Assembly (NCBI RefSeq): GCF_000701685.1
Contig: NZ_KL370813.1
Location: forward strand, 1-64,000
Direction of reading: 5' to 3'
Source of the DNA: Gemella sanguinis ATCC 700632
Lineage (GTDB): Bacteria > Bacillota > Bacilli > Staphylococcales > Gemellaceae
Length of the DNA stretch: 64,000 nucleotides
Shown here: piece after piece, positions 1 through 64,000 of the stretch
Layout of the letters: every line of letters starts with the position of its first letter
Numbering within the stretch: position 1 is the stretch's first letter
Notes under the pieces: generated by a model
Seen by the model: the letters and a program-made list of their open reading frames with translations, nothing else
Told to the model about the DNA's origin: nothing
The model's database searches: none
Position numbers and translations under genes: made by a program

Positions 1-193
1 CCAGTTTAAATAATACAACAGGATCTAGACTATTTCTCCCTGTCGTATGGCTATAGTATTTTTCTGTTAAATCATAAATAAATTTAAAATCGATAGCTTT
101 ATCTACTTTTCTTAAAAAATGGTCTTTAGGTACTATTTCTGATAGTGTCATTAGTATTATTTCATCTTTTATATTTTCTACTTTATTAAACAT
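1..193 (-). CDS. IS1182-family transposase, N-terminal fragment (runs off the window)
   Basis: The reverse strand reads an open frame from an ATG at 193 to the window edge, about 64 residues. It begins MFNKVENIKDEIILMTLSEI and continues with VPKDHFLRKVDKAIDF, FIYDL and LDPVVLFKL. This N-terminal block is typical of IS1182-type DDE transposases (DUF772 region), where the catalytic DDE residues lie further on, outside this window. An AGGAGG ribosome site sits just upstream (201-206) and an extended -10 TGGTATAAT at 219-227. Whether the copy is complete cannot be seen. The family call rests on remembered similarity of the opening block and is fairly firm; activity is unknown. Confidence 0.8.
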   Translation of the reverse strand, partial: MFNKVENIKDEIILMTLSEIVPKDHFLRKVDKAIDFKFIYDLTEKYYSHTTGRNSLDPVVLFKL

Positions 194-218
194 ACTAAAA
201 CCTCCTTTGTATACTTAT

Positions 219-227
219 ATTATACCA
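219..227 (-). promoter_or_regulatory. Extended -10 promoter for the transposase
   Basis: On the minus strand TGGTATAAT is an extended -10 element. It lies about 25 bases upstream of the transposase ATG with AGGAGG between them. Confidence 0.5.
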
Positions 228-249
228 TTTTAAAGGTTTTATTTCAGTT

Positions 250-283
250 AAAAAAAGGCTGTTGACCTATTTGTCAACAGCCT
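250..283 (-). terminator. Hairpin with minus-strand T tract at the IS boundary
   Basis: Arms ggctgttgac (257-266) and gtcaacagcc (273-282) pair perfectly around a 6-base loop. On the minus strand a run of seven T residues follows, so it can terminate transcription arriving from the gene at 334-999 and may shield or bound the insertion sequence. Confidence 0.6.
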
Positions 284-284
284 G

Positions 285-315
285 ATATAGAGTAGAGATA
301 ATCTCTACTCTATAT
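285..315. repeat. Perfect 31-base palindrome beside the IS
   Basis: atatagagtagagat (285-299) and atctctactctatat (301-315) are exact inverse complements around one base. It lies just after the stop codon of the membrane protein gene and lacks its own T tract, as if it were a terminator stem separated from its tail. Confidence 0.7.
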
Positions 316-333
316 TTATGTTTTGCTTGAAAA

Positions 334-999
334 CTAGTTCTCAAATAAATTATACTTTCTACTTCTTATTATTCTTTTAATTTCAGGTCTAGGATATTTA
401 TCATAATCTATTTCAGAAACTATTGTTTTATTTTCTAACTGTAATTTCTTATATAAATTTGCGATATAAAATATAAAATATATATTTATAACACAGCTTA
501 TACCATATATTATATAAAACACTAAAAAATTACCTGAACCAATTACCATATAAATAACAAATTTAAATAGATAATATATATTCCAAATAACAAATAGCAC
601 ACATACCCAAAGTCTGTCTTTAATTATTGGTAAATATACTAGCATATTTCCAATTATCAAAATAAGATTAATAAAGAAAAACATAAAAAATATACCAGTC
701 ATAAATTCACCAAATCCTGCCCATGGGCTTGAACTATATTGAGCACTTTGAGACTTATGATATTCAGTAATAATACCAACTATTATATACATTACAGGTA
801 TTACTAGAATAGTTCCAACTACATAAAAAATTCCCCAATTTCTATAATATATTCTTCCTTTTAAAAATTTTAGCGATATGTACATACTATATATCGGTAT
901 AAATGCTAAAGCACCATTCTTCCCTATTATTTGAAAAACAATCATTAATAAAAATGAAAACAGTAAATACATAATAATATATGGTAAAAAAAGTTCCAT
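334..999 (-). CDS. Small multi-pass membrane protein, DUF5684-like
   Basis: A 221-residue, strongly hydrophobic protein with about six predicted membrane segments (roughly residues 4-25, 28-43, 55-77, 97-122, 128-150 and 157-183) and a charged cytoplasmic tail ending in RIIRSRKYNLFEN. The early segment GKNGALAFIPIYSMYISLKF resembles the GKPGWAALIPFYN motif of DUF5684-type proteins, whose function is not established. The ATG follows AGGAGG at a good distance. The guaB terminator ends immediately before this ribosome site, leaving no room for a separate promoter, so expression probably depends on read-through or on a start inside the hairpin region. Function unknown. Confidence 0.7.
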   Translation of the reverse strand: MELFLPYIIMYLLFSFLLMIVFQIIGKNGALAFIPIYSMYISLKFLKGRIYYRNWGIFYVVGTILVIPVMYIIVGIITEYHKSQSAQYSSSPWAGFGEFMTGIFFMFFFINLILIIGNMLVYLPIIKDRLWVCVLFVIWNIYYLFKFVIYMVIGSGNFLVFYIIYGISCVINIYFIFYIANLYKKLQLENKTIVSEIDYDKYPRPEIKRIIRSRKYNLFEN

Positions 1000-1010
1000 T
1001 TTCTCCTCCT

Positions 1011-1052
1011 ATAAAAAATGAGATAATGATATATAATATATACATTATCTCA
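1011..1052 (-). terminator. Terminator after guaB
   Basis: TGAGATAATG (1019-1028) pairs with CATTATCTCA (1043-1052) and a T-rich run follows on the minus strand. It directly abuts the ribosome site of the next gene. Confidence 0.7.
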
Positions 1053-1071
1053 CTTTACTTATATAATTTTA

Positions 1072-3142
<2,071 letters not shown>

Positions 3143-3177
3143 AGCTTCTCCTCGGTTAAATTTGATTAATTTTATTA

Positions 3178-3206
3178 ATAATACCAAACTTTCAGTGAAA
3201 ATTCAA
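3178..3206 (-). promoter_or_regulatory. Promoter of xpt-guaB
   Basis: On the minus strand TTGAAT (3201-3206), a 17-base spacer and TATTAT (3178-3183). The -35 box overlaps the base of the preceding hslO terminator. Confidence 0.7.
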
Positions 3207-3240
3207 GAGCCTCATGAAATGTTATTCATTAAGGCTCTAT
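3201..3240 (-). terminator. Terminator after hslO
   Basis: Minus-strand stem AGAGCCTTAATGA / TCATGAGGCTCT followed by TTGAATTTT. One bulge; modest T tract. Confidence 0.6.
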
Positions 3241-3250
3241 ATTCTAAATA

Positions 3251-4126
3251 TTATTTTAAGTTTTCTAATAAATCAGTAATTTCAGCTTGAGAAAACTGAT
3301 ATTTCTCTTTACAAAATGCACAAACTAATTCTGTTGTTTCTTGTTTAGCTAAATCTTCTAATTCTTCTCTTCCTAAAGTTACTAAAGCATCTGCATAACG
3401 CTCTTTTGAACATGTACATTTGAATACTACATCATTAGTTCGTAATATTCTATAATTTTCTTCTCCTCCAAATAAGATATTAGCTATTTCTTCAGGAGTT
3501 TTTCCTTCGTGAATAAGCGTAGAAATTGGTTTAATATTACTTATCGCTTTTTCTATTTTTGTTATTGTTTCATCGGTAGCATTCGGTAATACTTGTAATA
3601 CAAAACCTCCTGCTGCTAAAACAGAGTTATCTGTATCTACTAAAACACCTAGTGATACTGCAGATGGAACTTGTTCACTTGCTGCAAAGTAATAAGTAAA
3701 GTCTTCTGCTATTTCTCCAGAAACTATTGGTGATGTTGTTGTATATTTTTCATTAAGACCTAGATCTTTAACTACTGTGATATTTCCCGCTCCAACTACT
3801 CCTTTTACATCTAACTTACCTTGAGCATTACTTGGGATATGAACTTGCATATTTTTAGCATAAGCTGTTGTTTCACCCATTTCATCTGATGATGCATAGA
3901 TTGTTCCAACTGGACCATCTCCACGAACTGCAACATCTATTCTATCACCACTTTTAAGCATAGCCCCCATCATAGTTGTTACTGTCGCTGTACGCCCGAC
4001 TGCAGCTATTGCTGTTGGATATGCATCGTGTCTTTGTCTAATTTCTTCTACTAAATCTGTTGTTTTCGTTACAAAAAATCTAATCTCATCATTAAAGGCT
4101 AGTCCTCTAATTAAATAATCTTTCAT
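3251..4126 (-). CDS. hslO: Redox-regulated chaperone Hsp33
   Basis: A cytosolic holdase chaperone activated by oxidative unfolding. The 291-residue product has the family length and the C-terminal zinc switch: Cys237 and Cys239 (CTC) and Cys269 and Cys272 (CAFC). In Hsp33 these four thiolates bind zinc when reduced and form disulfides under oxidative stress. The N-terminal chaperone core includes GRTATVTTMMGAMLK and GDGPVGTIYASSD, typical of the family. It starts at an ATG with AAAGGA upstream, and has its own promoter and terminator, so it is probably monocistronic. Confidence 0.96.
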   Translation of the reverse strand: MKDYLIRGLAFNDEIRFFVTKTTDLVEEIRQRHDAYPTAIAAVGRTATVTTMMGAMLKSGDRIDVAVRGDGPVGTIYASSDEMGETTAYAKNMQVHIPSNAQGKLDVKGVVGAGNITVVKDLGLNEKYTTTSPIVSGEIAEDFTYYFAASEQVPSAVSLGVLVDTDNSVLAAGGFVLQVLPNATDETITKIEKAISNIKPISTLIHEGKTPEEIANILFGGEENYRILRTNDVVFKCTCSKERYADALVTLGREELEDLAKQETTELVCAFCKEKYQFSQAEITDLLENLK

Positions 4127-4204
4127 CTAAATAAAAATCCTTTCTACATTAATTATTAACTAATTAATATATATAATAATTGTTTACACTTCTTATGATG
4201 TTAT

Positions 4205-4233
4205 ATTATACATCCTCTTATTAAAATTGTCTA
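4205..4233 (-). promoter_or_regulatory. Promoter of hslO
   Basis: Minus strand TAGACA (4228-4233), 17-base spacer, TATAAT (4205-4210): five of six -35 bases and a perfect -10. Confidence 0.75.
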
Positions 4234-4258
4234 TTCGAAAGGTTGTTTATCAAAAAAT

Positions 4259-4300
4259 AAAAAGGACTTATTGTCTATTTTGTAAACAATAAATCCTTTT
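4259..4300 (-). terminator. Terminator after coaX
   Basis: AAAGGATTTATTG / CAATAAGTCCTTT arms with a T run on the minus strand; nearly symmetric. Confidence 0.7.
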
Positions 4301-4324
4301 ATTTCTATATATAATAGTTAAAAA

Positions 4325-5098
4325 TTACTTTTCTTTATTCATTTTATATAATTCAATTATACCTTTTAATGTTAATTCTTCATCCACAATATCAACATAC
4401 TCACTATGTTTTCCTATGAATTTTGATAGTCCACCTGTTAAAACAACTTTATACTCACTATCTAATTCTTCTTTTAGATGTTTAATAATATTTTCAAATT
4501 GCCCTAAAAACCCATAAAATAATCCAGCTTGCATTTGAGTTGTAGTATCCATACCTAACGATGTTGATACCGACTCTATCTCCACACGTGGTAATTTGGC
4601 AGCACGTGTATAAAGTGCTTCTGCACTTATATTCATCCCTGGACAAATAATTCCACCACGATAATTCATATCACCATCCACACAGTCAAATGTTGTTGCT
4701 GTCCCAAAATCTACTACTATTGCAGGAAGGTATGAACTAACCTTAGCTCCTACTATATCAACGATACGATCTGATCCTAATTTACTACTATACGGAGCAG
4801 GTACTTTTATACCTGTATTTATATCCGTTGATACTATTATTGGTTCTTTTTTAAAGTACTTTTTACTTAGTAGTTCCAGTGCAAACATCATCTTTGGTAC
4901 TACACTAGCAATAACGACTCCATCAAAGTCCTCAAATTTTATATTTTTATCTATAAAAAAATTACGTATAATTACATATAATTCATCTTCGGTTTTAGTA
5001 TTATCTGTAGCTATTCTCCAAGAGTGTATCATATTATAATCATCACCAAAAACACCTAAAACTATATTCGTATTCCCTACATCTAATGCAAATATCAT
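4325..5098 (-). CDS. coaX: Type III pantothenate kinase
   Basis: Phosphorylates pantothenate, the first step of coenzyme A synthesis. The 257-residue protein starts MIFALDVGNTNIVLGVF, the ASKHA-type phosphate-binding loop (DVGNTN), and contains DFGTATTFDCVDG and GGIICPG, hallmarks of CoaX rather than CoaA or PanK-II. CoaX is not feedback-inhibited by CoA in characterised species. A TTG two codons earlier sits directly on the AGGAG site, so the ATG at 5098 with a 7-base spacing is the better start. It stands alone between an AraC regulator and hslO; in Bacillus coaX is also next to hslO, which supports both calls. Confidence 0.95.
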   Translation of the reverse strand: MIFALDVGNTNIVLGVFGDDYNMIHSWRIATDNTKTEDELYVIIRNFFIDKNIKFEDFDGVVIASVVPKMMFALELLSKKYFKKEPIIVSTDINTGIKVPAPYSSKLGSDRIVDIVGAKVSSYLPAIVVDFGTATTFDCVDGDMNYRGGIICPGMNISAEALYTRAAKLPRVEIESVSTSLGMDTTTQMQAGLFYGFLGQFENIIKHLKEELDSEYKVVLTGGLSKFIGKHSEYVDIVDEELTLKGIIELYKMNKEK

Positions 5099-5183
5099 AA
5101 TCAATCTCCTAATATAATTAAGTAAGTATATTATATCATAAATTTTGTATAATATTTACTATTATTTAATTTAAAATAAGAAA

Positions 5184-5217
5184 AAATCTCCAGAACTATA
5201 AGTCCTGAAGATTCTTT
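5184..5217 (-). terminator. Terminator after the AraC-type regulator
   Basis: Minus-strand AATCTTCAGGACT pairs with AGTTCTGGAGATT (two G-U pairs) and is followed by six T residues. Confidence 0.75.
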
Positions 5218-5219
5218 AA

Positions 5220-6404
5220 TTAATGTTTTAATTTCGCTGCTGATTCTCTATATTTAAGTGGTGTTACTTTCATTATAGTTTTAAATATTCTGATGAAGTA
5301 ACTTGTATCAAAGTATCCAATATAATCAGCTACTTCTGAAATAGAGAAGTCTGTATTAGCTAATAGATAACATGCGTTTGATACGCGTTTATCATGAATA
5401 TAATCTACGATACTGATTCCCATATCTTTATTGAAAATAGATGATAGATAACTTTTGTTAACCCCTAGATACTCACTTACATTATCTAAACTAATTTTCT
5501 CAGCAATGCGGTCATTTATATACGCGATACAGTTACGTACAACAGCTTGTTTATCTTTATATTTATTTTTATCAACTAGTAGGCAGTAACTTCTAATTAC
5601 ATCTTCTGATAAGTCATAGTTATCAAGTTTGTTTTTAATTCTTACCCATAATTCTTCAATTCCTAAGTAATCTGAACTATGTTGTTCTAAAGAATATCTT
5701 AGTAGGTCGTTCATATTATAAGATTTTCTACGTCTAACATTAACGCCTGCTTCTACGTGACCTTCTTCAACACCATGATTTCTATGGCGAAGATCGAATA
5801 GCATATTTACTTTAGAGATATTTCCGTCTATTACAGCTTCAATTATTTCACGTTTGAATTTAACTTCACTTTCTAAAATACTATTTAAATAGTTACTTTT
5901 TCTTGCTGTATTTCTTCGTACATTTTTCACACTAGAATCTTCAATTAAAACTATAGCATCTAAGAAGTCTACATTTTCATCTTCAGCTAAAAGCTCTATT
6001 AAATAGTTGAATTTTTTTCTTGGAGTTATCGGAAGTGATGAATAAATATCACAAACTAACTCATTTATACTTGCTCCATATTTTACTAGTGATTCTTGGA
6101 AAACTTTTGTTGGAACAAAGTATTCTAAAAATGGCGTAATTAAGTAAAATTCTTCTTCGTTATCACTTGGAATAAATAAGCAAGAAATTCCTAGACCACT
6201 CTGACATTTTACAAGCTTACCATTTTTTAATTCCTCTTTTACATGTGCTAGATTTCTTTTTATAAATCTACTAAAAATACTACTTAACTGTTCTTCACCA
6301 AGGTCAAGGCGAATTTCTTCATCTGTATATTTATAAGTTAAAATACTACCATTTAAATCTAAAATATCTTTAACACGCTCTATTTTTTTTAATGAACTTC
6401 TCAT
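5220..6404 (-). CDS. AraC-family transcription regulator
   Basis: A 394-residue protein whose last 100 residues form an AraC/XylS DNA-binding domain with two helix-turn-helix units: ISLDNVSEYLGVNKSYLSSI and FSISEVADYIGYFDTSYFIR, ending with the conserved T-P-L-K-YR turn. The N-terminal 290 residues have no recognisable cupin barrel or receiver; they resemble the long sensory part of streptococcal and Gemella-type AraC regulators, some of which control YSIRK surface proteins, but no such gene lies here. It sits downstream of the ABC-2 transporter genes in the same direction with a 29-base gap, so it may be cotranscribed with them. Ligand and targets unknown. Confidence 0.85.
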   Translation of the reverse strand: MRSSLKKIERVKDILDLNGSILTYKYTDEEIRLDLGEEQLSSIFSRFIKRNLAHVKEELKNGKLVKCQSGLGISCLFIPSDNEEEFYLITPFLEYFVPTKVFQESLVKYGASINELVCDIYSSLPITPRKKFNYLIELLAEDENVDFLDAIVLIEDSSVKNVRRNTARKSNYLNSILESEVKFKREIIEAVIDGNISKVNMLFDLRHRNHGVEEGHVEAGVNVRRRKSYNMNDLLRYSLEQHSSDYLGIEELWVRIKNKLDNYDLSEDVIRSYCLLVDKNKYKDKQAVVRNCIAYINDRIAEKISLDNVSEYLGVNKSYLSSIFNKDMGISIVDYIHDKRVSNACYLLANTDFSISEVADYIGYFDTSYFIRIFKTIMKVTPLKYRESAAKLKH

Positions 6405-6433
6405 TTTACCTACCTCCTAACATATTAAGTATT

Positions 6434-7258
6434 TTAGTCGATTGTTATATCACGACGTGAATTAATTACATATGAAACTATAAAGAATATTGCTGTATAA
6501 GCGATTAACATTATAACTAAAGTATTTGCATTATCAAACTTAAATGTGTTTTTTACTAAATATCTATTGTCTTCAGTTGCATAGAACAATTGGAATAATG
6601 GAATATTAAACATGTGATATTTAACCCATTCAAATTTATCGACAATTAATACTGTTAATCCTTGAATCAGGGTACCTCCGAATACTGAAATCATTACTAG
6701 CACTAATGATAATACTTGTGTTTTAAATACAACACAAACAAGAACTACCATAGCTACATAAAAAATGAATACAGCTAAACCAGTAAGGTTCACTATTGCC
6801 AACTGTTGATATACTGTACGTCCAAAATAGCCATCAGCTAATTTTTCATTTAGTAAACTTAAATCATAGCTACCTTTATTAAGAATTATATTTACGAATA
6901 AATAATTAAATACTGTTCCTAGAACTACGAAGATAATATAGTTAATAAATCCTAATACTATTTTTGCTGTTAAAATAGCTGAACGAGATACTGGTTTCGT
7001 ATATAGAAACTTAATTGTTCCTTTTGAATATTCTTGAGATAAATTGTTAGCTAGTATAATTAAAGCGAAAATAGATGCTATTCCAGTCGCTCCATTTGTA
7101 ATATCAGCTAGCGATTCAGCTGTACTAAATCCATTTTTAGCCATTTTTATCGAATTAATATATTGAACTAGTCCAATTAATCCAATAGTAACTAACATAT
7201 AAATCCATGTTGTTACTTTTTTATAATCTTTTATAAATTCATTAATTAGCAATTTCAT
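6434..7258 (-). CDS. ABC-2 type transporter permease
   Basis: A 274-residue integral membrane protein with about six membrane segments, opening KLLINEFIKDYKKVTTWIYM, the usual cytoplasmic elbow of ABC-2 permeases of the BcrB/NatB type, and containing EYSKGTIKFLYTKPVSR, the family loop that contacts the ATPase. Its ATG overlaps the stop codon of the upstream ATPase (TAATG), so the two are translationally coupled and form one complex. Substrate unknown; relatives export peptide antibiotics or sodium, or serve cell-envelope stress. Confidence 0.88.
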   Translation of the reverse strand: MKLLINEFIKDYKKVTTWIYMLVTIGLIGLVQYINSIKMAKNGFSTAESLADITNGATGIASIFALIILANNLSQEYSKGTIKFLYTKPVSRSAILTAKIVLGFINYIIFVVLGTVFNYLFVNIILNKGSYDLSLLNEKLADGYFGRTVYQQLAIVNLTGLAVFIFYVAMVVLVCVVFKTQVLSLVLVMISVFGGTLIQGLTVLIVDKFEWVKYHMFNIPLFQLFYATEDNRYLVKNTFKFDNANTLVIMLIAYTAIFFIVSYVINSRRDITID

Positions 7259-8619
7259 TATTTATTCCCCTTTCCAGTAATTTCAAGGAAACGATCCTCT
7301 AATGATGTATTAAGTACACGTACAACATCCAATTCAATATTGTTTGTTACTAAATACGTTAATAATCTTGATTTATCTTCACGAGATAGATTTTCAAATA
7401 CGAAAGCTCCATCTTGTCTAGTATAATTAATACCTAATTCAGGGATTAAGAAACTTGCTCTCTCATTATCGTAAGTATTTACTAATGTTCTTTCTACTTT
7501 ATCACCTTTAAGACTAGCTAGTTTATCATCAGCGATAATCTTACCATTTTCAATAACTATAACCCTATCACATACTTTTTCAATCTCATCTAGTAAATGT
7601 GATGAAATTAAAATAGATACACCTGATTTTGCAATTTCTTTTAATTTATTACGGAAATCTTGTACACCTTGTGGATCCAGTCCATTTACAGGTTCATCTA
7701 AAATTAAAACTTTTGGATCATTTAGTAACGCTTGAGCTAAACCAAGACGTTGACGCATCCCTAAAGAATATGTTTTAACTTTATTATTAATTACATTGCT
7801 TAGCCCAACAAACTCAACAAGTTCTTTTATACGAGATTTTGTAACTTTTTTACCACATACACGAGCATATTGTTTTAAGTTTGACCAACCAGACATATAG
7901 TTATAAAATTCTGGAGTTTCTATCATTGATCCAACTTCTTTTAGCATACCTGTTTTTCCAAAACCAACTGGTTTTTCAAAACAATAAGCTTCTCCTTTTG
8001 TTGTTTTAGTAAGACCAACCATCATACGCATAATTGTTGTTTTCCCACTTCCGTTAGGCCCTAATAATCCGATGATTTCACCTTCATGCATATCAAAACT
8101 AATGTCTTCAACTATTGTTTTTAGACCTATACGTTTTTTTAGTCCATGTACTTCAAACACTACTTTTCCTTTATCAGCTTCTACAGCAGGAATTATTTCC
8201 TCTTTTTTCTCGTTAAGTCCCTCCTCTTCTAGAGCTTTATCTAACTCTTCACGATTTAGGACAACTGTAGCTTGATAGTCAGGGTGGTCTATAACATTAG
8301 TTTCAAATTGTTGAGGTTCTTCAACAACATCAACTTCTTTTGTTTCAACCTCCTGAGTTACAGGAAGTTCATGAGTTTCCTGTACTTCTTGAACTTCATG
8401 TGCTTCTTGCACTTCTTTAATATCTATTACTTGCGTTTGTTCTTCTACTTGTACTTGTTCTTCTTCAACTACTGGTTTAGTAGCAGTAGACTTTTTATCT
8501 GCAACAAATTGCTGCTTTACTTTTTCTAATAAGCTAGCATAACTCTGTGCTTTACTACTCTTAGTTCCTGCATCATCATTACTTAATATATCTTTTATAT
8601 CTTTTTTTGAATTTGTCAT
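7258..8619 (-). CDS. ABC transporter ATPase with long acidic N-terminal extension
   Basis: The C-terminal 300 residues (from about 153) are an ordinary ATPase: Walker A GLLGPNGSGKTTIM, signature YSLGMRQRLGLAQAL, Walker B VLILDEPVNGLDP and a switch His in LISSHLLDE. The first 150 residues are unlike the family: a lysine-rich start, then a low-complexity acidic stretch rich in Glu, Val and Gln with a degenerate (V/A)QE-(A/T)HE pattern around residues 69-85. The domain energises the neighbouring permease. Start choice: an ATG at 8634 directly abuts the AAAGG site, whereas the ATG at 8619 lies 15 bases from it; I chose 8619 without certainty. Confidence 0.85.
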   Translation of the reverse strand: MTNSKKDIKDILSNDDAGTKSSKAQSYASLLEKVKQQFVADKKSTATKPVVEEEQVQVEEQTQVIDIKEVQEAHEVQEVQETHELPVTQEVETKEVDVVEEPQQFETNVIDHPDYQATVVLNREELDKALEEEGLNEKKEEIIPAVEADKGKVVFEVHGLKKRIGLKTIVEDISFDMHEGEIIGLLGPNGSGKTTIMRMMVGLTKTTKGEAYCFEKPVGFGKTGMLKEVGSMIETPEFYNYMSGWSNLKQYARVCGKKVTKSRIKELVEFVGLSNVINNKVKTYSLGMRQRLGLAQALLNDPKVLILDEPVNGLDPQGVQDFRNKLKEIAKSGVSILISSHLLDEIEKVCDRVIVIENGKIIADDKLASLKGDKVERTLVNTYDNERASFLIPELGINYTRQDGAFVFENLSREDKSRLLTYLVTNNIELDVVRVLNTSLEDRFLEITGKGNK

Positions 8620-8658
8620 TATTTGTAGCGGCATCCTTTCTCATAAATTTTCTTTTAT

Positions 8659-8667
8659 ATTATATCA
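8659..8667 (-). promoter_or_regulatory. Extended -10 promoter of the ABC-2 transporter genes
   Basis: Minus strand TGATATAAT; the -35 (TGGAAA) is weak. About 30 bases before the ribosome site. Confidence 0.55.
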
Positions 8668-9203
8668 TATTTATAAAATAATTTCCATTAAATACTAGAT
8701 AATTATTTTTTTAATTTTATATTATATTGCACTTTATTATTTCTGGCTTTATATAAAAAAGATTTTCATTAATAATCCCTTGAAAACGCAAGAAAATTAT
8801 TGAAAACACATTCGCTATATAATAGTCTTATTATGTCCACATTTAACTAGCTTAAAATTTTGATTATACTTGTACATACTACAACATAAAATATCTAAAC
8901 ATACGAATATATCCAAATACATTTCATTATAATTAAAATTTCTAATGAATACTTTATTAGTTTGTATTTCTATTTTTCTTTTTACTTTATTAAATTATTA
9001 TTATTTATAGATTTTCAATTGTTGACTTATATATTTCTTACTTAATTTAATCTGTAATTTTTCTAAACAACTTTATTTTTTATATAAACTATTATTATTT
9101 CAAAGTAATTAATTTAGAGATTTATATGAAAAATAGAAAGCTAGAGACTAATTTTCATAGTTTATCTAGATTGTTTTTCTTTTCGTATATAAAATGATAA
9201 CTA
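8668..9203. other. Gene-free stretch between divergent genes
   Basis: More than 500 bases of very AT-rich DNA between the ABC ATPase (minus) and fthC (plus). I found no open frame with a ribosome site, no convincing stem-loop and no RNA gene in it. A TTGACT at about 9022 has no good -10 partner. Confidence 0.5.
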
Positions 9204-9212
9204 TGATATAAT
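9204..9212 (+). promoter_or_regulatory. Extended -10 promoter of fthC
   Basis: TGATATAAT with TG at 9204-9205. The predicted start of transcription falls about ten bases before the TTG start codon, so the leader is little more than the GAGGTG ribosome site. Confidence 0.6.
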
Positions 9213-9229
9213 AATAATGAGGTGATACT

Positions 9230-9772
9230 TTGAAAAAGGAACTAAGAAAAAAATTTATAAAAGAAAGAAATACTCTACCAGAGGAATATAGAATAGAAGC
9301 TTCAAATAAAATCTTTAGTTTATTAGAAGAACTAGATTTATTCAAAAAAGCAGAACGTATTTTTGTTTTTATAGGATTCGGCAGTGAAATAACAACAAAA
9401 ATATTTATAAAAAAACACCTTTCTAATAAACAAATCTACGTCCCAAAAATAGTAAATGGCGATATGAAATTAGTTAATATCACAAGTTGGGATAGTTTAA
9501 AACCAGGTCATTTTAACGTACTAGAACCAGAAAGTGATGATTTCTATAACGGTTCTGTTGATTTAGTAATAACTCCATCTATAGTTTTTAATAAACAGGG
9601 ATATCGCTTAGGATATGGCAAAGGTTATTATGATAAATACTTTTCTCAAAATAGCTATAAAGTAAGTATAGGTCTTTCTTATGATCAGCTCCTTCAAGAT
9701 AATATTCCTACAGAAGAACACGATCAAAAAGTTGACTTCATAATTACAGAAAAAGGTACTATCACATGCTAA
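9230..9772 (+). CDS. fthC: 5-formyltetrahydrofolate cyclo-ligase
   Basis: Converts 5-formyl-THF to 5,10-methenyl-THF with ATP, recycling folate. The 180-residue protein begins KKELRKKFIKERNTL and contains the ATP/folate motif GYRLGYGKGYYDKYF near residue 125, plus PxxV and KVD segments of the YgfA/MTHFS family. The start is a TTG preceded by GAGGTG; no ATG lies close by in frame, and the N terminus matches the family from this residue. It overlaps the following methyltransferase gene by seven bases. Length is normal for bacterial forms. Confidence 0.93.
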   Translation: MKKELRKKFIKERNTLPEEYRIEASNKIFSLLEELDLFKKAERIFVFIGFGSEITTKIFIKKHLSNKQIYVPKIVNGDMKLVNITSWDSLKPGHFNVLEPESDDFYNGSVDLVITPSIVFNKQGYRLGYGKGYYDKYFSQNSYKVSIGLSYDQLLQDNIPTEEHDQKVDFIITEKGTITC

Positions 9773-10527
9773 CTAAGAATATTATTGTAACAACAAGTGT
9801 AAAAACATCTGATGAATTAATTGAAGTAGCAAAAAAGCATGCTTTAAATTTAGAGTTAGATTTTCACTTTAGAAATAAAAAAACAATAAAAGAACTATTA
9901 TCGCATTTTGATGGGGTTTTAGTAATTTACAAAAATAAGATCAGTTATTTTGAAAATAATAGCGAGTTATTCTTCCATCTTGATACTACTGCATTAAAAT
10001 TGAAAAATAACGATAATGAACCACTAACGGAATTAATACCACAGCCTTCTAAAGTATTAGATTGTACTATGGGGCTAGCAAGCGATAGTATTCTCTTGAG
10101 TTACTACGGCAATAAAGTTACTGCCCTTGAGAAAAATAAAATTATTCACTATATAGTAAGTAATGGTTTAAAAAACTATATTGCTAGCGATAATAAAATT
10201 TTATCCGCAATGCGATCTATAACTACTCATAATATTGATTGCTTAGAGTATTTAAAAAAGTGTGAAGATAATTCATTTGATATTATTTATTTCGATCCAA
10301 TGTTCTCTCATAATATTAAAGAGTCTATGAATTTATCGGGTATCGAAACCCTAGCTGATTATAATTTTCCTACTGAAGTTTTTTTAGAAGAAGCAAGACG
10401 AGTAGCCAAAAATAAAATTATAGTTAAAGCCCATTTTAGAGATAATATTTTTGAAAAATATAATTTTAAAAGAATTATAAGAAAAAATACTAAATTTCAT
10501 TATGGTTTTATCGACATTAATAATTAG
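9766..10527 (+). CDS. RsmJ-like SAM-dependent methyltransferase
   Basis: A 253-residue class I methyltransferase. The SAM-binding motif I is VLDCTMGLASDSILLSYYGN, followed by an acidic loop (ALEKN) and a catalytic-site motif FDIIYFDPMF. The DCTxGLxxDS and DPMF motifs match the DUF548/RsmJ family, which in E. coli methylates 16S rRNA at G1516; Gram-positive members (YpiP type) have not been well tested, so the substrate is inference. It overlaps fthC by seven bases and is probably coupled to it. The transcript ends at the bidirectional hairpin at 10549-10587. Confidence 0.8.
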   Translation: MLTKNIIVTTSVKTSDELIEVAKKHALNLELDFHFRNKKTIKELLSHFDGVLVIYKNKISYFENNSELFFHLDTTALKLKNNDNEPLTELIPQPSKVLDCTMGLASDSILLSYYGNKVTALEKNKIIHYIVSNGLKNYIASDNKILSAMRSITTHNIDCLEYLKKCEDNSFDIIYFDPMFSHNIKESMNLSGIETLADYNFPTEVFLEEARRVAKNKIIVKAHFRDNIFEKYNFKRIIRKNTKFHYGFIDINN

Positions 10528-10548
10528 ATAATTATATTTTTTCAAATA

Positions 10549-10587
10549 AAAAACAAGAACCAAGTCTATAGCTTGATTCTTGTTTTT
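10549..10587. terminator. Bidirectional terminator overlapping the UPF0223 coding end
   Basis: aaaaacaagaaccaag pairs with cttgattcttgttttt with T tracts on both strands. The stop codon of the minus-strand gene sits in the loop, so the last codons form one arm. Confidence 0.85.
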
Positions 10588-10832
10588 TCGTTTTTCATTT
10601 CTTTTGTTGTTTGATATCCATCATATCCCGTAATTTCTTTAAAATCACGATATAAATTATTTTCTTCAGATTTTGAGCGCACAATTGATTTAAATTCTTT
10701 ATAACACTCTTTATAATCTGCAAGGTCAACACCTTGTGTATAGCATTCTTCTATCATATCTAAAAATTTTATAATGATAGTAATTTCATCTACATTATAT
10801 AATGAATAATCGATAGGATAATTAAATTCCAT
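10566..10832 (-). CDS. UPF0223 family protein (YktA-like)
   Basis: An 88-residue soluble protein. The order of features (aromatic-rich start FNYPIDYSLYNVDEI, then EECYTQGVDL, YKECYKEFKSIVRSKSEE and GYDGYQTTKE) follows the UPF0223 family of Bacilli, whose role is unknown. It lies eight bases after the response-regulator gene in the same direction and probably shares its transcript; its ribosome site (AGGT) is weak, suggesting coupling. The final codons are built into the terminator stem. Confidence 0.85.
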   Translation of the reverse strand: MEFNYPIDYSLYNVDEITIIIKFLDMIEECYTQGVDLADYKECYKEFKSIVRSKSEENNLYRDFKEITGYDGYQTTKEMKNEKTRIKL

Positions 10833-10840
10833 AACTATAC

Positions 10841-11515
10841 CTATTCAAAAGTATATCCAACACCACGAACAGTTCTTAGATTTTTATCGTATCCAATTTT
10901 TCTAAGTTCTTTTCGTAACCCTGAAATATATACTTCAATCGCGTTAATTGTTGTTTCAGAGTCTACACCCCACACGCGGTCAAATATTTCTTCTTTTTCT
11001 AAAACGATATTGTTATTGATTACAAAGAAAGATAATAGTTCTAAATATTTACCTTTGATTGTATCTAATGTTTTTGTATCAGTTTTTACTAACTCATTTT
11101 TTAAGTCTAAAACAAGGTCTTTATAAGAAACTTCATTCTCTTCTTTTAAGTTACTCTCTCTTTGTAGCAAGTTCGACATTGTTGTTAACAATAGAGAAGC
11201 ATCTGCTGTTCTAGGAAGATATTCAGTCACTCTATGTTTCATAACTCTTGCTTTTTCTTCGTTTGATTCGGCAATTGTAAGAATAATAACTGGTGTTTTC
11301 TGTTCTCTTATTTCACGTGCATAGTCTAATACATCTATTCCACTTTTTCCTGGTAAAATGCTATCAGCAATAATAAAGTCATACACATTCTCATCCACAA
11401 GTTTTATTCCATCTAGTCCATCATAACAAACATCAGCATCAAATTTCTCTGAAATAGCTGCTTTTAGCGAAGCTGCTAAAAATTTATCATCTTCAATTAT
11501 AAGTGCTTTCAGCAT
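10841..11515 (-). CDS. OmpR-type response regulator with atypical receiver, no kinase nearby
   Basis: A 224-residue two-domain regulator: receiver (1-115) and winged-helix DNA-binding domain (about 128-224, ending VRGVGYTFE). The acidic pocket (Glu8, Asp9), the phosphoacceptor Asp51 in FIIADSILPG and Thr80 are kept. The invariant Lys that follows strand 5, normally in a (T/S)-K-P motif, is replaced: the sequence reads EYLPRTAD, with Arg102 at the Lys place and Thr103 for Pro. No histidine kinase gene is adjacent. Such changes are seen in regulators that work without ordinary phosphorylation. Starts at an ATG with AAGGAGGAG. Targets unknown. Confidence 0.9.
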   Translation of the reverse strand: MLKALIIEDDKFLAASLKAAISEKFDADVCYDGLDGIKLVDENVYDFIIADSILPGKSGIDVLDYAREIREQKTPVIILTIAESNEEKARVMKHRVTEYLPRTADASLLLTTMSNLLQRESNLKEENEVSYKDLVLDLKNELVKTDTKTLDTIKGKYLELLSFFVINNNIVLEKEEIFDRVWGVDSETTINAIEVYISGLRKELRKIGYDKNLRTVRGVGYTFE

Positions 11516-11582
11516 TGATAACTCCTCCTTTTTAATTTATTATCTAAGTAACTATTTTATAACTTTTACTAAAAAAATACAA

Positions 11583-12008
11583 CTACAAACTATGATTTTT
11601 TTCACTTTTTTTAGTTACAAAATAGGTGAATAATATATTTACTACCAATATCCCAAAAAAGGCTCCACATGTATCTAAAGCCACATCCTTAATATTCCCA
11701 TCACGTCCTGGAACAAATAACTGATGAATTTCATCAGTTATTGCATAAAACATCGAAAATATTAAACTAGCTATAGATACTCTTATTGTTTTATTATTTT
11801 TTATATCCTTTATTAATAAATTTGCAAAATATATAAAACTCCAAAATCCCAGTATGGCATATTCACTAAAATGCCCTAATTTTCTTATAAATAAATTATT
11901 AGATATTTTTGAGGAATCCTCTCCTGGTTGATTCGAAAATAAAAATATTAAAATACAAATAACAATTACTATACTAAGTGAATAGTATTTTTTGTATAAA
12001 AGTTTAAT
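11583..12008 (-). CDS. VanZ-like membrane protein, apparent AUU start
   Basis: An intact frame of about 141 codons with no ATG, GTG or TTG near its front. It reads KLLYKKYYSLSIVIVI, then FSNQPGEDSSKISNN, LGHFSEYAILGFWSF, YAITDEIHQLFVPGRDG and DVALDTCGAFFGIL, the complete VanZ pattern (four membrane segments, the DEIHQ-FVPGR and D-x-x-x-D-x-x-G motifs). A strong AAAAGGGGAAA site lies eight bases before an ATT at 12008 that matches where homologues begin, so initiation at AUU is the simplest reading; the alternative is a recently lost start codon. VanZ proteins confer low teicoplanin resistance in some species, but most family members have no known role. Confidence 0.75.
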   Translation of the reverse strand: MKLLYKKYYSLSIVIVICILIFLFSNQPGEDSSKISNNLFIRKLGHFSEYAILGFWSFIYFANLLIKDIKNNKTIRVSIASLIFSMFYAITDEIHQLFVPGRDGNIKDVALDTCGAFFGILVVNILFTYFVTKKSEKNHSL

Positions 12009-12258
12009 AAAAATTTCCCCTTTTATAATATGTTTTATATTTATCTTTCTATATCTATATTACCACATTATTAATATAATTGATAATATTTAAATCTGAA
12101 ATAAGAAAAAAAAATACTTTTTATATATTAAAAAATCCTCTGTAGCCTTAACAATCTTATATTTGGAAGAACTTATAGATATAATTAAAAATTTGCTTAT
12201 TTTGTTTAGTTTTATTTGTAATTTTTATTAATTTTTTAAAGAAATATTTTTCTAATTG

Positions 12259-12267
12259 TGATATAAT
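12259..12267 (+). promoter_or_regulatory. Extended -10 promoter of the DUF1904 gene
   Basis: TGATATAAT; weak -35. The start codon is 35 bases downstream with GGAGG at 12291-12295. Confidence 0.6.
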
Positions 12268-12301
12268 AAAAGAAAACGAATTCAAAATTTGGAGGTTTAT
12301 T

Positions 12302-12619
12302 ATGCCAAGAATAGTTGCTAGAGGAATCAAGAAAGAAGACTTAAAAAAAGTAAGTGCTGAGCTTTTCGACACAATCGCTGGAATCATCGAGCGTCCAAGA
12401 GAAGCTTTCACACTTGATTTAGTTGAAAGTGTTGCGATTCTAGACGGAGAAGAAATTAGCCGTGCTAACATTGAAATCGGTTGGGTAGAACGCCCTGTAG
12501 AAGTTTGCGAAAAAGTAGCTAATGCAGTAGGTGCCCTAATCAAACCACTAGGCTATGAAACTGTTATGGTTTCATTCAAGAGTATCGATTTAGCATACGA
12601 ATTTGTCTTCAAAAACTAA
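12302..12619 (+). CDS. DUF1904 protein, tautomerase-like
   Basis: A 105-residue protein beginning PRIVARGIKKEDLKKVSAEL, with an N-terminal Pro after Met as in the 4-oxalocrotonate tautomerase superfamily, and ending YETVMVSFKSIDLAYEFVFKN. It corresponds to DUF1904, a group with no proven reaction. Codon use is richer in G and C third positions than its neighbours, which suggests high expression. Strong TTTGGAGG ribosome site. Monocistronic between its own promoter and a bidirectional terminator. Confidence 0.75.
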   Translation: MPRIVARGIKKEDLKKVSAELFDTIAGIIERPREAFTLDLVESVAILDGEEISRANIEIGWVERPVEVCEKVANAVGALIKPLGYETVMVSFKSIDLAYEFVFKN

Positions 12620-12621
12620 TA

Positions 12622-12660
12622 GAAAATAGGATTTAAGAATTATCTTAAATCCTATTTTTT
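12622..12660. terminator. Bidirectional terminator
   Basis: aaaataggatttaaga / tcttaaatcctatttt with T runs on both strands; serves DUF1904 (plus) and the ABC exporter (minus, whose stop codon it touches). Confidence 0.8.
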
Positions 12661-14390
12661 TATCCTTTTATTTGGGTCTCATACATTTTCTTATATACTC
12701 CACCTTTTTGTAATAACTGTTCATGATTCCCACTTTCGACAACGACACCTTTATTTAAAACAAAGATATTATCTGCATTTTTTATTGTTGATAATCTATG
12801 AGCAATTATTAAAGTTGTTCTTCCTTGTTTCAGCTCTGTTATAGCTTTTCCTACACTTTGTTCAGTCTCACTATCTATATTAGCTGTAGACTCATCTAGT
12901 ATTAGTATTTTAGGATTTTTTGCTAGTGCTCTTGCCAGACAAATAAGTTGTTTTTCTCCAGTAGAAAAGTTACTACCACCTATTTCAACTTTAGATTCTA
13001 AAGAGTGATTTTCTAAAATAAACTCTCCCCCGACTTGAGTCAATGCTTCTTTGGCTAATTGTTTATCACCTGAAGTTGTTATATTTTCTAACAAAGTTCC
13101 TTCAAATAAGAATGAATCTTGAAGTACAATCGCTATATGTTCTCTTAGATATTTCCTGCTATATTCAGAAATATCTTTCCCACCAATTCTCAACGAACCT
13201 TTATTTGGTTCATAGAACTTAACTACCAAATTCATTATTGTACTTTTACCGCTTCCTGTATGACCTACAAAAGCTACTGTTTGATTTTCTTTTATTTCTA
13301 GATTTATATCTTTTAAGACATAGTCGTCATCATTATATGCAAAATATAAGTTCTTAAATTCTATATTTCCTCGGAAATCTTCAGTTTCTTGCATATCAAT
13401 ATCTTTTTCGACTTCTAGTTTAAGAATTTCTTGAATGTTATTCGCCGCACCTACTGCTCTAACATATGTTGAAATCCCCATAGTGAAGTCTGCTATTCTA
13501 TAGATTATATCCGTAGTGTAGTTTATAAATAAATAAACCATACCTAATGTAACTCCAAAAATATCGTTATTAAAACTTGAATATGCGTAGTAATAAACTA
13601 TACCGATAAATAAAATTACTCTAAAAACTCCTGTGATATTATGAAGTAGTAAGCTATCTACTTGATTTAGTTTTTTCCAATAGACATAACGCTCAATATT
13701 ATGCTTATTCCAATCTGCAATACTTGCCTTTTCTCTATTGAATGCTTTTATTACTTCTAAGTTTTGATAATTTTCATTTATTATTCCGTTACTTTCTGAG
13801 AATTTTCGTCTATAGCCTTTTATACTGTCAATAGTAAGTTTATTGTAGATTTTTAATACAAAATACATTATAGGTAATAATAACAACATAAATAATGCAA
13901 ATCTATAGTCTACATAAAATAATACTACGTAAGAAAATAGGATTTTTAATGTTATTATCATTATTTGAATAAAACTTGATACAAAAAATGTTCTAATCTG
14001 ATTAACATCACTTGTTATTCTTGAAACTACTGAACCTGCTGGGATATTATCAAAATATCTTATCGGCAAGCTTTGGATATGATCATACACTTGCATCTGA
14101 ATGCGAACATATATTTCATTAGCACCTTTTACTAAATATATATTTCTAATATAATTCGAAATACCTGAACAAAGTAAAATTAAGCCATAACCTAATGCAA
14201 TAGTTAAAGACTTGAGAACTATTTGTCTAGTGACACTTCCCTCGATTCCGTCAAAAACTTTCGATAGAACATATACGCCAAGAACACCTAATGCTACATT
14301 TAACACAGAAAATATTGTCCCTAGTATATATTCTTTTTTCGAATTTTTTATATAAGGTAGAAATTGTAACAATGGATTTTTAGTCTTCAT
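12660..14390 (-). CDS. ABC exporter half-transporter with degenerate signature
   Basis: A 576-residue fusion of six membrane helices (about 1-320) and an ATPase. Walker A is GHTGSGKSTIM, Q-loop VLQDSFLFEGT, Walker B ILILDEST with the catalytic Glu, and a switch His in IIAHRLSTI. The signature is FSTGEKQ instead of LSGGQ. In heterodimeric exporters of the BmrCD/LmrCD kind one subunit carries such a degenerate signature. It begins two bases after its partner's stop with AGGAGG inside the partner's end, so the two form one heterodimer. Substrates of relatives are drugs and lipids; here unknown. Confidence 0.9.
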   Translation of the reverse strand: MKTKNPLLQFLPYIKNSKKEYILGTIFSVLNVALGVLGVYVLSKVFDGIEGSVTRQIVLKSLTIALGYGLILLCSGISNYIRNIYLVKGANEIYVRIQMQVYDHIQSLPIRYFDNIPAGSVVSRITSDVNQIRTFFVSSFIQIMIITLKILFSYVVLFYVDYRFALFMLLLLPIMYFVLKIYNKLTIDSIKGYRRKFSESNGIINENYQNLEVIKAFNREKASIADWNKHNIERYVYWKKLNQVDSLLLHNITGVFRVILFIGIVYYYAYSSFNNDIFGVTLGMVYLFINYTTDIIYRIADFTMGISTYVRAVGAANNIQEILKLEVEKDIDMQETEDFRGNIEFKNLYFAYNDDDYVLKDINLEIKENQTVAFVGHTGSGKSTIMNLVVKFYEPNKGSLRIGGKDISEYSRKYLREHIAIVLQDSFLFEGTLLENITTSGDKQLAKEALTQVGGEFILENHSLESKVEIGGSNFSTGEKQLICLARALAKNPKILILDESTANIDSETEQSVGKAITELKQGRTTLIIAHRLSTIKNADNIFVLNKGVVVESGNHEQLLQKGGVYKKMYETQIKG

Positions 14391-14391
14391 A

Positions 14392-16140
14392 TTATTCTAC
14401 CTCCTTATTTTGATACTCATCTAACTCTCTATACCACGTACATTTATCTAAGAGTTCCTCATGAGTTCCCTCACTTAAGACTTCACCATTTTCTAGTACT
14501 AGTATTTTATCCGCATGCCTTACTGCTGAGATTCTATGAGAAACTATAATATTTGTCTTTCCTTGTCTATAATTCTTAATATTTTCAATTATTGTTTTCT
14601 CTGTATTTGCATCAACCGCACTTAGACTATCATCTAAAATTAAGATGTCTGGATTAGCTAAAATTGCACGAGCTATGCCTAACCTTTGCTTTTGACCACC
14701 AGAGAGTGAAATTCCATTTTCCCCTACTAGAGTATTTATTCCATCCTTGAAACTCTCTATGTCTTTTTTTATATCTGATAATATTAAGGCTTGTTCTAAG
14801 GTATTCTCTAGATTTTCGCGATAGAATAAGATATTTTCTTTAATAGTTTTAGAGAACAATTGATATTCTTGCGGTGCATAACCCATTTTTTCTCTAACAG
14901 AATAGTCATAGTATTTTTCCATACCTTGATTATCTAACAATAAGGTTTCTCTTTCGACTGGATAAAGCCTCAATAATTGTTTTATTAATGTTGTTTTACC
15001 ACTCCCAGTTTTACCTACTATTCCTATCGTCTCACCTTTATTAATTTTGAAATTAATATTTTCTAATACATTTTTATCATCGTATGAGAAGTTAAAATTT
15101 CTAAACTCAATACTATCATTAAATTCAAAATCGTATTCAGCTAAGTCATTATTAACTTCAGGTTTTCTATCTGATATTTCTAAAACTCTTCTTGTCGCTT
15201 GGCGAATTTCAATAATGATTATTACTAATTCTGAAATTGCTATATATGGCCATTGCAGCATACCTATTACTACACATACAGATATTAACTCACCTATTGT
15301 CATCATACCTGAATTAATAAAATAAAAACCACATGCTACCGCTAAGACATAACTGATTGCCGCTGAAATAGTATTTAAAGGCTGATATATTAATGTCTTC
15401 TTCATATATTTTTCATTACTTTTTGAGTAACTTCTTAGTTTTTCTACGAAACTATTACGCACCTTATCTAATAAACTATAAGCTCTAATCACACGAATAC
15501 CCTTAACATTTTCTAATGTTTCTTCAGTTATTTGATCCATTGTTTTAGCCATTTTATTATAATATTTTTCTTGTATACCGCGTCTACTAACTAAATAAAT
15601 TGTTTGTATTACTAGCGGTATATGTATTAACAAAAGATATATTAGATTAGACTTATTTAAAATAAGAACACTTATAAAAATATTGTAAATTATACCATCG
15701 AAAACTAGTAAGACACCATAACCAAAAGCTTGTGCTATATAGTTTGATATATCATTAGTTGATCTACTAATAACTTCCCCTATACTGAATCTACTAAAAA
15801 ACACGGGGGTATGTCGATAAATATCATTTTGAAGTTCATATGTTAAATCTTTAATAACCTTATCATAACCAATAAAAGTATAATATTCTTTAAAATAATA
15901 AACTATATATAAAGCTATCCCCGCAATAATAATTTTAGTGATTTCATTTACAACACCATTAAAATCTATTTCCCTATTAGCTATTCCGTCAACAATAAAA
16001 CTTAATCTATCAGAAGGATATAGGGTAAAGTAATACGAAGCTATTGAAGCTACTAAAGCAATTAATATTCTTACTTTATCTTTATAAATAATACTTCCTA
16101 TTTTTTTTATAATATCAGTATTACTGACTTCATTATTCAT
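14392..16140 (-). CDS. ABC exporter half-transporter with Asp in place of the catalytic Glu
   Basis: The 582-residue partner: six membrane helices, Walker A GIVGKTGSGKTTLIK, canonical signature SLSGGQKQRLGIARA, and Walker B ILILDDSLSAVD, where Asp replaces the catalytic Glu. Combined with the FSTGE signature of the other subunit, this gives one dead or weak ATP site and one working site, the known asymmetric design. Starts at an ATG after AAGGTG. It is first in a two-gene unit that begins after the RNase H terminator. Confidence 0.92.
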   Translation of the reverse strand: MNNEVSNTDIIKKIGSIIYKDKVRILIALVASIASYYFTLYPSDRLSFIVDGIANREIDFNGVVNEITKIIIAGIALYIVYYFKEYYTFIGYDKVIKDLTYELQNDIYRHTPVFFSRFSIGEVISRSTNDISNYIAQAFGYGVLLVFDGIIYNIFISVLILNKSNLIYLLLIHIPLVIQTIYLVSRRGIQEKYYNKMAKTMDQITEETLENVKGIRVIRAYSLLDKVRNSFVEKLRSYSKSNEKYMKKTLIYQPLNTISAAISYVLAVACGFYFINSGMMTIGELISVCVVIGMLQWPYIAISELVIIIIEIRQATRRVLEISDRKPEVNNDLAEYDFEFNDSIEFRNFNFSYDDKNVLENINFKINKGETIGIVGKTGSGKTTLIKQLLRLYPVERETLLLDNQGMEKYYDYSVREKMGYAPQEYQLFSKTIKENILFYRENLENTLEQALILSDIKKDIESFKDGINTLVGENGISLSGGQKQRLGIARAILANPDILILDDSLSAVDANTEKTIIENIKNYRQGKTNIIVSHRISAVRHADKILVLENGEVLSEGTHEELLDKCTWYRELDEYQNKEVE

Positions 16141-16181
16141 TGTTTCACCTTCTTTACTAACTAGTTTTTTCTTTTATTTAT

Positions 16182-16206
16182 AAAAAAGAGGTGTTAAACC
16201 TCTTAT
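16182..16206 (-). terminator. Terminator after RNase H
   Basis: AAGAGGT / ACCTCTT with a T run on the minus strand, directly after the stop codon; short stem. Confidence 0.65.
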
Positions 16207-16830
16207 TTATAAATATTTTTTATATCTATTTTCCTTAAATTCCTCAATTGCCTCTTTTGCTAAACTATCTACTAATTCATTTAATTCAACACCTGTATGT
16301 GCTCTTACTTTTATAAAGTGTAATTTTACTTTTGTTGATGCTCTACGAGCATACTCGACATAATTTTTTGTATAATCTAAATTAGCCTTCCATTCACCTG
16401 TCACCCAAGACTCTATACCTTCATAATCATAAAAAATCGTTATTTCAGGAATCTTTTTATCTACAGCGTACCACATAACAAATTTAGCTGCTTCTATTTC
16501 TCCGGCAACATTATGTAACTCCGCATATTCTTCTTTATCTCCGGCATGTTTAAATTGATATTTGTTTTCACCATCAACTATGACTACACCCGATCCATAT
16601 ATTTTGTATGCTCTATCAAAACTACCATCAATATAAGCATAGACACCATCTACACTTTCTATATTTTTCTTTCTAAATTTATTATTATTTAGAAAACCAT
16701 AGGCATCCTCCATATTATCAAAACTTTTGTAAACCGCTCCTTTATATCCTATGACTTGTTTTTGGCACTCAGGCCAAGTTAGGTACACTCCTGCTTTCCT
16801 ACCTTTTTTTACCGCGTAATACTTTTTCAT
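16207..16830 (-). CDS. rnhA: Ribonuclease HI with N-terminal hybrid-binding domain
   Basis: Cuts RNA in RNA-DNA hybrids. Residues 2-45 (YYAVKKGRKAGVYLTWPECQ) are the caulimovirus-viroplasmin-like hybrid-binding domain that precedes many RNases H1. The catalytic domain covers about 62-200 with the DEDD set Asp68 (YIDGSFD), Glu111 (AGEIEAA), Asp135 (FYDYEG) and Asp188 (LVDSLAK), and His178 in RAHTG. Length 207 is typical of this two-domain form. ATG with an AGGAG site. Confidence 0.93.
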   Translation of the reverse strand: MKKYYAVKKGRKAGVYLTWPECQKQVIGYKGAVYKSFDNMEDAYGFLNNNKFRKKNIESVDGVYAYIDGSFDRAYKIYGSGVVIVDGENKYQFKHAGDKEEYAELHNVAGEIEAAKFVMWYAVDKKIPEITIFYDYEGIESWVTGEWKANLDYTKNYVEYARRASTKVKLHFIKVRAHTGVELNELVDSLAKEAIEEFKENRYKKYL

Positions 16831-16978
16831 TAAAAATCTCCTAATGTTTACTTTACTTAATTAATTATACTATATAAAATTTTTCAAGTAAATTTTTTGT
16901 TAGAAATTCTTCCTTTATTATTTAATACTAATTTTTCTAAAAAAATACATTAAAAACAGCGTTTATAAAATTTATCGA

Positions 16979-17007
16979 TTGAATTTTTGAGCATTTTAAT
17001 GTAAAAT
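16979..17007 (+). promoter_or_regulatory. Promoter of murC
   Basis: TTGAAT (16979-16984), 17-base spacer, TAAAAT (17002-17007). Confidence 0.6.
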
Positions 17008-17069
17008 TGAAGTGCTTATAATTTTTTTATTTAAAATTTTAAGAATAAACACATTTTAGGAGAATTACA

Positions 17070-18377
17070 ATGAGTAAATATCATTTTATAGGTATTAAAG
17101 GATCTGGAATGAGTTCTCTTGCTCAAATCGCTTATGATATGGGGCATGAAGTACAAGGATCTGATGAAGAAACCTATTTTTTTACACAAGAAAAATTAGA
17201 GCAACGTAATATCCCTATGTATGGGTATAACGCTGAAAATATTAAAGAAGGCTTTGAGGTTATTTTAGGAAATGCCTTCGATGAAACACATATCGAATAC
17301 CGTGCAGCAAAAGACTTAGGTCTAAAAATCTATACTTACGCACAATTTTTAGGGAAATTATTAGATGAAATCCCATCTATCGCAGTAACTGGTGCACATG
17401 GTAAAACTACTACATCAACAATGGTTAGTAATATCTTCAAACATAACTTCGTGACATCTTACCTTATTGGTGATGGTACAGGTCATGGTGAAAAAAATTC
17501 TGACTACATTGTTGCGGAAGCATGTGAGTATTATCGTCACTTTTTAGCTTACCATCCAAATTATGCGATAGTAACTAATATTGACTTTGACCACCCTGAT
17601 TACTTTAACGATGAACATGATATGTTCGATGCTTTCCAAAGCTTTGTTAACCAAGTTAAAGATACTGTTGTTATTTGTGGAGATGACCGCCTTGCTTCTC
17701 AATTAAAACCTAGTACAGCAAAAGTTGTTACATATGGATTTAATGAAGGTAATGATTATCAAATAAAAAATGTAAAAACTACTTCAGAAAATAGTGAATT
17801 TGATGTTTACAAAAACTCTGAATTATTAGGAACATTTACTATGGCTGTTTTTGGACTACATGATATTTCAAATGCTACATCTGCAATCGCATTAGCTGAT
17901 ATTTGTGGTCTAAGTACTGATGAAATCCAACAATCACTTGGTTCATATCACCATGCTGAAAGAAGATTTACTGAGCACAAAGTTGGAACTAATGTTGTTG
18001 TTGATGACTATGCGCATCACCCAAGTGAAATTAAAGCAACAATCGATAGTGCACGTAGAAAATATAGCGACAAACAAATTATTGCAATATTCCAACCACA
18101 CACATATACACGTACAGCTAAATTCTTAAATGAGTTTGCTGAAAGCTTACTAACTGCAGATAAGGTATTCCTATGCCCAATTTTCGCTTCAGTTCGTGAG
18201 AAAGAGAAAATTGTTGGTATTGAAGATTTACAAAAAGTTACACCAGGTTCAGAAATTATCTATGGTGAAGATAACTTTGATAAATTAAACTTCGATAATA
18301 GTGTTATACTGTTCATGGGAGCTGGAAATATCAATAAACTTTGTAATAAATTTGTGGAACAAAACTCAAATAAATAA
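17070..18377 (+). CDS. murC: UDP-N-acetylmuramate-L-alanine ligase
   Basis: Adds L-alanine to UDP-MurNAc, the first amino acid of the peptidoglycan stem (cytosol, ATP-dependent). 435 residues, begins MSKYHFIGIKGSGMSSLAQI (Rossmann-type UDP-binding motif GxxGxGM), with ATP loop VTGAHGKTTTSTM, EACEYYRHFL and DDYAHHPSEI, which are MurC-specific. Start ATG after TTAGGAG. Followed 57 bases later by a DUF948 gene, an arrangement common in Bacilli. Confidence 0.97.
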   Translation: MSKYHFIGIKGSGMSSLAQIAYDMGHEVQGSDEETYFFTQEKLEQRNIPMYGYNAENIKEGFEVILGNAFDETHIEYRAAKDLGLKIYTYAQFLGKLLDEIPSIAVTGAHGKTTTSTMVSNIFKHNFVTSYLIGDGTGHGEKNSDYIVAEACEYYRHFLAYHPNYAIVTNIDFDHPDYFNDEHDMFDAFQSFVNQVKDTVVICGDDRLASQLKPSTAKVVTYGFNEGNDYQIKNVKTTSENSEFDVYKNSELLGTFTMAVFGLHDISNATSAIALADICGLSTDEIQQSLGSYHHAERRFTEHKVGTNVVVDDYAHHPSEIKATIDSARRKYSDKQIIAIFQPHTYTRTAKFLNEFAESLLTADKVFLCPIFASVREKEKIVGIEDLQKVTPGSEIIYGEDNFDKLNFDNSVILFMGAGNINKLCNKFVEQNSNK

Positions 18378-18434
18378 TTATACAAATATTAAATAAAACA
18401 AAATAAAGGAAGAATTTTAAGGAGGAAATAAAAA

Positions 18435-18956
18435 ATGCTGGATATTAATTGGCAAATATTGGCTTATGCTGGAATTTTTCTTGCAGGATTAGGTGTATTA
18501 ATCGCCTGTGTAAGTGCTGCTAGAACTTTAGGTACTGTAAGAAAATCTCTTGCTGCTGCAACTGAATGCGTAGAAGATGTTACTGATATCGCTGAAGATG
18601 CATTAAAACTTGCTCAAGATTTAAACGAAACTATTAAAAAAGTTGAAGGAAATTTAGAACCTATTATGTTAGAAACTAATATTTTACTTCAAAACACTAA
18701 TATTCTTGCTGAAGATCTTCAAGTTAAATCTGAAAAATTAGATCCATTATTTAATTCTGCTGAAGGATTAGCTAATTCAATTAACGGATTACAAAGTTCT
18801 GTAGACAATATGAAATCTAATGTTACAAACTTCAAAGCGAAAAATGATAAGCGAAAAGAAAACTTCGTAGAAAAAGTTGAAGAAAATAAAGAAAAAGCTT
18901 CTAACTTATTAAACAAATTTTTAAAAAAAGATAAAGTTGAAAAAGAAGAACTTTAA
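18435..18956 (+). CDS. DUF948 membrane-anchored coiled-coil protein
   Basis: 173 residues: one N-terminal membrane helix (about 7-30) followed by a long heptad-patterned helix rich in Asn, Glu and Lys (about 35-165). This matches DUF948, a small family of Bacilli (YtxG-like) often beside murC and suspected in stress or envelope functions; no reaction is known. Ribosome site AAGGAGG. Probably cotranscribed with murC up to the terminator at 18973-19013. Confidence 0.85.
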   Translation: MLDINWQILAYAGIFLAGLGVLIACVSAARTLGTVRKSLAAATECVEDVTDIAEDALKLAQDLNETIKKVEGNLEPIMLETNILLQNTNILAEDLQVKSEKLDPLFNSAEGLANSINGLQSSVDNMKSNVTNFKAKNDKRKENFVEKVEENKEKASNLLNKFLKKDKVEKEEL

Positions 18957-18972
18957 TTTTAAAAAAAAACAC

Positions 18973-19013
18973 AAAAGAAACAGTTAAATTTAATAATTTA
19001 ATTGTTTCTTTTT
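18973..19013 (+). terminator. Terminator after the murC unit
   Basis: aaagaaacagttaaatt pairs with aatttaattgtttcttt (one G-T pair), then eight T residues. Confidence 0.75.
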
Positions 19014-19139
19014 TTTACAAAAATCTTAATTTAACTTGTATAAAAAACTTCACTAAAAGCGCTATCAGATGGCTAAATAAAAAGAATTATCATGGAATAC
19101 GTTTTCTTTAAATTTTTTTTAAAAATATGAGCATTCCTC

Positions 19140-19168
19140 TTGATTTTATTTGCAATATACTATATTAT
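19140..19168 (+). promoter_or_regulatory. Promoter of mscL
   Basis: TTGATT (19140-19145), 17-base spacer, TATTAT (19163-19168). Confidence 0.65.
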
Positions 19169-19210
19169 ACTCAAAGTAAAATATAAATTAAAAAGGAGAA
19201 AAAAGTATTT

Positions 19211-19588
19211 ATGTTAAACGAATTTAAAAAATTTGCATTTAAAGGAAATGTTCTAGACTTAGCAGTTGGGGTTATCATCGGGGCTGCGTTTGGTAAAATC
19301 GTTAGTTCATTAGTAACTGACATTATGATGCCAATTATCGCTCTTGTATTCCCATCTAAGCCAGATTTCACTAACTTAGCTTGGGAAGGTATCAAGTACG
19401 GTAACTTCATCCAAGTTAGTATTGACTTCTTAATCACTGCATTTGCTATCTTTATCTTTGTTAAAGCTATTAACACTGCAAAAGATAAAATGTCTAAAGA
19501 AGAAGCTGACGCAGCAGCTGAAGCACCAGTTGAAGTTGATTCTAAAGAAGAACTTCTTAAAGAAATCCGTGATTTATTAAAAAAATAA
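19211..19588 (+). CDS. mscL: Large-conductance mechanosensitive channel
   Basis: A homopentameric membrane channel that opens on sudden osmotic down-shock. 125 residues: the amphipathic start [20 protein letters not shown], pore helix TM1 with the [12 protein letters not shown] packing motif, an extracellular loop, TM2 (about 72-92) and a Glu-rich cytoplasmic helix ending [13 protein letters not shown]. All are standard for MscL. GGAG lies twelve bases before the ATG, rather far but the only site. Monocistronic. Confidence 0.96.
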
Positions 19589-19607
19589 TAATTGATTAAA
19601 ATCATTA

Positions 19608-19636
19608 AAAGGTCTGACATTGTCAGACCTTTTTTA
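19608..19636. terminator. Bidirectional terminator between mscL and the DUF3021 gene
   Basis: aaggtctgac / gtcagacctt stem with a T tract on the plus strand; A tract on the left is shorter. Confidence 0.75.
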
Positions 19637-20080
19637 TTATTTATAATTTAGTAATTTCTCATTTATTTCTCTTATACTTTTTCTTATACTAAAATACTTT
19701 ACTACACCTATTACTACATATATTATACTAGCAAGTAGAATCATTGATAAAAATGCTGTAAAGCTACTAAACCATTTTAAATAGTAACCTGCTAGTACCA
19801 GTGGTAAAAGTATTAAGCAATAATGAGCAATAAAAGTTATTTTAATATTATCATTAAGCTTACTTTGGAATATATTACTTGCTAAACCTTGTAGTAACCC
19901 TAAAATAGCAAATACAATCGTCTCAACTAGTACAGCTGTATTTACATTACTAAAACTTTCAATAAAAATTGGTTTTCCTGGAGAGAATTCTCCGTAAGCC
20001 ATACTAAATATTAAATTAAGTAGATTACCTACACCAATACCTAATAACATATATATAACTAATTTTTGAAATGTTCTCAT
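19637..20080 (-). CDS. DUF3021 membrane protein
   Basis: 147 residues with four membrane helices (about 8-27, 45-66, 80-100, 105-128) and a basic C-terminal tail. Size, helix layout and position directly after a LytTR-domain gene fit DUF3021, the usual partner of stand-alone LytTR regulators in Bacillota, where the membrane protein inhibits or senses for the regulator. Gap to the LytTR gene is 12 bases; AGGAGG-type site. Confidence 0.85.
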   Translation of the reverse strand: MRTFQKLVIYMLLGIGVGNLLNLIFSMAYGEFSPGKPIFIESFSNVNTAVLVETIVFAILGLLQGLASNIFQSKLNDNIKITFIAHYCLILLPLVLAGYYLKWFSSFTAFLSMILLASIIYVVIGVVKYFSIRKSIREINEKLLNYK

Positions 20081-20092
20081 TTTTCTTTCCTC

Positions 20093-20527
20093 CTATAAGC
20101 CAAGTTTAGTTTTAAAATCTTTTAACAATCTGCGAGACACGTAACTAATATCTGAATTTTTATAAACGATAACTATTGTTCCTCTAATACTTAAATCCAA
20201 ATTTTTAATAAATTTAATATTAGCTATCTCACTTTGTGATATTTTTACAAAATCTTTAGTTAATAAGTTATTCATTTCATACAATTTCTTTCTTACGACA
20301 AACTTTCCTTTTGTTGTAACTACAAAAACTTTCCTATCTTCTACAAAGACTCTTATTATATCCGAAATATCTAATACACAAACTTGCTCATCAGCTATTC
20401 CAACTAAATAATCTTCTTTATATTCTATATAATTTACCAACTCTTGAACTTCATCGTTTATCTTATCCGTTGATATTGTTACTAATATTTCTTTAAACTT
20501 TTCATCAATATTTAATTCTACTTTCAT
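20093..20527 (-). CDS. LytTR-domain transcription regulator
   Basis: 144 residues. The C-terminal 100 residues form a LytTR DNA-binding domain: EDYLVGIADEQVCVLDISDI, VTTKGKFVVRKKLYEMNN and FVKISQSEIANIKFI, with the Arg/Lys-rich turn SRRLLKDF. It has no receiver domain, so it does not belong to a two-component pair. With the DUF3021 membrane protein it forms a LytTR regulatory pair of the kind shown in streptococci to regulate its own operon and other targets. AGGTGGTGA site before the ATG. Confidence 0.9.
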   Translation of the reverse strand: MKVELNIDEKFKEILVTISTDKINDEVQELVNYIEYKEDYLVGIADEQVCVLDISDIIRVFVEDRKVFVVTTKGKFVVRKKLYEMNNLLTKDFVKISQSEIANIKFIKNLDLSIRGTIVIVYKNSDISYVSRRLLKDFKTKLGL

Positions 20528-20637
20528 AATTTATCACCACCTTTTCTCTTTTGTTACTTATATTTTATATAATTAAATTATAAAAATCTACAACAAATGT
20601 ATATGTGGTTAATTCTCATGCCTATATGGTTATAAAT

Positions 20638-20678
20638 AAAAAAAAGAGTTCAGTTAATTATGAAATTAACTGAACTCC
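20638..20678 (-). terminator. Terminator after copZ
   Basis: GAGTTCAGTTAATT (20646-20659) and AATTAACTGAACTC (20664-20677): 14 perfect pairs with a T run on the minus strand. Confidence 0.9.
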
Positions 20679-20684
20679 TTAATA

Positions 20685-20879
20685 CTAATTTATTTTAAAT
20701 TTTGTGTCAGATAAAGCTGCTTGAAGTGATTCTTTAGCTACATCACCTTCAACAGTTAAAGTTTTTTCTTGGATACTAACTTCAACACTATCAACGTTTT
20801 CTAATTTAGACAATTTATCTTTAACAGTAGCTACACAACCACCACATTTTACACCTTCGATATTATAAGTATTTTTCAT
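20685..20879 (-). CDS. copZ: Copper chaperone
   Basis: A 64-residue single HMA domain. The copper site is KCGGC with Cys12 and Cys15; most CopZ proteins have MxCxxC with a Met, here replaced by Val-Lys before the first Cys. It delivers Cu(I) to CopA or to the CopY repressor. It lies 19 bases after copA in the same operon, with a perfect terminator behind. Confidence 0.9.
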   Translation of the reverse strand: MKNTYNIEGVKCGGCVATVKDKLSKLENVDSVEVSIQEKTLTVEGDVAKESLQAALSDTKFKIN

Positions 20880-20898
20880 GATTATTCCTTCTTTCTTA

Positions 20899-23352
20899 TT
20901 AATTTAATTTTATTCTTTTTAATCTTAAAGCATTTAATACTACTGATACTGAACTAAAACTCATTGCTGCCCCTGCTAACATTGGATTTAATAAAGGACC
21001 TCCAAATAGATACACAATACCCATTGCGAAAGGAATACCTATTACATTGTAGAAAAATGCCCAGAATAAATTTTCTTTTATGTTCTTTATTGTTTTTCTA
21101 CTTAAGTTTATCACATTAACAACAGTATTTAAATCTGATTTAATAAGTACTACATCTGCAGCATCTATAGCTACATCTGTACCTGTACCAATTGCTAATC
21201 CTACATCAGCTTGAACTAACGCTGGAGCATCATTAATTCCATCTCCTACCATAGCAACTCTTCTTCCTGATTCTTGTAATTTTTTTATTTCATTTGCTTT
21301 ATCTTCAGGTAGTACCTCACTTATAACTTTATCTATTGATAATTCTTTAGCTATTGCTTGTGCAGTTTTTGCATTATCACCAGTTAACATTACTACTTCT
21401 ATACCTAATTTATGCAACTGCTCTACTGTTTTTGCACTACTATCTTTAACTTGATCAGCTACAGCAATAATTCCAGAAAGCACATTATCTATTGCAATGT
21501 ATAAAGGTGTTTTACCTTCAGAAGCATATTTTTCAGCATTATTAATATTATCTGCAATATTAACATTATTATTTAACATTAGTTTTTTATTACCAATTAG
21601 GATATTTTTATTATTTACTACTGCAACTACACCTAAACCTACTAGTGAATTAAAATCTTTCACTTCTAGTATATCTAGGTTCCTATTTTTAGCTTCTTCT
21701 ACTATTGCTAAACCTAGTGGATGCTCAGAAAGATATTCAACACTTGCAACCATCTGTAAAATCTCTTCTTCAGTATAATTATTATATGTTAATACATTAG
21801 TTACAGCAAGTTTACCTTCTGTTAATGTTCCAGTTTTGTCAAATACCACTGTATCTACTTCTTTAGTTATTTGTAGAGCTTCTGAACTTTTTATTAAAAT
21901 ACCATTTTCAGCACCTTTACCTGTTCCTACCATAATGGCTGTTGGTGTAGCAAGACCTAAAGCACATGGACAAGCTATAACAAGAACAGAAATTATTATT
22001 TTAAGAGAAAAACCCCATGTTTCTCCTCCAACAAAATACCATACTCCTGCGGCTACTAGGGCTAAAGTAATAACAATAGGTACGAACACACCTGATATTT
22101 TATCAGCTAATTTTGCAATAGGTGCTTTAGAGTTTTGAGCATCTTCTACTAGTTTTATTATTTGAGATAAAGTAGTATCTTCACCTACTCTAGTAACTTT
22201 CATTTTAAAGACACCTGTTTTATTTAAACTAGCACCTACTACTTTACTATCTACACTTTTTTCTACCGGTAGACTCTCACCTGTTAACATTGATTCATCA
22301 ACTGATGAGTAACCTTCTATTACAACACCATCTAAAGGTATTTTTTCTCCTGGACGTACTAATAATACATCACCCACAACTATTTCTTCTACGTTTACTA
22401 CTGATTCAACACCGTCTTTGATAATGTTTGCTGTTTTCGGTGCAAGATTTATTAGTTTACTTATTGCATCAGTTGTACGACCTTTTGATACAGCTTCAAA
22501 ATATTTACCTAAAGTTATTAAAGTAAGTATAACTGCAGCAGATTCATAATATAGATTCATTGCTGCATGTTTATCGCCCAAATAAGCTAAGATAGTAGAA
22601 TGTAGACTGTATAAAAATGCTGCTCCAGAACCAAGTGCTACAAGTGTATCCATATTTGGTCTTCTTCTAAATAAAGACTTTATACCTACTATGAAAAACT
22701 GTCTTCCTAAATATATTACTGGTAATACTAATATTAACTGCACTGTTGAGTATAATCTAGGACTTTGCATTGGTGTCAGACCACTTGGTATCGGTAAGCC
22801 AAACATATCTGCCATAGCAATATATAGTACAGGTATAGCAAATAATGCAGAATAACAAAATCTTTTCCATACACTTTCGATTTGTTTTTTCTTTTTATCT
22901 ACTTTGTTATCTATATTTTTATCAATATCTAATTTAGCTTTATAACCAGCTTTATCCACTTCTTGCTCAATTTGCCCCACACTTAAGATATTTTTATCAA
23001 ATCTAACAAACATTTTTTCGGTTGTCAAATTTACTGTTGCTTCTTCTACTCCTTCTAAAGCAGAAACTGTATCTTCAATGTTTTTTGCACATGATGCACA
23101 GCTCATTCCTTCAATTATGAAAGTTTTTTCTTCAATACTTGTAATTAAGCTAAGTCCATAACCTGCTTTCTCTACGGCATTTATTACATCTTCACTGCTC
23201 ACATTGGAATCTCTTGTTAAAGTAAGTTTTTCTGTTGCCAAGTTTACACTGACATCACTGACACCTTCTAAACTTTTAACACTTTCTTCAACATGTGCTG
23301 CACAAGATGCACAACTCATTCCATCTATTGAGTATACTTCTTTTTTGTCCAT
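20899..23352 (-). CDS. copA: Copper-exporting P1B-type ATPase with two metal-binding domains
   Basis: An 817-residue Cu(I) pump in the plasma membrane. Two N-terminal HMA domains with SCASC motifs (about residues 14-18 and 83-87), eight membrane helices, the CPC metal motif in VIACPCALG, the phosphorylated Asp in [11 protein letters not shown], the HP motif in SEHPLGLAI and the hinge [10 protein letters not shown]. The motif set identifies a copper ATPase of the CopA type. The operon promoter carries a cop box, pointing to control by a CopY-type repressor encoded elsewhere. Confidence 0.96.
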
Positions 23353-23378
23353 TAATAATCACCTCTTTGATTTTTGTT

Positions 23379-23388
23379 TACATCTGTA
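23379..23388. promoter_or_regulatory. cop box operator
   Basis: TACATCTGTA matches the known TACAnnTGTA site of CopY-type repressors. It lies about 18 bases downstream of the copA -10 box, where a bound repressor would block transcription. Confidence 0.8.
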
Positions 23389-23405
23389 ATCTTTCTACAT
23401 AAATA

Positions 23406-23434
23406 AGTATACTACTATCGTCTACTTTTGTCAA
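23406..23434 (-). promoter_or_regulatory. Promoter of copA-copZ
   Basis: Minus strand TTGACA (23429-23434), 17-base spacer, TATACT (23406-23411), a near-consensus promoter. Confidence 0.85.
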
Positions 23435-23461
23435 CGTAATTTTATATTTTTTTTTAACAAT

Positions 23462-23494
23462 AAAATACCCTAAAACAAACGTTCTAGGGTATTC
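23462..23494 (-). terminator. Terminator after the D-lactate dehydrogenase gene
   Basis: AATACCCTAGAAC pairs with GTTTTAGGGTATT, followed by a T-rich run on the minus strand. Confidence 0.75.
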
Positions 23495-23505
23495 ACATAA
23501 TAATA

Positions 23506-24501
23506 TTAATTTACTACATTTACAGATGTACCTGTTTTAATTACTTCTACAGCCGCTTCTAATCCACCTTCAACAAGGTTCTGAATAGCTGTTTCTGTAT
23601 AGAAGGCTGTATGTGGTGTATAAATTACATCATCTCTATCTATTAGTGTTTGTAGTAATTCATCATCAAATTCTTTATCTTCGAAGTTTTTAGGCACATA
23701 TTTACCTTCATTTTCATAAACATCTAATCCCGCACCTAACAATTTACCACTATCAAGTGCACGTAGTAATGCTTTAGTATCAACTAACATACCTCTTGCC
23801 GCATTTAACAAGATAGAATTATCTTTCATTTTTGATAAAAATTCATCATTTACCATATGATTATAGTCTTTTATAGCTGGCATGTGGATAGTTATAATAT
23901 CTGAATTAGTAATAAGATCATCAATGTTGTCAACATATTCTAATACTTCGCGAGCAGCATCATTAGGATAAATATCATAACCTAGCACTTTTGAACCTAA
24001 AGCCTTAAATAGTCTAGCTGCTTGTGTTCCAATTCTACCTGTTCCTATTACACCTACTGTTAATGTTCTTAGTTCTCTTGATAAGATACCAGGATTCCAT
24101 GTGAAATTGTGTTTTTCTACATTTCTTTGGATTTTATTAGTATTTCTACTAATTCTTAAAGCTGTTGTTAGTACATGCTCAGCAATTGCGTTTGGAGAAT
24201 AAGAAGGAACATTAGTCATTTTAATATCCAATTCTTTCATTAATTCTAAATCATAAATGTCAAATCCTGCTGAACGTGTAGCAAATACTTTTATTCCTTG
24301 CTCTTTTGCGTATTCATAAACTTCTTTTTCGAAAGGTTTATTTTGGGCAAGAACTACACCATCTTTACCTTCTAATAAATGTTTATTACTAGCTGTTAGC
24401 TCTTCTGAATGCACATCAACTTCCACTTCAGGATGTGAAGCAATCCAATTATTTAATGCACTTTTTTCATCTTCTCTTAAATTAAATAGTACTAGTTTCA
24501 T
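23506..24501 (-). CDS. D-lactate dehydrogenase (D-2-hydroxyacid dehydrogenase)
   Basis: 331 residues. Reduces pyruvate to D-lactate with NADH. The NAD loop is GVIGTGRIGTQAARLF; catalytic residues are the Arg in NAARGMLVD, Glu in YENEG and His in TPHTAFYTE, with ATRSAGFDIYDL typical of D-LDH rather than other hydroxyacid enzymes. Monocistronic with AAAGGAG before the ATG. In a fermentative organism this is a main NADH sink; whether an L-LDH also exists is not visible here. Confidence 0.92.
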   Translation of the reverse strand: MKLVLFNLREDEKSALNNWIASHPEVEVDVHSEELTASNKHLLEGKDGVVLAQNKPFEKEVYEYAKEQGIKVFATRSAGFDIYDLELMKELDIKMTNVPSYSPNAIAEHVLTTALRISRNTNKIQRNVEKHNFTWNPGILSRELRTLTVGVIGTGRIGTQAARLFKALGSKVLGYDIYPNDAAREVLEYVDNIDDLITNSDIITIHMPAIKDYNHMVNDEFLSKMKDNSILLNAARGMLVDTKALLRALDSGKLLGAGLDVYENEGKYVPKNFEDKEFDDELLQTLIDRDDVIYTPHTAFYTETAIQNLVEGGLEAAVEVIKTGTSVNVVN

Positions 24502-24590
24502 ACTTATGGTCTCCTTTATATTTGGTTATAATAATAACAAATTTTTAATTTATAGTATAATTTTATCATAAAACTATAATTACATAAACT

Positions 24591-25295
24591 TTATAAACTT
24601 TCCTTAACTATCTTTTTAAGTTCCAAAAATAATTCTTCATTATTTTTAACTTCTTTATACACTTTAACATCTTTTGGCAATTTTTGATTATAGCGGTTTA
24701 TCCAAATAATATTCCAGTCAGCATTGTTAGCCCCTATAACATCATTTTCTAATGAATCACCTATGAAGAATAACTTGTTTTTATTTAAATTTAATTTTTT
24801 CTCTGCATGTTCAAAAATTCTTTTATCAGGTTTATTTATACCAAGGTCGCCAGAAACTATAATATTATCTTTATGTATCCAATTTTCTACACCTAGTACC
24901 TTTACCTTTGACCATTGATGATCACTAGGTCCATTTGTAATAACTGCAAGTTTAATATTATTTCCAAGGGAATAATCTAAGATACTTTTTGTTAGCTCAG
25001 TCATTTCTAAACGGCCTTGATTTTTCTTATATTCTTTTTGAAAATCCAGTGCCTCTTCATCACTTAATATAATGTTTAAATCATTTGCCGCTTGTTTAAC
25101 TCGGTAAATGTGATATTCATCTACAGTCATATTTCCGTTTCTTGAATCTTCATATTTTACCTCACTATAGTACCTACTTAAACAATATAACTTCTCGATA
25201 TCAACTTTGTGTTTAAACAATTTATTATACGCATCTCTAAATGGAACTATTTGTTCATACAAAGTATCATCAACATCAAAAACAAAACCTAACAT
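24591..25295 (-). CDS. HAD-superfamily phosphatase (YjjG-like)
   Basis: 234 residues with the four HAD motifs: FDVDDTL (motif I, nucleophile Asp7), ITNGP (II), KPDKRIFEHAEKKL (III) and IGDSLENDVIGANN (IV), and an all-helical cap of about 80 residues. The cap and sequence resemble YjjG/YfnB nucleotidases that hydrolyse nucleoside monophosphates, though the substrate cannot be read from sequence. AAGGAG before ATG. It has its own promoter with a leader of about 100 bases. Confidence 0.85.
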   Translation of the reverse strand: MLGFVFDVDDTLYEQIVPFRDAYNKLFKHKVDIEKLYCLSRYYSEVKYEDSRNGNMTVDEYHIYRVKQAANDLNIILSDEEALDFQKEYKKNQGRLEMTELTKSILDYSLGNNIKLAVITNGPSDHQWSKVKVLGVENWIHKDNIIVSGDLGINKPDKRIFEHAEKKLNLNKNKLFFIGDSLENDVIGANNADWNIIWINRYNQKLPKDVKVYKEVKNNEELFLELKKIVKESL

Positions 25296-25406
25296 AGACT
25301 TCTCCTTAAAATAAAAATTTTATCAACTTAGTTAATTGTTCGGGAAACAATAATGCTATCCGGGCCGATTTTAATTTACCAACACCTTTTAGCATACAAT
25401 AATATA
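25296..25406 (-). other. Leader of the HAD phosphatase gene with a GC-rich island
   Basis: A leader of about 100 bases containing a short G+C island (ATCGGCCCGGAT) and the hairpin TTGTTTCCCGAACAA. The composition is unlike the surrounding AT-rich DNA. I cannot assign it to a known riboswitch family. Confidence 0.4.
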
Positions 25407-25435
25407 ATTATATATATAAATAAGTTGACAGTCAA
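25407..25435 (-). promoter_or_regulatory. Promoter of the HAD phosphatase with a palindrome on the -35 box
   Basis: Minus strand TTGACT (25430-25435), 17-base spacer, TATAAT (25407-25412). The -35 box lies within the perfect palindrome GTTGACAGTCAAC (25424-25436), a possible operator. Confidence 0.65.
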
Positions 25436-25453
25436 CAAATATCCGAACATAAT

Positions 25454-25488
25454 AAAAACTCCCTAGATCAATATTCTAAGGAGTGTTT
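25454..25488 (-). terminator. Terminator after the transaldolase-like gene
   Basis: ACTCCTTAGA / TCTAGGGAGT with a T run on the minus strand. Confidence 0.75.
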
Positions 25489-25491
25489 TAT

Positions 25492-26169
25492 TTATTTTAA
25501 AGCATCTACTACTTTACTTCTATTGAATTTTCTTTCCCAATCTTTTTCAAAGTCAATTACTGATTTATCAGTATATGGATGCCAAATACTTGTTTCTAAC
25601 ACATCTGGCGCTACTGTAGCAGCTTCCGCTCCGCAAAGAAGTATATTTTTAAACTGTTTAACATTTTTGAAACTTGCTGCTAATATTTCTGTTTTATAAT
25701 CTTTTAACAATTCTTTTATTTCTACAATAACTTCCTCAGCATCTTGACCAATATTTTCTAATCTATTCACGTAAGGAGCAACATAACTCGCTCCATTTTT
25801 TGCTGCAGCTAATGCTTGCATTGCAGATAACACCGCTGTTGCAGTTACATTAATACCTGCTTTATCACATAATTTAATAGCCTCTAAACCTTCTTTAGTT
25901 ACTGGAATTTTTATGAAAAATGTTTCTCCAAAGTATGCTTTTAATTTTTTGGCTTCTTCTAATATTTTTTGTGCAGAATTTTCAGTCGTTTGAACGTGAA
26001 TTTCATACTTATCATAAGCAAACTCTTTAATTTCCGCTAACTTTTCTTCTAAAGGTTTATCTATTTTAGATAGTATACTTGGATTTGTTGTTATCCCTGC
26101 TATACTGTAATATTTAGCTATTTCTTTTGCTTTATTAATATCTGCACTATCTAAAAATATTTTACTCAT
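25492..26169 (-). CDS. Transaldolase / fructose-6-phosphate aldolase family enzyme
   Basis: 225 residues, the short MipB/FSA-type of the transaldolase family (classical TalA/B has about 316). The opening KIFLDSADINKAKEIAKYY and AGITTNPSIL are family marks; the Schiff-base Lys is in FIKIPVT and the active-site Tyr in VAPYVNR. It transfers dihydroxyacetone units or cleaves F6P; which is not decidable here. It overlaps the upstream HAD gene by eight bases. Transaldolase-like genes next to sorbitol PTS operons are common in lactic bacteria. Confidence 0.88.
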   Translation of the reverse strand: MSKIFLDSADINKAKEIAKYYSIAGITTNPSILSKIDKPLEEKLAEIKEFAYDKYEIHVQTTENSAQKILEEAKKLKAYFGETFFIKIPVTKEGLEAIKLCDKAGINVTATAVLSAMQALAAAKNGASYVAPYVNRLENIGQDAEEVIVEIKELLKDYKTEILAASFKNVKQFKNILLCGAEAATVAPDVLETSIWHPYTDKSVIDFEKDWERKFNRSKVVDALK

Positions 26170-26824
26170 TTTTACCCTCCAATATTTCTATTACTTCTCC
26201 CAAGTTTGTTAATATTCTGTCTGCTGTATCTTCACATTCTTTATCTACAGTAAACATATCCGGAACCATAAATACCATCGCATCTGAAGCTTTTCCAGCT
26301 TTTATCCCTGCTTTTGAATCTTCTAGAATTAAACAATCTTTTGCATCTACACCTAATCTTTTAGCAGCTAATAAAAATACATCTGGAGCAGGCTTCCCAT
26401 TTTCCACCTCTGCTCCACTAGCTATCTCATCTATATATTTTTCTAACTTTGTTTTTTCTAAGTTATTTTTAATATCTGCCGTATCTGATGAAGAAGCAAC
26501 TGCAATTTTGTAATTATTTTCTCTTAAATATTTTAATAATTCCTCCACATAAGGCATCTTTCCTGGGCCAACTGTATACAAAACATTTTCAATATATTCA
26601 TAATGATCATCTACCAATTTTTTTCCATCTACATTTGTTCCTTGAAAATAATCAATCCAAAATTGATAAATATTTGCTTTAGTAAATCCTAAAACTTTCA
26701 AAGTTTCCTCTTTAGTCATATTATAACCTTGAGCTTTTGCTGAATTTATAAAAGCTTCTGTAGATAGACTTTCTGTGTCGACCATTAGGCCATCCATATC
26801 AAATAATACCGCCTTAATTTCCAT
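26162..26824 (-). CDS. HAD phosphatase / beta-phosphoglucomutase-like
   Basis: 220 residues with HAD motif I LFDMDGLMVDTE (Asp9 nucleophile, Asp11 acid/base), ASSSD (II), GKPAPDVFLLAAKRLG (III) and LEDSKAGIKAGKAS (IV). The small helical cap and motifs place it with beta-phosphoglucomutase-like sugar phosphatases. It lies between the sorbitol genes and the transaldolase-like gene and shares the latter's transcript, so a sugar-phosphate substrate is plausible. AGGAGG before ATG. Confidence 0.88.
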   Translation of the reverse strand: MEIKAVLFDMDGLMVDTESLSTEAFINSAKAQGYNMTKEETLKVLGFTKANIYQFWIDYFQGTNVDGKKLVDDHYEYIENVLYTVGPGKMPYVEELLKYLRENNYKIAVASSSDTADIKNNLEKTKLEKYIDEIASGAEVENGKPAPDVFLLAAKRLGVDAKDCLILEDSKAGIKAGKASDAMVFMVPDMFTVDKECEDTADRILTNLGEVIEILEGKNE

Positions 26825-26860
26825 AGTCGCCTCCTATATTATTATTCTTTTACATATTTA

Positions 26861-26889
26861 ATTATAGTCTATAAACATTTTCTTTACAA
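26861..26889 (-). promoter_or_regulatory. Promoter of the HAD-transaldolase pair
   Basis: Minus strand TTGTAA (26884-26889), 17-base spacer, TATAAT (26861-26866). It separates this pair from the sorbitol operon upstream. Confidence 0.65.
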
Positions 26890-26910
26890 ACTATTCTTTT
26901 CTACTAAATA

Positions 26911-26942
26911 AAGTTGGAGCATATAATATATACTCCAACTAA
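26911..26942 (-). terminator. Terminator after srlD
   Basis: AGTTGGAGTATATA / TATATGCTCCAACT with TTTATTT after it on the minus strand; ends the sorbitol operon. Confidence 0.75.
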
Positions 26943-26947
26943 ACATA

Positions 26948-27745
26948 TTATCCTCTTGTTTTTCCACCTGCTACATTATATGTAACACCATGGACATAGC
27001 TAGCTCTATCACTTGCTATATAAGCAACTAAATCTGCTACTTCTGATAATTTTCCATCACGTCCTAATGGAGTAGTTTTTGTACTTGTATATCCTGCACG
27101 AATTTGTTCTACTGTTACACCACGAGTATAAGCTAATGCCTCTTCATAAGCTAATGTTCTTAGTCCAGTTGCTTCTAAGATACCAGGTGCTACTCCAACA
27201 ACTCTTACTCCTTGTTTTCCTAATTCTTTTGCCCAAGAACGTGTTAATGAATTTACAGCATTTTTACTTGCTGCATAAATACTTTGTCCTTCTGATCCTT
27301 CTAACCCAGATTCTGATGACATATTTACTATTACACCACTACCTTTAGCTACAAGTACACGTCCAACTTCTTGAGAGAAGATAAATAGACCTTTTACGTT
27401 TATATCCATAATTTTATCATACTCTTCATCACTAAACTCGTATTTACCTTCAGGATCATTTTTATCTACTAATAAACGAGGAATATTAATTCCAGCATTA
27501 TTTACAAGGATATCGATTGTTCCAAATTTTTCTAAAGTTTTAGCTACAACTTCTTTAACATCACTTCTCTTAGTTACATCACATTTAACATATAGTAATT
27601 TATCATTATCAGACTCTTTTTCTGCTAAGTCACTTACTACTACGTTACATCCTTGATTTAAGAATTCATCAACTACTGCTGCTCCAATACCTGATGCTCC
27701 ACCTGTTACTACTACTGTTTTTCCTTCTAAATTTAACCAACTCAT
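26948..27745 (-). CDS. srlD: Sorbitol-6-phosphate 2-dehydrogenase
   Basis: A 265-residue short-chain dehydrogenase. NAD loop TGGASGIG, NNAG strand motif, and the catalytic set Ser (NMSSESG), Tyr and Lys (YAASK). It oxidises sorbitol-6-phosphate to fructose-6-phosphate with NAD, linking the PTS product to glycolysis. The WLNLEGKTVVVTGGASGIG start and GTTPLGRDGKL-like C-terminal region match SorD of lactic bacteria. Last gene of the sorbitol operon. Start ATG with AAGGAG. Confidence 0.93.
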   Translation of the reverse strand: MSWLNLEGKTVVVTGGASGIGAAVVDEFLNQGCNVVVSDLAEKESDNDKLLYVKCDVTKRSDVKEVVAKTLEKFGTIDILVNNAGINIPRLLVDKNDPEGKYEFSDEEYDKIMDINVKGLFIFSQEVGRVLVAKGSGVIVNMSSESGLEGSEGQSIYAASKNAVNSLTRSWAKELGKQGVRVVGVAPGILEATGLRTLAYEEALAYTRGVTVEQIRAGYTSTKTTPLGRDGKLSEVADLVAYIASDRASYVHGVTYNVAGGKTRG

Positions 27746-27760
27746 AATTATTTCTCCTTA

Positions 27761-28117
27761 TTATTTTTCTATTGTAATTTTTGTATTAATACCAATTGCT
27801 GGACAGCTTTTTTCTTCCACTACGATTGCCCCTGGTAATAAATTATCTAAATCACCAGAGAAATGCACTGTTAGATGACCTAAATCAACTAGGTTCTTCT
27901 CAGCTACATCACCTACACCAAGAATTTCAAACTCTTCTCCATCTACTTTTAATGTTTGACCTACTTCAATAGTTGCATTAGTAGGTACTACATCAATTCC
28001 ATAACAATAATCTTTTAACATATCTGGTGCATTATCACCAAAAAGGATAAACATCCCATCACCAAATTCACCTACAAGACTTCCTTTACTTTTTACTGTA
28101 TTTTCATAAATTATCAT
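27761..28117 (-). CDS. srlB: Sorbitol PTS EIIA component
   Basis: 118 residues. The glucitol/sorbitol EIIA domain takes phosphate from HPr and passes it to EIIB. Recognised by GDNAPDMLKDYCYGIDV, LVDLGHLTVHFSGD (His in GHLT is the likely phosphate acceptor) and LPGAIVVEEK. An ATG two codons upstream (28123) is too near the AAAGGA site, so the ATG at 28117 (spacing 9) is preferred. Lies 15 bases before srlD. Confidence 0.92.
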   Translation of the reverse strand: MIIYENTVKSKGSLVGEFGDGMFILFGDNAPDMLKDYCYGIDVVPTNATIEVGQTLKVDGEEFEILGVGDVAEKNLVDLGHLTVHFSGDLDNLLPGAIVVEEKSCPAIGINTKITIEK

Positions 28118-28149
28118 AATCATTCTTCCTTTGCTTATTTTTTATTTCC

Positions 28150-28203
28150 TTCATTTACGGTCGACTACGTCGTTAATGTAGGAAGCGAAGACCGCTTCCT
28201 ATG
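28150..28203. repeat. Small double-palindrome element within the sorbitol operon
   Basis: Two adjacent stem-loops of raised G+C: CATTTACG...CGTTAATG (28152-28178, one mismatch) and TAGGAAGCG...CGCTTCCTA (28179-28201, perfect nine pairs, loop AAGAC). The outer ends TTCAT and ATGAA are also inverted. The unit separates srlE from srlB, unlike the close spacing of the other genes. It resembles small intergenic palindromic repeats (REP/RUP-type), but I see only one copy here. Confidence 0.55.
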
Positions 28204-28208
28204 AAATT

Positions 28209-29216
28209 TTAAGAGTACATTCCAAAGCTTGCTAACCAAGCTACGATAACCCTTGGTACCCCAATAATAAATCTTGAGTAAAGTACTGATACTACCCCTA
28301 CTTCTACTGTTTCTGGTTCAGCTTCTGCAAGACCTAAACCAACTGGGATAAAGTCACAAGCACATTGTGTGTTGATTGCGAATAATGCAGGTAGAGCTAA
28401 TTGCGGTGGAATAGTTCCTTTTCCGATTTCAACCCCAATTAATGTACCGATAATTTGTGCAATTACTGCACCAGGTCCAAGTAACGCTGATAATAATGGA
28501 ATAGAACATACAAATCCTAAAGCTACTAATCCAAAGATGTTCCCTGCTAGCGGAGTTAATAATTTAGCAAACCAGTTACCAAATCCTGATCCTTGGATAA
28601 CCCCTATTAACATCGCAACAAATGCCATAAATGGTAAAATTGTTGTAATCATTGATTGAACTGCATCTCTTGCAGCTTGGTATAATGTATGAACTACTTT
28701 ACCAGCACCCATACCAATTTTTTGAATAACAGATGATTTAGCATTTTCTGCTAAACTTTGTGAAACTTTTTTATCTGCACTATATTTAAATTCACGTTTT
28801 GGTTCTTCTTGAGTTTTTTCCTCAACTACTACTTCTTCACTACCTTCAGCTAATGAGATTTGATCTAATCCTACAGCTGAAACATAAATATCTTCTTTAA
28901 TAAATTTAGCAAGTGGTCCACTTGGTCCAACAGGCATAATGTTAACTGTTGGAATTCTTTTTTGTGGGTAAATACCACAACGCAATGTTCCACCACAGTC
29001 AATAATTGCTAAGAAAATTTCTTCGTCTGGTACTGATGTTTTAAATCCATTAACCGCAGTAGCACCTGTTAATTTTACGATTTTTTCTACGATTTCAGGT
29101 TCAGCTCCACCACCTGTGATATATAAAATTTTATCTTTTCCTGGTTTTGGAGTTACTACTAAAGGTCCACCGAAACCACCACTACCTTTTTCTATTTTAA
29201 TTGTTCCGTATGTCAT
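28209..29216 (-). CDS. srlE: Sorbitol PTS EIIB-EIIC2 component
   Basis: 335 residues. The EIIB part (1-120) has [21 protein letters not shown] and [18 protein letters not shown], where the first Cys of CGGTLRCG is the likely phosphocysteine. The C-terminal membrane part (about 165-335) has four helices with [21 protein letters not shown] and [17 protein letters not shown]. It works with SrlA to take up and phosphorylate sorbitol. Third PTS gene in the operon, AGGAG site before ATG. Confidence 0.93.
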
Positions 29217-29233
29217 AATTATTTCTCCTAATC

Positions 29234-29779
29234 CTACGCTTTTAATTCATTACTTAATTCAATTTTTTGTTGTTTCATAACCATTTTTGTTGTAAAATCT
29301 GTAACCCATCCAGCAAAGAAGTTCATTACTAACCCTACAAGAAGGTATCTAATTGCTAATGGTGTAACGTCTAATCCTAATTGAGTAATTCCATTTGCAA
29401 TACCTAAGTAGATGAAGATTTCACCAACGTTAATGTGTGGAAATACCCCACTGTTCGTGTGACAGTGATATGATGCAGATGCATAATAACTAGGTTTCAT
29501 ACGTTCTGGTAAAAATTTACCCATTGATAATGCCATAGGGTTTGCTAACATAAATGCAGAAACGAATGGCAAAATTCCGTAAGCTAAAATTACATTTTTA
29601 GAACACACTTTAGCAAATTTTTCTACTCTGTGTGGTCCAATAAAAGCGACTAATGCATTCATAAATACAAGTAGTAATAATACTTTCGGTACGATTCCTC
29701 CAACCCAACTTACGAATACTTTTGCACCTTCGTCAAATAAACCTGTAAAGCCTGATGCTAATTTAACAATATAATCCAT
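29234..29779 (-). CDS. srlA: Sorbitol PTS EIIC component
   Basis: 181 residues, four to five membrane helices; motifs [43 protein letters not shown] and [20 protein letters not shown] are those of the glucitol EIIC N-terminal half. With SrlE it makes the membrane permease. Strong AAGGAGG site. Placed directly after gutM. Confidence 0.93.
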
Positions 29780-29798
29780 ATTGTCCTCCTTATAATAT

Positions 29799-30239
29799 TT
29801 AATTTAATTTTAATTTTTTTGCTAATTTCCCAAATGGACTTGGCTCCATTTCAACCTGTCCACCAGCAGAAATTGTTTTATAATTAACAACACCGTCAAG
29901 CACTGCACTAGTTAAAGATGCTGATAGTTTTATCGCTTTACAATCTTCTCTATTTATAGTCCCTACTTTAAGACCATTGAAATATTCAAATTTTTTAAAT
30001 CTAGCAAGTACTGTTACTCCTTGCATAGCTTCTCCAGTGATAACCTTATCATTATCGTCTATAGCTAGCATAACAATTGCTCCCGCACGTGCAGCACCTT
30101 TTTTTCTTCCTATTACTACTCTACCTATTCGTCTAAGTTTACTATAGCTTCGTTTGAAACTATTTAACTGAACATAAGTTAGAGCATACTGTAAAATAAA
30201 CGCTAAAATAAAGAGTATTCCTAAAACTATTAAATTCAT
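29799..30239 (-). CDS. gutM: Glucitol operon activator GutM
   Basis: 146 residues: one N-terminal membrane helix (about 2-22), then a cytoplasmic domain with RSYSKLRRIGRVVIGRKKGAARAGAIVML, ITGEAMQGVTVLARFKKFEYFNGLKVGTI. This matches the GutM family, which assists expression of sorbitol genes in E. coli and S. mutans by an unclear mechanism. Located between gutR and srlA as in S. mutans. AGGAGG site. Confidence 0.88.
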   Translation of the reverse strand: MNLIVLGILFILAFILQYALTYVQLNSFKRSYSKLRRIGRVVIGRKKGAARAGAIVMLAIDDNDKVITGEAMQGVTVLARFKKFEYFNGLKVGTINREDCKAIKLSASLTSAVLDGVVNYKTISAGGQVEMEPSPFGKLAKKLKLN

Positions 30240-30254
30240 ATGTCCTCCTAATTG

Positions 30255-32165
30255 CTATCTATATAAATTAGTATTTTTTATAAAGTAATTTACTAATAAG
30301 TCATAATTATCTATTTTAGATATGTCTGTAATTAATTTTTCATCTTTAATAATAGAAATTAATTCATCGTAGGTTTTAGCTAAAATCAACCCATTTTTTT
30401 CTCCTTCGGGTACACACGCCATAAATATTAGTTTTAAGTCTTTATTATCCTTAAATCCTTTTTCACTTACCCCTAGAGCAATTATTAAATCATCTCCCAG
30501 TTTATTTATTGTATGTGGAAATGCTACATTTTTCTCAAAAATCATAGACGATTTTTTTTCTCTTTCTCTGATTCTCTTTAAAAACTTATCATCTACTAAA
30601 TGCTGTTTTATTAACTCTTCTATCATAAAGTCAATATTTTCAGCATATGTTTTTTTACTATCACATTTGAAAAATGTCTCTTCTCTCATCGAGCTTAGCA
30701 ATACTGATTCCATTCCTCGAATACTAGGATTATTCATTTTATTAACATATTGTAAAAAATTAATTTCTTTTTTCAAGTACATCTTATCTAAAATTTCATT
30801 TTGATAAATAACCGGTGTTTCTGTTTCAAACTTTATATCTTCAGTAGAAATTATAATATTAAATTTACTATAATCAACTTTTTCAAAAGTGGTGTATGCT
30901 GATACTTGTGAATTTACTATTATACTTTCTATTTCATTTATCATAAGTTTGCTATATGCTGGTCCTGAATTAGTTATCAACAAGATACTTAGATTTTCAG
31001 ATTGAACTTTTATTTTCTTCAATAATGTTTCAAAATATATTGCTAGATAACTAATTTCATCTTCTGAAACTATATAGTTATACTTATTGTTAATTACTTT
31101 ACTGGCAGTTTTAGCAATTTTATATGATACCGGATATTGTTCTTTAATTTTCTCTTTCATATTGTTGTTATATCTAACACCGTATTTTAATCGTTCCATT
31201 AAGAAGTATATGTGATAGATAAACTCTTCAATTATATCCGAAGTATCAAATTCAAGTCCATACTCGTAAACAACTGTTTCTAAAATTTCCTGAACAAGTT
31301 TTGTATACTCTTCAGTATATTTTAGATTTTCTCTTATTTTATTTATTTTTGTAGGAACTCTCATCGTAGCAAAGCAAATCGCTAAAAATTTGATTTCATC
31401 AGTAGATAAGTTTATCTTGTATTTATTCTCTATATAATCACTTATCTCTTTAATAAAATGTTGTGCATAGTTGTTTAATAATTCTTCATATTGCTTTTCT
31501 TCAAAGTCTAGATAAAAGCCATTAGCAAATCGATCTAAAGATACTGTTAAGTATCTGAAAAATTCAGTTTTTGCCTGTTTATCAATTTTGTACTTTTCAA
31601 ATGTTTCATCAAAAAATATATTATCATCTTTATCAAAAATATCTTCCTTGTACATATAATTAAAAATATTTTCTAGAATAAAAATTCTAATATCTTTTTC
31701 TAGACCAACTACTTTAATACCTGTATTAGGTTTTCCTTTTATAACAAGATTATAACTACTTATAATGTCATTTAATTTTTTTATATCGGAATTTAAAGTT
31801 GTTCTACTAACTATCATTTCAAAAGCTAAATCGTCTATTAGGGTACTTTCACCCGATGAAACTAATGTCTTAAATATATATACTAGCCTTACCTTACTAG
31901 AATCAAAATTAACACTAGCTTCATATATAGATCTTTTTCTCTTTAAATATTCTTCTAACTTTGTAATAAAAAGACTATAATTTGAATTTTTATTTTCTAT
32001 GTATGCACAGTCTTCAAATAATTCATTTAAAGATTTTATTTCATTACTAATAGTTTTTGAACTTACCTTTAATACATCTAGTAAGTATTGATCCTGAACT
32101 AAAAAGTTAGATTCTAGTATATTTAGTAGTCTCAAACTTCTATTATCATAATTAAAAATCTCCAT
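30255..32165 (-). CDS. gutR: Sorbitol operon regulator, PRD type with EIIA domain
   Basis: 636 residues in the BglG/MtlR activator style: an N-terminal winged helix pair (about 1-80 and 85-175, e.g. LLDVLKVSSKTISNEIKSLN), PRD1 (about 190-295) and PRD2 (about 300-410) with phosphorylatable His, an EIIB-like segment with ITNSGPAYSKLMINEIESI, and a C-terminal EIIA-like domain with FPHTIN. PTS phosphorylation of these modules reports sugar supply. The GTG at 32177 was not used because it lies in the AGGTGG ribosome site; ATG 32165 is at a good distance. First gene of the operon; it is expected to activate it. Confidence 0.88.
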   Translation of the reverse strand: MEIFNYDNRSLRLLNILESNFLVQDQYLLDVLKVSSKTISNEIKSLNELFEDCAYIENKNSNYSLFITKLEEYLKRKRSIYEASVNFDSSKVRLVYIFKTLVSSGESTLIDDLAFEMIVSRTTLNSDIKKLNDIISSYNLVIKGKPNTGIKVVGLEKDIRIFILENIFNYMYKEDIFDKDDNIFFDETFEKYKIDKQAKTEFFRYLTVSLDRFANGFYLDFEEKQYEELLNNYAQHFIKEISDYIENKYKINLSTDEIKFLAICFATMRVPTKINKIRENLKYTEEYTKLVQEILETVVYEYGLEFDTSDIIEEFIYHIYFLMERLKYGVRYNNNMKEKIKEQYPVSYKIAKTASKVINNKYNYIVSEDEISYLAIYFETLLKKIKVQSENLSILLITNSGPAYSKLMINEIESIIVNSQVSAYTTFEKVDYSKFNIIISTEDIKFETETPVIYQNEILDKMYLKKEINFLQYVNKMNNPSIRGMESVLLSSMREETFFKCDSKKTYAENIDFMIEELIKQHLVDDKFLKRIREREKKSSMIFEKNVAFPHTINKLGDDLIIALGVSEKGFKDNKDLKLIFMACVPEGEKNGLILAKTYDELISIIKDEKLITDISKIDNYDLLVNYFIKNTNLYR

Positions 32166-32185
32166 TTGCTTCACCACCTACATTT

Positions 32186-32205
32186 ATTATAATGTTAACG
32201 TTTCA
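32186..32205 (-). promoter_or_regulatory. Promoter of the sorbitol operon with a cre-like site
   Basis: Minus strand TATAAT (32186-32191) ten bases before the ribosome site. Just upstream lies TGAAACGTTAACA (32193-32205), which resembles a catabolite-responsive element but is one base short of the consensus. Promoter firm, cre weak. Confidence 0.5.
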
Positions 32206-32331
32206 AAAAATTAATACAGTTATTTTCTTTTAAAAAGAAAAACGCTTTAATTTTTTATAAAACCCTACTCTAATGACTTTAACTACATATATTTCTAAAC
32301 AAAATAATTTATATAATATAGTTTTAAATAG

Positions 32332-32364
32332 AAAAAGCCCCCTCAAAAAATTGAGGATGCTTTT
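32332..32364 (-). terminator. Terminator after the DXS-like gene
   Basis: AAAGCATCCTCAA / TTGAGGGGGCTTTTT, stem ending in a T run on the minus strand. Confidence 0.75.
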
Positions 32365-32371
32365 ACTTATT

Positions 32372-34129
32372 TTATAGACTTTCTATAATATTTTTTACTA
32401 TATTATCTACGGTTAAACCATTTTCTTCCATTAATTCTTCTACTTTATATCTATCATAGAATTTTTTATTTATCCCGTAGTTTTGCACTTTTAAGCCTAT
32501 ATTTCCTAGGAAACTTGCTACAGTTTGACCGTATCCACCTTCTACTATACCATCTTCAATCGTTACAACTAACTTATGATTTTCTTCTAAAGAATTTAAT
32601 AATTCTTTATCCAAACCTGTTAAGAACTTTGGATTTACTAATGTTGCTTCTATATTATGTTTAGATTTCAGTTGTTCAACGACTTTTTCAGCCAAGCCAT
32701 AGAAGTTTCCAACTCCAAATATTGCAACCTGTTTCCCAGCTTTAACTACTTTATTCTTATTTAATATAGAATAATCTGTTGTATCTTCTTCGCCAGTTTC
32801 CACAACACTTCCTACAGGAACTCTAATAGCTACTGGATGTTTATCTTGATTAATTGCCCAATCTAACATTGCTAAATGTTCTTCTTTATTAGTCGGGGCT
32901 AGGTAAACAAAGTTTGGTATATGAGATATAAATGGTATGTCAAAAAATCCTAAATGACTTTCATCATTCATTGAGTTTATTGAAGCACCATAGACTAATA
33001 CTACCCCTGCTTGATTATTTAATGCCATATCATGAGAAAGTTGGTCATATGCTCTTTGTAAGAATGTAGAAAATACTGACCAAATAGGCTTTGCTCCATT
33101 TTTAGCTAGTCCTGTTGTCATAGTTGCTGCTTGTTGTTCAGCAATACCAACATCTACAAACTGACTTCTAAATTTCTCTCTTAATTTTCTGTCGAAAACT
33201 ATTCTTGGTGTCCCTGCATTTACAACAACAGCCAATGAATCTTCTTCTAATTTTTTAGCTAAATACTGAGATGTAATACCATTGTATGTTTGAGAAGAGT
33301 TACCTTGATTTTTATATTCTCCAGTTTCTAAACTAAATGGTCCACCAGCATGGAATTTTTCGTGATCTTTTTCAGCAGGTTCAAATCCTTTACCTTTTTC
33401 TGTGTAAATATGTAATACTACTGGATGATCTATATCTTTTACTTCTTTAAATAATGAAATTAGTTCTTCTAAGTTATTACCATCTTCTAAGTAGTGATAA
33501 TCATATCCTAATGCTTTAAAAATATTGTTAGTTACCTGACCTTTATTTTCACGCAGCTCTCTTAATGCAGTATATATACCACCTTTAGGATTTTTAGCAA
33601 TAGATTGGTCATTATCATTTATTATAATTATTGCATTAGTTCCTAATGTTGCTATTGTGTTTAACCCTTCATAAGCCATACCACCTGATAAAGAACCATC
33701 TCCAATAATTGCCACAACATTACCTTTTTCTTTTTTCAAGTCTCTTGCATGTAGTATACCACTTGCTAAAGATAAAGAAGTTGATGTATGACCAATAGTA
33801 AATAGATCATGCTCACTTTCTTTTGGATTAGTATATCCTGAGACATCATCATAATGTTTAGGATCTGTAAATGCCTTTTGACGCCCTGTTAACATTTTAT
33901 GAATATAAGTCTGATGTGATACATCAAAAACTAACTTATCAACTGGAGAGTCAAATACATGGTGCAAGGCAACTGTCATCTCCACCATTCCTAAGTTTGG
34001 CCCACTATGTCCACCATGAGCACTTATTTTTTCTAATAACGCTGTTCTTGTTTCATCTACAAGAGTATGTAATTCTTCAATTGTTAATTCTTTAAGGTCT
34101 TTTGGTCCTGAAATATTTTCTAAAATCAT
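32372..34129 (-). CDS. dxs: 1-deoxy-D-xylulose-5-phosphate synthase-like enzyme
   Basis: 585 residues, thiamine-diphosphate dependent. Domain order is that of DXS: TPP-binding part with HGGHSGPNLGMVEMT and GDGSLSGGMAYEGLN, central Pyr domain with DVGIAEQQAATMTTGLAKNG and LVYGAS, and a C-terminal part with EDGIVEGGYGQTV. E. coli DXS has 620 residues; this is the shorter variant with DVSHQTYIHKMLTGR. No other MEP-pathway gene is seen nearby. It may supply DXP for thiamine or pyridoxal, or serve the MEP pathway. Start ATG 34129 after AGGAGG; an ATG at 34150 lies upstream of it. Confidence 0.85.
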   Translation of the reverse strand: MILENISGPKDLKELTIEELHTLVDETRTALLEKISAHGGHSGPNLGMVEMTVALHHVFDSPVDKLVFDVSHQTYIHKMLTGRQKAFTDPKHYDDVSGYTNPKESEHDLFTIGHTSTSLSLASGILHARDLKKEKGNVVAIIGDGSLSGGMAYEGLNTIATLGTNAIIIINDNDQSIAKNPKGGIYTALRELRENKGQVTNNIFKALGYDYHYLEDGNNLEELISLFKEVKDIDHPVVLHIYTEKGKGFEPAEKDHEKFHAGGPFSLETGEYKNQGNSSQTYNGITSQYLAKKLEEDSLAVVVNAGTPRIVFDRKLREKFRSQFVDVGIAEQQAATMTTGLAKNGAKPIWSVFSTFLQRAYDQLSHDMALNNQAGVVLVYGASINSMNDESHLGFFDIPFISHIPNFVYLAPTNKEEHLAMLDWAINQDKHPVAIRVPVGSVVETGEEDTTDYSILNKNKVVKAGKQVAIFGVGNFYGLAEKVVEQLKSKHNIEATLVNPKFLTGLDKELLNSLEENHKLVVTIEDGIVEGGYGQTVASFLGNIGLKVQNYGINKKFYDRYKVEELMEENGLTVDNIVKNIIESL

Positions 34130-34165
34130 CCTGAATCCTCCTAATTCCATCGCTGTATAAATATT

Positions 34166-34174
34166 ATTATAACA
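34166..34174 (-). promoter_or_regulatory. Extended -10 promoter of the DXS-like gene
   Basis: Minus strand TGTTATAAT, about 35 bases before the ATG. Confidence 0.5.
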
Positions 34175-34179
34175 TAAAT

Positions 34180-34497
34180 CAATCTAATTCAATCATTCAT
34201 TTTTATTATAGCATTAGTAAACAAACTAAATATTTTCTATAACTTATTATATCTTTTCATCAAATAAATGTAAATATAATTAGAGATAAACAATGTATCT
34301 TTTAAAAATATTTTAGATGGATGAAAGCTTTAACATCATATATAAATCAACTTTAATCACAAAATACTTCAATATAAGTTAACATATCGTTTCACTTTTT
34401 ATTTGAAAAAATTTATTTTTTAGTTTATTATTATCTAAGTAGAATTTTCTACATAACTTTATGATTATTAAAAAAACTAAATGTATATTTTATATTT
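34180..34497. other. Gene-free stretch between divergent dxs and degV
   Basis: About 320 AT-rich bases. A small stem GTAGAA-TTTTCTAC at 34439-34452 is the only structure seen. No open frame with a ribosome site. Confidence 0.45.
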
Positions 34498-34509
34498 GAG
34501 GTGAAACTT

Positions 34510-35349
34510 ATGAAAACAGCATTTGTATGTGATTCAGCATTACAAATTAATCAAGAATTCGAAAAAAACAATCCAATCTTAACTGTAATTCCAGTTGAGG
34601 TTCGTCTAGACGATGAACTTTATATAGATAATGTAACTATTACTCCTGAGGTATTTTACGAAAAAGTAAATGCTGGTATGAAACCTAGCACTAGCCAACC
34701 ATCAGTTGGAAGAATCTTAGAAGTATATGAAAAACTAAAAAGTGAAGGTTATGAAAGAATAGTAGCTTTTAGTGTATCTTCAAAATTATCTGGTACTTAT
34801 TCATCATTCTTACAAGCAAAAGATCTTATCGATGGACTTGAAATTAAAGTAATAGATACTGAACAAGTAGCTAGAATGGTTGGTTGTGCTATTGAAAAAA
34901 TTGTTAAAGATTACACAGCAGGAACACTTGCTTATGAAGATATAGAAAGTAAATACAAAGAACTTTTAGAAAAACAAAACGTTCTAGTAACAGTAGAAAC
35001 TATGGACTTCCTTTATGCTGGTGGACGCTTAACTAAAGCTCAGTTCTTTTTATCAAACTTATTAAGCATTCTACCTATTATCACAGTTAAAGATGGTTTA
35101 TTAACTGTTTCTGGAAAGCATAGAGGTATGAATAAAGTTCTTACGAAAATGTGTGAAGAAATTAAAGAAAAAAATCCAAAATCACTATTCATACTATATA
35201 CAAGTGATGATTTACTTGCTAAAGCACAAGATACAATTAAAAAAGTGTTTGGAGATATCGAAACTGAAATTGAAGTTGTTTCTCCAGTTATTGGATGCCA
35301 TGCAGGGCCTCGTGCTGTTGCTATCGGGTATCTTGGTTACGATAAATAG
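34510..35349 (+). CDS. DegV family fatty-acid-binding protein
   Basis: 279 residues. Opens MKTAFVCDSALQINQE, with the family motifs TSQPSVGRILEVYEKL, VSSKLSGTYSSF, IKVIDTEQVARMVG and VETMDFLYAGGRLTKAQFFLSNLLSI, ending VIGCHAGPRAVAIGYLG. DegV (FakB-like) proteins bind fatty acids; with the FakA kinase some make acyl-phosphate, but FakA is not in this window. The GTG at 34501 is part of the GAGGTG ribosome site; ATG 34510 is correct. Confidence 0.93.
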   Translation: MKTAFVCDSALQINQEFEKNNPILTVIPVEVRLDDELYIDNVTITPEVFYEKVNAGMKPSTSQPSVGRILEVYEKLKSEGYERIVAFSVSSKLSGTYSSFLQAKDLIDGLEIKVIDTEQVARMVGCAIEKIVKDYTAGTLAYEDIESKYKELLEKQNVLVTVETMDFLYAGGRLTKAQFFLSNLLSILPIITVKDGLLTVSGKHRGMNKVLTKMCEEIKEKNPKSLFILYTSDDLLAKAQDTIKKVFGDIETEIEVVSPVIGCHAGPRAVAIGYLGYDK

Positions 35350-35351
35350 AA

Positions 35352-35389
35352 GAAAAAAGATGCAATTTTAAAATATTGCATCTTTTTTT
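35352..35389. terminator. Bidirectional terminator between degV and the RDD gene
   Basis: aaaaaagatgcaat / attgcatcttttttt with T and A tracts on opposite sides. Confidence 0.8.
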
Positions 35390-35391
35390 GG

Positions 35392-36192
35392 CTATAAAGC
35401 TCTTATTTTTTCATTCATTTGTTTTCTTAACTTAGAAAAGTCTTCTTTAACAACAACAGTATCAGCAATATAATCATGTAATCCTTTTTTCTTAGGCAGT
35501 ATACCTACTAAAAGATAAGGAGTACAGAATAATACTGTCATTAGTATTCTTCCTACAGTCTCACGATAAATTACATCAGACCACGATAGTTTTTCACCTT
35601 TATTTGTTTCTACTTTTATCTTCATTATTACTTTACCTAATGTTTGAGAAAAGAAATATGTCATAAGAATAAAGTAAGTAAATAATACTATCACAAAGCT
35701 TAAAGTAAATTCTCTAATTAAAAAAAGTTTAATCTCTACGTTTAAATAATTTAATGTCACCGTATTGAACAATCCAGTTATTGAGAAAACTACTATTAAA
35801 TCTATTATATAGGCAATAAATCTTTGCCAAAAACCTGCATAGAAGTTTTCTGATAGTTTTATATAATCTTCAAATGTTGTTGGTAATGAAAAATCTACAT
35901 TACGGTAATAATTATTGTAATTATAACTTTGATTATTTGTTTGGTTAACTTGCTGAGTTAAATTTTCGGTTTTTACAGATTGTTCATTATTTTGATTTTC
36001 TTTCGGTTCACTACTTTGGTAGTCAGACTGCAACGTCTCATTACTTTCATTATTAGTAGTTGACTCGCTAGTTTGGATAGTATCTGATGTTAAGTCCTCA
36101 TTTTGGTGTTTCACTTGTGAAGTTTCACTATTTTGATCAAGGTTTGATTCATTACCTAGATAATCAGGGTTTGTATTTTCATTATTAGTCAT
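35392..36192 (-). CDS. RDD-family membrane protein with Asn/Gln/Ser-rich N-terminal tail
   Basis: 266 residues. Residues 1-105 are low complexity, rich in Asn, Gln, Ser, Thr and Glu, followed by a Tyr-Asn run. Residues 118-260 form an RDD domain: YAGFWQRFIAYIIDLIVVF with the family Arg and Asp, QTLGKVIMKIKVETNKGE and LGIL-type helices (three to four membrane segments). RDD proteins are small membrane proteins, some ion exchangers. Last gene of the yybS-dnaB run, 12 bases after sppA. Function unknown. Confidence 0.85.
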   Translation of the reverse strand: MTNNENTNPDYLGNESNLDQNSETSQVKHQNEDLTSDTIQTSESTTNNESNETLQSDYQSSEPKENQNNEQSVKTENLTQQVNQTNNQSYNYNNYYRNVDFSLPTTFEDYIKLSENFYAGFWQRFIAYIIDLIVVFSITGLFNTVTLNYLNVEIKLFLIREFTLSFVIVLFTYFILMTYFFSQTLGKVIMKIKVETNKGEKLSWSDVIYRETVGRILMTVLFCTPYLLVGILPKKKGLHDYIADTVVVKEDFSKLRKQMNEKIRAL

Positions 36193-36204
36193 TATAACTA
36201 CCCC

Positions 36205-37173
36205 CTAACCTAAATAACTTCTTTCTACACTAGTCGATGACGCTTCACTATTGAATTCTGAAATAATTGATCTAGTTGTAGCTTTTACTAATCTAGATAA
36301 AATACTTTCTGATGAACTATCTTTTCTTAATTCAATAACACTTGGATTACTTAGGTTCTTCTCCTCTTTGATTAAGTTAATAAGTTCATCTTCTGTCCCG
36401 ATTTTATCTACTAATTTATTTTCTACCGCTTGTTTACCACTATAAGTTCTTCCATCTGCTAGTTTTTTAACTTCATCTTCACTCATATTACGTCCTTCAG
36501 CAATAGCTTTAACAAATCTATCATATGCTTCTTTGTTTTGTTCTTGATAAATTTTTCTAGTAGATTCTGGTAAATCTTCTGCAAGTCCACCTATTGCTTT
36601 TTGATCACCTGAGCGAATAGTTTCTTGTTTAATTCCATGTTCATTTAAGAATTTTTGGGCAGAAACATAACTCATTATTACCCCAATTGATCCAGTAGTT
36701 GTTTCTGAATTAGCATAGATTTTCTTAGCAGCCATAGAGATATAATAACCTCCTGATGTTGCTTGTTTTTTCATTGCTACATAAACATCTTTTCCACTAT
36801 TTTTTAAAGCATTATAAATTTCTGCAGTTTCATATACTCCTCCACCAGGAGTATTTACAGATAATAAAATTGCTTTTACATTTGGATCTGCTGAGGCAAC
36901 TTTAATTTGATTTATTATTGATCCTCTTGAATATGTATTAGTCATTTCTGAACCAATTTCACCTTCAACAGAAATTTTCTGAATAACTTCGCTTCCGCTA
37001 CCTTCTTTTAATGTTAATTTATGAACTGTCTGATTCATTAGAAAATCTGCTAGATATCCATCAGATGCATCTTTTTTCTGATTTTTTGATCCTACTGTTC
37101 CACCTATTAGTGAAACAATTACCAACACTACTACAATCGCAGCTGAAATTAACCTTTTATTTTTAAATTTCAT
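36205..37173 (-). CDS. sppA: Signal peptide peptidase SppA
   Basis: 322 residues with an N-terminal membrane anchor (8-28) and a protease domain outside. S49 family: nucleophile Ser in KQATSGGYYISMAAKK, base Lys in IRSGDQKAIGG, and LLSVNTPGGGVYETAEIY oxyanion region. It degrades leftover signal peptides in the membrane and in Bacillus helps protect against lantibiotics. 46 bases after dnaB, so probably cotranscribed. AGGAGAG site. Confidence 0.93.
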   Translation of the reverse strand: MKFKNKRLISAAIVVVLVIVSLIGGTVGSKNQKKDASDGYLADFLMNQTVHKLTLKEGSGSEVIQKISVEGEIGSEMTNTYSRGSIINQIKVASADPNVKAILLSVNTPGGGVYETAEIYNALKNSGKDVYVAMKKQATSGGYYISMAAKKIYANSETTTGSIGVIMSYVSAQKFLNEHGIKQETIRSGDQKAIGGLAEDLPESTRKIYQEQNKEAYDRFVKAIAEGRNMSEDEVKKLADGRTYSGKQAVENKLVDKIGTEDELINLIKEEKNLSNPSVIELRKDSSSESILSRLVKATTRSIISEFNSEASSTSVERSYLG

Positions 37174-37219
37174 ATTAATTCTCTCCTAAGATTTCATTTA
37201 AATTATAGTATTTTATACT

Positions 37220-38581
37220 TTATTCACCATAGCTTTTTGAAACGAATCTATTATATCGTTTCATAAATGCTAATTCCGCTGTACCTGTTTGACCATTTCT
37301 GTTTTTAGCTATAATAACTTCAACAGTAGAAACGTCACTAGGTTCTTGAACTTCATTTTCGTCCGCATCTTCACTTCTATAGTAATCTGAACGATATAAG
37401 AATGATACAATATCGGCATCTTGCTCAATACTTCCAGATTCTCTAAGGTCACTCATCATAGGACGTTTATCGTGACGCGATTCAACACTACGTGATAACT
37501 GTGATAATGCTATAACTGGACAGTCCAATTCCCTAGCCATTTGTTTTAAACTACGAGAAATCTCAGAAACCTCTTGTTGTCTATTATCTGTTCTTTTACT
37601 TCCTTGTAAAAGTTGTAAATAGTCGATAACAACAAGATCTAAACCATGTTCATTTTTTAGAAGTTTACATTTCGCTTTAACTTCATTAACTTTTATAAAT
37701 GCACTATCCTCGATAAAAATATTTTTCTGATTTAAGAAATGAACAGCTGTTTCTAGCTTCATCATGTCATCATTATCTAAAGTACCTTTTTTGATTTTTT
37801 CAGAGTCTAACATTCCTTCACTGCAAATCATCCTAGATACCAATTGATCTGCACCCATCTCTAAAGAGAATAAAGCTACTGTTTTTTTCTCACTCTCATC
37901 TCTATGGTTCTTACCTGCTACATTTAAGGCAATGTTTAATGCAAAGGCTGTTTTCCCCATAGAAGGACGAGCTGCTAAAATTACTAGGTCTCCTTTTCCT
38001 AATCCAACAATTTGGTCTAATGTACTAAACCCTGTTGGTATAGCGATATTTTGACCCTCTCCAGACATACGTGCTACTATTTCTTGGAATACTTCACCAG
38101 TTATATCTTTCATATTTTTGAACTGTGAAGTTTTTGCTCGTTCCATAGCTCTTTCCACTTGGTCGAATAAAGTAGCAGTTAATGAATCGATATCAGCATT
38201 CCCTTGATTCATCTCCTCAGTACTGCTTAATAAAACTGAACGAATTTCACGATATATAGAATATCGTTTCACTAAGTTCGCATAATGCATTATATTACGT
38301 GTACTTGGCGTAATATCATAAAGCTCCACTATATATAATGAGGCATCCATAGATTTGAATGCCCCACTATTATTAATTTCTTCAAATATTGTAGTGGTAT
38401 CAGGTATTATTTCCGCTTCATCTAAACGTAAAATAGCATTATAAATATCCTTGTTTTTTTCATCATAAAAGTCTTCTGCATCTACTGCAGCTTTAACTTC
38501 TACTAATTTTTCTGGCTCTTGCATAAGAGCTCCAAGCAGAGATTGCTCTGCTAAAATAACAGAATCTATATGATATTTCAT
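37220..38581 (-). CDS. dnaB: Replicative DNA helicase
   Basis: 453 residues, hexameric fork helicase (called DnaC in Bacillus). N-terminal primase-binding domain (1-105), ATPase with Walker A AARPSMGKTAFALNI, Walker B VVIDYLQLLQG, and the arginine-finger block SRSVESRHDKRPMMSDLRESGSIE (given here in two parts: SRSVESRHDKRP, MMSDLRESGSIE). Follows rplI by 19 bases in the classic rplI-dnaB order of Bacilli. Confidence 0.97.
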   Translation of the reverse strand: MKYHIDSVILAEQSLLGALMQEPEKLVEVKAAVDAEDFYDEKNKDIYNAILRLDEAEIIPDTTTIFEEINNSGAFKSMDASLYIVELYDITPSTRNIMHYANLVKRYSIYREIRSVLLSSTEEMNQGNADIDSLTATLFDQVERAMERAKTSQFKNMKDITGEVFQEIVARMSGEGQNIAIPTGFSTLDQIVGLGKGDLVILAARPSMGKTAFALNIALNVAGKNHRDESEKKTVALFSLEMGADQLVSRMICSEGMLDSEKIKKGTLDNDDMMKLETAVHFLNQKNIFIEDSAFIKVNEVKAKCKLLKNEHGLDLVVIDYLQLLQGSKRTDNRQQEVSEISRSLKQMARELDCPVIALSQLSRSVESRHDKRPMMSDLRESGSIEQDADIVSFLYRSDYYRSEDADENEVQEPSDVSTVEVIIAKNRNGQTGTAELAFMKRYNRFVSKSYGE

Positions 38582-38600
38582 TCTTCCACCTACATAATTA

Positions 38601-39044
38601 TTATTGTTCCACTACATGAACTTTAATAGTTCCTTCTACTTGACTGTGTAATTTAATTTTTACATTTGTATATCCTAAAGCTTGGATTCCATGTGGTAAA
38701 TCAATTTTTTTCTTATCTACTTTAAGATCATGTTGTTTTTTAAGTTCTTCAACAATTTGTTTTGAAGAAACTGATCCAAATAATCTTCCACCTTCTCCAG
38801 CTTTAACAGCAATTTTAACTTCAACATCTTCTAATTGTTTTGCTAATAATTTAGCTTGAACTAATTCTTCTTGCTTATCTTTTTCAACACGTTTTTGTTG
38901 TCCTTTTAATGTAGCCATATTAGCATTAGTTGCTTGAACTGCTTTTTTATTTGTGATTAAGAATTTTGCATATCCGTCAGCAATTTCCTTAACGTCTCCT
39001 TTTTTACCTTTACCTTTTACATCTTCTAAAAATATAACTTTCAT
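38601..39044 (-). CDS. rplI: 50S ribosomal protein L9 (bL9)
   Basis: 147 residues, standard length. Begins [20 protein letters not shown] and has [13 protein letters not shown], the rRNA-binding N-terminal domain, followed by a long connecting helix and the C-terminal domain [14 protein letters not shown]. Lies between gdpP and dnaB; AAAGGAG site. Confidence 0.97.
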
Positions 39045-39088
39045 TACCCTATCTCCTTTAAATAAAATTCACTTTTAAATTTATTAAA

Positions 39089-41038
39089 CTACTGTAATAA
39101 TACGTGATCTATTGCATCATTTAATCTTGACACTGCTGTATCAATGTCAACACCCTCTATTTGAGTAGCAGCATTAGCAAGGTGTCCACCTCCGCCAAGC
39201 TCTTCCATTACTAACTGAACATTCATATTACCTAATGATCTAGCAGAAATACCTACTCTATTTTTATCTAAGTATCCAACTGCAAAACTACATTCAATAC
39301 CTTTTAAAGTAAGTAGTAAATCAGCACTTTGAGCTAACATAACGTTTGTATATGTTTTTTCACTTGGCGCTTTAGCTATTACTATTTCTGGTGTTTTCTG
39401 AATAGAATTATTAATAATTTCTACTCTATTCATAAAGTTTTCAATTGGTTCTTTTAAGATAGTTTTTACTTTAGTTGGGTCTGCTCCATTACTTCTTAAA
39501 TAAGCAGCAGCATCAAATGTTCTTGAACCGGTTCTTATTGAGAAGTTTTGAGTATCAACTACTATACCACCTAGCATAATTGTTGCTCCTAGTGGTGTAA
39601 TTTTTTCAATTTTTGTTTGATATTCAATCAATTCAGCTATTAACTCTGATGATGATGACGCATATGGTTCTATATACGTTAATAGCGGATTTGTTATTAT
39701 ATCTTCACCACGTCTATGGTGGTCAATTATAACTTTTTTGTTTGCTTTTGATAATATCGCAGCATCTATAACACGTGAAGCATCTGAAGTATCTACAATA
39801 ATCAATGTTGTTTGAGGTGTCATTAACTCCCAAGCTTCATCACTATTAATGAATACTTTCGCCAATGTTTCATCAGTATTTTCAATTTCTAACATAACTT
39901 TTTGAATAGTTTCATCTTTATCACTGTCATTTAAAATTATGTAACAATCTTTTCCTACTATTTTTGAAAAAGTATAAATACCTACACAACCTCCAATAGC
40001 ATCGAAGTCAGGACGTTTATGCCCCATAACTATAACTTTATCACTATCAGAAATAATATCAGCAAGGGCATTTGATATAACTCTTGCCTTAATTCTTGTA
40101 CGTTTTTCTTGCGGATTAGTTTTACCTCCATAAAACTTAATCGTTCCATCAACGTCTTTCATAGCAACTTGGTCTCCACCTCGTCCTAATGCAAGGTCTA
40201 GAGAACTTTTTGCTAATTCACCAAGCTCCGGTAAGAAATCTGTTCCCATCCCTACACCAATACTAAGGGTAATTGGTGCATCAAATTCTTCTTTTAAGTT
40301 TCTAATTGAATCTAATATTTGGAACTTATCTTTTTCTATCTTTTTAAGATCTTTAACATTTAAAAGACCTATAAATCTATCTTCATCTAATCGTTTTAAA
40401 TAAATACTATTTTTCTTAGCCCAATCAGTTAAAATTCTAACTACAGTGGCATCAAAGCTACTTGCCACTTCATCATCTAATGAGTCATAAACATCTTCAT
40501 AGTTATCAAGACTTAAGTTTAAAATAATAGGTCTTGTATCACGAAATCTCTGCATTACTACTTTACTTTCAGTAATATCAAAGAAGTAAATATAACCACT
40601 ATCTTTTTGATAATTAACTTTGTAATGTTTCCCAAAAATTTCGAACTGATTATCAACTGGTGTTTCTACATCAAAGATTTCTTCAATTTCAGGCATAAGT
40701 TCTAGTATATTAACACCTTTTATTTCTTCAACTTTTATATGTTTATAAATAAAATTATTTGCCCATTCTATATTTTTATTTTCATCTATCACTATAATAC
40801 CAATAGGAAATTTATTTATTCCTTTTTCAGACGAATCTTTTATTCGATTAGTTAGCTTGCTAACATATTTTTCAGTTTGTTCAGCAACTTTTTTAGAATA
40901 ATAGTAGATAGGGATTAGTGCAAGAAGCAACACTAAGAAATATATAGCTAAGCTTTCTAAACTTAGTAGACCTATTACTATAGCACCTAAAATAACAATC
41001 GCTAAAATAATTAATTCATACTTTCTTTTTGCATTCAT
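39089..41038 (-). CDS. gdpP: Cyclic-di-AMP phosphodiesterase GdpP
   Basis: 649 residues in the plasma membrane. Two N-terminal helices (about 8-48), a PAS domain (about 60-165), a degenerate GGDEF domain (about 170-300, with GRGGDQV) and a C-terminal DHH/DHHA1 domain (about 330-649) with VMGHKRPDFDAIGG, IIDHHRRGED and GGGGHLANAA. It hydrolyses c-di-AMP to pApA. Starts two bases after the yybS stop codon. Confidence 0.96.
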   Translation of the reverse strand: MNAKRKYELIILAIVILGAIVIGLLSLESLAIYFLVLLLALIPIYYYSKKVAEQTEKYVSKLTNRIKDSSEKGINKFPIGIIVIDENKNIEWANNFIYKHIKVEEIKGVNILELMPEIEEIFDVETPVDNQFEIFGKHYKVNYQKDSGYIYFFDITESKVVMQRFRDTRPIILNLSLDNYEDVYDSLDDEVASSFDATVVRILTDWAKKNSIYLKRLDEDRFIGLLNVKDLKKIEKDKFQILDSIRNLKEEFDAPITLSIGVGMGTDFLPELGELAKSSLDLALGRGGDQVAMKDVDGTIKFYGGKTNPQEKRTRIKARVISNALADIISDSDKVIVMGHKRPDFDAIGGCVGIYTFSKIVGKDCYIILNDSDKDETIQKVMLEIENTDETLAKVFINSDEAWELMTPQTTLIIVDTSDASRVIDAAILSKANKKVIIDHHRRGEDIITNPLLTYIEPYASSSSELIAELIEYQTKIEKITPLGATIMLGGIVVDTQNFSIRTGSRTFDAAAYLRSNGADPTKVKTILKEPIENFMNRVEIINNSIQKTPEIVIAKAPSEKTYTNVMLAQSADLLLTLKGIECSFAVGYLDKNRVGISARSLGNMNVQLVMEELGGGGHLANAATQIEGVDIDTAVSRLNDAIDHVLLQ

Positions 41039-41040
41039 CG

Positions 41041-42036
41041 CTATCTTCCTTTCTTCATAATAATATAATTTTCTCTCAGCTTAAATACACTGTCTACAAA
41101 CCCAAGCATTTCTAAAATTGGATTAAATATTATAAACAATATAACTAACATTATTTTTATACTAGTTTCATTTTCTTTTAATTCAGCAAAGAAAAATGCT
41201 GTAAATAAACCATTAAGTGCAAAGACAAGTCCTAATATAGTATTAGTATTTTGCAATAATACATACCAAAAATTATTAGAATTATCTCCTACTTGCACAC
41301 CTACTATTAACTCTATAATAACTAAAACTATATAGATGTTCGCAATACGAGGACTTAGAGTAATTCTACTAAACTTAGGAAACGTAGGAATAATAATATA
41401 TTCTCTTCCTAACATAGATAATGTATATTGAACTAATAGTAAACTGTATAAGAATAACGTAATAAACAATGTTACAGGGAAAGTTCTTTTCAACGAATCA
41501 ATCGTTGATAATAAGACACTTTTATCAATAGTCTGATTAGAAAGTGTACTTTCTTTTTGAATATCATTTACAAATTGATTAATTTGTTCATTTGTAATAT
41601 TTAAAATTCCATTTTTTACTAATAATGCTGTGTAAATAGCAATTCCTAAAAATAAAAATGCAGAAACTGCTGTAACTAGAAACACCTTAGAGTTTCTTGT
41701 TACTATAGATTGATACACAATAAACGCTAGTACCATATGCATAGTAAACCAAAATAGCATATATGGACTTGAGAAAAACATCAATATTACAACACCAGAT
41801 AAAACCAGTGGTAAGTAGTATTTCAGCCCTCTAGCTCCTAATACATAAGTTAAAGGAAATACTGCTAGAAAAGCACCTATTTCCACAACATTAAGTAAAG
41901 CACTTAAAACAACTAACGCAATAAAAGTAAGTGAATAAACAATTATTTTAGTATTACTAGGCTTTTTAAAGAAAAATTTATTCTCTAATAATTTCTCTAA
42001 TTCTTTTTTTAGACTTTCTGAAATGTTATTATTCAA
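41041..42036 (-). CDS. YybS-like DUF2232 membrane protein
   Basis: 331 residues with about eight hydrophobic helices. It stands immediately before gdpP as DUF2232/YybS does throughout Bacilli. Motifs such as GAFLAVFPLTYVLGARG and LGFVDSVFKLREN fit the family. Role unknown; it resembles substrate-binding membrane proteins of transport systems. First gene of the six-gene unit to the RDD protein. Confidence 0.85.
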   Translation of the reverse strand: MNNNISESLKKELEKLLENKFFFKKPSNTKIIVYSLTFIALVVLSALLNVVEIGAFLAVFPLTYVLGARGLKYYLPLVLSGVVILMFFSSPYMLFWFTMHMVLAFIVYQSIVTRNSKVFLVTAVSAFLFLGIAIYTALLVKNGILNITNEQINQFVNDIQKESTLSNQTIDKSVLLSTIDSLKRTFPVTLFITLFLYSLLLVQYTLSMLGREYIIIPTFPKFSRITLSPRIANIYIVLVIIELIVGVQVGDNSNNFWYVLLQNTNTILGLVFALNGLFTAFFFAELKENETSIKIMLVILFIIFNPILEMLGFVDSVFKLRENYIIMKKGR

Positions 42037-42089
42037 TTTAACACTCCTTTTTCGTTTTTTATAGAGAACCTCTGTTCTATATCCTATTA

Positions 42090-42098
42090 ATTATACCA
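42090..42098 (-). promoter_or_regulatory. Extended -10 promoter of the yybS-dnaB run
   Basis: Minus strand TGGTATAAT (box 42090-42095); a -35 of TTTAAA lies 17 bases upstream. The leader contains the inverted repeat AGAAC-AGAG-GTTCT. Confidence 0.55.
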
Positions 42099-42262
42099 AA
42101 TTTTACTACTTTTTTAAAGGAAAATAAAATTTAATATTTCACTATTAATCTTTCAATTTAAAACAATTTTTTTGAATTTTATCCATTGTTTTCCCCTTAA
42201 TTTTTGAAAAGACATAAAAATTGAAAAATCTTTATTAAATTACTATATTTTTTTATTTTATA

Positions 42263-42291
42263 TTGACAAAATCTAAACTTCAACTTATCAT
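42263..42291 (+). promoter_or_regulatory. Promoter of the carboxypeptidase unit
   Basis: TTGACA (42263-42268), 17-base spacer, TATCAT (42286-42291). The ribosome site AAAGGAG follows after about 70 bases of leader. Confidence 0.7.
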
Positions 42292-42368
42292 ATATAACAT
42301 AGGAGAAATACGTATAAAATTATAGTATTCTTATAAAGTATGTTTTTATTAAGGAAAGGAGAAAATTT

Positions 42369-43166
42369 ATGAAAAGACATATTATAACTATTGTTACTGT
42401 TAGTATAATTGTCCTTACATTTGCTCTTGGTGGTCTATATTATTTAACAAAAGATGACGAAAGTTCTTCTAACTCAAATACTTCATCAACAAATAATACA
42501 TCCGAAACAAAAAAAGACAATAATAATTCAAACAGTTCTAATAATCAAAGTAACTCTAAAAATTCTGACAACAAAGAAAACTCAGAATCACAAAAAGGTA
42601 AAACTCCAGAAACTGTTAGTGAACCTACTGTTATAAACGGTATAGTACTAGCTAACAAAAAACACCCTTTACCTAAAAACTATAACCCTGGTGAAGATCC
42701 AACAGCGAGAAAAAATGTTAATAAGCTAATTAAAGATGCTCAAAGCGCTGGAATGGATATTACAAATCAAGTATCAGGATTTAGATCTTATGAGACACAA
42801 GTTGGCTTATATAACAACTATGTATCTGCACACGGAAAAGCAGAAGCGGATAGATTCTCAGCTCGTCCTGGATACAGTGAACACCAAACAGGTTTAGTAT
42901 TTGACCTTATCGATAGCGATGGTCAGCTGCTAGGTTCTGAAGGAACAAGCGAACGTAGTAAAAAAGCTGCTCAATGGCTTGCTAATAACGCACATAAATA
43001 TGGATTTATCGTTAGATATAAACCAGAATTCGTAGAAAAAACTGGTTACATGGAAGAAAGCTGGCATATTAGATATGTTGGTCAAGATGTCGCAAAAATA
43101 CTTTATGAAAAAAATATTCCACTTGAAGAGTACCTAAATGCTCCAGGTGGAGACTACGCAGAATAA
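42369..43166 (+). CDS. Membrane-anchored D,D-carboxypeptidase (VanY/M15B)
   Basis: 265 residues. One N-terminal membrane helix (5-27) without a lipobox, a Ser/Asn/Lys-rich linker (28-80) and an extracellular M15B peptidase domain. The zinc and catalytic motif set is SEHQTGLVFDLID (His and Asp ligands) and GYMEESWHIRYVG (Glu base, His ligand), with VSGFRSYETQVGLYNNY before it. It trims the terminal D-Ala of peptidoglycan stems or related links. Cotranscribed with the SH3 protein 18 bases downstream. Confidence 0.92.
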   Translation: MKRHIITIVTVSIIVLTFALGGLYYLTKDDESSSNSNTSSTNNTSETKKDNNNSNSSNNQSNSKNSDNKENSESQKGKTPETVSEPTVINGIVLANKKHPLPKNYNPGEDPTARKNVNKLIKDAQSAGMDITNQVSGFRSYETQVGLYNNYVSAHGKAEADRFSARPGYSEHQTGLVFDLIDSDGQLLGSEGTSERSKKAAQWLANNAHKYGFIVRYKPEFVEKTGYMEESWHIRYVGQDVAKILYEKNIPLEEYLNAPGGDYAE

Positions 43167-43184
43167 TAATAAAAGGAGAAATTT

Positions 43185-44231
43185 ATGAATAATCAAAACC
43201 CAAATAACAACAGGAATTATAATTCCCAGAATAATAATCCTAATTACAATAACGATCAATATAACAACTATCCAAATGACCAATATAATCAATATAACGA
43301 GCAATACAATAACCCTGATTATAACGGTCAATATAATAATCCTGGTTACACTGGTCAACAATATGATAACCAAAATACTCAATACAACAATACGGTTAAT
43401 GACCAACAATATTATAATCAACAAAACAACCAACAGTATAATGTACCACCGGTAAATCCTAACTATAACAATTATAACGACAATAATAATTATAATGACA
43501 ACAATAGTTATAACGAAGAACCTAAAAAAGAAAAGAAAAAGAGCCCTATTCCAATAATTATTACAGCTGTAGTAACTTTCTTAGTTCTAGTTGTAGGTCT
43601 ATATTTCGGATATAATAAGTTTATGAAAAAAGAAAATGTTGTAGATGTTTCAGCTTATGAAATTAATTTCGTAACTTATGGTACAAATGGAGAAGGAAAA
43701 CCTGAAGTAGATATTAAAAAAATCCCAGAAGTAGCTAATACTTCTACTGAGATTTCTAACTTCTTATCAAAACCTGATATTTCTTACGATAAAAAAGAAA
43801 ACTTAAAAAATGGTGATAAAGTAGAAGTTACTATTACTTTAAATCATAATACAGCACAAAAATTAAAATTAGATACAAAAGGTGAATTCAAACGTACATT
43901 CACTGTAAATGGTCTAAATGAGAAAGAAAAAGAGAAAGAAAAAGAAAAAGAAACTATTATAGTTAAAGATAACTCTTCTAGTTCTTCTAACTCTTCTAGT
44001 TCTGGTAGTAATCGTACATACTTCAGTAATAGACCTGCTAAAATATATGTAGATGCTGGGGTTAACCTAAGAAGTTCTTCAAATGATTCAAGCTCTGTTC
44101 TAGATACTGCTAAAAAAGGTGATACAGTATATGTTGATTTCACTGAAAGAAACTCTAAAGGAGAAGAGTGGTCTTACGTAACTTACAAAGGAAAACAAGG
44201 TTGGATGAGAACCGATCTTATTGGACACTAA
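43185..44231 (+). CDS. Membrane protein with Asn/Gln/Tyr-rich tail and extracellular SH3 domain
   Basis: 348 residues in four blocks. Residues 1-110 are almost wholly Asn, Tyr, Gln, Pro and Asp with YNN, QYN and GQY repeats and only one Arg. A Lys-rich stop (113-119), one membrane helix (about 121-142) and a beta-rich part (about 153-245, ending RTFTVNGL) follow. Then a Lys-Glu repeat and Ser linker (246-276), and a bacterial SH3 domain (287-346: GVNLRSSSN, GDTVYVDF, GWMRTDLIG). By the positive-inside rule the N/Q/Y tail is cytoplasmic and the SH3 domain faces the wall. No known function; its partner gene suggests a cell-wall role. Confidence 0.8.
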   Translation: MNNQNPNNNRNYNSQNNNPNYNNDQYNNYPNDQYNQYNEQYNNPDYNGQYNNPGYTGQQYDNQNTQYNNTVNDQQYYNQQNNQQYNVPPVNPNYNNYNDNNNYNDNNSYNEEPKKEKKKSPIPIIITAVVTFLVLVVGLYFGYNKFMKKENVVDVSAYEINFVTYGTNGEGKPEVDIKKIPEVANTSTEISNFLSKPDISYDKKENLKNGDKVEVTITLNHNTAQKLKLDTKGEFKRTFTVNGLNEKEKEKEKEKETIIVKDNSSSSSNSSSSGSNRTYFSNRPAKIYVDAGVNLRSSSNDSSSVLDTAKKGDTVYVDFTERNSKGEEWSYVTYKGKQGWMRTDLIGH

Positions 44232-44237
44232 AAATAA

Positions 44238-44274
44238 AAAAAGGAACTGACTAAAAAGTCAGATCCTTTTTTTA
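44238..44274. terminator. Bidirectional terminator after the SH3 gene
   Basis: aaaaggaactgac / gtcagatcctttt with T and A tracts; also ends the MFS gene on the minus strand. Confidence 0.8.
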
Positions 44275-45546
44275 TTTATCTTTTACTCTAAGCTTAACCA
44301 TTAGCATACTTAATAATGTAATACCTATAACTATTAAGAATATTGCTTTACTTTGGTCAAAACCGAATAAACCATTAGCTACATGTTTAGCTATCCAAAC
44401 ATATACATAATCACCATAGAAAATTCCTAGTGCAAAGAATGCTTGATATATTCCCATACTTACATTTCTATACTCTCTATCAAAATATTGCATAGCAAGA
44501 GAGATAAGCACGTTATATGCTCCACCATAACCTAAACCATTTAGAATATAACTAAAGTAAATTATATATGGATTATTTACATATAGAGCTATAATGTAGA
44601 ATGCTAACGCACAACCAAACATAAATAGTAATGTTTTTTGTAGCCCCCATTTTCTTGTGAAATACACCCCTACTAAAACACCTGCTATTAGCTGTGGAAT
44701 AGCAAACACAGCATCCATATAAGCAAGCATAAGAGGACTCATTCCTAATGAAGTTTTTCCGTATGCTATCATATTAGCTCCACTTGTCGCAAACTTCACA
44801 AATGAAAGTAATAAGGCCATTATACAAACATAGATAAAACTTCCATGTTTTAATACTACTTTAACTTTATCGAATGAAAAACCACTATTAACTGGACGAT
44901 AGTCTTTCATCATAAATGTTAAAATAAATGTTGCAACAGCCAATATACCTGATACTATCCACATATAATTAAAATGTTTATATTCATTTATAGTAAAGAT
45001 ATATTGTATTGGTGCTGCGATAAATTCAGCAAGAAGCGGCGCTACTGATAAAATAGATACTGATAACGCAGCTTTTTCTTTAGAGAAAGTCTCCGAAAAC
45101 ATAACATTAAACAATGCTAACATTGTCGCACTTATACCTAAAGATAACGATGATAAATATAAAGTAGTATAACTACCATTAAAGGCTACTAAAAACGAAG
45201 TTACAATTAGTAAAAACAGTGATATTTGAACGAATATTTTACGTCGTCTAAATATATCACTCGCTATAAACATAGGTAATCTTACTATTAAACTCATCAA
45301 ACCATATCCTGCAGCTATTTGAGAAGCTAAAAGAGGTGTTAATGATAATCCTCCATTTTCTACAGGAGTAATAGCATAGAGCTTTCTATACGCCCTAATA
45401 ATACTAATTGCCGACCAAAATAATACTAATATCCAAAATATAATTATTTGATCCTTCTTCAATTCAAATTTTTTCGTTAAGTAATAAACTAATACCAAAA
45501 TAAGTACTATCATTATTAGTGAAAATAAAATTTTTGTTTTAACCAT
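44272..45546 (-). CDS. Major facilitator superfamily transporter
   Basis: 424 residues with about twelve membrane helices and a central loop (MMKDYRPVNSGFSFDKVKVV). The cytoplasmic motif after helix 2 is SDIFRRRKIFVQ, a variant of the MFS motif A (GxLaDrxGrk). Substrate not recognisable. The AGGAG site directly abuts the ATG at 45546; an in-frame stop just upstream excludes an earlier start, so the start may be inefficient or the next ATG 33 bases in may be used. Confidence 0.85.
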   Translation of the reverse strand: MVKTKILFSLIMIVLILVLVYYLTKKFELKKDQIIIFWILVLFWSAISIIRAYRKLYAITPVENGGLSLTPLLASQIAAGYGLMSLIVRLPMFIASDIFRRRKIFVQISLFLLIVTSFLVAFNGSYTTLYLSSLSLGISATMLALFNVMFSETFSKEKAALSVSILSVAPLLAEFIAAPIQYIFTINEYKHFNYMWIVSGILAVATFILTFMMKDYRPVNSGFSFDKVKVVLKHGSFIYVCIMALLLSFVKFATSGANMIAYGKTSLGMSPLMLAYMDAVFAIPQLIAGVLVGVYFTRKWGLQKTLLFMFGCALAFYIIALYVNNPYIIYFSYILNGLGYGGAYNVLISLAMQYFDREYRNVSMGIYQAFFALGIFYGDYVYVWIAKHVANGLFGFDQSKAIFLIVIGITLLSMLMVKLRVKDK

Positions 45547-45622
45547 CTCCTAACTATTTTTTTAACTTATAAATTATACCACAAAACAGAAAAATACGTA
45601 TAGTAAATACATCATATTTTTT

Positions 45623-46216
45623 CTATGATTTAGCTAATGTTAAAAAGCAAATTTCCGCATCAGGGAATCTTTCCTTTAACACTTCTGCACAACTTATTAA
45701 CGTATTACCACTCGTTATTACATCATCTACTATCAAGATTCTCTTAGGATATTTTTCAAAATTTAGATTATCTATAATTCTAAACTTATGCTTTTCACGT
45801 TTTTTATGAAGTTTTGATTGTTTTTCTCGATAGTCACATTGCAAGGTGTTAGTGTATTTCACATTACAAACATTGCACAACTGCGCTATATGATCAAAAC
45901 CTCTAGTGTATTTCCTCGTATTATTTATCGGCACTATTGTAACGAGATTAAACTTATATTTTTTAAAAAACAAGCTAAAAAGCTCTCTAAATCTTTCCGC
46001 TTTATGAATAGCCCCAGAGTATTTAATATTATATATAATCTCCTTTAAAAACTCATAATCACCAAAATAATACAAGGTATATTCTGCTAGTTCAGTTATA
46101 TTTATGTCAATATTATATTTGCATTCTCCACATAAAACTAAACTATCCTTTTTAGAAAAAACATTATTAAAACTGAGTTTTTCCACTATCTCTTTCTTAC
46201 AATACATACATTTCAT
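45623..46216 (-). CDS. comFC: ComF-family phosphoribosyltransferase-like protein
   Basis: 197 residues. The N terminus has four Cys in two pairs (CMYC, CGEC) for zinc, followed by a phosphoribosyltransferase fold with RGFDHIAQLCNVC and the PRPP loop RILIVDDVITSGNTL. ComFC is needed for DNA uptake in Bacillus and pairs with the ComFA helicase. It starts two bases after the comFA stop, so coupled translation is likely. Confidence 0.92.
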   Translation of the reverse strand: MKCMYCKKEIVEKLSFNNVFSKKDSLVLCGECKYNIDINITELAEYTLYYFGDYEFLKEIIYNIKYSGAIHKAERFRELFSLFFKKYKFNLVTIVPINNTRKYTRGFDHIAQLCNVCNVKYTNTLQCDYREKQSKLHKKREKHKFRIIDNLNFEKYPKRILIVDDVITSGNTLISCAEVLKERFPDAEICFLTLAKS

Positions 46217-46218
46217 AT

Positions 46219-47757
46219 TTACTCCTTATTTAGCTTTCTGTAGCTAGCTAAATTATTCATATATTCTATTTCTTTTATTGCATGTTTTATATTTTTAGTT
46301 ATTTCGTCACTAAAATAAATTATCTCTCCCGTATTATCATACTCTTTTCTCCCTACTCTTCCTGCAATTTGTATTAACGATTCTTTTGTAAAATTTTTAT
46401 GCCCAGCATCGAAGACCATAACATCTAAATAGTCAAAGGTTACACCTCTTTCTAATATTGTTGTCGTTATTAGTATATCAATTTTTTTATTATAAAACCT
46501 TTGGATTTTCTTGGATCTGTCTTTATCTTCGCTATAGACATAATCTATTTTAATACTTTCTGAAATATACTTTTCTAAATAATTCTTGAGACTTTGGCAC
46601 ATAGCTATTATTGGAACAAATATTAGTAATCTACGTTTTTTGTTTAAAATATCTAAGATATATTTATTTATTATTTCTGATTTTTCCTCAAAAATTAATA
46701 CCTTTTTATTTACTTTTCTTATTCTCGGTACAGGTAATAAGTAACCATGATATCTAATCGGGATTTTTATTATTTCATCCACATAACTTTTAATTTTTTT
46801 TGATGGTGTTGCTGATAAAAATACTAAAACACCTTCTTCTACTAAGCTTGATAAAGCACCCTCTTCTAAACACTCGTCACCTGAATATGGGAAGGCATCT
46901 ACCTCATCAATAATTACAATATCAAAATACTTATAATATTTTATTAACTGATGTGTTGTCATAATATAAAAATTTGAATCAACAAAACTTTTTTCATCAC
47001 CATGCAAGACGTTAATATCTAAACCTCTAAAATCTTTAGAAAATCTAGTGTATAATTCTTTTACTACATCTTTTCTAGGAATAGCCATACAGATACGTTT
47101 ATTAGACATAACGGAGTCATAAACTATCTCATAAACTATCTCTGTCTTACCTGCTCCACAAACAGCCCAAACTAAAGTATTTTTATTGTTTCTAGTATTA
47201 ATTACTAATTGTTTACTTGCCTCACTCTGCAGATCGCTAAGTTTAGTACTTGGTTTTATTATATTCTTCTTATTTATAACCGGAATGTTAATCTGAAACA
47301 TAGGTGTAAAATTATCTACACGACCAAATTCTATACATCTCATGCAATAAACTATCTTAACATCTTCATTTTTATAACTATAAAATAAATTTTGACTAGT
47401 ATTTCCGCATCTAATACAATAATGTTGTTTCTTTTTATTTTCTACACCTAATTGCTTTTTAACATGAGGACAAGAATCTAAATAATGTATTTTAATTTTT
47501 AAGTTTATTAAGTCAGAAATAGAAAAAAGTAGCCCATTATACTTTTTTAAAAATTCTAAATCAGAATAATTTAAAGTACAGACTACTCCTGACGTTATAT
47601 CATTGTATATTTCTTCAAAATCTTTATTTCTTTTCCCAAATTTCAAATAATCATTATATATATTTTTGTAATAATTTATCTTTTTATTTTCAGTAATATT
47701 GCAATAATGCACGCAATACAAAGCCTCAATAAATTCACAATATTTTTCAAAAAACAT
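46219..47757 (-). CDS. comFA: ComFA DNA-translocating helicase of competence
   Basis: 512 residues. A Cys4 zinc site (CIRCG and CMRC, about residues 112-140) precedes a superfamily-2 helicase: Walker A AVCGAGKTEIV, DEVD box IIDEVDAFPY, motif III LSATPS and motif VI GRVGRKEYDN. ComFA powers import of single-stranded DNA in transformation. Its presence, with comFC, suggests natural competence is encoded. No CinA-type box (TACGAATA) was seen upstream. GGGAG site before ATG. Confidence 0.93.
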   Translation of the reverse strand: MFFEKYCEFIEALYCVHYCNITENKKINYYKNIYNDYLKFGKRNKDFEEIYNDITSGVVCTLNYSDLEFLKKYNGLLFSISDLINLKIKIHYLDSCPHVKKQLGVENKKKQHYCIRCGNTSQNLFYSYKNEDVKIVYCMRCIEFGRVDNFTPMFQINIPVINKKNIIKPSTKLSDLQSEASKQLVINTRNNKNTLVWAVCGAGKTEIVYEIVYDSVMSNKRICMAIPRKDVVKELYTRFSKDFRGLDINVLHGDEKSFVDSNFYIMTTHQLIKYYKYFDIVIIDEVDAFPYSGDECLEEGALSSLVEEGVLVFLSATPSKKIKSYVDEIIKIPIRYHGYLLPVPRIRKVNKKVLIFEEKSEIINKYILDILNKKRRLLIFVPIIAMCQSLKNYLEKYISESIKIDYVYSEDKDRSKKIQRFYNKKIDILITTTILERGVTFDYLDVMVFDAGHKNFTKESLIQIAGRVGRKEYDNTGEIIYFSDEITKNIKHAIKEIEYMNNLASYRKLNKE

Positions 47758-48054
47758 AACTTACTCCCTAAAACTTTCAATATCCCTATTACTCTTGCTC
47801 ATTGCCTGTCTAATATAAAAATAAAATTTCCAATACTACTATTAATACAGCAATAATAAAAGCATTCTATAAAATAATGCATAACATTATTTTATAATAA
47901 TCTTTGAGTATCATCTCAGATAATTCTTCTTTTTAATATTTGTAATAAACTATAATTCCTTACAATATTGTCTTTAATTTCATTTTAACAAAAATATATT
48001 TACAAAGCAAATAAATATATATTTTTCAAAAATCCACTATTTGTCTTTTTACAG
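47758..48054. other. Intergenic stretch between comFA and hpf, with one strong palindrome
   Basis: About 300 gene-free AT-rich bases. TATAAAATAATG (47868-47879) and CATTATTTTATA (47885-47896) are exact inverse complements around five bases. It could be a repressor site for either divergent gene or an AT-rich hairpin. Confidence 0.5.
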
Positions 48055-48083
48055 TTGCTAACGTTATCAAATAATGTTATAAT
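48055..48083 (+). promoter_or_regulatory. Promoter of hpf
   Basis: TTGCTA (48055-48060), 17-base spacer, TATAAT (48078-48083). The leader is about 60 bases. Confidence 0.75.
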
Positions 48084-48110
48084 AAATGTATAAAATAAGG
48101 GGAAACCCTA

Positions 48111-48131
48111 TAAAGTAGATTGTCTACTTTA
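48111..48131 (+). promoter_or_regulatory. Leader hairpin before the hpf ribosome site
   Basis: taaagtaga / tctacttta form nine perfect pairs around a three-base loop, ending one base before GAAAGGAG. It could tune translation or mRNA stability. Confidence 0.5.
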
Positions 48132-48149
48132 TGAAAGGAGTGCTTTAAA

Positions 48150-48695
48150 ATGTTAAGATATCAAGTACGAGGAGAAAATTTAGAAATCACTCAACCAATT
48201 AGAGAATATGTTGAAAACAAAGTTTCTAAATTAGAAAAATACTTTGCTGACAGTTTAGAAGCAAACGTTTACGCTAATGCTAAAGTATACAAAAATAATA
48301 AGAAAAAAATTGAAATCACTGTGCCTTTAAAAGGTGTTACACTTCGTGCAGAAGAAACTAACGAAGACTTGTATGCTGCAGTAGATTTAGCTGTTGACAA
48401 ACTAGAACGACAAATGAGAAAACACAAAACAAAAATCAATAGAAAAGGTCGAGAAAAAGGATTTGTTAACGAAAATCTTCTTACTAGCGAATTAGAAGAT
48501 GTAGAAGAACCATCAGTAAATCTTGGAAAAGTTAAACAACTTAAAGTTGAAGTTATGACAAGAGAAGAAGCTGTTTTCCAAATGGAACTTTTAGGTCACG
48601 ATTTCTTTGCATTTTTAGATGACAAAACTGGAGAAGTTTCTATAGTTTACAAACGCCGTGACACAGGCTACGGAGTTCTAGAAATTTCTAAATAA
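48150..48695 (+). CDS. hpf: Long-form ribosome hibernation promoting factor
   Basis: 181 residues: an N-terminal ribosome-binding domain (1-100) with ITQPIREYVENKVSKLEKYF and KKKIEITVPLKGVTLRAEE, a linker, and a C-terminal dimerisation domain (about 122-181, VMTREEAVFQMELLGHDFFAFLD and VVYKRRDTGYGVL-type end). The long form dimerises 70S ribosomes to 100S in stationary phase. Own promoter and terminator. Confidence 0.96.
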   Translation: MLRYQVRGENLEITQPIREYVENKVSKLEKYFADSLEANVYANAKVYKNNKKKIEITVPLKGVTLRAEETNEDLYAAVDLAVDKLERQMRKHKTKINRKGREKGFVNENLLTSELEDVEEPSVNLGKVKQLKVEVMTREEAVFQMELLGHDFFAFLDDKTGEVSIVYKRRDTGYGVLEISK

Positions 48696-48712
48696 TTTTA
48701 AAAGCTTGAACT

Positions 48713-48746
48713 TTGCAACCACATTCCGGATGTGGTTGCTTTTTTT
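48713..48746 (+). terminator. Terminator after hpf
   Basis: gcaaccacat / atgtggttgc, then seven T residues: a strong terminator. Confidence 0.9.
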
Positions 48747-48815
48747 CTATAACTTTATATTTTCTAGGAAATATTATAAAATATAAGTAGATATAATAAA
48801 TTTTCGGAGGTTCTT

Positions 48816-49391
48816 ATGACAAAAAAAGTTGCTTTATTTATTGAAAATGGTAGTGAAGAATTAGAATTTATCGCTCCGCTGGACATTATGCGTCGCGCTA
48901 ATCTAGAAGTTGATCTTATCTCTGCAAATAATGAAGATTTTATAACAAGTTCACACAATGTAAAAATACTCGCAGACAAAAAAATAGACGAAGTAAATAA
49001 TATTTTGGACTATGATGCAATAGTCATACCAGGTGGTATGCCAGGAAGTACTTTACTTCGAGATAATAAAAAAATTATTGAATTTTATCAAACAATGTAT
49101 AATTCTGGAAAATTAGTTGCCGCTATTTGTGCCGCTCCTATAGTGCTTAGCGCTGCTGGAATAACAGACGACAAAGAAGTAACATCTTACCCTGGTTTTG
49201 ATAAAGAAATTAATTATAAAAATTACAACTCTGAAAAAGCTGTTGTTATAGATAAAAACGTAATTACAGCGCAGGGACCAGCTGTAGCTATATTATTTGG
49301 ATATGAAATAGTTAACTACTTATTACAAGACAATACTGCAGAAGACGTTAAAAAAGCTATGTTAGTTCCAGTATTAAAAAATAATCTTTAA
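48816..49391 (+). CDS. DJ-1/PfpI-family protein
   Basis: 191 residues. The nucleophile elbow is AAICAAPIVL with Cys105, and a conserved acidic residue lies in the early ENGSEELEF segment (Glu14/15/18). EFIAPLDIMRRANLEVDLIS and PGGMPGSTLLRD are typical of the DJ-1/YajL/ThiJ branch. Members act in oxidative-stress defence or as proposed deglycases; the exact reaction here is unknown. Strong CGGAGG site. Monocistronic. Confidence 0.88.
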   Translation: MTKKVALFIENGSEELEFIAPLDIMRRANLEVDLISANNEDFITSSHNVKILADKKIDEVNNILDYDAIVIPGGMPGSTLLRDNKKIIEFYQTMYNSGKLVAAICAAPIVLSAAGITDDKEVTSYPGFDKEINYKNYNSEKAVVIDKNVITAQGPAVAILFGYEIVNYLLQDNTAEDVKKAMLVPVLKNNL

Positions 49392-49406
49392 TTACAGACC
49401 GCTCTA

Positions 49407-49444
49407 AAAAACCACTAAGTAAATCTAAATTTACTTAGTGGTTT
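49407..49444. terminator. Bidirectional terminator between the DJ-1 gene and the iron-type ADH gene
   Basis: aaccactaagtaaat / atttacttagtggtt with A and T flanks. Confidence 0.8.
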
Positions 49445-49453
49445 CTTGTTATA

Positions 49454-50530
49454 TTATTTTGTTAATTCTTCTAATTCTTTCATTGCTGCTAAAACTACTT
49501 CTGGAGTACATACATCAACAGCTAGTTTGAATGATTCTTTATCACTTGCAGCAAATTCTGCAATTTTTTGCATCTTAGCCTCAACATCTTCTACAACATT
49601 TACACATGCTAAGTTATAAGCAAGGTTATTTTCTTTATAGAATGGAACTAATTTTTCCACTTCATCTTTTTTACCTTCTGCTAATAATTGAACTAAGATA
49701 CCGTAAGAAACTTTTGTTCCGTGTAATACGCTATGAGTTTCTTCAATTAATGTCATACCGTTGTGCACCGCATGAGCCCCTGCCATACGACCATAGTGTA
49801 CAGCAAAGCATCCCACACATCCAGAGATTGCAAATACAGTATCTACTGCATTTTTAAAGCTTTCTGTAACTTCTTTTTTATCTAAAGCTTCTAAAGCTCC
49901 ATTTGCGTCACGTAATAATACGTCACGAGTAATTTTTGCTGCTTCTAATCCCATTCTAACTAATGGATCATTATATTTGTTATTTCTTTCTACTAATACT
50001 ACTGCTTCATACCATTTAGCAAGTGTATCTCCAATACCTGCTACAAAGTATTCTTTTGGAGATTCTAACAATAGATCTAAATCAACAACACACGCATATG
50101 CTGTACGTTTGAAATATGCTACCTCTCTAAATGTTTTATCTGGATGGTAAACCGCAGCTACCGGTGCATATGGTGCACAAGTTGCGATTACTGTAGGTAC
50201 AGTCATATACTCTTTATTTAATACACTAGCTACACCTTTGGCAGTATCGATTACACGACCCCCACCTACTCCAAGTACTACGTCAACATCTTGCCCATAT
50301 TCATCTGCAATACGTTGCATATCTTCATATGATGCAGTTCCATCATACTTAGCTACTCTGAATTCTCTATTACCTTTATAGAATTTTTTGAAAGCTGCAT
50401 AAGATTTTTCTCCAGTAACAATTAAAGGAGTTTTAAAACCTTCTAATCTACTATCAAGTGCCGATAACGCACCACTTCCTGAAATATATTCACTCACTCC
50501 TGGTCTTGATACATTTGCTAATTCAAACAT
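49454..50530 (-). CDS. Iron-type alcohol dehydrogenase, GldA-like
   Basis: 358 residues of the group-III (iron-containing) dehydrogenase family. NAD loop GVGGGRVIDTAKG; metal ligands are Asp in AGIGDTLAKWYE and His in GAHAVHNGM and SVLHGTKVSYG, as in glycerol dehydrogenase. The overall length and HAVHNG motif match GldA-like enzymes, but substrates such as glycerol or other polyols cannot be fixed. Own promoter; GGAGCG site before ATG. Confidence 0.85.
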   Translation of the reverse strand: MFELANVSRPGVSEYISGSGALSALDSRLEGFKTPLIVTGEKSYAAFKKFYKGNREFRVAKYDGTASYEDMQRIADEYGQDVDVVLGVGGGRVIDTAKGVASVLNKEYMTVPTVIATCAPYAPVAAVYHPDKTFREVAYFKRTAYACVVDLDLLLESPKEYFVAGIGDTLAKWYEAVVLVERNNKYNDPLVRMGLEAAKITRDVLLRDANGALEALDKKEVTESFKNAVDTVFAISGCVGCFAVHYGRMAGAHAVHNGMTLIEETHSVLHGTKVSYGILVQLLAEGKKDEVEKLVPFYKENNLAYNLACVNVVEDVEAKMQKIAEFAASDKESFKLAVDVCTPEVVLAAMKELEELTK

Positions 50531-50574
50531 TTAACATCGCTCCTTTATTGTTGAAAATTTTTTAACTAATTACG

Positions 50575-50603
50575 ATTATAACATTTCCGACAATTAAAAT
50601 CAA
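50575..50603 (-). promoter_or_regulatory. Promoter of the iron-type ADH gene
   Basis: Minus strand TTGATT (50598-50603), 17-base spacer, TATAAT (50575-50580). Confidence 0.7.
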
Positions 50604-50650
50604 TAGTTAGTTAAAATAAATTTATTTTCTGACAATTTAATGTTTTAAAA

Positions 50651-50699
50651 AAATAATTACTAGTTATACATAGCAATATCGTAATACTAGCAATTATTT
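50651..50699 (-). terminator. Terminator after the HD-domain gene
   Basis: AAATAATTGCTAGTATTAC pairs with GTATAACTAGTAATTATTT (imperfect) and is followed by T residues on the minus strand. Confidence 0.55.
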
Positions 50700-50707
50700 T
50701 ATTAACT

Positions 50708-51925
50708 TTATCTAGGATAAAATATAGTACCTTCTCTTTTAGTTTCACCTTTTGTGATTGATTCTACTATAGTACTAGCTTTTTCTAAAGCAACTATTTG
50801 TCCATCTAACTTCTCTATTAGTATTTTTCTTCCCTTATATGGACTATATAAACTTGCTTCGATACTTTCTATTCTTAAATAATAATTCATATCAAAGTTA
50901 TTTTCTTTTAACATATTTTTTATTTGTTCTAGGTTATCTTCATTATAATCAACGTATTCAAAAAGTTTTCTATTAAGTAATCTATCAGCCAAATCAGCAG
51001 CTATTTTATCGTCTTTTTCTTGGATTAAAGTACAACAGTACAATAATGAATTTTCATCTAATCTAAAGTATTCTTCTACAGTCACTTCTGATTTTTCTAA
51101 AAACGGAACTAAAACTTTTATATCAGAAAAATAATCTTTATTTACTTTAAAAATATCATTTAACCTTTTAAATAATTGAATAAATACCGTTTCATAGCTT
51201 CTAGCTACAGGATGATAGTACACTTGCCAATACATTTGGTAACGAGCCATAATATAATCTTCTACGCTATGAATACCTGTATACTTAACAACTAGTTGCT
51301 TTTTATCATCATCTATTTTTCTAACACGCATAGTTCTCAAAATTCTCTCAAGATCAAATTGACCGTAACTTGTTGCTGTAAAGTACGAATCACGCAATAA
51401 ATAATCCATTCTATCCGCATCCAATTGCCCTGAAACAATTTGATTTAATATATCATTTTTATGAGTGTGTTGAATAATAGCAACTATATCTTGTGGTAAG
51501 TTTTTAGAAACTTTACTTAGAACTGCATTAAGTTCTGTATTACCTAAAATTATCTTTACAGTGTAGTCTTCGTGACTGTGATTTGTTACATGTTCAAATG
51601 CATGAGAAAAAGGTCCATGACCTACATCATGCAGTAATCCAGCAAGCATAACAGATACTTTATCATACTCACTTAACTCGCTACTAAGCGACTTAATTTC
51701 TGTAACCATTCTTCGAACTATTTCATACACTCCTAAAGAATGTGAAAAACGTGAGTGTTCTGCTGTTGGATACACCTGAAAATCTCCACCTAATTGTCGA
51801 ATACGTCTTAATCTTTGAAATTCTTTACTATCTATACATTGCCATACTACTTCATAATTAATATGAATATAACTATGTACAGGATCTTTTAAAACTTTTG
51901 TTTCATCTAATTTTCTAAATTCCAT
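50708..51925 (-). CDS. HD-superfamily phosphohydrolase (YwfO-like)
   Basis: 405 residues. The metal-binding HD motif is LLHDVGHGPFSHAFEHV, preceded by H in AEHSRFSHSLGVYEIVRRM and followed by the Asp in LDADRMDYLLRDSYF. This matches the YwfO/dGTPase-related family, which in Enterococcus hydrolyses dNTPs; the substrate here is inference. Its length is typical. Single gene with an AGAGGA site. Confidence 0.87.
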   Translation of the reverse strand: MEFRKLDETKVLKDPVHSYIHINYEVVWQCIDSKEFQRLRRIRQLGGDFQVYPTAEHSRFSHSLGVYEIVRRMVTEIKSLSSELSEYDKVSVMLAGLLHDVGHGPFSHAFEHVTNHSHEDYTVKIILGNTELNAVLSKVSKNLPQDIVAIIQHTHKNDILNQIVSGQLDADRMDYLLRDSYFTATSYGQFDLERILRTMRVRKIDDDKKQLVVKYTGIHSVEDYIMARYQMYWQVYYHPVARSYETVFIQLFKRLNDIFKVNKDYFSDIKVLVPFLEKSEVTVEEYFRLDENSLLYCCTLIQEKDDKIAADLADRLLNRKLFEYVDYNEDNLEQIKNMLKENNFDMNYYLRIESIEASLYSPYKGRKILIEKLDGQIVALEKASTIVESITKGETKREGTIFYPR

Positions 51926-51988
51926 CTTTTTTCCTCTATATAAAATATGTTAAATGTTTACTCTTTCCCTTTTATTATATCAGAGGCA

Positions 51989-52019
51989 AAAAAAAAGACA
52001 AGCCTAAGCTCATCTTTTT
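51989..52019 (-). terminator. Terminator after rpsR
   Basis: AAGATGAGC / GGCTTGTCTT pairs (with two G-T) around a four-base loop, then a long T run on the minus strand. Confidence 0.75.
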
Positions 52020-52030
52020 CGTTATTAATC

Positions 52031-52279
52031 TTATTTTTCGTCTACAACGTATGGTAAAAGTGCCATGTGTCTAGCTCTTTTAATTGCTGTAGTTAACATT
52101 CTTTGATACTTAGCTGAAGTACCAGTTACACGACGTGGTAAGATTTTTCCACGTTCTGAAATGAATTTTTTAAGTAATTCTACGTCTTTGTAATCGATAG
52201 TTTCGATGTTATTTTTAGTGAAATAACATACTTTTTTACGACGACGCATGTTGTTACGACGATTGTTATTTACTGCCAT
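52031..52279 (-). CDS. rpsR: 30S ribosomal protein S18 (bS18)
   Basis: 82 residues. Has [39 protein letters not shown] and [10 protein letters not shown], all typical of bS18; the Cys in VCYF is kept but no zinc motif. It binds next to S6 on 16S rRNA. Last gene of the rpsF-ssb-rpsR operon; AGGAGG site. Confidence 0.97.
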
Positions 52280-52302
52280 TGTGCATGTCCTCCTATGTAA
52301 TT

Positions 52303-52866
52303 TTAGTCTTCTTTAAACGGATTTACTACATCCTGCATGAAGTCATCATCTAAGTTACTTGGGAAGTTTTCCCCAAAATCAGAGAATGATGAACTGTCAT
52401 TAATAAAATCTTGCATAGCTGAATTAGCTTGCCCTTGGTTTTGATTAGTATTGTTATAATAATTTTGATTATTATTAAACGAAGGTTGTGATTGAGGTTG
52501 ATTAAAACTCATAGAGTCAAAACCGTTGTTTTGTCTATTTGAACTAGATTTAGATTCAAGGAATTGGATTCTGTCAGCTACTACTTCAGTAACATAAACA
52601 GTGTTACCATCTTTACCTTGATAATTTCTAGTTTGAATTCTACCTTCTACACCGATTAAACTACCACGCCCTAAAAAACGAGCCATATTTTCTGCTTGTT
52701 TTCTAAAAGCAACGCAGCTTATAAAATCAGCTTGTCTTTGACCGCTTTGGTCAGCAAATGTTCTATTTACAGCAATTGTAAAATAAACCATCGGTATATT
52801 CGAACTAGAATATCTTAGTTCTGGATCTTTTGTTAATCTTCCTACTAATACTACGTTATTAATCAT
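52303..52866 (-). CDS. ssb: Single-stranded DNA-binding protein
   Basis: 187 residues: an OB-fold (1-105) with [19 protein letters not shown] and [18 protein letters not shown], an Asn/Gln-rich linker (106-155) and an acidic tail. The family tip is usually DDDIPF at the extreme end; here the tail reads DDDFMQDVV then NPFKED, so the Pro-Phe pair is followed by three more residues. The standard partner-binding tip is therefore altered. Between rpsF and rpsR as usual. Confidence 0.96.
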
Positions 52867-52879
52867 AGTAAGCCACCCC

Positions 52880-53167
52880 TTATTTTTCTAATCTAACTAC
52901 CATGTGACGGATGATATCATCGCTAATTTTTGCTAAACGATCGAATTCTTTTGTAGACGCATCTGTTTCTGAAGTTAATTCTACTACATAGTAGTAAGCA
53001 TCGCTGAAGTCTTCGATTTCATAAGCTAGGCGTTTTTTACCTAAATCTTTAACTTCTACTGCTTCTGCACCTTCTGAAAGAATATTTACGAATCTTTCAA
53101 CCACAGCTTTTTTAGCTTCTTCTTCAATACGTGGTTGAACAGCAAACATTACTTCATATTTTCTCAT
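52880..53167 (-). CDS. rpsF: 30S ribosomal protein S6 (bS6)
   Basis: 95 residues, starting [20 protein letters not shown] and continuing with [20 protein letters not shown], typical bS6. The frame runs on upstream to 53275 but the ATG at 53167 follows AAAGGAGG and matches the family start, so the longer form is rejected. First gene of the operon. The leader (about 75 bases) carries two stem-loops that could be the S6:S18 autoregulatory site. Confidence 0.96.
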
Positions 53168-53184
53168 GTGTGTGTTACCTCCTT

Positions 53185-53240
53185 TTGGTCTTTGCGACTC
53201 TCTATTTTTCAAGAGAGTAAGGAGTAATAAAATTACTCTA
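53185..53240 (-). promoter_or_regulatory. Structured leader of rpsF
   Basis: On the minus strand GAGTAATTTTATTACTC is a perfect stem-loop and ACTCTCT/AGAGAGT a second, followed by GTCGCAAAGAC. S6:S18 binding to such a leader is known in many bacteria; I did not find the typical CCG bulge, so assignment is tentative. Confidence 0.45.
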
Positions 53241-53246
53241 GCGAAT

Positions 53247-53275
53247 ATTATATCAAGTATAGAGATAAAAATCAA
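53247..53275 (-). promoter_or_regulatory. Promoter of rpsF-ssb-rpsR
   Basis: Minus strand TTGATT (53270-53275), 17-base spacer ending TGA, TATAAT (53247-53252): good -35 plus extended -10. Confidence 0.75.
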
Positions 53276-54110
53276 TAGATATCTCTGATTTTATGATTAT
53301 TTTTCAAAATACTTTTTTTACAATATTATCACTAACCATACATACTGAAAAACGTAAACTATATCCGTAAAACAAGTACTTAACCTACTATAAATTAACT
53401 ATATAATAGAGAAAGTTATATTGATACTACTAATAATAAAAACAGTATTTTATATTTTTTTCTTAATATAATCTATACAATTATTATATCCAAATTAAAC
53501 CACTCTAGAATTTAACATATAGTTCTTTCAATATAAAGATTAAATTTATATAATACAATAAAAATCTACAACAAAAATACAGATTTATTAATTTTGAAAA
53601 ATTATTCCATTAATGAAATGTTCATTTATATTATTTTTTGTATGTAAGAAGTATTTTTTACAATGAATTTATGCGAACTCGCAATCCCTTACTTTATTTT
53701 TCAAAAATTGTTTTTCACCTTAGATATTAGCTATACAAAGCTTTTATTATTCTATAAAAAAAATATATTATAAAATGATAACTAATAGAAATTATCATTT
53801 ACAAAAAAAATTAATTCTAACCTAGTTTTATTATTTATACAAATATAATTAAGGTAATTAACCTATTTCATCTGTTATATAATTACATGTATTATAGCAG
53901 ACAGAAAACCATTAACAAATATTTTAGTGTTAACTTTTGTAGGTTTTGAACTGTATATCTAAAAACTTCATTGCCTATACAAATAAAAATACAGTTGTCT
54001 TTTCTTTTTTTAATTTTATAAATTTTCATTAATTTTCTATGCTTCGGTTTTCATTTTAATATTACTTTTTCCTATGTTACACTATCTGTAAATGGTAGTC
54101 GACACCAAAT
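53276..54110. other. Long gene-free stretch upstream of adhE
   Basis: More than 800 bases, extremely AT-rich, between the divergent rpsF and adhE promoters. No open frame with a ribosome site was found. It holds the inverted repeat AAATGATAA/TTATCATTT (53773-53781, 53792-53800) with a ten-base gap. A TGTTACACT near 54075-54083 may be an extended -10 for adhE. Confidence 0.5.
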
Positions 54111-54116
54111 AAAAAC

Positions 54117-54170
54117 TAAAGTTTCAACTTTAATCTTAAAAAAATTATCTAAATTTTCTAGATAGTTTTT
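54117..54170 (+). promoter_or_regulatory. Leader stem-loops before adhE
   Basis: Two stems: TAAAGTT/AACTTTA (54117-54132) and AAAAATTATCTA/TAGATAGTTTTT (54140-54151, 54159-54170; one G-T pair). The second ends in a T run like a weak terminator, so attenuation is possible. Confidence 0.4.
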
Positions 54171-54222
54171 ACAAATAACAAACATAATAAAATTATAAAG
54201 AAAATTTCGGGAGGAATTTATT

Positions 54223-56865
54223 ATGGCGAAAGAAAAAGTTACAACTGTTGATCCAGTTGAAGAAGTAAACAATCTTGTTAGTAAAGCATTAGTGGCTTTA
54301 GAGAAATTTAAAGAAATTGAGTGTCAAGAAAAAATCGATAAAATCGTTCATGCAGCTGCAGTTGCAGCATTAGATCAGCATGGACCTCTTGCAATCGCTG
54401 CTTTCGAAGAAACAGGTCGTGGTTTAGTAGAAGATAAAGCAATTAAAAACTTATTTGCTTCTGAATACATTACAAACAACTTACGCGGACTAAAAACAGT
54501 AGGTATTGTTGATAAAGATGAATCAGATGGTTTAACTACAATTGCAGAACCTGTTGGTGTTGTTTGTGGTATCGTACCAACAACTAACCCTACATCTACT
54601 ACAGTATTTAAATCATTAATCTGCTTAAAAACTCGTAACCCAATTATCTTCAGCTTCCACCCTGCTGCAAATGAATGTTCTAAACAAGCAGCTCGTATAG
54701 TTCGTGATGCAGCTATTAAAGCTGGTGCTCCTGAAGGATGTATCCAATTCATCGAACAACCATCATTAGATGCAACAAACGCATTAATGAAACATGATGG
54801 AGTAGCTACAATTCTTGCTACTGGTGGTAGCGCAATGGTTAAAGCAGCTTACTCTTGCGGAAAACCTGCTTTAGGTGTTGGTCCTGGTAACGTACCTGCT
54901 TATGTACACAAAGATGCTAAATTAAAACAAGCAGTTAACGACATCGTATTAAGTAAATCATTCGATAACGGTATGATTTGTGCCAGTGAACAAGCAGCTA
55001 TCGTTGATACTGAACACTACAAAGAGTTCATTGAATTAATGAAAAAACACCATGTATACTTCGTTAACAAAGAAGAAAAAGCTAAACTTGAAGAATTAGT
55101 ATTTGGAGCAAAAGCTAACTCTAAAAACTGTGCTGGAGCAAAATTAAATGCACAAGTAGTTGGTAAATCTGCAGAACACATTGCTGAATTAGCAGGATTC
55201 GAAGTTCCTAAAGGAACAATTATCTTAGCTGCTGAAGTTAAAGAAGTAGGAGAAAATGAACCTCTTACTCGTGAAAAATTATCTCCAATATTAGCAGTAA
55301 TTAAATCTATTAGCACTGAAGATGGAATTGAAAAATCTCGTCAAATGGTTGAATTAAATGGTTTAGGACATAGTGCTGCTGTACATACTCAAGACGAAGA
55401 GGTTGCTGAACAATTTGGTAAAGTAGTTCCTGCTTGCCGTATCTTATGGAACTCTCCATCTTCATTCGGTGGTATCGGGGATATCTACAACGCACTTATC
55501 CCATCACTAACTCTTGGATGTGGTAGCTACGGAGGAAACTCAGTATCTGGAAACATTGGAGCTGTGAACTTACTTAACTACAAAATTATTGGGCGCAGAA
55601 ACAACAACTTACAATGGTACAAAATTCCCCCAAAAGTATACTTTGAACCAAACGCAATCAGATACTTAAGCGAAATGGAGGGTTTAGAGAGAGTGATGAT
55701 CGTAACTGATGAATCTATGGTTAAACTTGGATTCGCTCAACGCATCATTGACCAATTAAATCGTCGTAAAAATAAAGTAGCTTACGAAGTATTCGCTGGA
55801 GTAGAACCAAACCCAGATATCACAACAGTTCGTCGTGGATTAGAAATTATGAATTCATTCAAACCTAATGCTATCGTATCTCTAGGTGGTGGATCAGCAA
55901 TCGACGCAGGTAAAATCATGTGGTTATTCTACGAAAGACCAGATGCAGACTTCAAAGAATTAATTCAAAAATTCTCAGATATCAGAAAACGTACTGTAAA
56001 ATACCCTCACTTAGGAAACAAAGCTAAATTTATCGCTGTCGCTACAACTTCTGGTACAGGTAGTGAGGTTACACCATTCGCAGTTATCTCTGATAAAGAA
56101 CATGATAAAAAATATCCACTAGCTGACTATGCTTTAACACCAAACGTTGCTATCGTTGATCCTAACTTAGTAATGACAGTACCAGCTAGACCAACTGCTG
56201 CTACTGGTATGGACGTGTTAACTCACGCTACTGAAGCATACACTTCTATCTTAGCAAATGACTACACAGATGGTATCGCACTTCAAGCAATTAAGATTGT
56301 ATTTGAAAACTTAGAAAAATCTGTTAAAGAATTCGATAGAGATGCTCGCGAGAAAATGCATAACGCGTCTTGCTTAGCTGGTATGGCATTCTCTAACGCA
56401 TTCTTAGGTATCTGTCACTCAATGGCACACAAAATTGGTGGTAAATTCCACACAATTCACGGTGAAACAAACGCTACATTACTTCCATACGTAATCAAAT
56501 ACAACGGTACACAACCAGGTAAATTATCAATCTGGCCTAAATACGAACACTACAAAGGAGCAGAAAAATTCCAAGATATCGCTCGTATGTTAGGACTTAA
56601 AGCTGATACTCCTGAAGAAGCAGTAGATTCTTACGCACAAGCAGTATTCGAACTTGGTAAACGTGTAGGAACTCCAATGAGCTTCAAAGATCACGGTGTA
56701 GATTACGATAAGTTCAAAGACGCACTAAAAACTCTTTCATTAGATGCATACGAAGATCAATGTACACCAGCTAACCCTCGTCTAGCTCTTCTTAAAGACT
56801 TAGAAGGAATCATGGAAGCTGCATGGCATGGATTTGACAAGAAAAAATACGAAGAAAATAAATAA
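54223..56865 (+). CDS. adhE: Bifunctional acetaldehyde-CoA / alcohol dehydrogenase
   Basis: 880 residues. The N-terminal half (about 1-440) is a CoA-acylating aldehyde dehydrogenase with the catalytic Cys in FDNGMICASEQA; the C-terminal half (about 455-870) is an iron-type alcohol dehydrogenase with GGGSAIDAGKIMW, metal His in MDVLTHATEAY and GICHSMAHKIGGKFHTIHG. Reduces acetyl-CoA to ethanol, regenerating two NAD; it forms spirosomes. Codon use is biased toward optimal codons, implying high expression. Own leader with two stem-loops; CGGGAGG site. Confidence 0.97.
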   Translation: MAKEKVTTVDPVEEVNNLVSKALVALEKFKEIECQEKIDKIVHAAAVAALDQHGPLAIAAFEETGRGLVEDKAIKNLFASEYITNNLRGLKTVGIVDKDESDGLTTIAEPVGVVCGIVPTTNPTSTTVFKSLICLKTRNPIIFSFHPAANECSKQAARIVRDAAIKAGAPEGCIQFIEQPSLDATNALMKHDGVATILATGGSAMVKAAYSCGKPALGVGPGNVPAYVHKDAKLKQAVNDIVLSKSFDNGMICASEQAAIVDTEHYKEFIELMKKHHVYFVNKEEKAKLEELVFGAKANSKNCAGAKLNAQVVGKSAEHIAELAGFEVPKGTIILAAEVKEVGENEPLTREKLSPILAVIKSISTEDGIEKSRQMVELNGLGHSAAVHTQDEEVAEQFGKVVPACRILWNSPSSFGGIGDIYNALIPSLTLGCGSYGGNSVSGNIGAVNLLNYKIIGRRNNNLQWYKIPPKVYFEPNAIRYLSEMEGLERVMIVTDESMVKLGFAQRIIDQLNRRKNKVAYEVFAGVEPNPDITTVRRGLEIMNSFKPNAIVSLGGGSAIDAGKIMWLFYERPDADFKELIQKFSDIRKRTVKYPHLGNKAKFIAVATTSGTGSEVTPFAVISDKEHDKKYPLADYALTPNVAIVDPNLVMTVPARPTAATGMDVLTHATEAYTSILANDYTDGIALQAIKIVFENLEKSVKEFDRDAREKMHNASCLAGMAFSNAFLGICHSMAHKIGGKFHTIHGETNATLLPYVIKYNGTQPGKLSIWPKYEHYKGAEKFQDIARMLGLKADTPEEAVDSYAQAVFELGKRVGTPMSFKDHGVDYDKFKDALKTLSLDAYEDQCTPANPRLALLKDLEGIMEAAWHGFDKKKYEENK

Positions 56866-56903
56866 TATTTGAAGATTTATCATTAATATTTGCTGTTTAC
56901 TTC

Positions 56904-56940
56904 TTAACCCCCATCCTAACTCAAGGATGGGGGTTCTCGT
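56904..56940 (+). terminator. GC-rich hairpin after adhE
   Basis: aacccccatcct / aggatgggggtt, 12 perfect pairs, followed only by TTCTCGTTT. Strong stem but weak T tract. Confidence 0.65.
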
Positions 56941-59757
56941 TTATATTCTATCTCTTGTAAAATACTCGTACATATCTTCTCTAAGAGGTGTTTGTATTTT
57001 ATAATAAAATTGGATTACAGTATCTCCACTTCTCTCTCTATGAACTAACTTCGGTTCACCTACAGTTTTCATTTCACCTAAAAAGTAGAAAATCCTTGCT
57101 CCATCTTTATCTTCTTTATTCTTTCTCATAAATAAATAGATCTTTGTATCATCATTATAAAAGTACTCACACTCTTTAGATTCTAAATTTCGTCTAGGCT
57201 TAGACATTGATGTAAAACCATTATCCGGTAAAAAACCATGTGTATAATCTCTATTAAATGAATTTTCATCAATATCATAATTTATAAATACTGGCAGAGT
57301 TTTCGTTCTCTCATCATATTTATAACCACCTATCGCAAGCGGAACGTAGTTTATTCCCCATGAGAATAACTTACAAATATCTTCAAAGCTATATTTTTCA
57401 TATAAAACAAAATTAGTATCTCTATATAGACGGTCTTTATAATACTTATTGTATCTATAGATTCCATACTCAACTAATTCAGTTAACAATTCTCTGAAAG
57501 CTTCAGACTGTAATTCCTTATAAAATTCTTTTGATATTTTTAGTGTATTACTATTCTCATCTAAAAATATACAATCACTGAATTTCTTTTTAGTAACACT
57601 ACTAGTTACAAAATTATTTGTCAGTATTTTTTTACTAACTTCTAGTTCATAATCAGCTATAAACTTATTGTATTCAGCCAACATAATATCTTTAAACTGC
57701 CCTTCAATATTTTTCGCATCACCTTTAAGAAGGAATTTTAGAATTTGTAACTCTTCTATTTTTTTACTAAGTATTAAATTGGTAGATACAAAGATTAACA
57801 TATTTTCTGCAGTTTTTGATAATTGACCTTTATATTTAAATTGACGCTCCTTCTTAGTAAGGAAAGTATAATAGCTTCCTGCTACTTCAAAAATTTTCTT
57901 AATATCTAATGCATCATAATTTTCAAAATCATAATATGTTGGAATTCTTCCTAGTTTATTTTTCAATTTACTATACTCTGTAGCGACAAAGATCCATGTG
58001 TTCAGCTTAACATTATCTATAGCACTGTATATTCTTTGTTTTGAAATTTCATCAAAATGAATAGTAGAAGTTCCCGGTAGATATCTTGTTCCTTGCGATA
58101 AAAATTTTCGTACTGTATCTTTATCATAACTATTATCCCCTGATAGTGCTACAGGAATTAGAAAGTTATTTTTATAGTTTGCGATAAAATCTATTATAAC
58201 GACAAAGTCTTTATCCTTACTTTTTCTAAGACCACGACCAAGTTGTTGAATAAATACTATAGCACTTTGAGTTGGTCGTAACATTACTACTTGATTAACT
58301 TCCGGAATATCTACACCTTCATTAAAAATATCAACGGTAAAAATATAATCAAGAACATCTCCAGAATCGGCAACTAATCTTTCGACTTCTCTCTCACGTC
58401 TTTCTTGACTATCTTCACCTGTTAGACTAGTAGTTTTATAACCTTTTTTATTGAATTCATCACTCAGTGCTTTCGCCTCTTGTTTAGAAGAACAAAAGAC
58501 AAGTCCTTTTACTCTATTACCTGAATAGCCGTAATAATTTATTCTATCGATAATATGATTAACACGTTTATTTGAATATAACTTAGAAAAATCACTAAGT
58601 TCATCTATAGGTTGACCATCAATTTCTAAATCACTAATACCAAAATAGTGAAATGGACATAATAAGTCATTTTCCATAGCTTCTTTTAGACGAACTTCGT
58701 AAACTATATTATTATTAAATAACTCATAAATATTAAAACTGTCTGTTCTATCAGGACTAGCTGTCATACCAAGATAAAAAGTAGGTTTAAAATAATCCAT
58801 TACCCTCAAGTAACTTTCAGCACCTGCCCTATGCACTTCATCAATAATAATTTCATCAAAATAGGTTTTAGAAAAACTTTGATAAACTTCTTGCTTAGAT
58901 ATAGTTTGAATCGTCGCAAAAATAAAATCCGCTTCGGTATTTTTATTCTGTCCCGTTAACAGTCCATATGAACGACTATTGCCAAAAATCAGTTTAAAAG
59001 TTTCTAGAGCTTGTCTTGCTATTTGTTCACGGTGCACAATAAACAAGACTTTTTTAGCATCTATACTCTTCATCCCAAAGGCTGCCGCAAATGTTTTTCC
59101 TGTTCCAGTCGCAGAAATTAATAGTCCTCTATTATCTTGTTCTCTTAGCATTTCTAAATTTTTTATAAAACTTTGTTGCATCTTATTAGGATTGATTTCC
59201 TTGGAAATAATCTTTTCTTCTTTTTTACTTCGAGTATCATTAACGCTAAAGTCTGCAATATACTTTTCTCTAATATCACTATACTTTACAGACTGATTCC
59301 ATAGTGAATTAAACTCTTCTAGCACCTTAGAGCTATGTTCCAAATCTTCTTCAACTAAAGTATTCCATTCTTTATTAATTGTTAGGGCTGCACTCGTTAG
59401 ATTTGAACTACCCATTAAAATATTCCATTTATGGCCTTGTCTAAAAAGGTACCCCTTAGTATGGAAGCCGTGCTTATTTTTTTCACTGTCATAAATCTTT
59501 AATTCAATATTTTTAAATTTATTTAATTTATCTAATGCTTTAGGGGTATTAAAATACAAATAGTTTGTCGTTAAAATTTTACCCGGAATATTTCTTTTTT
59601 CCAAATCTTCTAAAGATTGAAGCAAGCTAGTTAGACCACTTTCAGAAATAAATGCTACGCTAAAAATAAACTCATCACATTGTTCTAATTCTTTTTCTAA
59701 AGTACTTAGTACCTTTTGGGCTTCTAAATAATTATTATAAATAAATGTATTTTTCAT
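56941..59757 (-). CDS. PLD-nuclease/SF2 helicase/DUF3427 fusion protein
   Basis: 938 residues in three parts. Residues 1-160 are phospholipase D-like with FHTKGYLFRQ (His99, Lys101) and GSSNLTSAAL, the HKD-type nuclease pattern in one copy. A superfamily-2 helicase follows: Walker A LLISATGTGKT, DEVH box IIDEVHRAGAE, TASPDR, motif V/VI DIFNEGVDIP and QQLGRGLRKSKD. The C-terminal part (about 790-938) is DUF3427-like. Such fusions are found scattered in bacteria and have been suggested to act in defence or DNA repair. The GTG at 59763 abuts the AGGAGG site, so ATG 59757 is the start. It is 21 bases behind folP and probably cotranscribed. Confidence 0.88.
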   Translation of the reverse strand: MKNTFIYNNYLEAQKVLSTLEKELEQCDEFIFSVAFISESGLTSLLQSLEDLEKRNIPGKILTTNYLYFNTPKALDKLNKFKNIELKIYDSEKNKHGFHTKGYLFRQGHKWNILMGSSNLTSAALTINKEWNTLVEEDLEHSSKVLEEFNSLWNQSVKYSDIREKYIADFSVNDTRSKKEEKIISKEINPNKMQQSFIKNLEMLREQDNRGLLISATGTGKTFAAAFGMKSIDAKKVLFIVHREQIARQALETFKLIFGNSRSYGLLTGQNKNTEADFIFATIQTISKQEVYQSFSKTYFDEIIIDEVHRAGAESYLRVMDYFKPTFYLGMTASPDRTDSFNIYELFNNNIVYEVRLKEAMENDLLCPFHYFGISDLEIDGQPIDELSDFSKLYSNKRVNHIIDRINYYGYSGNRVKGLVFCSSKQEAKALSDEFNKKGYKTTSLTGEDSQERREREVERLVADSGDVLDYIFTVDIFNEGVDIPEVNQVVMLRPTQSAIVFIQQLGRGLRKSKDKDFVVIIDFIANYKNNFLIPVALSGDNSYDKDTVRKFLSQGTRYLPGTSTIHFDEISKQRIYSAIDNVKLNTWIFVATEYSKLKNKLGRIPTYYDFENYDALDIKKIFEVAGSYYTFLTKKERQFKYKGQLSKTAENMLIFVSTNLILSKKIEELQILKFLLKGDAKNIEGQFKDIMLAEYNKFIADYELEVSKKILTNNFVTSSVTKKKFSDCIFLDENSNTLKISKEFYKELQSEAFRELLTELVEYGIYRYNKYYKDRLYRDTNFVLYEKYSFEDICKLFSWGINYVPLAIGGYKYDERTKTLPVFINYDIDENSFNRDYTHGFLPDNGFTSMSKPRRNLESKECEYFYNDDTKIYLFMRKNKEDKDGARIFYFLGEMKTVGEPKLVHRERSGDTVIQFYYKIQTPLREDMYEYFTRDRI

Positions 59758-59778
59758 TGTCACCCTCCTTTAGAATTA

Positions 59779-60582
59779 TTAACCATTAATTATTTCATAA
59801 GTTATTAAAGCTTCTTTCATAACTTTAACATTATGTACCCTAACCATTCTCGCTCCACGTTTTACCGCTTCTATAGATAAAGCTGCACTAACTATATCCC
59901 TATCTTTTGGATTGGTATTTCCTCCTAAGACATAATCTGTAGTTCTTTTTCTACTTACCGCATATAAAATTTCACAACCTAATGAATTAAGTAATTCTAG
60001 TTTTCTAGTTATTTCTAAATTAGCTTCTGCAGTTTTCCCAAATCCCATACCAGGATCCAAAATTATATTTTCTTTTTTCACTCCTGCTTTTAAACAGATA
60101 TCTACACTTTCACTAAGTTCACGAACTACTTGCTCAATTTCATGACCTTCTTCAACACCGCCATTATGCATGACAAAGATGGGGATATTATATTTAGCCG
60201 CAACTTCTGCCATATTGCTTCCCTTAACTCCGTTAACGTCATTTAAAGCATCAATACCTTCTTTTATCATATACTCAGCAACTGTCGGTTTATATGTATC
60301 AATACTAAAACATACATCTGGAAATTCTTTTCTCAGCGTTGGAAATACACTTTGTAGTCTTGCTAGTTCATCTTCCTCACTAACAACAGTAGAACCTGGA
60401 CGAGTTGACTCCGCACCGATATCAATAATATCAGCACCTTCTTCAACCATCTTACGAACACCTTCGATTGCCGCTTCTACATCATAAAAATCTCCACCAT
60501 CAGAAAAAGAGTCAGGAGTAAAGTTCAGTATCCCCATAATTAAATATTTTTTTTCATTTAAAAGTTTTCTAAGTTTATTCAT
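59779..60582 (-). CDS. folP: Dihydropteroate synthase
   Basis: 267 residues, the sulfonamide target that joins pterin and p-aminobenzoate. Motifs MGILNFTPDSFSDGG (PABA/pterin loop 1), IDIGAESTRPGS, DPGMGFGKT and RVHNVKVMKEAL are all present. Length is normal. It is not clustered with the other folate genes here; fthC is 50 kb away and folC starts 3 kb away on the other strand. AAGGTG site. Confidence 0.96.
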   Translation of the reverse strand: MNKLRKLLNEKKYLIMGILNFTPDSFSDGGDFYDVEAAIEGVRKMVEEGADIIDIGAESTRPGSTVVSEEDELARLQSVFPTLRKEFPDVCFSIDTYKPTVAEYMIKEGIDALNDVNGVKGSNMAEVAAKYNIPIFVMHNGGVEEGHEIEQVVRELSESVDICLKAGVKKENIILDPGMGFGKTAEANLEITRKLELLNSLGCEILYAVSRKRTTDYVLGGNTNPKDRDIVSAALSIEAVKRGARMVRVHNVKVMKEALITYEIING

Positions 60583-60709
60583 GTTTTCACCTTATATATT
60601 TTTTTCTAACTATTCTATTATATCATTTTATACTATAGTTTTCAGTTGAAATATTTTACCTATAAAAATCAGCACTTTACCCCAATAATACTATCTTACT
60701 AAAAATATA

Positions 60710-60718
60710 TGGTATAAT
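60710..60718 (+). promoter_or_regulatory. Extended -10 promoter of the VTT gene
   Basis: TGGTATAAT; start codon 40 bases downstream with AAGGAG. Confidence 0.6.
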
Positions 60719-60758
60719 AATAGAGATTATAAATTATAAACAAAATTAAGGAGAAACT

Positions 60759-61304
60759 ATGCAAGATTTTATCGCACAATTTGGTGATTATGCACCATTA
60801 ATATTTTTATTACTAGCATCTATTCTCCCTATTTTTTTATTTCCACCAGGTATATTTTCAATCATAGGTGGTTACCTATTTGGATTTAAACTTGGAGCTA
60901 TCTTAACTATTACTGCAGCAATTGTATATACTAATGTGATGTTTCTTATCTCAAGATACTTTGCAAGAGATTATATCGAAAAATTTTTAGTACGAAAATT
61001 ATCATTAAAGGAATTCAATAGAATTTTTGGTATTAAAGAAAATAAGCTAGCTGTATTTTTAATAATATTTAGATTGATTCCTATTTTACCTAATAGCGTT
61101 ATAAGTTATTCATACGGACTTACTAGAATTTCGTTTAAACATTATTTTATAGCTAATCTTATCGGACTTATTCCTGGACGACTAATTTGGCTGAATTTTG
61201 GTTCTACACTTAATAATATTTGGAGTTTAGAATTTCTACAAGCTTGTTTATTAGTGTTGGTATTTATTGGTGTTGGAATTTTTGTCACAAAAAGAATGGA
61301 TTAA
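60759..61304 (+). CDS. VTT-domain (TVP38/TMEM64-type) membrane protein
   Basis: 181 residues with four to five membrane helices. The VTT core has FPPGIFSIIGGYLFGF, ARDYIEKFLVRK, FRLIPILPNSVISYSYGLTR (conserved Arg and Pro), and IGLIPGRLIW. Relatives include DedA proteins and scramblases of lipid carriers; the bacterial function is likely lipid handling in the membrane, not proved. Monocistronic. Confidence 0.87.
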   Translation: MQDFIAQFGDYAPLIFLLLASILPIFLFPPGIFSIIGGYLFGFKLGAILTITAAIVYTNVMFLISRYFARDYIEKFLVRKLSLKEFNRIFGIKENKLAVFLIIFRLIPILPNSVISYSYGLTRISFKHYFIANLIGLIPGRLIWLNFGSTLNNIWSLEFLQACLLVLVFIGVGIFVTKRMD

Positions 61305-61308
61305 ATAG

Positions 61309-61349
61309 TAAAAAATGCTAAGCAAGTTATATTTGCTTAGCATTTTTTA
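61309..61349. terminator. Bidirectional terminator after the VTT gene
   Basis: aaaaatgctaagcaa / ttgcttagcattttt, 15 perfect pairs with A and T tracts; also ends the lipoprotein gene. Confidence 0.85.
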
Positions 61350-61364
61350 TTTAAGATTTACAGA

Positions 61365-62651
61365 CTAGAAATTCTCTCCTCTTTCGATTTTCTCTACATA
61401 GTAAATTGATTTTCTGTTACCGCCAGAATATTGTTTATTATTAAGCCTAACAGTTACAAAACCTACTACTCCTTTTCCATCATTAGCTGGAGTACCTCCT
61501 AATATAGGTATGATAATTCTATCTCCATCTACTTTCCAAGAAGATTTATTAGATACTTTGTTTCCAATAACTCCTCCGTTACCTCCTCCATTAATGACTA
61601 TCGTATTATCCCCTTTAAAATAATAGATATATCCTTCTGACGTCGCTTTTGGACTAAAGCTTGTAGATTTTTCATTGTACTCTTTATAAGTACTAGTAAC
61701 TTTCAGTAAGTCCAAAGCTTCATCCATAGTATAAGTTCTTTCTTTAAGTGCATTTACTACATCAAGATAATCAGCTGCTGATATAGAATATATATTATAT
61801 TTATCACTTATTTTTTTCCTTCTTTGCTCGGTAACAGTTTGTAAGTAAAATGGGTGCCCTAAGTCACCTGCACCATAACCAACTATAATCACAGCATCAG
61901 CTAAACCTGCAGCTGCTTCATAGTTATGGTTAGCTGATGTGTTCTGAGACTTAGTTTCCTCTTTACTTGATTTAGAATCATTAGTATTAGATCCATCACT
62001 ATAACTAACACTATCAACATAGTAATAAGATCTCTCTTTACCACCTTTATAATTTTTATTATTAAGGCTTAAAGTAATTTCTCCAACTTTCTTCTCATTA
62101 TTACGTTCTTTTTCTACTGGATCTAGTATATTTATTCTAATTTTATCCCCTTCAACCTTCCATTTATCTTTAGCTTCTGTTTCAATACGGTTTGCACTAG
62201 TTCCTTGGAAGTTAACCACCAATTTCTTATCTTGTTTGTAATATTTTACAATATCATCTTTAGTATTATTTGAATCAAATTTATCGTTTGTTTCTTTAAA
62301 GTTTTCATCTTTTCTAAGTATTTCTAACACTTCTTCTTCCGAATATGTATTTGGTAGATATTCATTAAACACATCTACTACATCCTTTAAGTCCACAACA
62401 AAACCATTACTTAACTTAATATCTTTATTTGCCTTATCAGCAGTAATTAAATTTAGTGTCGCAGGTTTAGCAAGACTAGATTCGTTTCCTCTTGCATAAA
62501 TTTTGTAATTAATATTCTTCGCAGCTTCTTCCAGATTGTGTTCTATTCTTTTTGTTTGATTAGCTACACTATCCTCTACAGCGCTATTTTTCTTTTGGCA
62601 ACCCGTTAAAATAAGAGATGCACTAAGCATAGTTATTAATATTTTTTTCAT
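61365..62651 (-). CDS. Lipoprotein with an internal duplication
   Basis: 428 residues. Lipoprotein signal with lipobox LTGC (Cys18). Two copies of a domain of about 150 residues follow, one in residues about 50-215 and one in about 240-428. Copy ends are clearly related: VGEITLSLNNKNYKGG...YYYVDSVSY and VGFVTVRLNNKQYSGG...IYYVEKIER, and both have KWKVEGDKI/SWKVDGDRI. Each opens with helices rich in E, K and L and a Y(S/T)(E/M)(E/D)E turn. No known family recognised; a substrate-binding or adhesion role is only a guess. A GTG at 62663 lies in the ribosome site, so ATG 62651 is used. Confidence 0.8.
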   Translation of the reverse strand: MKKILITMLSASLILTGCQKKNSAVEDSVANQTKRIEHNLEEAAKNINYKIYARGNESSLAKPATLNLITADKANKDIKLSNGFVVDLKDVVDVFNEYLPNTYSEEEVLEILRKDENFKETNDKFDSNNTKDDIVKYYKQDKKLVVNFQGTSANRIETEAKDKWKVEGDKIRINILDPVEKERNNEKKVGEITLSLNNKNYKGGKERSYYYVDSVSYSDGSNTNDSKSSKEETKSQNTSANHNYEAAAGLADAVIIVGYGAGDLGHPFYLQTVTEQRRKKISDKYNIYSISAADYLDVVNALKERTYTMDEALDLLKVTSTYKEYNEKSTSFSPKATSEGYIYYFKGDNTIVINGGGNGGVIGNKVSNKSSWKVDGDRIIIPILGGTPANDGKGVVGFVTVRLNNKQYSGGNRKSIYYVEKIERGENF

Positions 62652-62681
62652 TTTTATTTCCACCTAAAATAATATTTTTTC

Positions 62682-62695
62682 GATAATTAATTATC
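62682..62695. promoter_or_regulatory. Perfect palindrome in the lipoprotein leader
   Basis: GATAATTAATTATC resembles Fur/PerR operators but has a two-base centre instead of the usual one. It lies about 30 bases before the ATG and 65 bases after the -10 box. Confidence 0.4.
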
Positions 62696-62758
62696 ATATT
62701 AAAACCAAAGAATACCCTTATTCTAATAGAAATTAATCAAATCTTTTCTCCTTAGGAT

Positions 62759-62786
62759 ATTATATCATATAACAAAAAATAGTAAA
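62759..62786 (-). promoter_or_regulatory. Promoter of the lipoprotein gene
   Basis: Minus strand TTTACT (62781-62786), 16-base spacer ending TGA, TATAAT (62759-62764). Leader of about 100 bases. Confidence 0.5.
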
Positions 62787-62900
62787 CATTATTTTAGAAA
62801 AAACTGTATAAAATTTATAGTTTTAAAATATTTATTTAAACTATACTCTACATCCATCTTATTTCCATTAAATATATTTAAGTATTTATTAATATATTTT

Positions 62901-63362
62901 TTAAAATTTTCTACTTTTCTTCATAATATATTTTAATTCTGGAGTTTTTAAGACCTCATCTATCTTAAACCCTAACTTTTCATACATATTCATTACATAT
63001 TTATTAGAGGCAAAAACTGTTAAAGTTACACTCTCAATATTCTTATCACTAAATAAAAACTTCAAAAACTTTTTCAGCGCTGCTTTTCCAAAGCCTAATC
63101 CTGTTTTTCGAGGATTTATTATAAATCTACCTATATGAGCATTATTATTTTCAAATCGGATAATTTGTATTATACCTATAAACTCTTCTTTGTTAAAAAT
63201 TGAGAATACATTATCCATTTTTTGTATCTTATCTATATCTAATGGATAGGTAATTTTAGTTCCCATCCATTGTTTTTGGAATCTTTCTCCTTTTTCATTT
63301 GACCAGCCGCATAATAACAAAGAATTATTTATATTTATTCCATTTTCTAATCTAATATCCAT
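62901..63362 (-). CDS. GNAT-family N-acetyltransferase
   Basis: 153 residues. The acetyl-CoA loop (R/Q-x-x-G-x-G/A) reads NPRKTGLGFGKAALKKFL, followed by TVFASNKYVMNMYEKLGFKIDE, the usual C-terminal block of RimI-like GNAT proteins. Substrate unknown. AAGGTG site before ATG. It lies alone; no terminator seen after it. Confidence 0.85.
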   Translation of the reverse strand: MDIRLENGININNSLLLCGWSNEKGERFQKQWMGTKITYPLDIDKIQKMDNVFSIFNKEEFIGIIQIIRFENNNAHIGRFIINPRKTGLGFGKAALKKFLKFLFSDKNIESVTLTVFASNKYVMNMYEKLGFKIDEVLKTPELKYIMKKSRKF

Positions 63363-63655
63363 ATCTACACCTTCACAAATACTATTACTTACTCTCCATC
63401 ATATTCTTACAAAATCATTTAACCTGTGTCTTTTATTCTTTCAATATTTCATGCATTACTTCTAACTCTGTAATAAGCAGCACTAAATTCATTTTTTAAT
63501 ATCATATAAACTTCTATATTATTTTTTTCTCTACTCACTTATTCTCTTTTCTTAATACAGTTAAATTATAACACAAAATGATAGAAATAATATCCTTTAC
63601 AATTAAGCTTTCTCATTATAAAATTAAATGTATATTATAAAATGTGGAGCTTATT
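63363..63655. other. Intergenic stretch before folC
   Basis: Nearly 300 AT-rich bases between divergent genes. I see no stem-loop or open frame of note. A weak TATTAT box lies about 20 bases before the TGGAG ribosome site of folC. Confidence 0.4.
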
Positions 63656-64000
63656 ATGAATTGTAAAATAAAATTTGAAAAATATTTAAAAGAAAATAAT
63701 TTAATAGATAAACATAATATTTTAGAGCTTTTCGATAAATTAGACTTAGAAACACTAGCTGAAAAACTACTTACCTTTGATGAAGATAACTCCGTTAACT
63801 TTGCTATTGAATGTGTATGCGAAGAACTACTTATTACATCATCTTATAAAATCGAGCGTACTGGTATGAAACTTGGTCTTCATAGAATGGAGCATATCCT
63901 TGAACTTTTCGACCACCCTGAAAAAGATCTTAAAGTTATCCATGTAGCTGGAACAAATGGTAAAGGTTCAACTAGCTCTTATATTAAAGACGTACTAAAA
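63656..64000 (+). CDS. folC: Folylpolyglutamate synthase, N-terminal part (runs off the window)
   Basis: An open frame from ATG 63656 to the window end, 115 residues seen. From about residue 70 the sequence MKLGLHRMEHILELFDHPEK, then VIHVAGTNGKGSTSSY, is the standard FolC start with the ATP loop. Before it lies an extra stretch of about 70 residues (MNCKIKFEKYLKENNLIDKH onward), Glu/Leu-rich and helical, that ordinary FolC proteins lack. TGGAG site before this ATG. Adds glutamates to folates. Confidence 0.85.
   Translation, partial: MNCKIKFEKYLKENNLIDKHNILELFDKLDLETLAEKLLTFDEDNSVNFAIECVCEELLITSSYKIERTGMKLGLHRMEHILELFDHPEKDLKVIHVAGTNGKGSTSSYIKDVLK

Follow-up and report, generated by a model that had tools for sequence, protein, structure and literature searches.

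A VanZ-like gene of Gemella probably translated from a conserved AUU codon

A VanZ-like gene in the window (the complete stretch of 64,000 nucleotides of Gemella sanguinis DNA analyzed here) carries an ATT triplet, AUU in the mRNA, at a proper distance from a Shine-Dalgarno (SD) sequence and at the head of an intact coding sequence. This arrangement is conserved throughout the genus, and the related genes of the sister genus have canonical starts. We consider it very likely that translation of vanZ is driven by the SD sequence and begins at this AUU (position 12008), with a low yield and with exposure to the proofreading activity of initiation factor IF3.

Reading frame, leader, and gene neighborhood

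The vanZ-like gene forms a single open frame on the minus strand (window 12059-11583, stop codon at 11583), which bears out the initial annotation of an uninterrupted VanZ frame. Its product matched the VanZ profile PF04892 with 70.7 bits (cut-off 30.1) and the NCBIfam model NF037970 with 84.8 bits. Counted from the ATT at 12008-12006, the coding sequence (11583-12008, minus strand) comprises 141 codons plus the stop, and no ATG, GTG, or TTG occurs ahead of codon 86. The canonical codons inside the frame are an ATG at 11753 (codon 86), a GTG at codon 109, and a TTG at codon 121, so that the earlier statement that the frame has none of the three holds for the N-terminal half but not for the whole gene of the window; it is literally true of two Gemella species (L007 and L008), where all three are missing across the entire frame. 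A start at the ATG at 11753 would yield a protein lacking both RKxxH and its first membrane helix. At four loci (L003-L006), a stop codon is found five codons upstream of the ATT; taken with the empty frames of L007 and L008, this makes a canonical start hard to accommodate. Internal candidates are present as an ATG at codon 13 in L004, L006, and L009 and as a TTG at codon 11 in L002; these could give a shortened VanZ minus part of the first membrane helix. A terminator-like hairpin followed by a T run, possibly due to chance, was seen within the coding sequence (11661-11682, minus strand) of the window copy.

The SD sequence AAAAGGGG (12017-12024, minus strand), in which AAGGRG is invariant in the nine Gemella genomes, has a predicted duplex energy with the anti-SD of -8.4 kcal/mol, compared to a median of -9.4 kcal/mol among 267 large genes from this genome. 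The ribosome site that had been described as strong is therefore present but is better called ordinary. Its GGGG occupies 12020-12017, and the ATT sits 8 nt past it, in agreement with the spacing proposed initially; no canonical alternative competes at this place. The 8-nt spacer AAATTTTT (12009-12016, minus strand) is identical in length and sequence in all nine genomes. A predicted extended -10 element, TGGTAATAT (12057-12065, minus strand), corresponds to a TGnTAnnnT located 50-54 nt upstream of the ATT at all nine Gemella loci. The promoter call is based on this conservation because a general consensus scan was uninformative in the AT-rich upstream DNA. From the position of the element, the transcript would be expected to start near 12049, with a predicted leader of about 40 nt that contains no AUG. 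Translation from an upstream ATG in another frame, which had been named as a finding that would speak against the AUU, was looked for and rejected: every candidate is at the predicted -10 element or further upstream, and that of the window, ATG TGG TAA, ends immediately. Between the predicted promoter and the ATT, the only start codon found at the nine loci was the GTG of L002 at -37, which is followed in frame by an early TAA.

Downstream of vanZ are an OmpR/PhoB-type response regulator gene (10841-11515, minus strand; PF00072 and PF00486), which has a normal ATG start and a strong SD sequence, and a UPF0223 gene (10566-10832, minus strand; PF05256) as the third member of the cluster. In 9/9 Gemella genomes, vanZ is located between a DUF1904 gene and these two genes. 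No van resistance enzyme was found among the neighbors (response regulator, UPF0223, DUF1904, and an ABC transporter), and the vanZ of the window lacks the vanHAX/vanY surroundings of a glycopeptide resistance cluster. The DUF1904 and ABC transporter genes are convergent, and a strong two-way terminator-like hairpin of 18 pairs was observed between them (12621-12660).

Conservation in Gemella and starts in related VanZ genes

An orthologue of vanZ was present, in the same gene order, in each of the nine Gemella genomes searched, with protein identities of 51-61% to the window copy. The start region AAGGRGAAATTTTTATTARA is kept in all of them, and the block formed by the SD sequence, spacer, and ATT is identical apart from a single A/G position in the SD sequence; a canonical start at this place was found in none (0/9). 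This 20-mer occurs once per genome, always at vanZ, and its reversed control never occurs in the nine genomes. No shared regulator site is therefore visible, and the idea of a motif common to other genomic sites was rejected.

The third base of the start codon is T throughout, over a tree whose third-position length was roughly estimated at ~6.7 substitutions per site. The two other invariant isoleucine columns of VanZ are column 120, which mixes ATA and ATT, and column 21, which is always ATA. Synonymous divergence of vanZ among the nine species is saturated, and dN/dS ranged from 0.09 to 0.32 for all pairs, with the exception of one saturated pair and of the near-identical pair L004/L006 (0.58, from few changes). 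The motifs RKxxH in helix 2 (R42, K43, and H46) and DxxxD in helix 4 (D108 and D112) are invariant in the nine sequences; with the profile match, they place the protein in the VanZ-2 family of the Lipocone superfamily as defined by these motifs (PMC12419801). The invariant residues and the dN/dS values, mostly 0.1-0.3, indicate that vanZ is not a decayed gene. The authors who described the Lipocone superfamily predict that VanZ proteins act on lipid-linked cell-wall precursors (PMC12419801), and the VanZ proteins of enterococci and pneumococci lower lipoglycopeptide binding (PMC7146870). Gemella VanZ probably acts on lipid-linked cell-wall precursors as well.

In six genomes of the sister genus, vanZ has an ATG, GTG, or TTG at the homologous codon or adjoining it. 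The best aligned case is L010, where ATG-KLLYSR corresponds exactly to ATT-KLLYKK of the window; at the remaining loci, the N-terminal length is off by a few codons. Downstream of vanZ in this genus, the response regulator and UPF0223 genes come next in four of the six genomes, and UPF0223 alone in two. A wider set of 80 VanZ loci of named genomes was gathered by an alignment scan, a single-sequence scan having given no match. When canonical codons were sought in an interval reaching 15 codons upstream and 9 codons downstream of the aligned start, only two loci, both from Gemella, had none near the aligned N-terminus, although many of the 80 were aligned too loosely for an exact start position. 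Given the canonical starts of the sister genus, the simplest history suggested by these alignments would be a single switch to AUU in the ancestor of Gemella that has been retained since.

Proposed initiation at AUU and competing readings

IF3 destabilizes initiation complexes on AUU, AUC, and AUA. In the mechanism that we propose, the ribosome would be positioned by AAAAGGGG 8 nt upstream of the AUU, and initiator fMet-tRNA would begin on this codon with poor third-position pairing. IF3, which rejects mismatched start codons, would discard many of these complexes, so that VanZ would be made at a low level, around a tenth of that from AUG if it behaves like cvfC1 of Staphylococcus aureus, and the level would rise upon a fall in IF3 activity. 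With a transcript presumably shared with the downstream genes, the membrane protein would be scarce relative to the response regulator encoded after it. IF3-dependent discrimination probably operates in Gemella, since infC itself has no normally spaced canonical start in any of the nine genomes (L017-L025). Its start region (1483-1503 in L023) reads GGAGGTGCTG-ATC/GTC-ATT-AGTAAA, with GTC in G001 and G007, ATC elsewhere, and an invariant ATT AGT AAA. The infC start would be either the ATC/GTC or the ATT, the latter having the same 8-nt spacing as in vanZ. The known action of IF3, the precedents of cvfC1 and sigR, and the infC genes of Gemella together lead us to the view that vanZ is translated weakly from AUU. 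The persistence of the odd start in 9/9 genomes points to what is probably a brake on the amount of protein, not a broken gene, and control of vanZ through changing IF3 levels is plausible.

Whether IF3 varies enough to turn this AUU into a switch is close to a coin toss. We give a little under an even chance to a constant throttle, in which the AUU is the start and keeps VanZ low while IF3 never varies enough to regulate it. The AUU of S. aureus cvfC1 gives ~10% of AUG expression, unchanged between media (PMC13009471), which fits such a throttle; however, a weaker SD sequence could reach the same low level, and it can be argued that the genus-wide retention of AUU, and not of GTG or TTG, suggests a role specific to AUU. 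The choice of start codon alone also leaves the unusually frozen spacer unexplained. Among the 20 bases preceding the start, 13 are invariant for vanZ compared to 7 for the neighboring response regulator gene (starts found in 7/9 genomes), yet the regulator protein is far better conserved than VanZ. Tuning of initiation is the simplest reading of the invariant spacer. These bases, fixed in both length and sequence across the spacer, could instead mean that AAGGRGAAATTTTTATT is frozen by a second function, such as a small-RNA or protein site or an RNA structure, with AUU being used because the site forbids ATG. We regard this as unlikely: the 20-mer recurs nowhere else in the nine genomes, no significant folding was detected at the vanZ start (z -0.3 to +1.9), the alignment structure is weak, and no Rfam family matched. 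An RNA switch or thermosensor was rejected on the same folding and Rfam results.

Less probable still is initiation at another near-cognate codon close by (the ATT at 12014, or one internal to the gene), with the ATT at 12008 simply encoding isoleucine. The ATT at 12014 is likewise invariant in the nine genomes, but a distance of only 2 nt separates it from the GGGG, which is less than usual spacing allows, and the common KLLY aligns the L010 ATG with 12008. The initial annotation had offered as its alternative a gene that has just lost its start, to be recognized by orthologues with ATG and decay elsewhere. The lack of a canonical start upstream of codon 86 would suit such a gene; however, all nine orthologues have the ATT with an intact frame, and the species are alike in this respect at saturated synonymous divergence, under purifying selection and with their motifs preserved. 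A decaying vanZ is thus barely credible, and the genus-wide conservation of its frame refutes its status as a pseudogene. Initiation at the AUU at 12008 remains our preferred reading, and the orthologue comparison supports it.

Rarity of AUU starts and comparison with known systems

We screened 843,624 bp (47% of the genome), containing 618 gene-like frames with a minimum length of 150 codons, for a near-cognate codon placed by an SD sequence with no canonical start before a transmembrane segment. The sensitivity of this screen is limited for short membrane proteins, as vanZ itself scored only 22. Besides vanZ, it returned one further gene that we find convincing and one orphan of ambiguous status. 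With a single other convincing case in 844 kb, AUU starts appear to be rare here too, and the idea that this genome uses AUU widely was rejected. An MFS gene flagged in the window (45546) was treated as ordinary, with an ATG directly after the GAG in 9/9 genomes. A phage-tail-lysozyme-like gene (PF18013, 116 bits; L142:19293-19931, plus strand, equal to G000:C4:99293-99931) has an SD sequence followed by ATT-AAA-AAT and no ATG, GTG, or TTG ahead of its membrane helix. Its relatives in G002 (L148) and G008 (L147) and a neighboring paralogue (L149) show ATT or ATA after the SD sequence and no clearly placed canonical start. This gene may be a further non-canonical case and is put forward as a lead only. 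The 651-codon orphan (L134:16764-18719, minus strand, equal to G000:C2:176764-178719), found within the genus in this genome only, has an SD sequence 8 nt before an ATT and an ATG seven codons further on without one. In L107 (approximately G000:C6:92057-92413), a frame of KPTDKPADKPTD-type repeats that includes a run of N was observed, and the frame fragments near it resemble decayed or repeat-rich surface-protein genes.

It is conceivable, if rather unlikely, that AUU-like starts on cell-envelope genes (VanZ and the lysozyme-like exported enzyme) form an IF3-dependent regulon separate from infC. Through such a regulon, cell-wall enzymes that are potentially harmful would be coupled to the state of the translation machinery. 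AUU starts are beyond the reach of most gene finders, so the annotations of Gemella genomes probably omit vanZ, shorten it, or list it as a pseudogene. A start codon that turned from canonical to AUU in the ancestor of Gemella, and has remained fixed while synonymous divergence reached saturation, would provide a clean natural test case, and it bears on whether selection for low or IF3-controlled expression keeps non-canonical starts in place.

To our knowledge, few bacterial genes besides infC have a conserved AUU start. No report of a non-canonical vanZ start was found in the literature searched, with most subscription journals outside its scope; AUU starts as a kind are already known, and the vanZ gene and the genus Gemella appear unreported as an instance. 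The infC genes of Escherichia coli and relatives (AUU, AUC, or AUA) resemble vanZ in the conserved odd start, AUU after a good SD sequence, and the expected sensitivity to IF3. However, infC encodes IF3 and is thereby autoregulated, whereas VanZ is an unrelated membrane protein without a role in translation. E. coli pcnB is reported to begin with AUU. Borrelia burgdorferi pncA (bbe22) also has an AUU start (PMC13398362). Both are like vanZ in placing AUU on an ordinary chromosomal or plasmid gene that is easily misannotated, but their proteins are unrelated to VanZ. The VanZ-2 family (PMC12419801) and the enterococcal and pneumococcal VanZ proteins (PMC7146870) share the Pfam VanZ domain, RKxxH, and DxxxD with the Gemella protein; a canonical start lies close to the aligned N-terminus in the remaining VanZ relatives of our comparison but not in Gemella vanZ.

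Within the same order, S. aureus cvfC1 (AUU) and ccpN (AUA) combine a conserved odd start with proper SD spacing, as vanZ does (PMC13009471). The cvfC1 start is conserved in its genus and gives ~10% of AUG expression, and we count its first position in its operon as a further likeness to Gemella vanZ (PMC13009471). The two S. aureus genes differ in having extended SD pairing and measured initiation (PMC13009471), whereas vanZ has an ordinary SD sequence and its initiation is deduced. In Streptomyces, the GTC start codon of sigR places a gene other than infC under IF3 and sets its level against that of the next gene of the operon (PMC5472188). Like vanZ, sigR has an odd start conserved in its genus, and its product is lowered relative to the next gene (PMC5472188), as we propose for VanZ. 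IF3 repression was demonstrated experimentally for sigR, with GUC as the codon, whereas in vanZ the codon is AUU and the part played by IF3 is proposed here by analogy.
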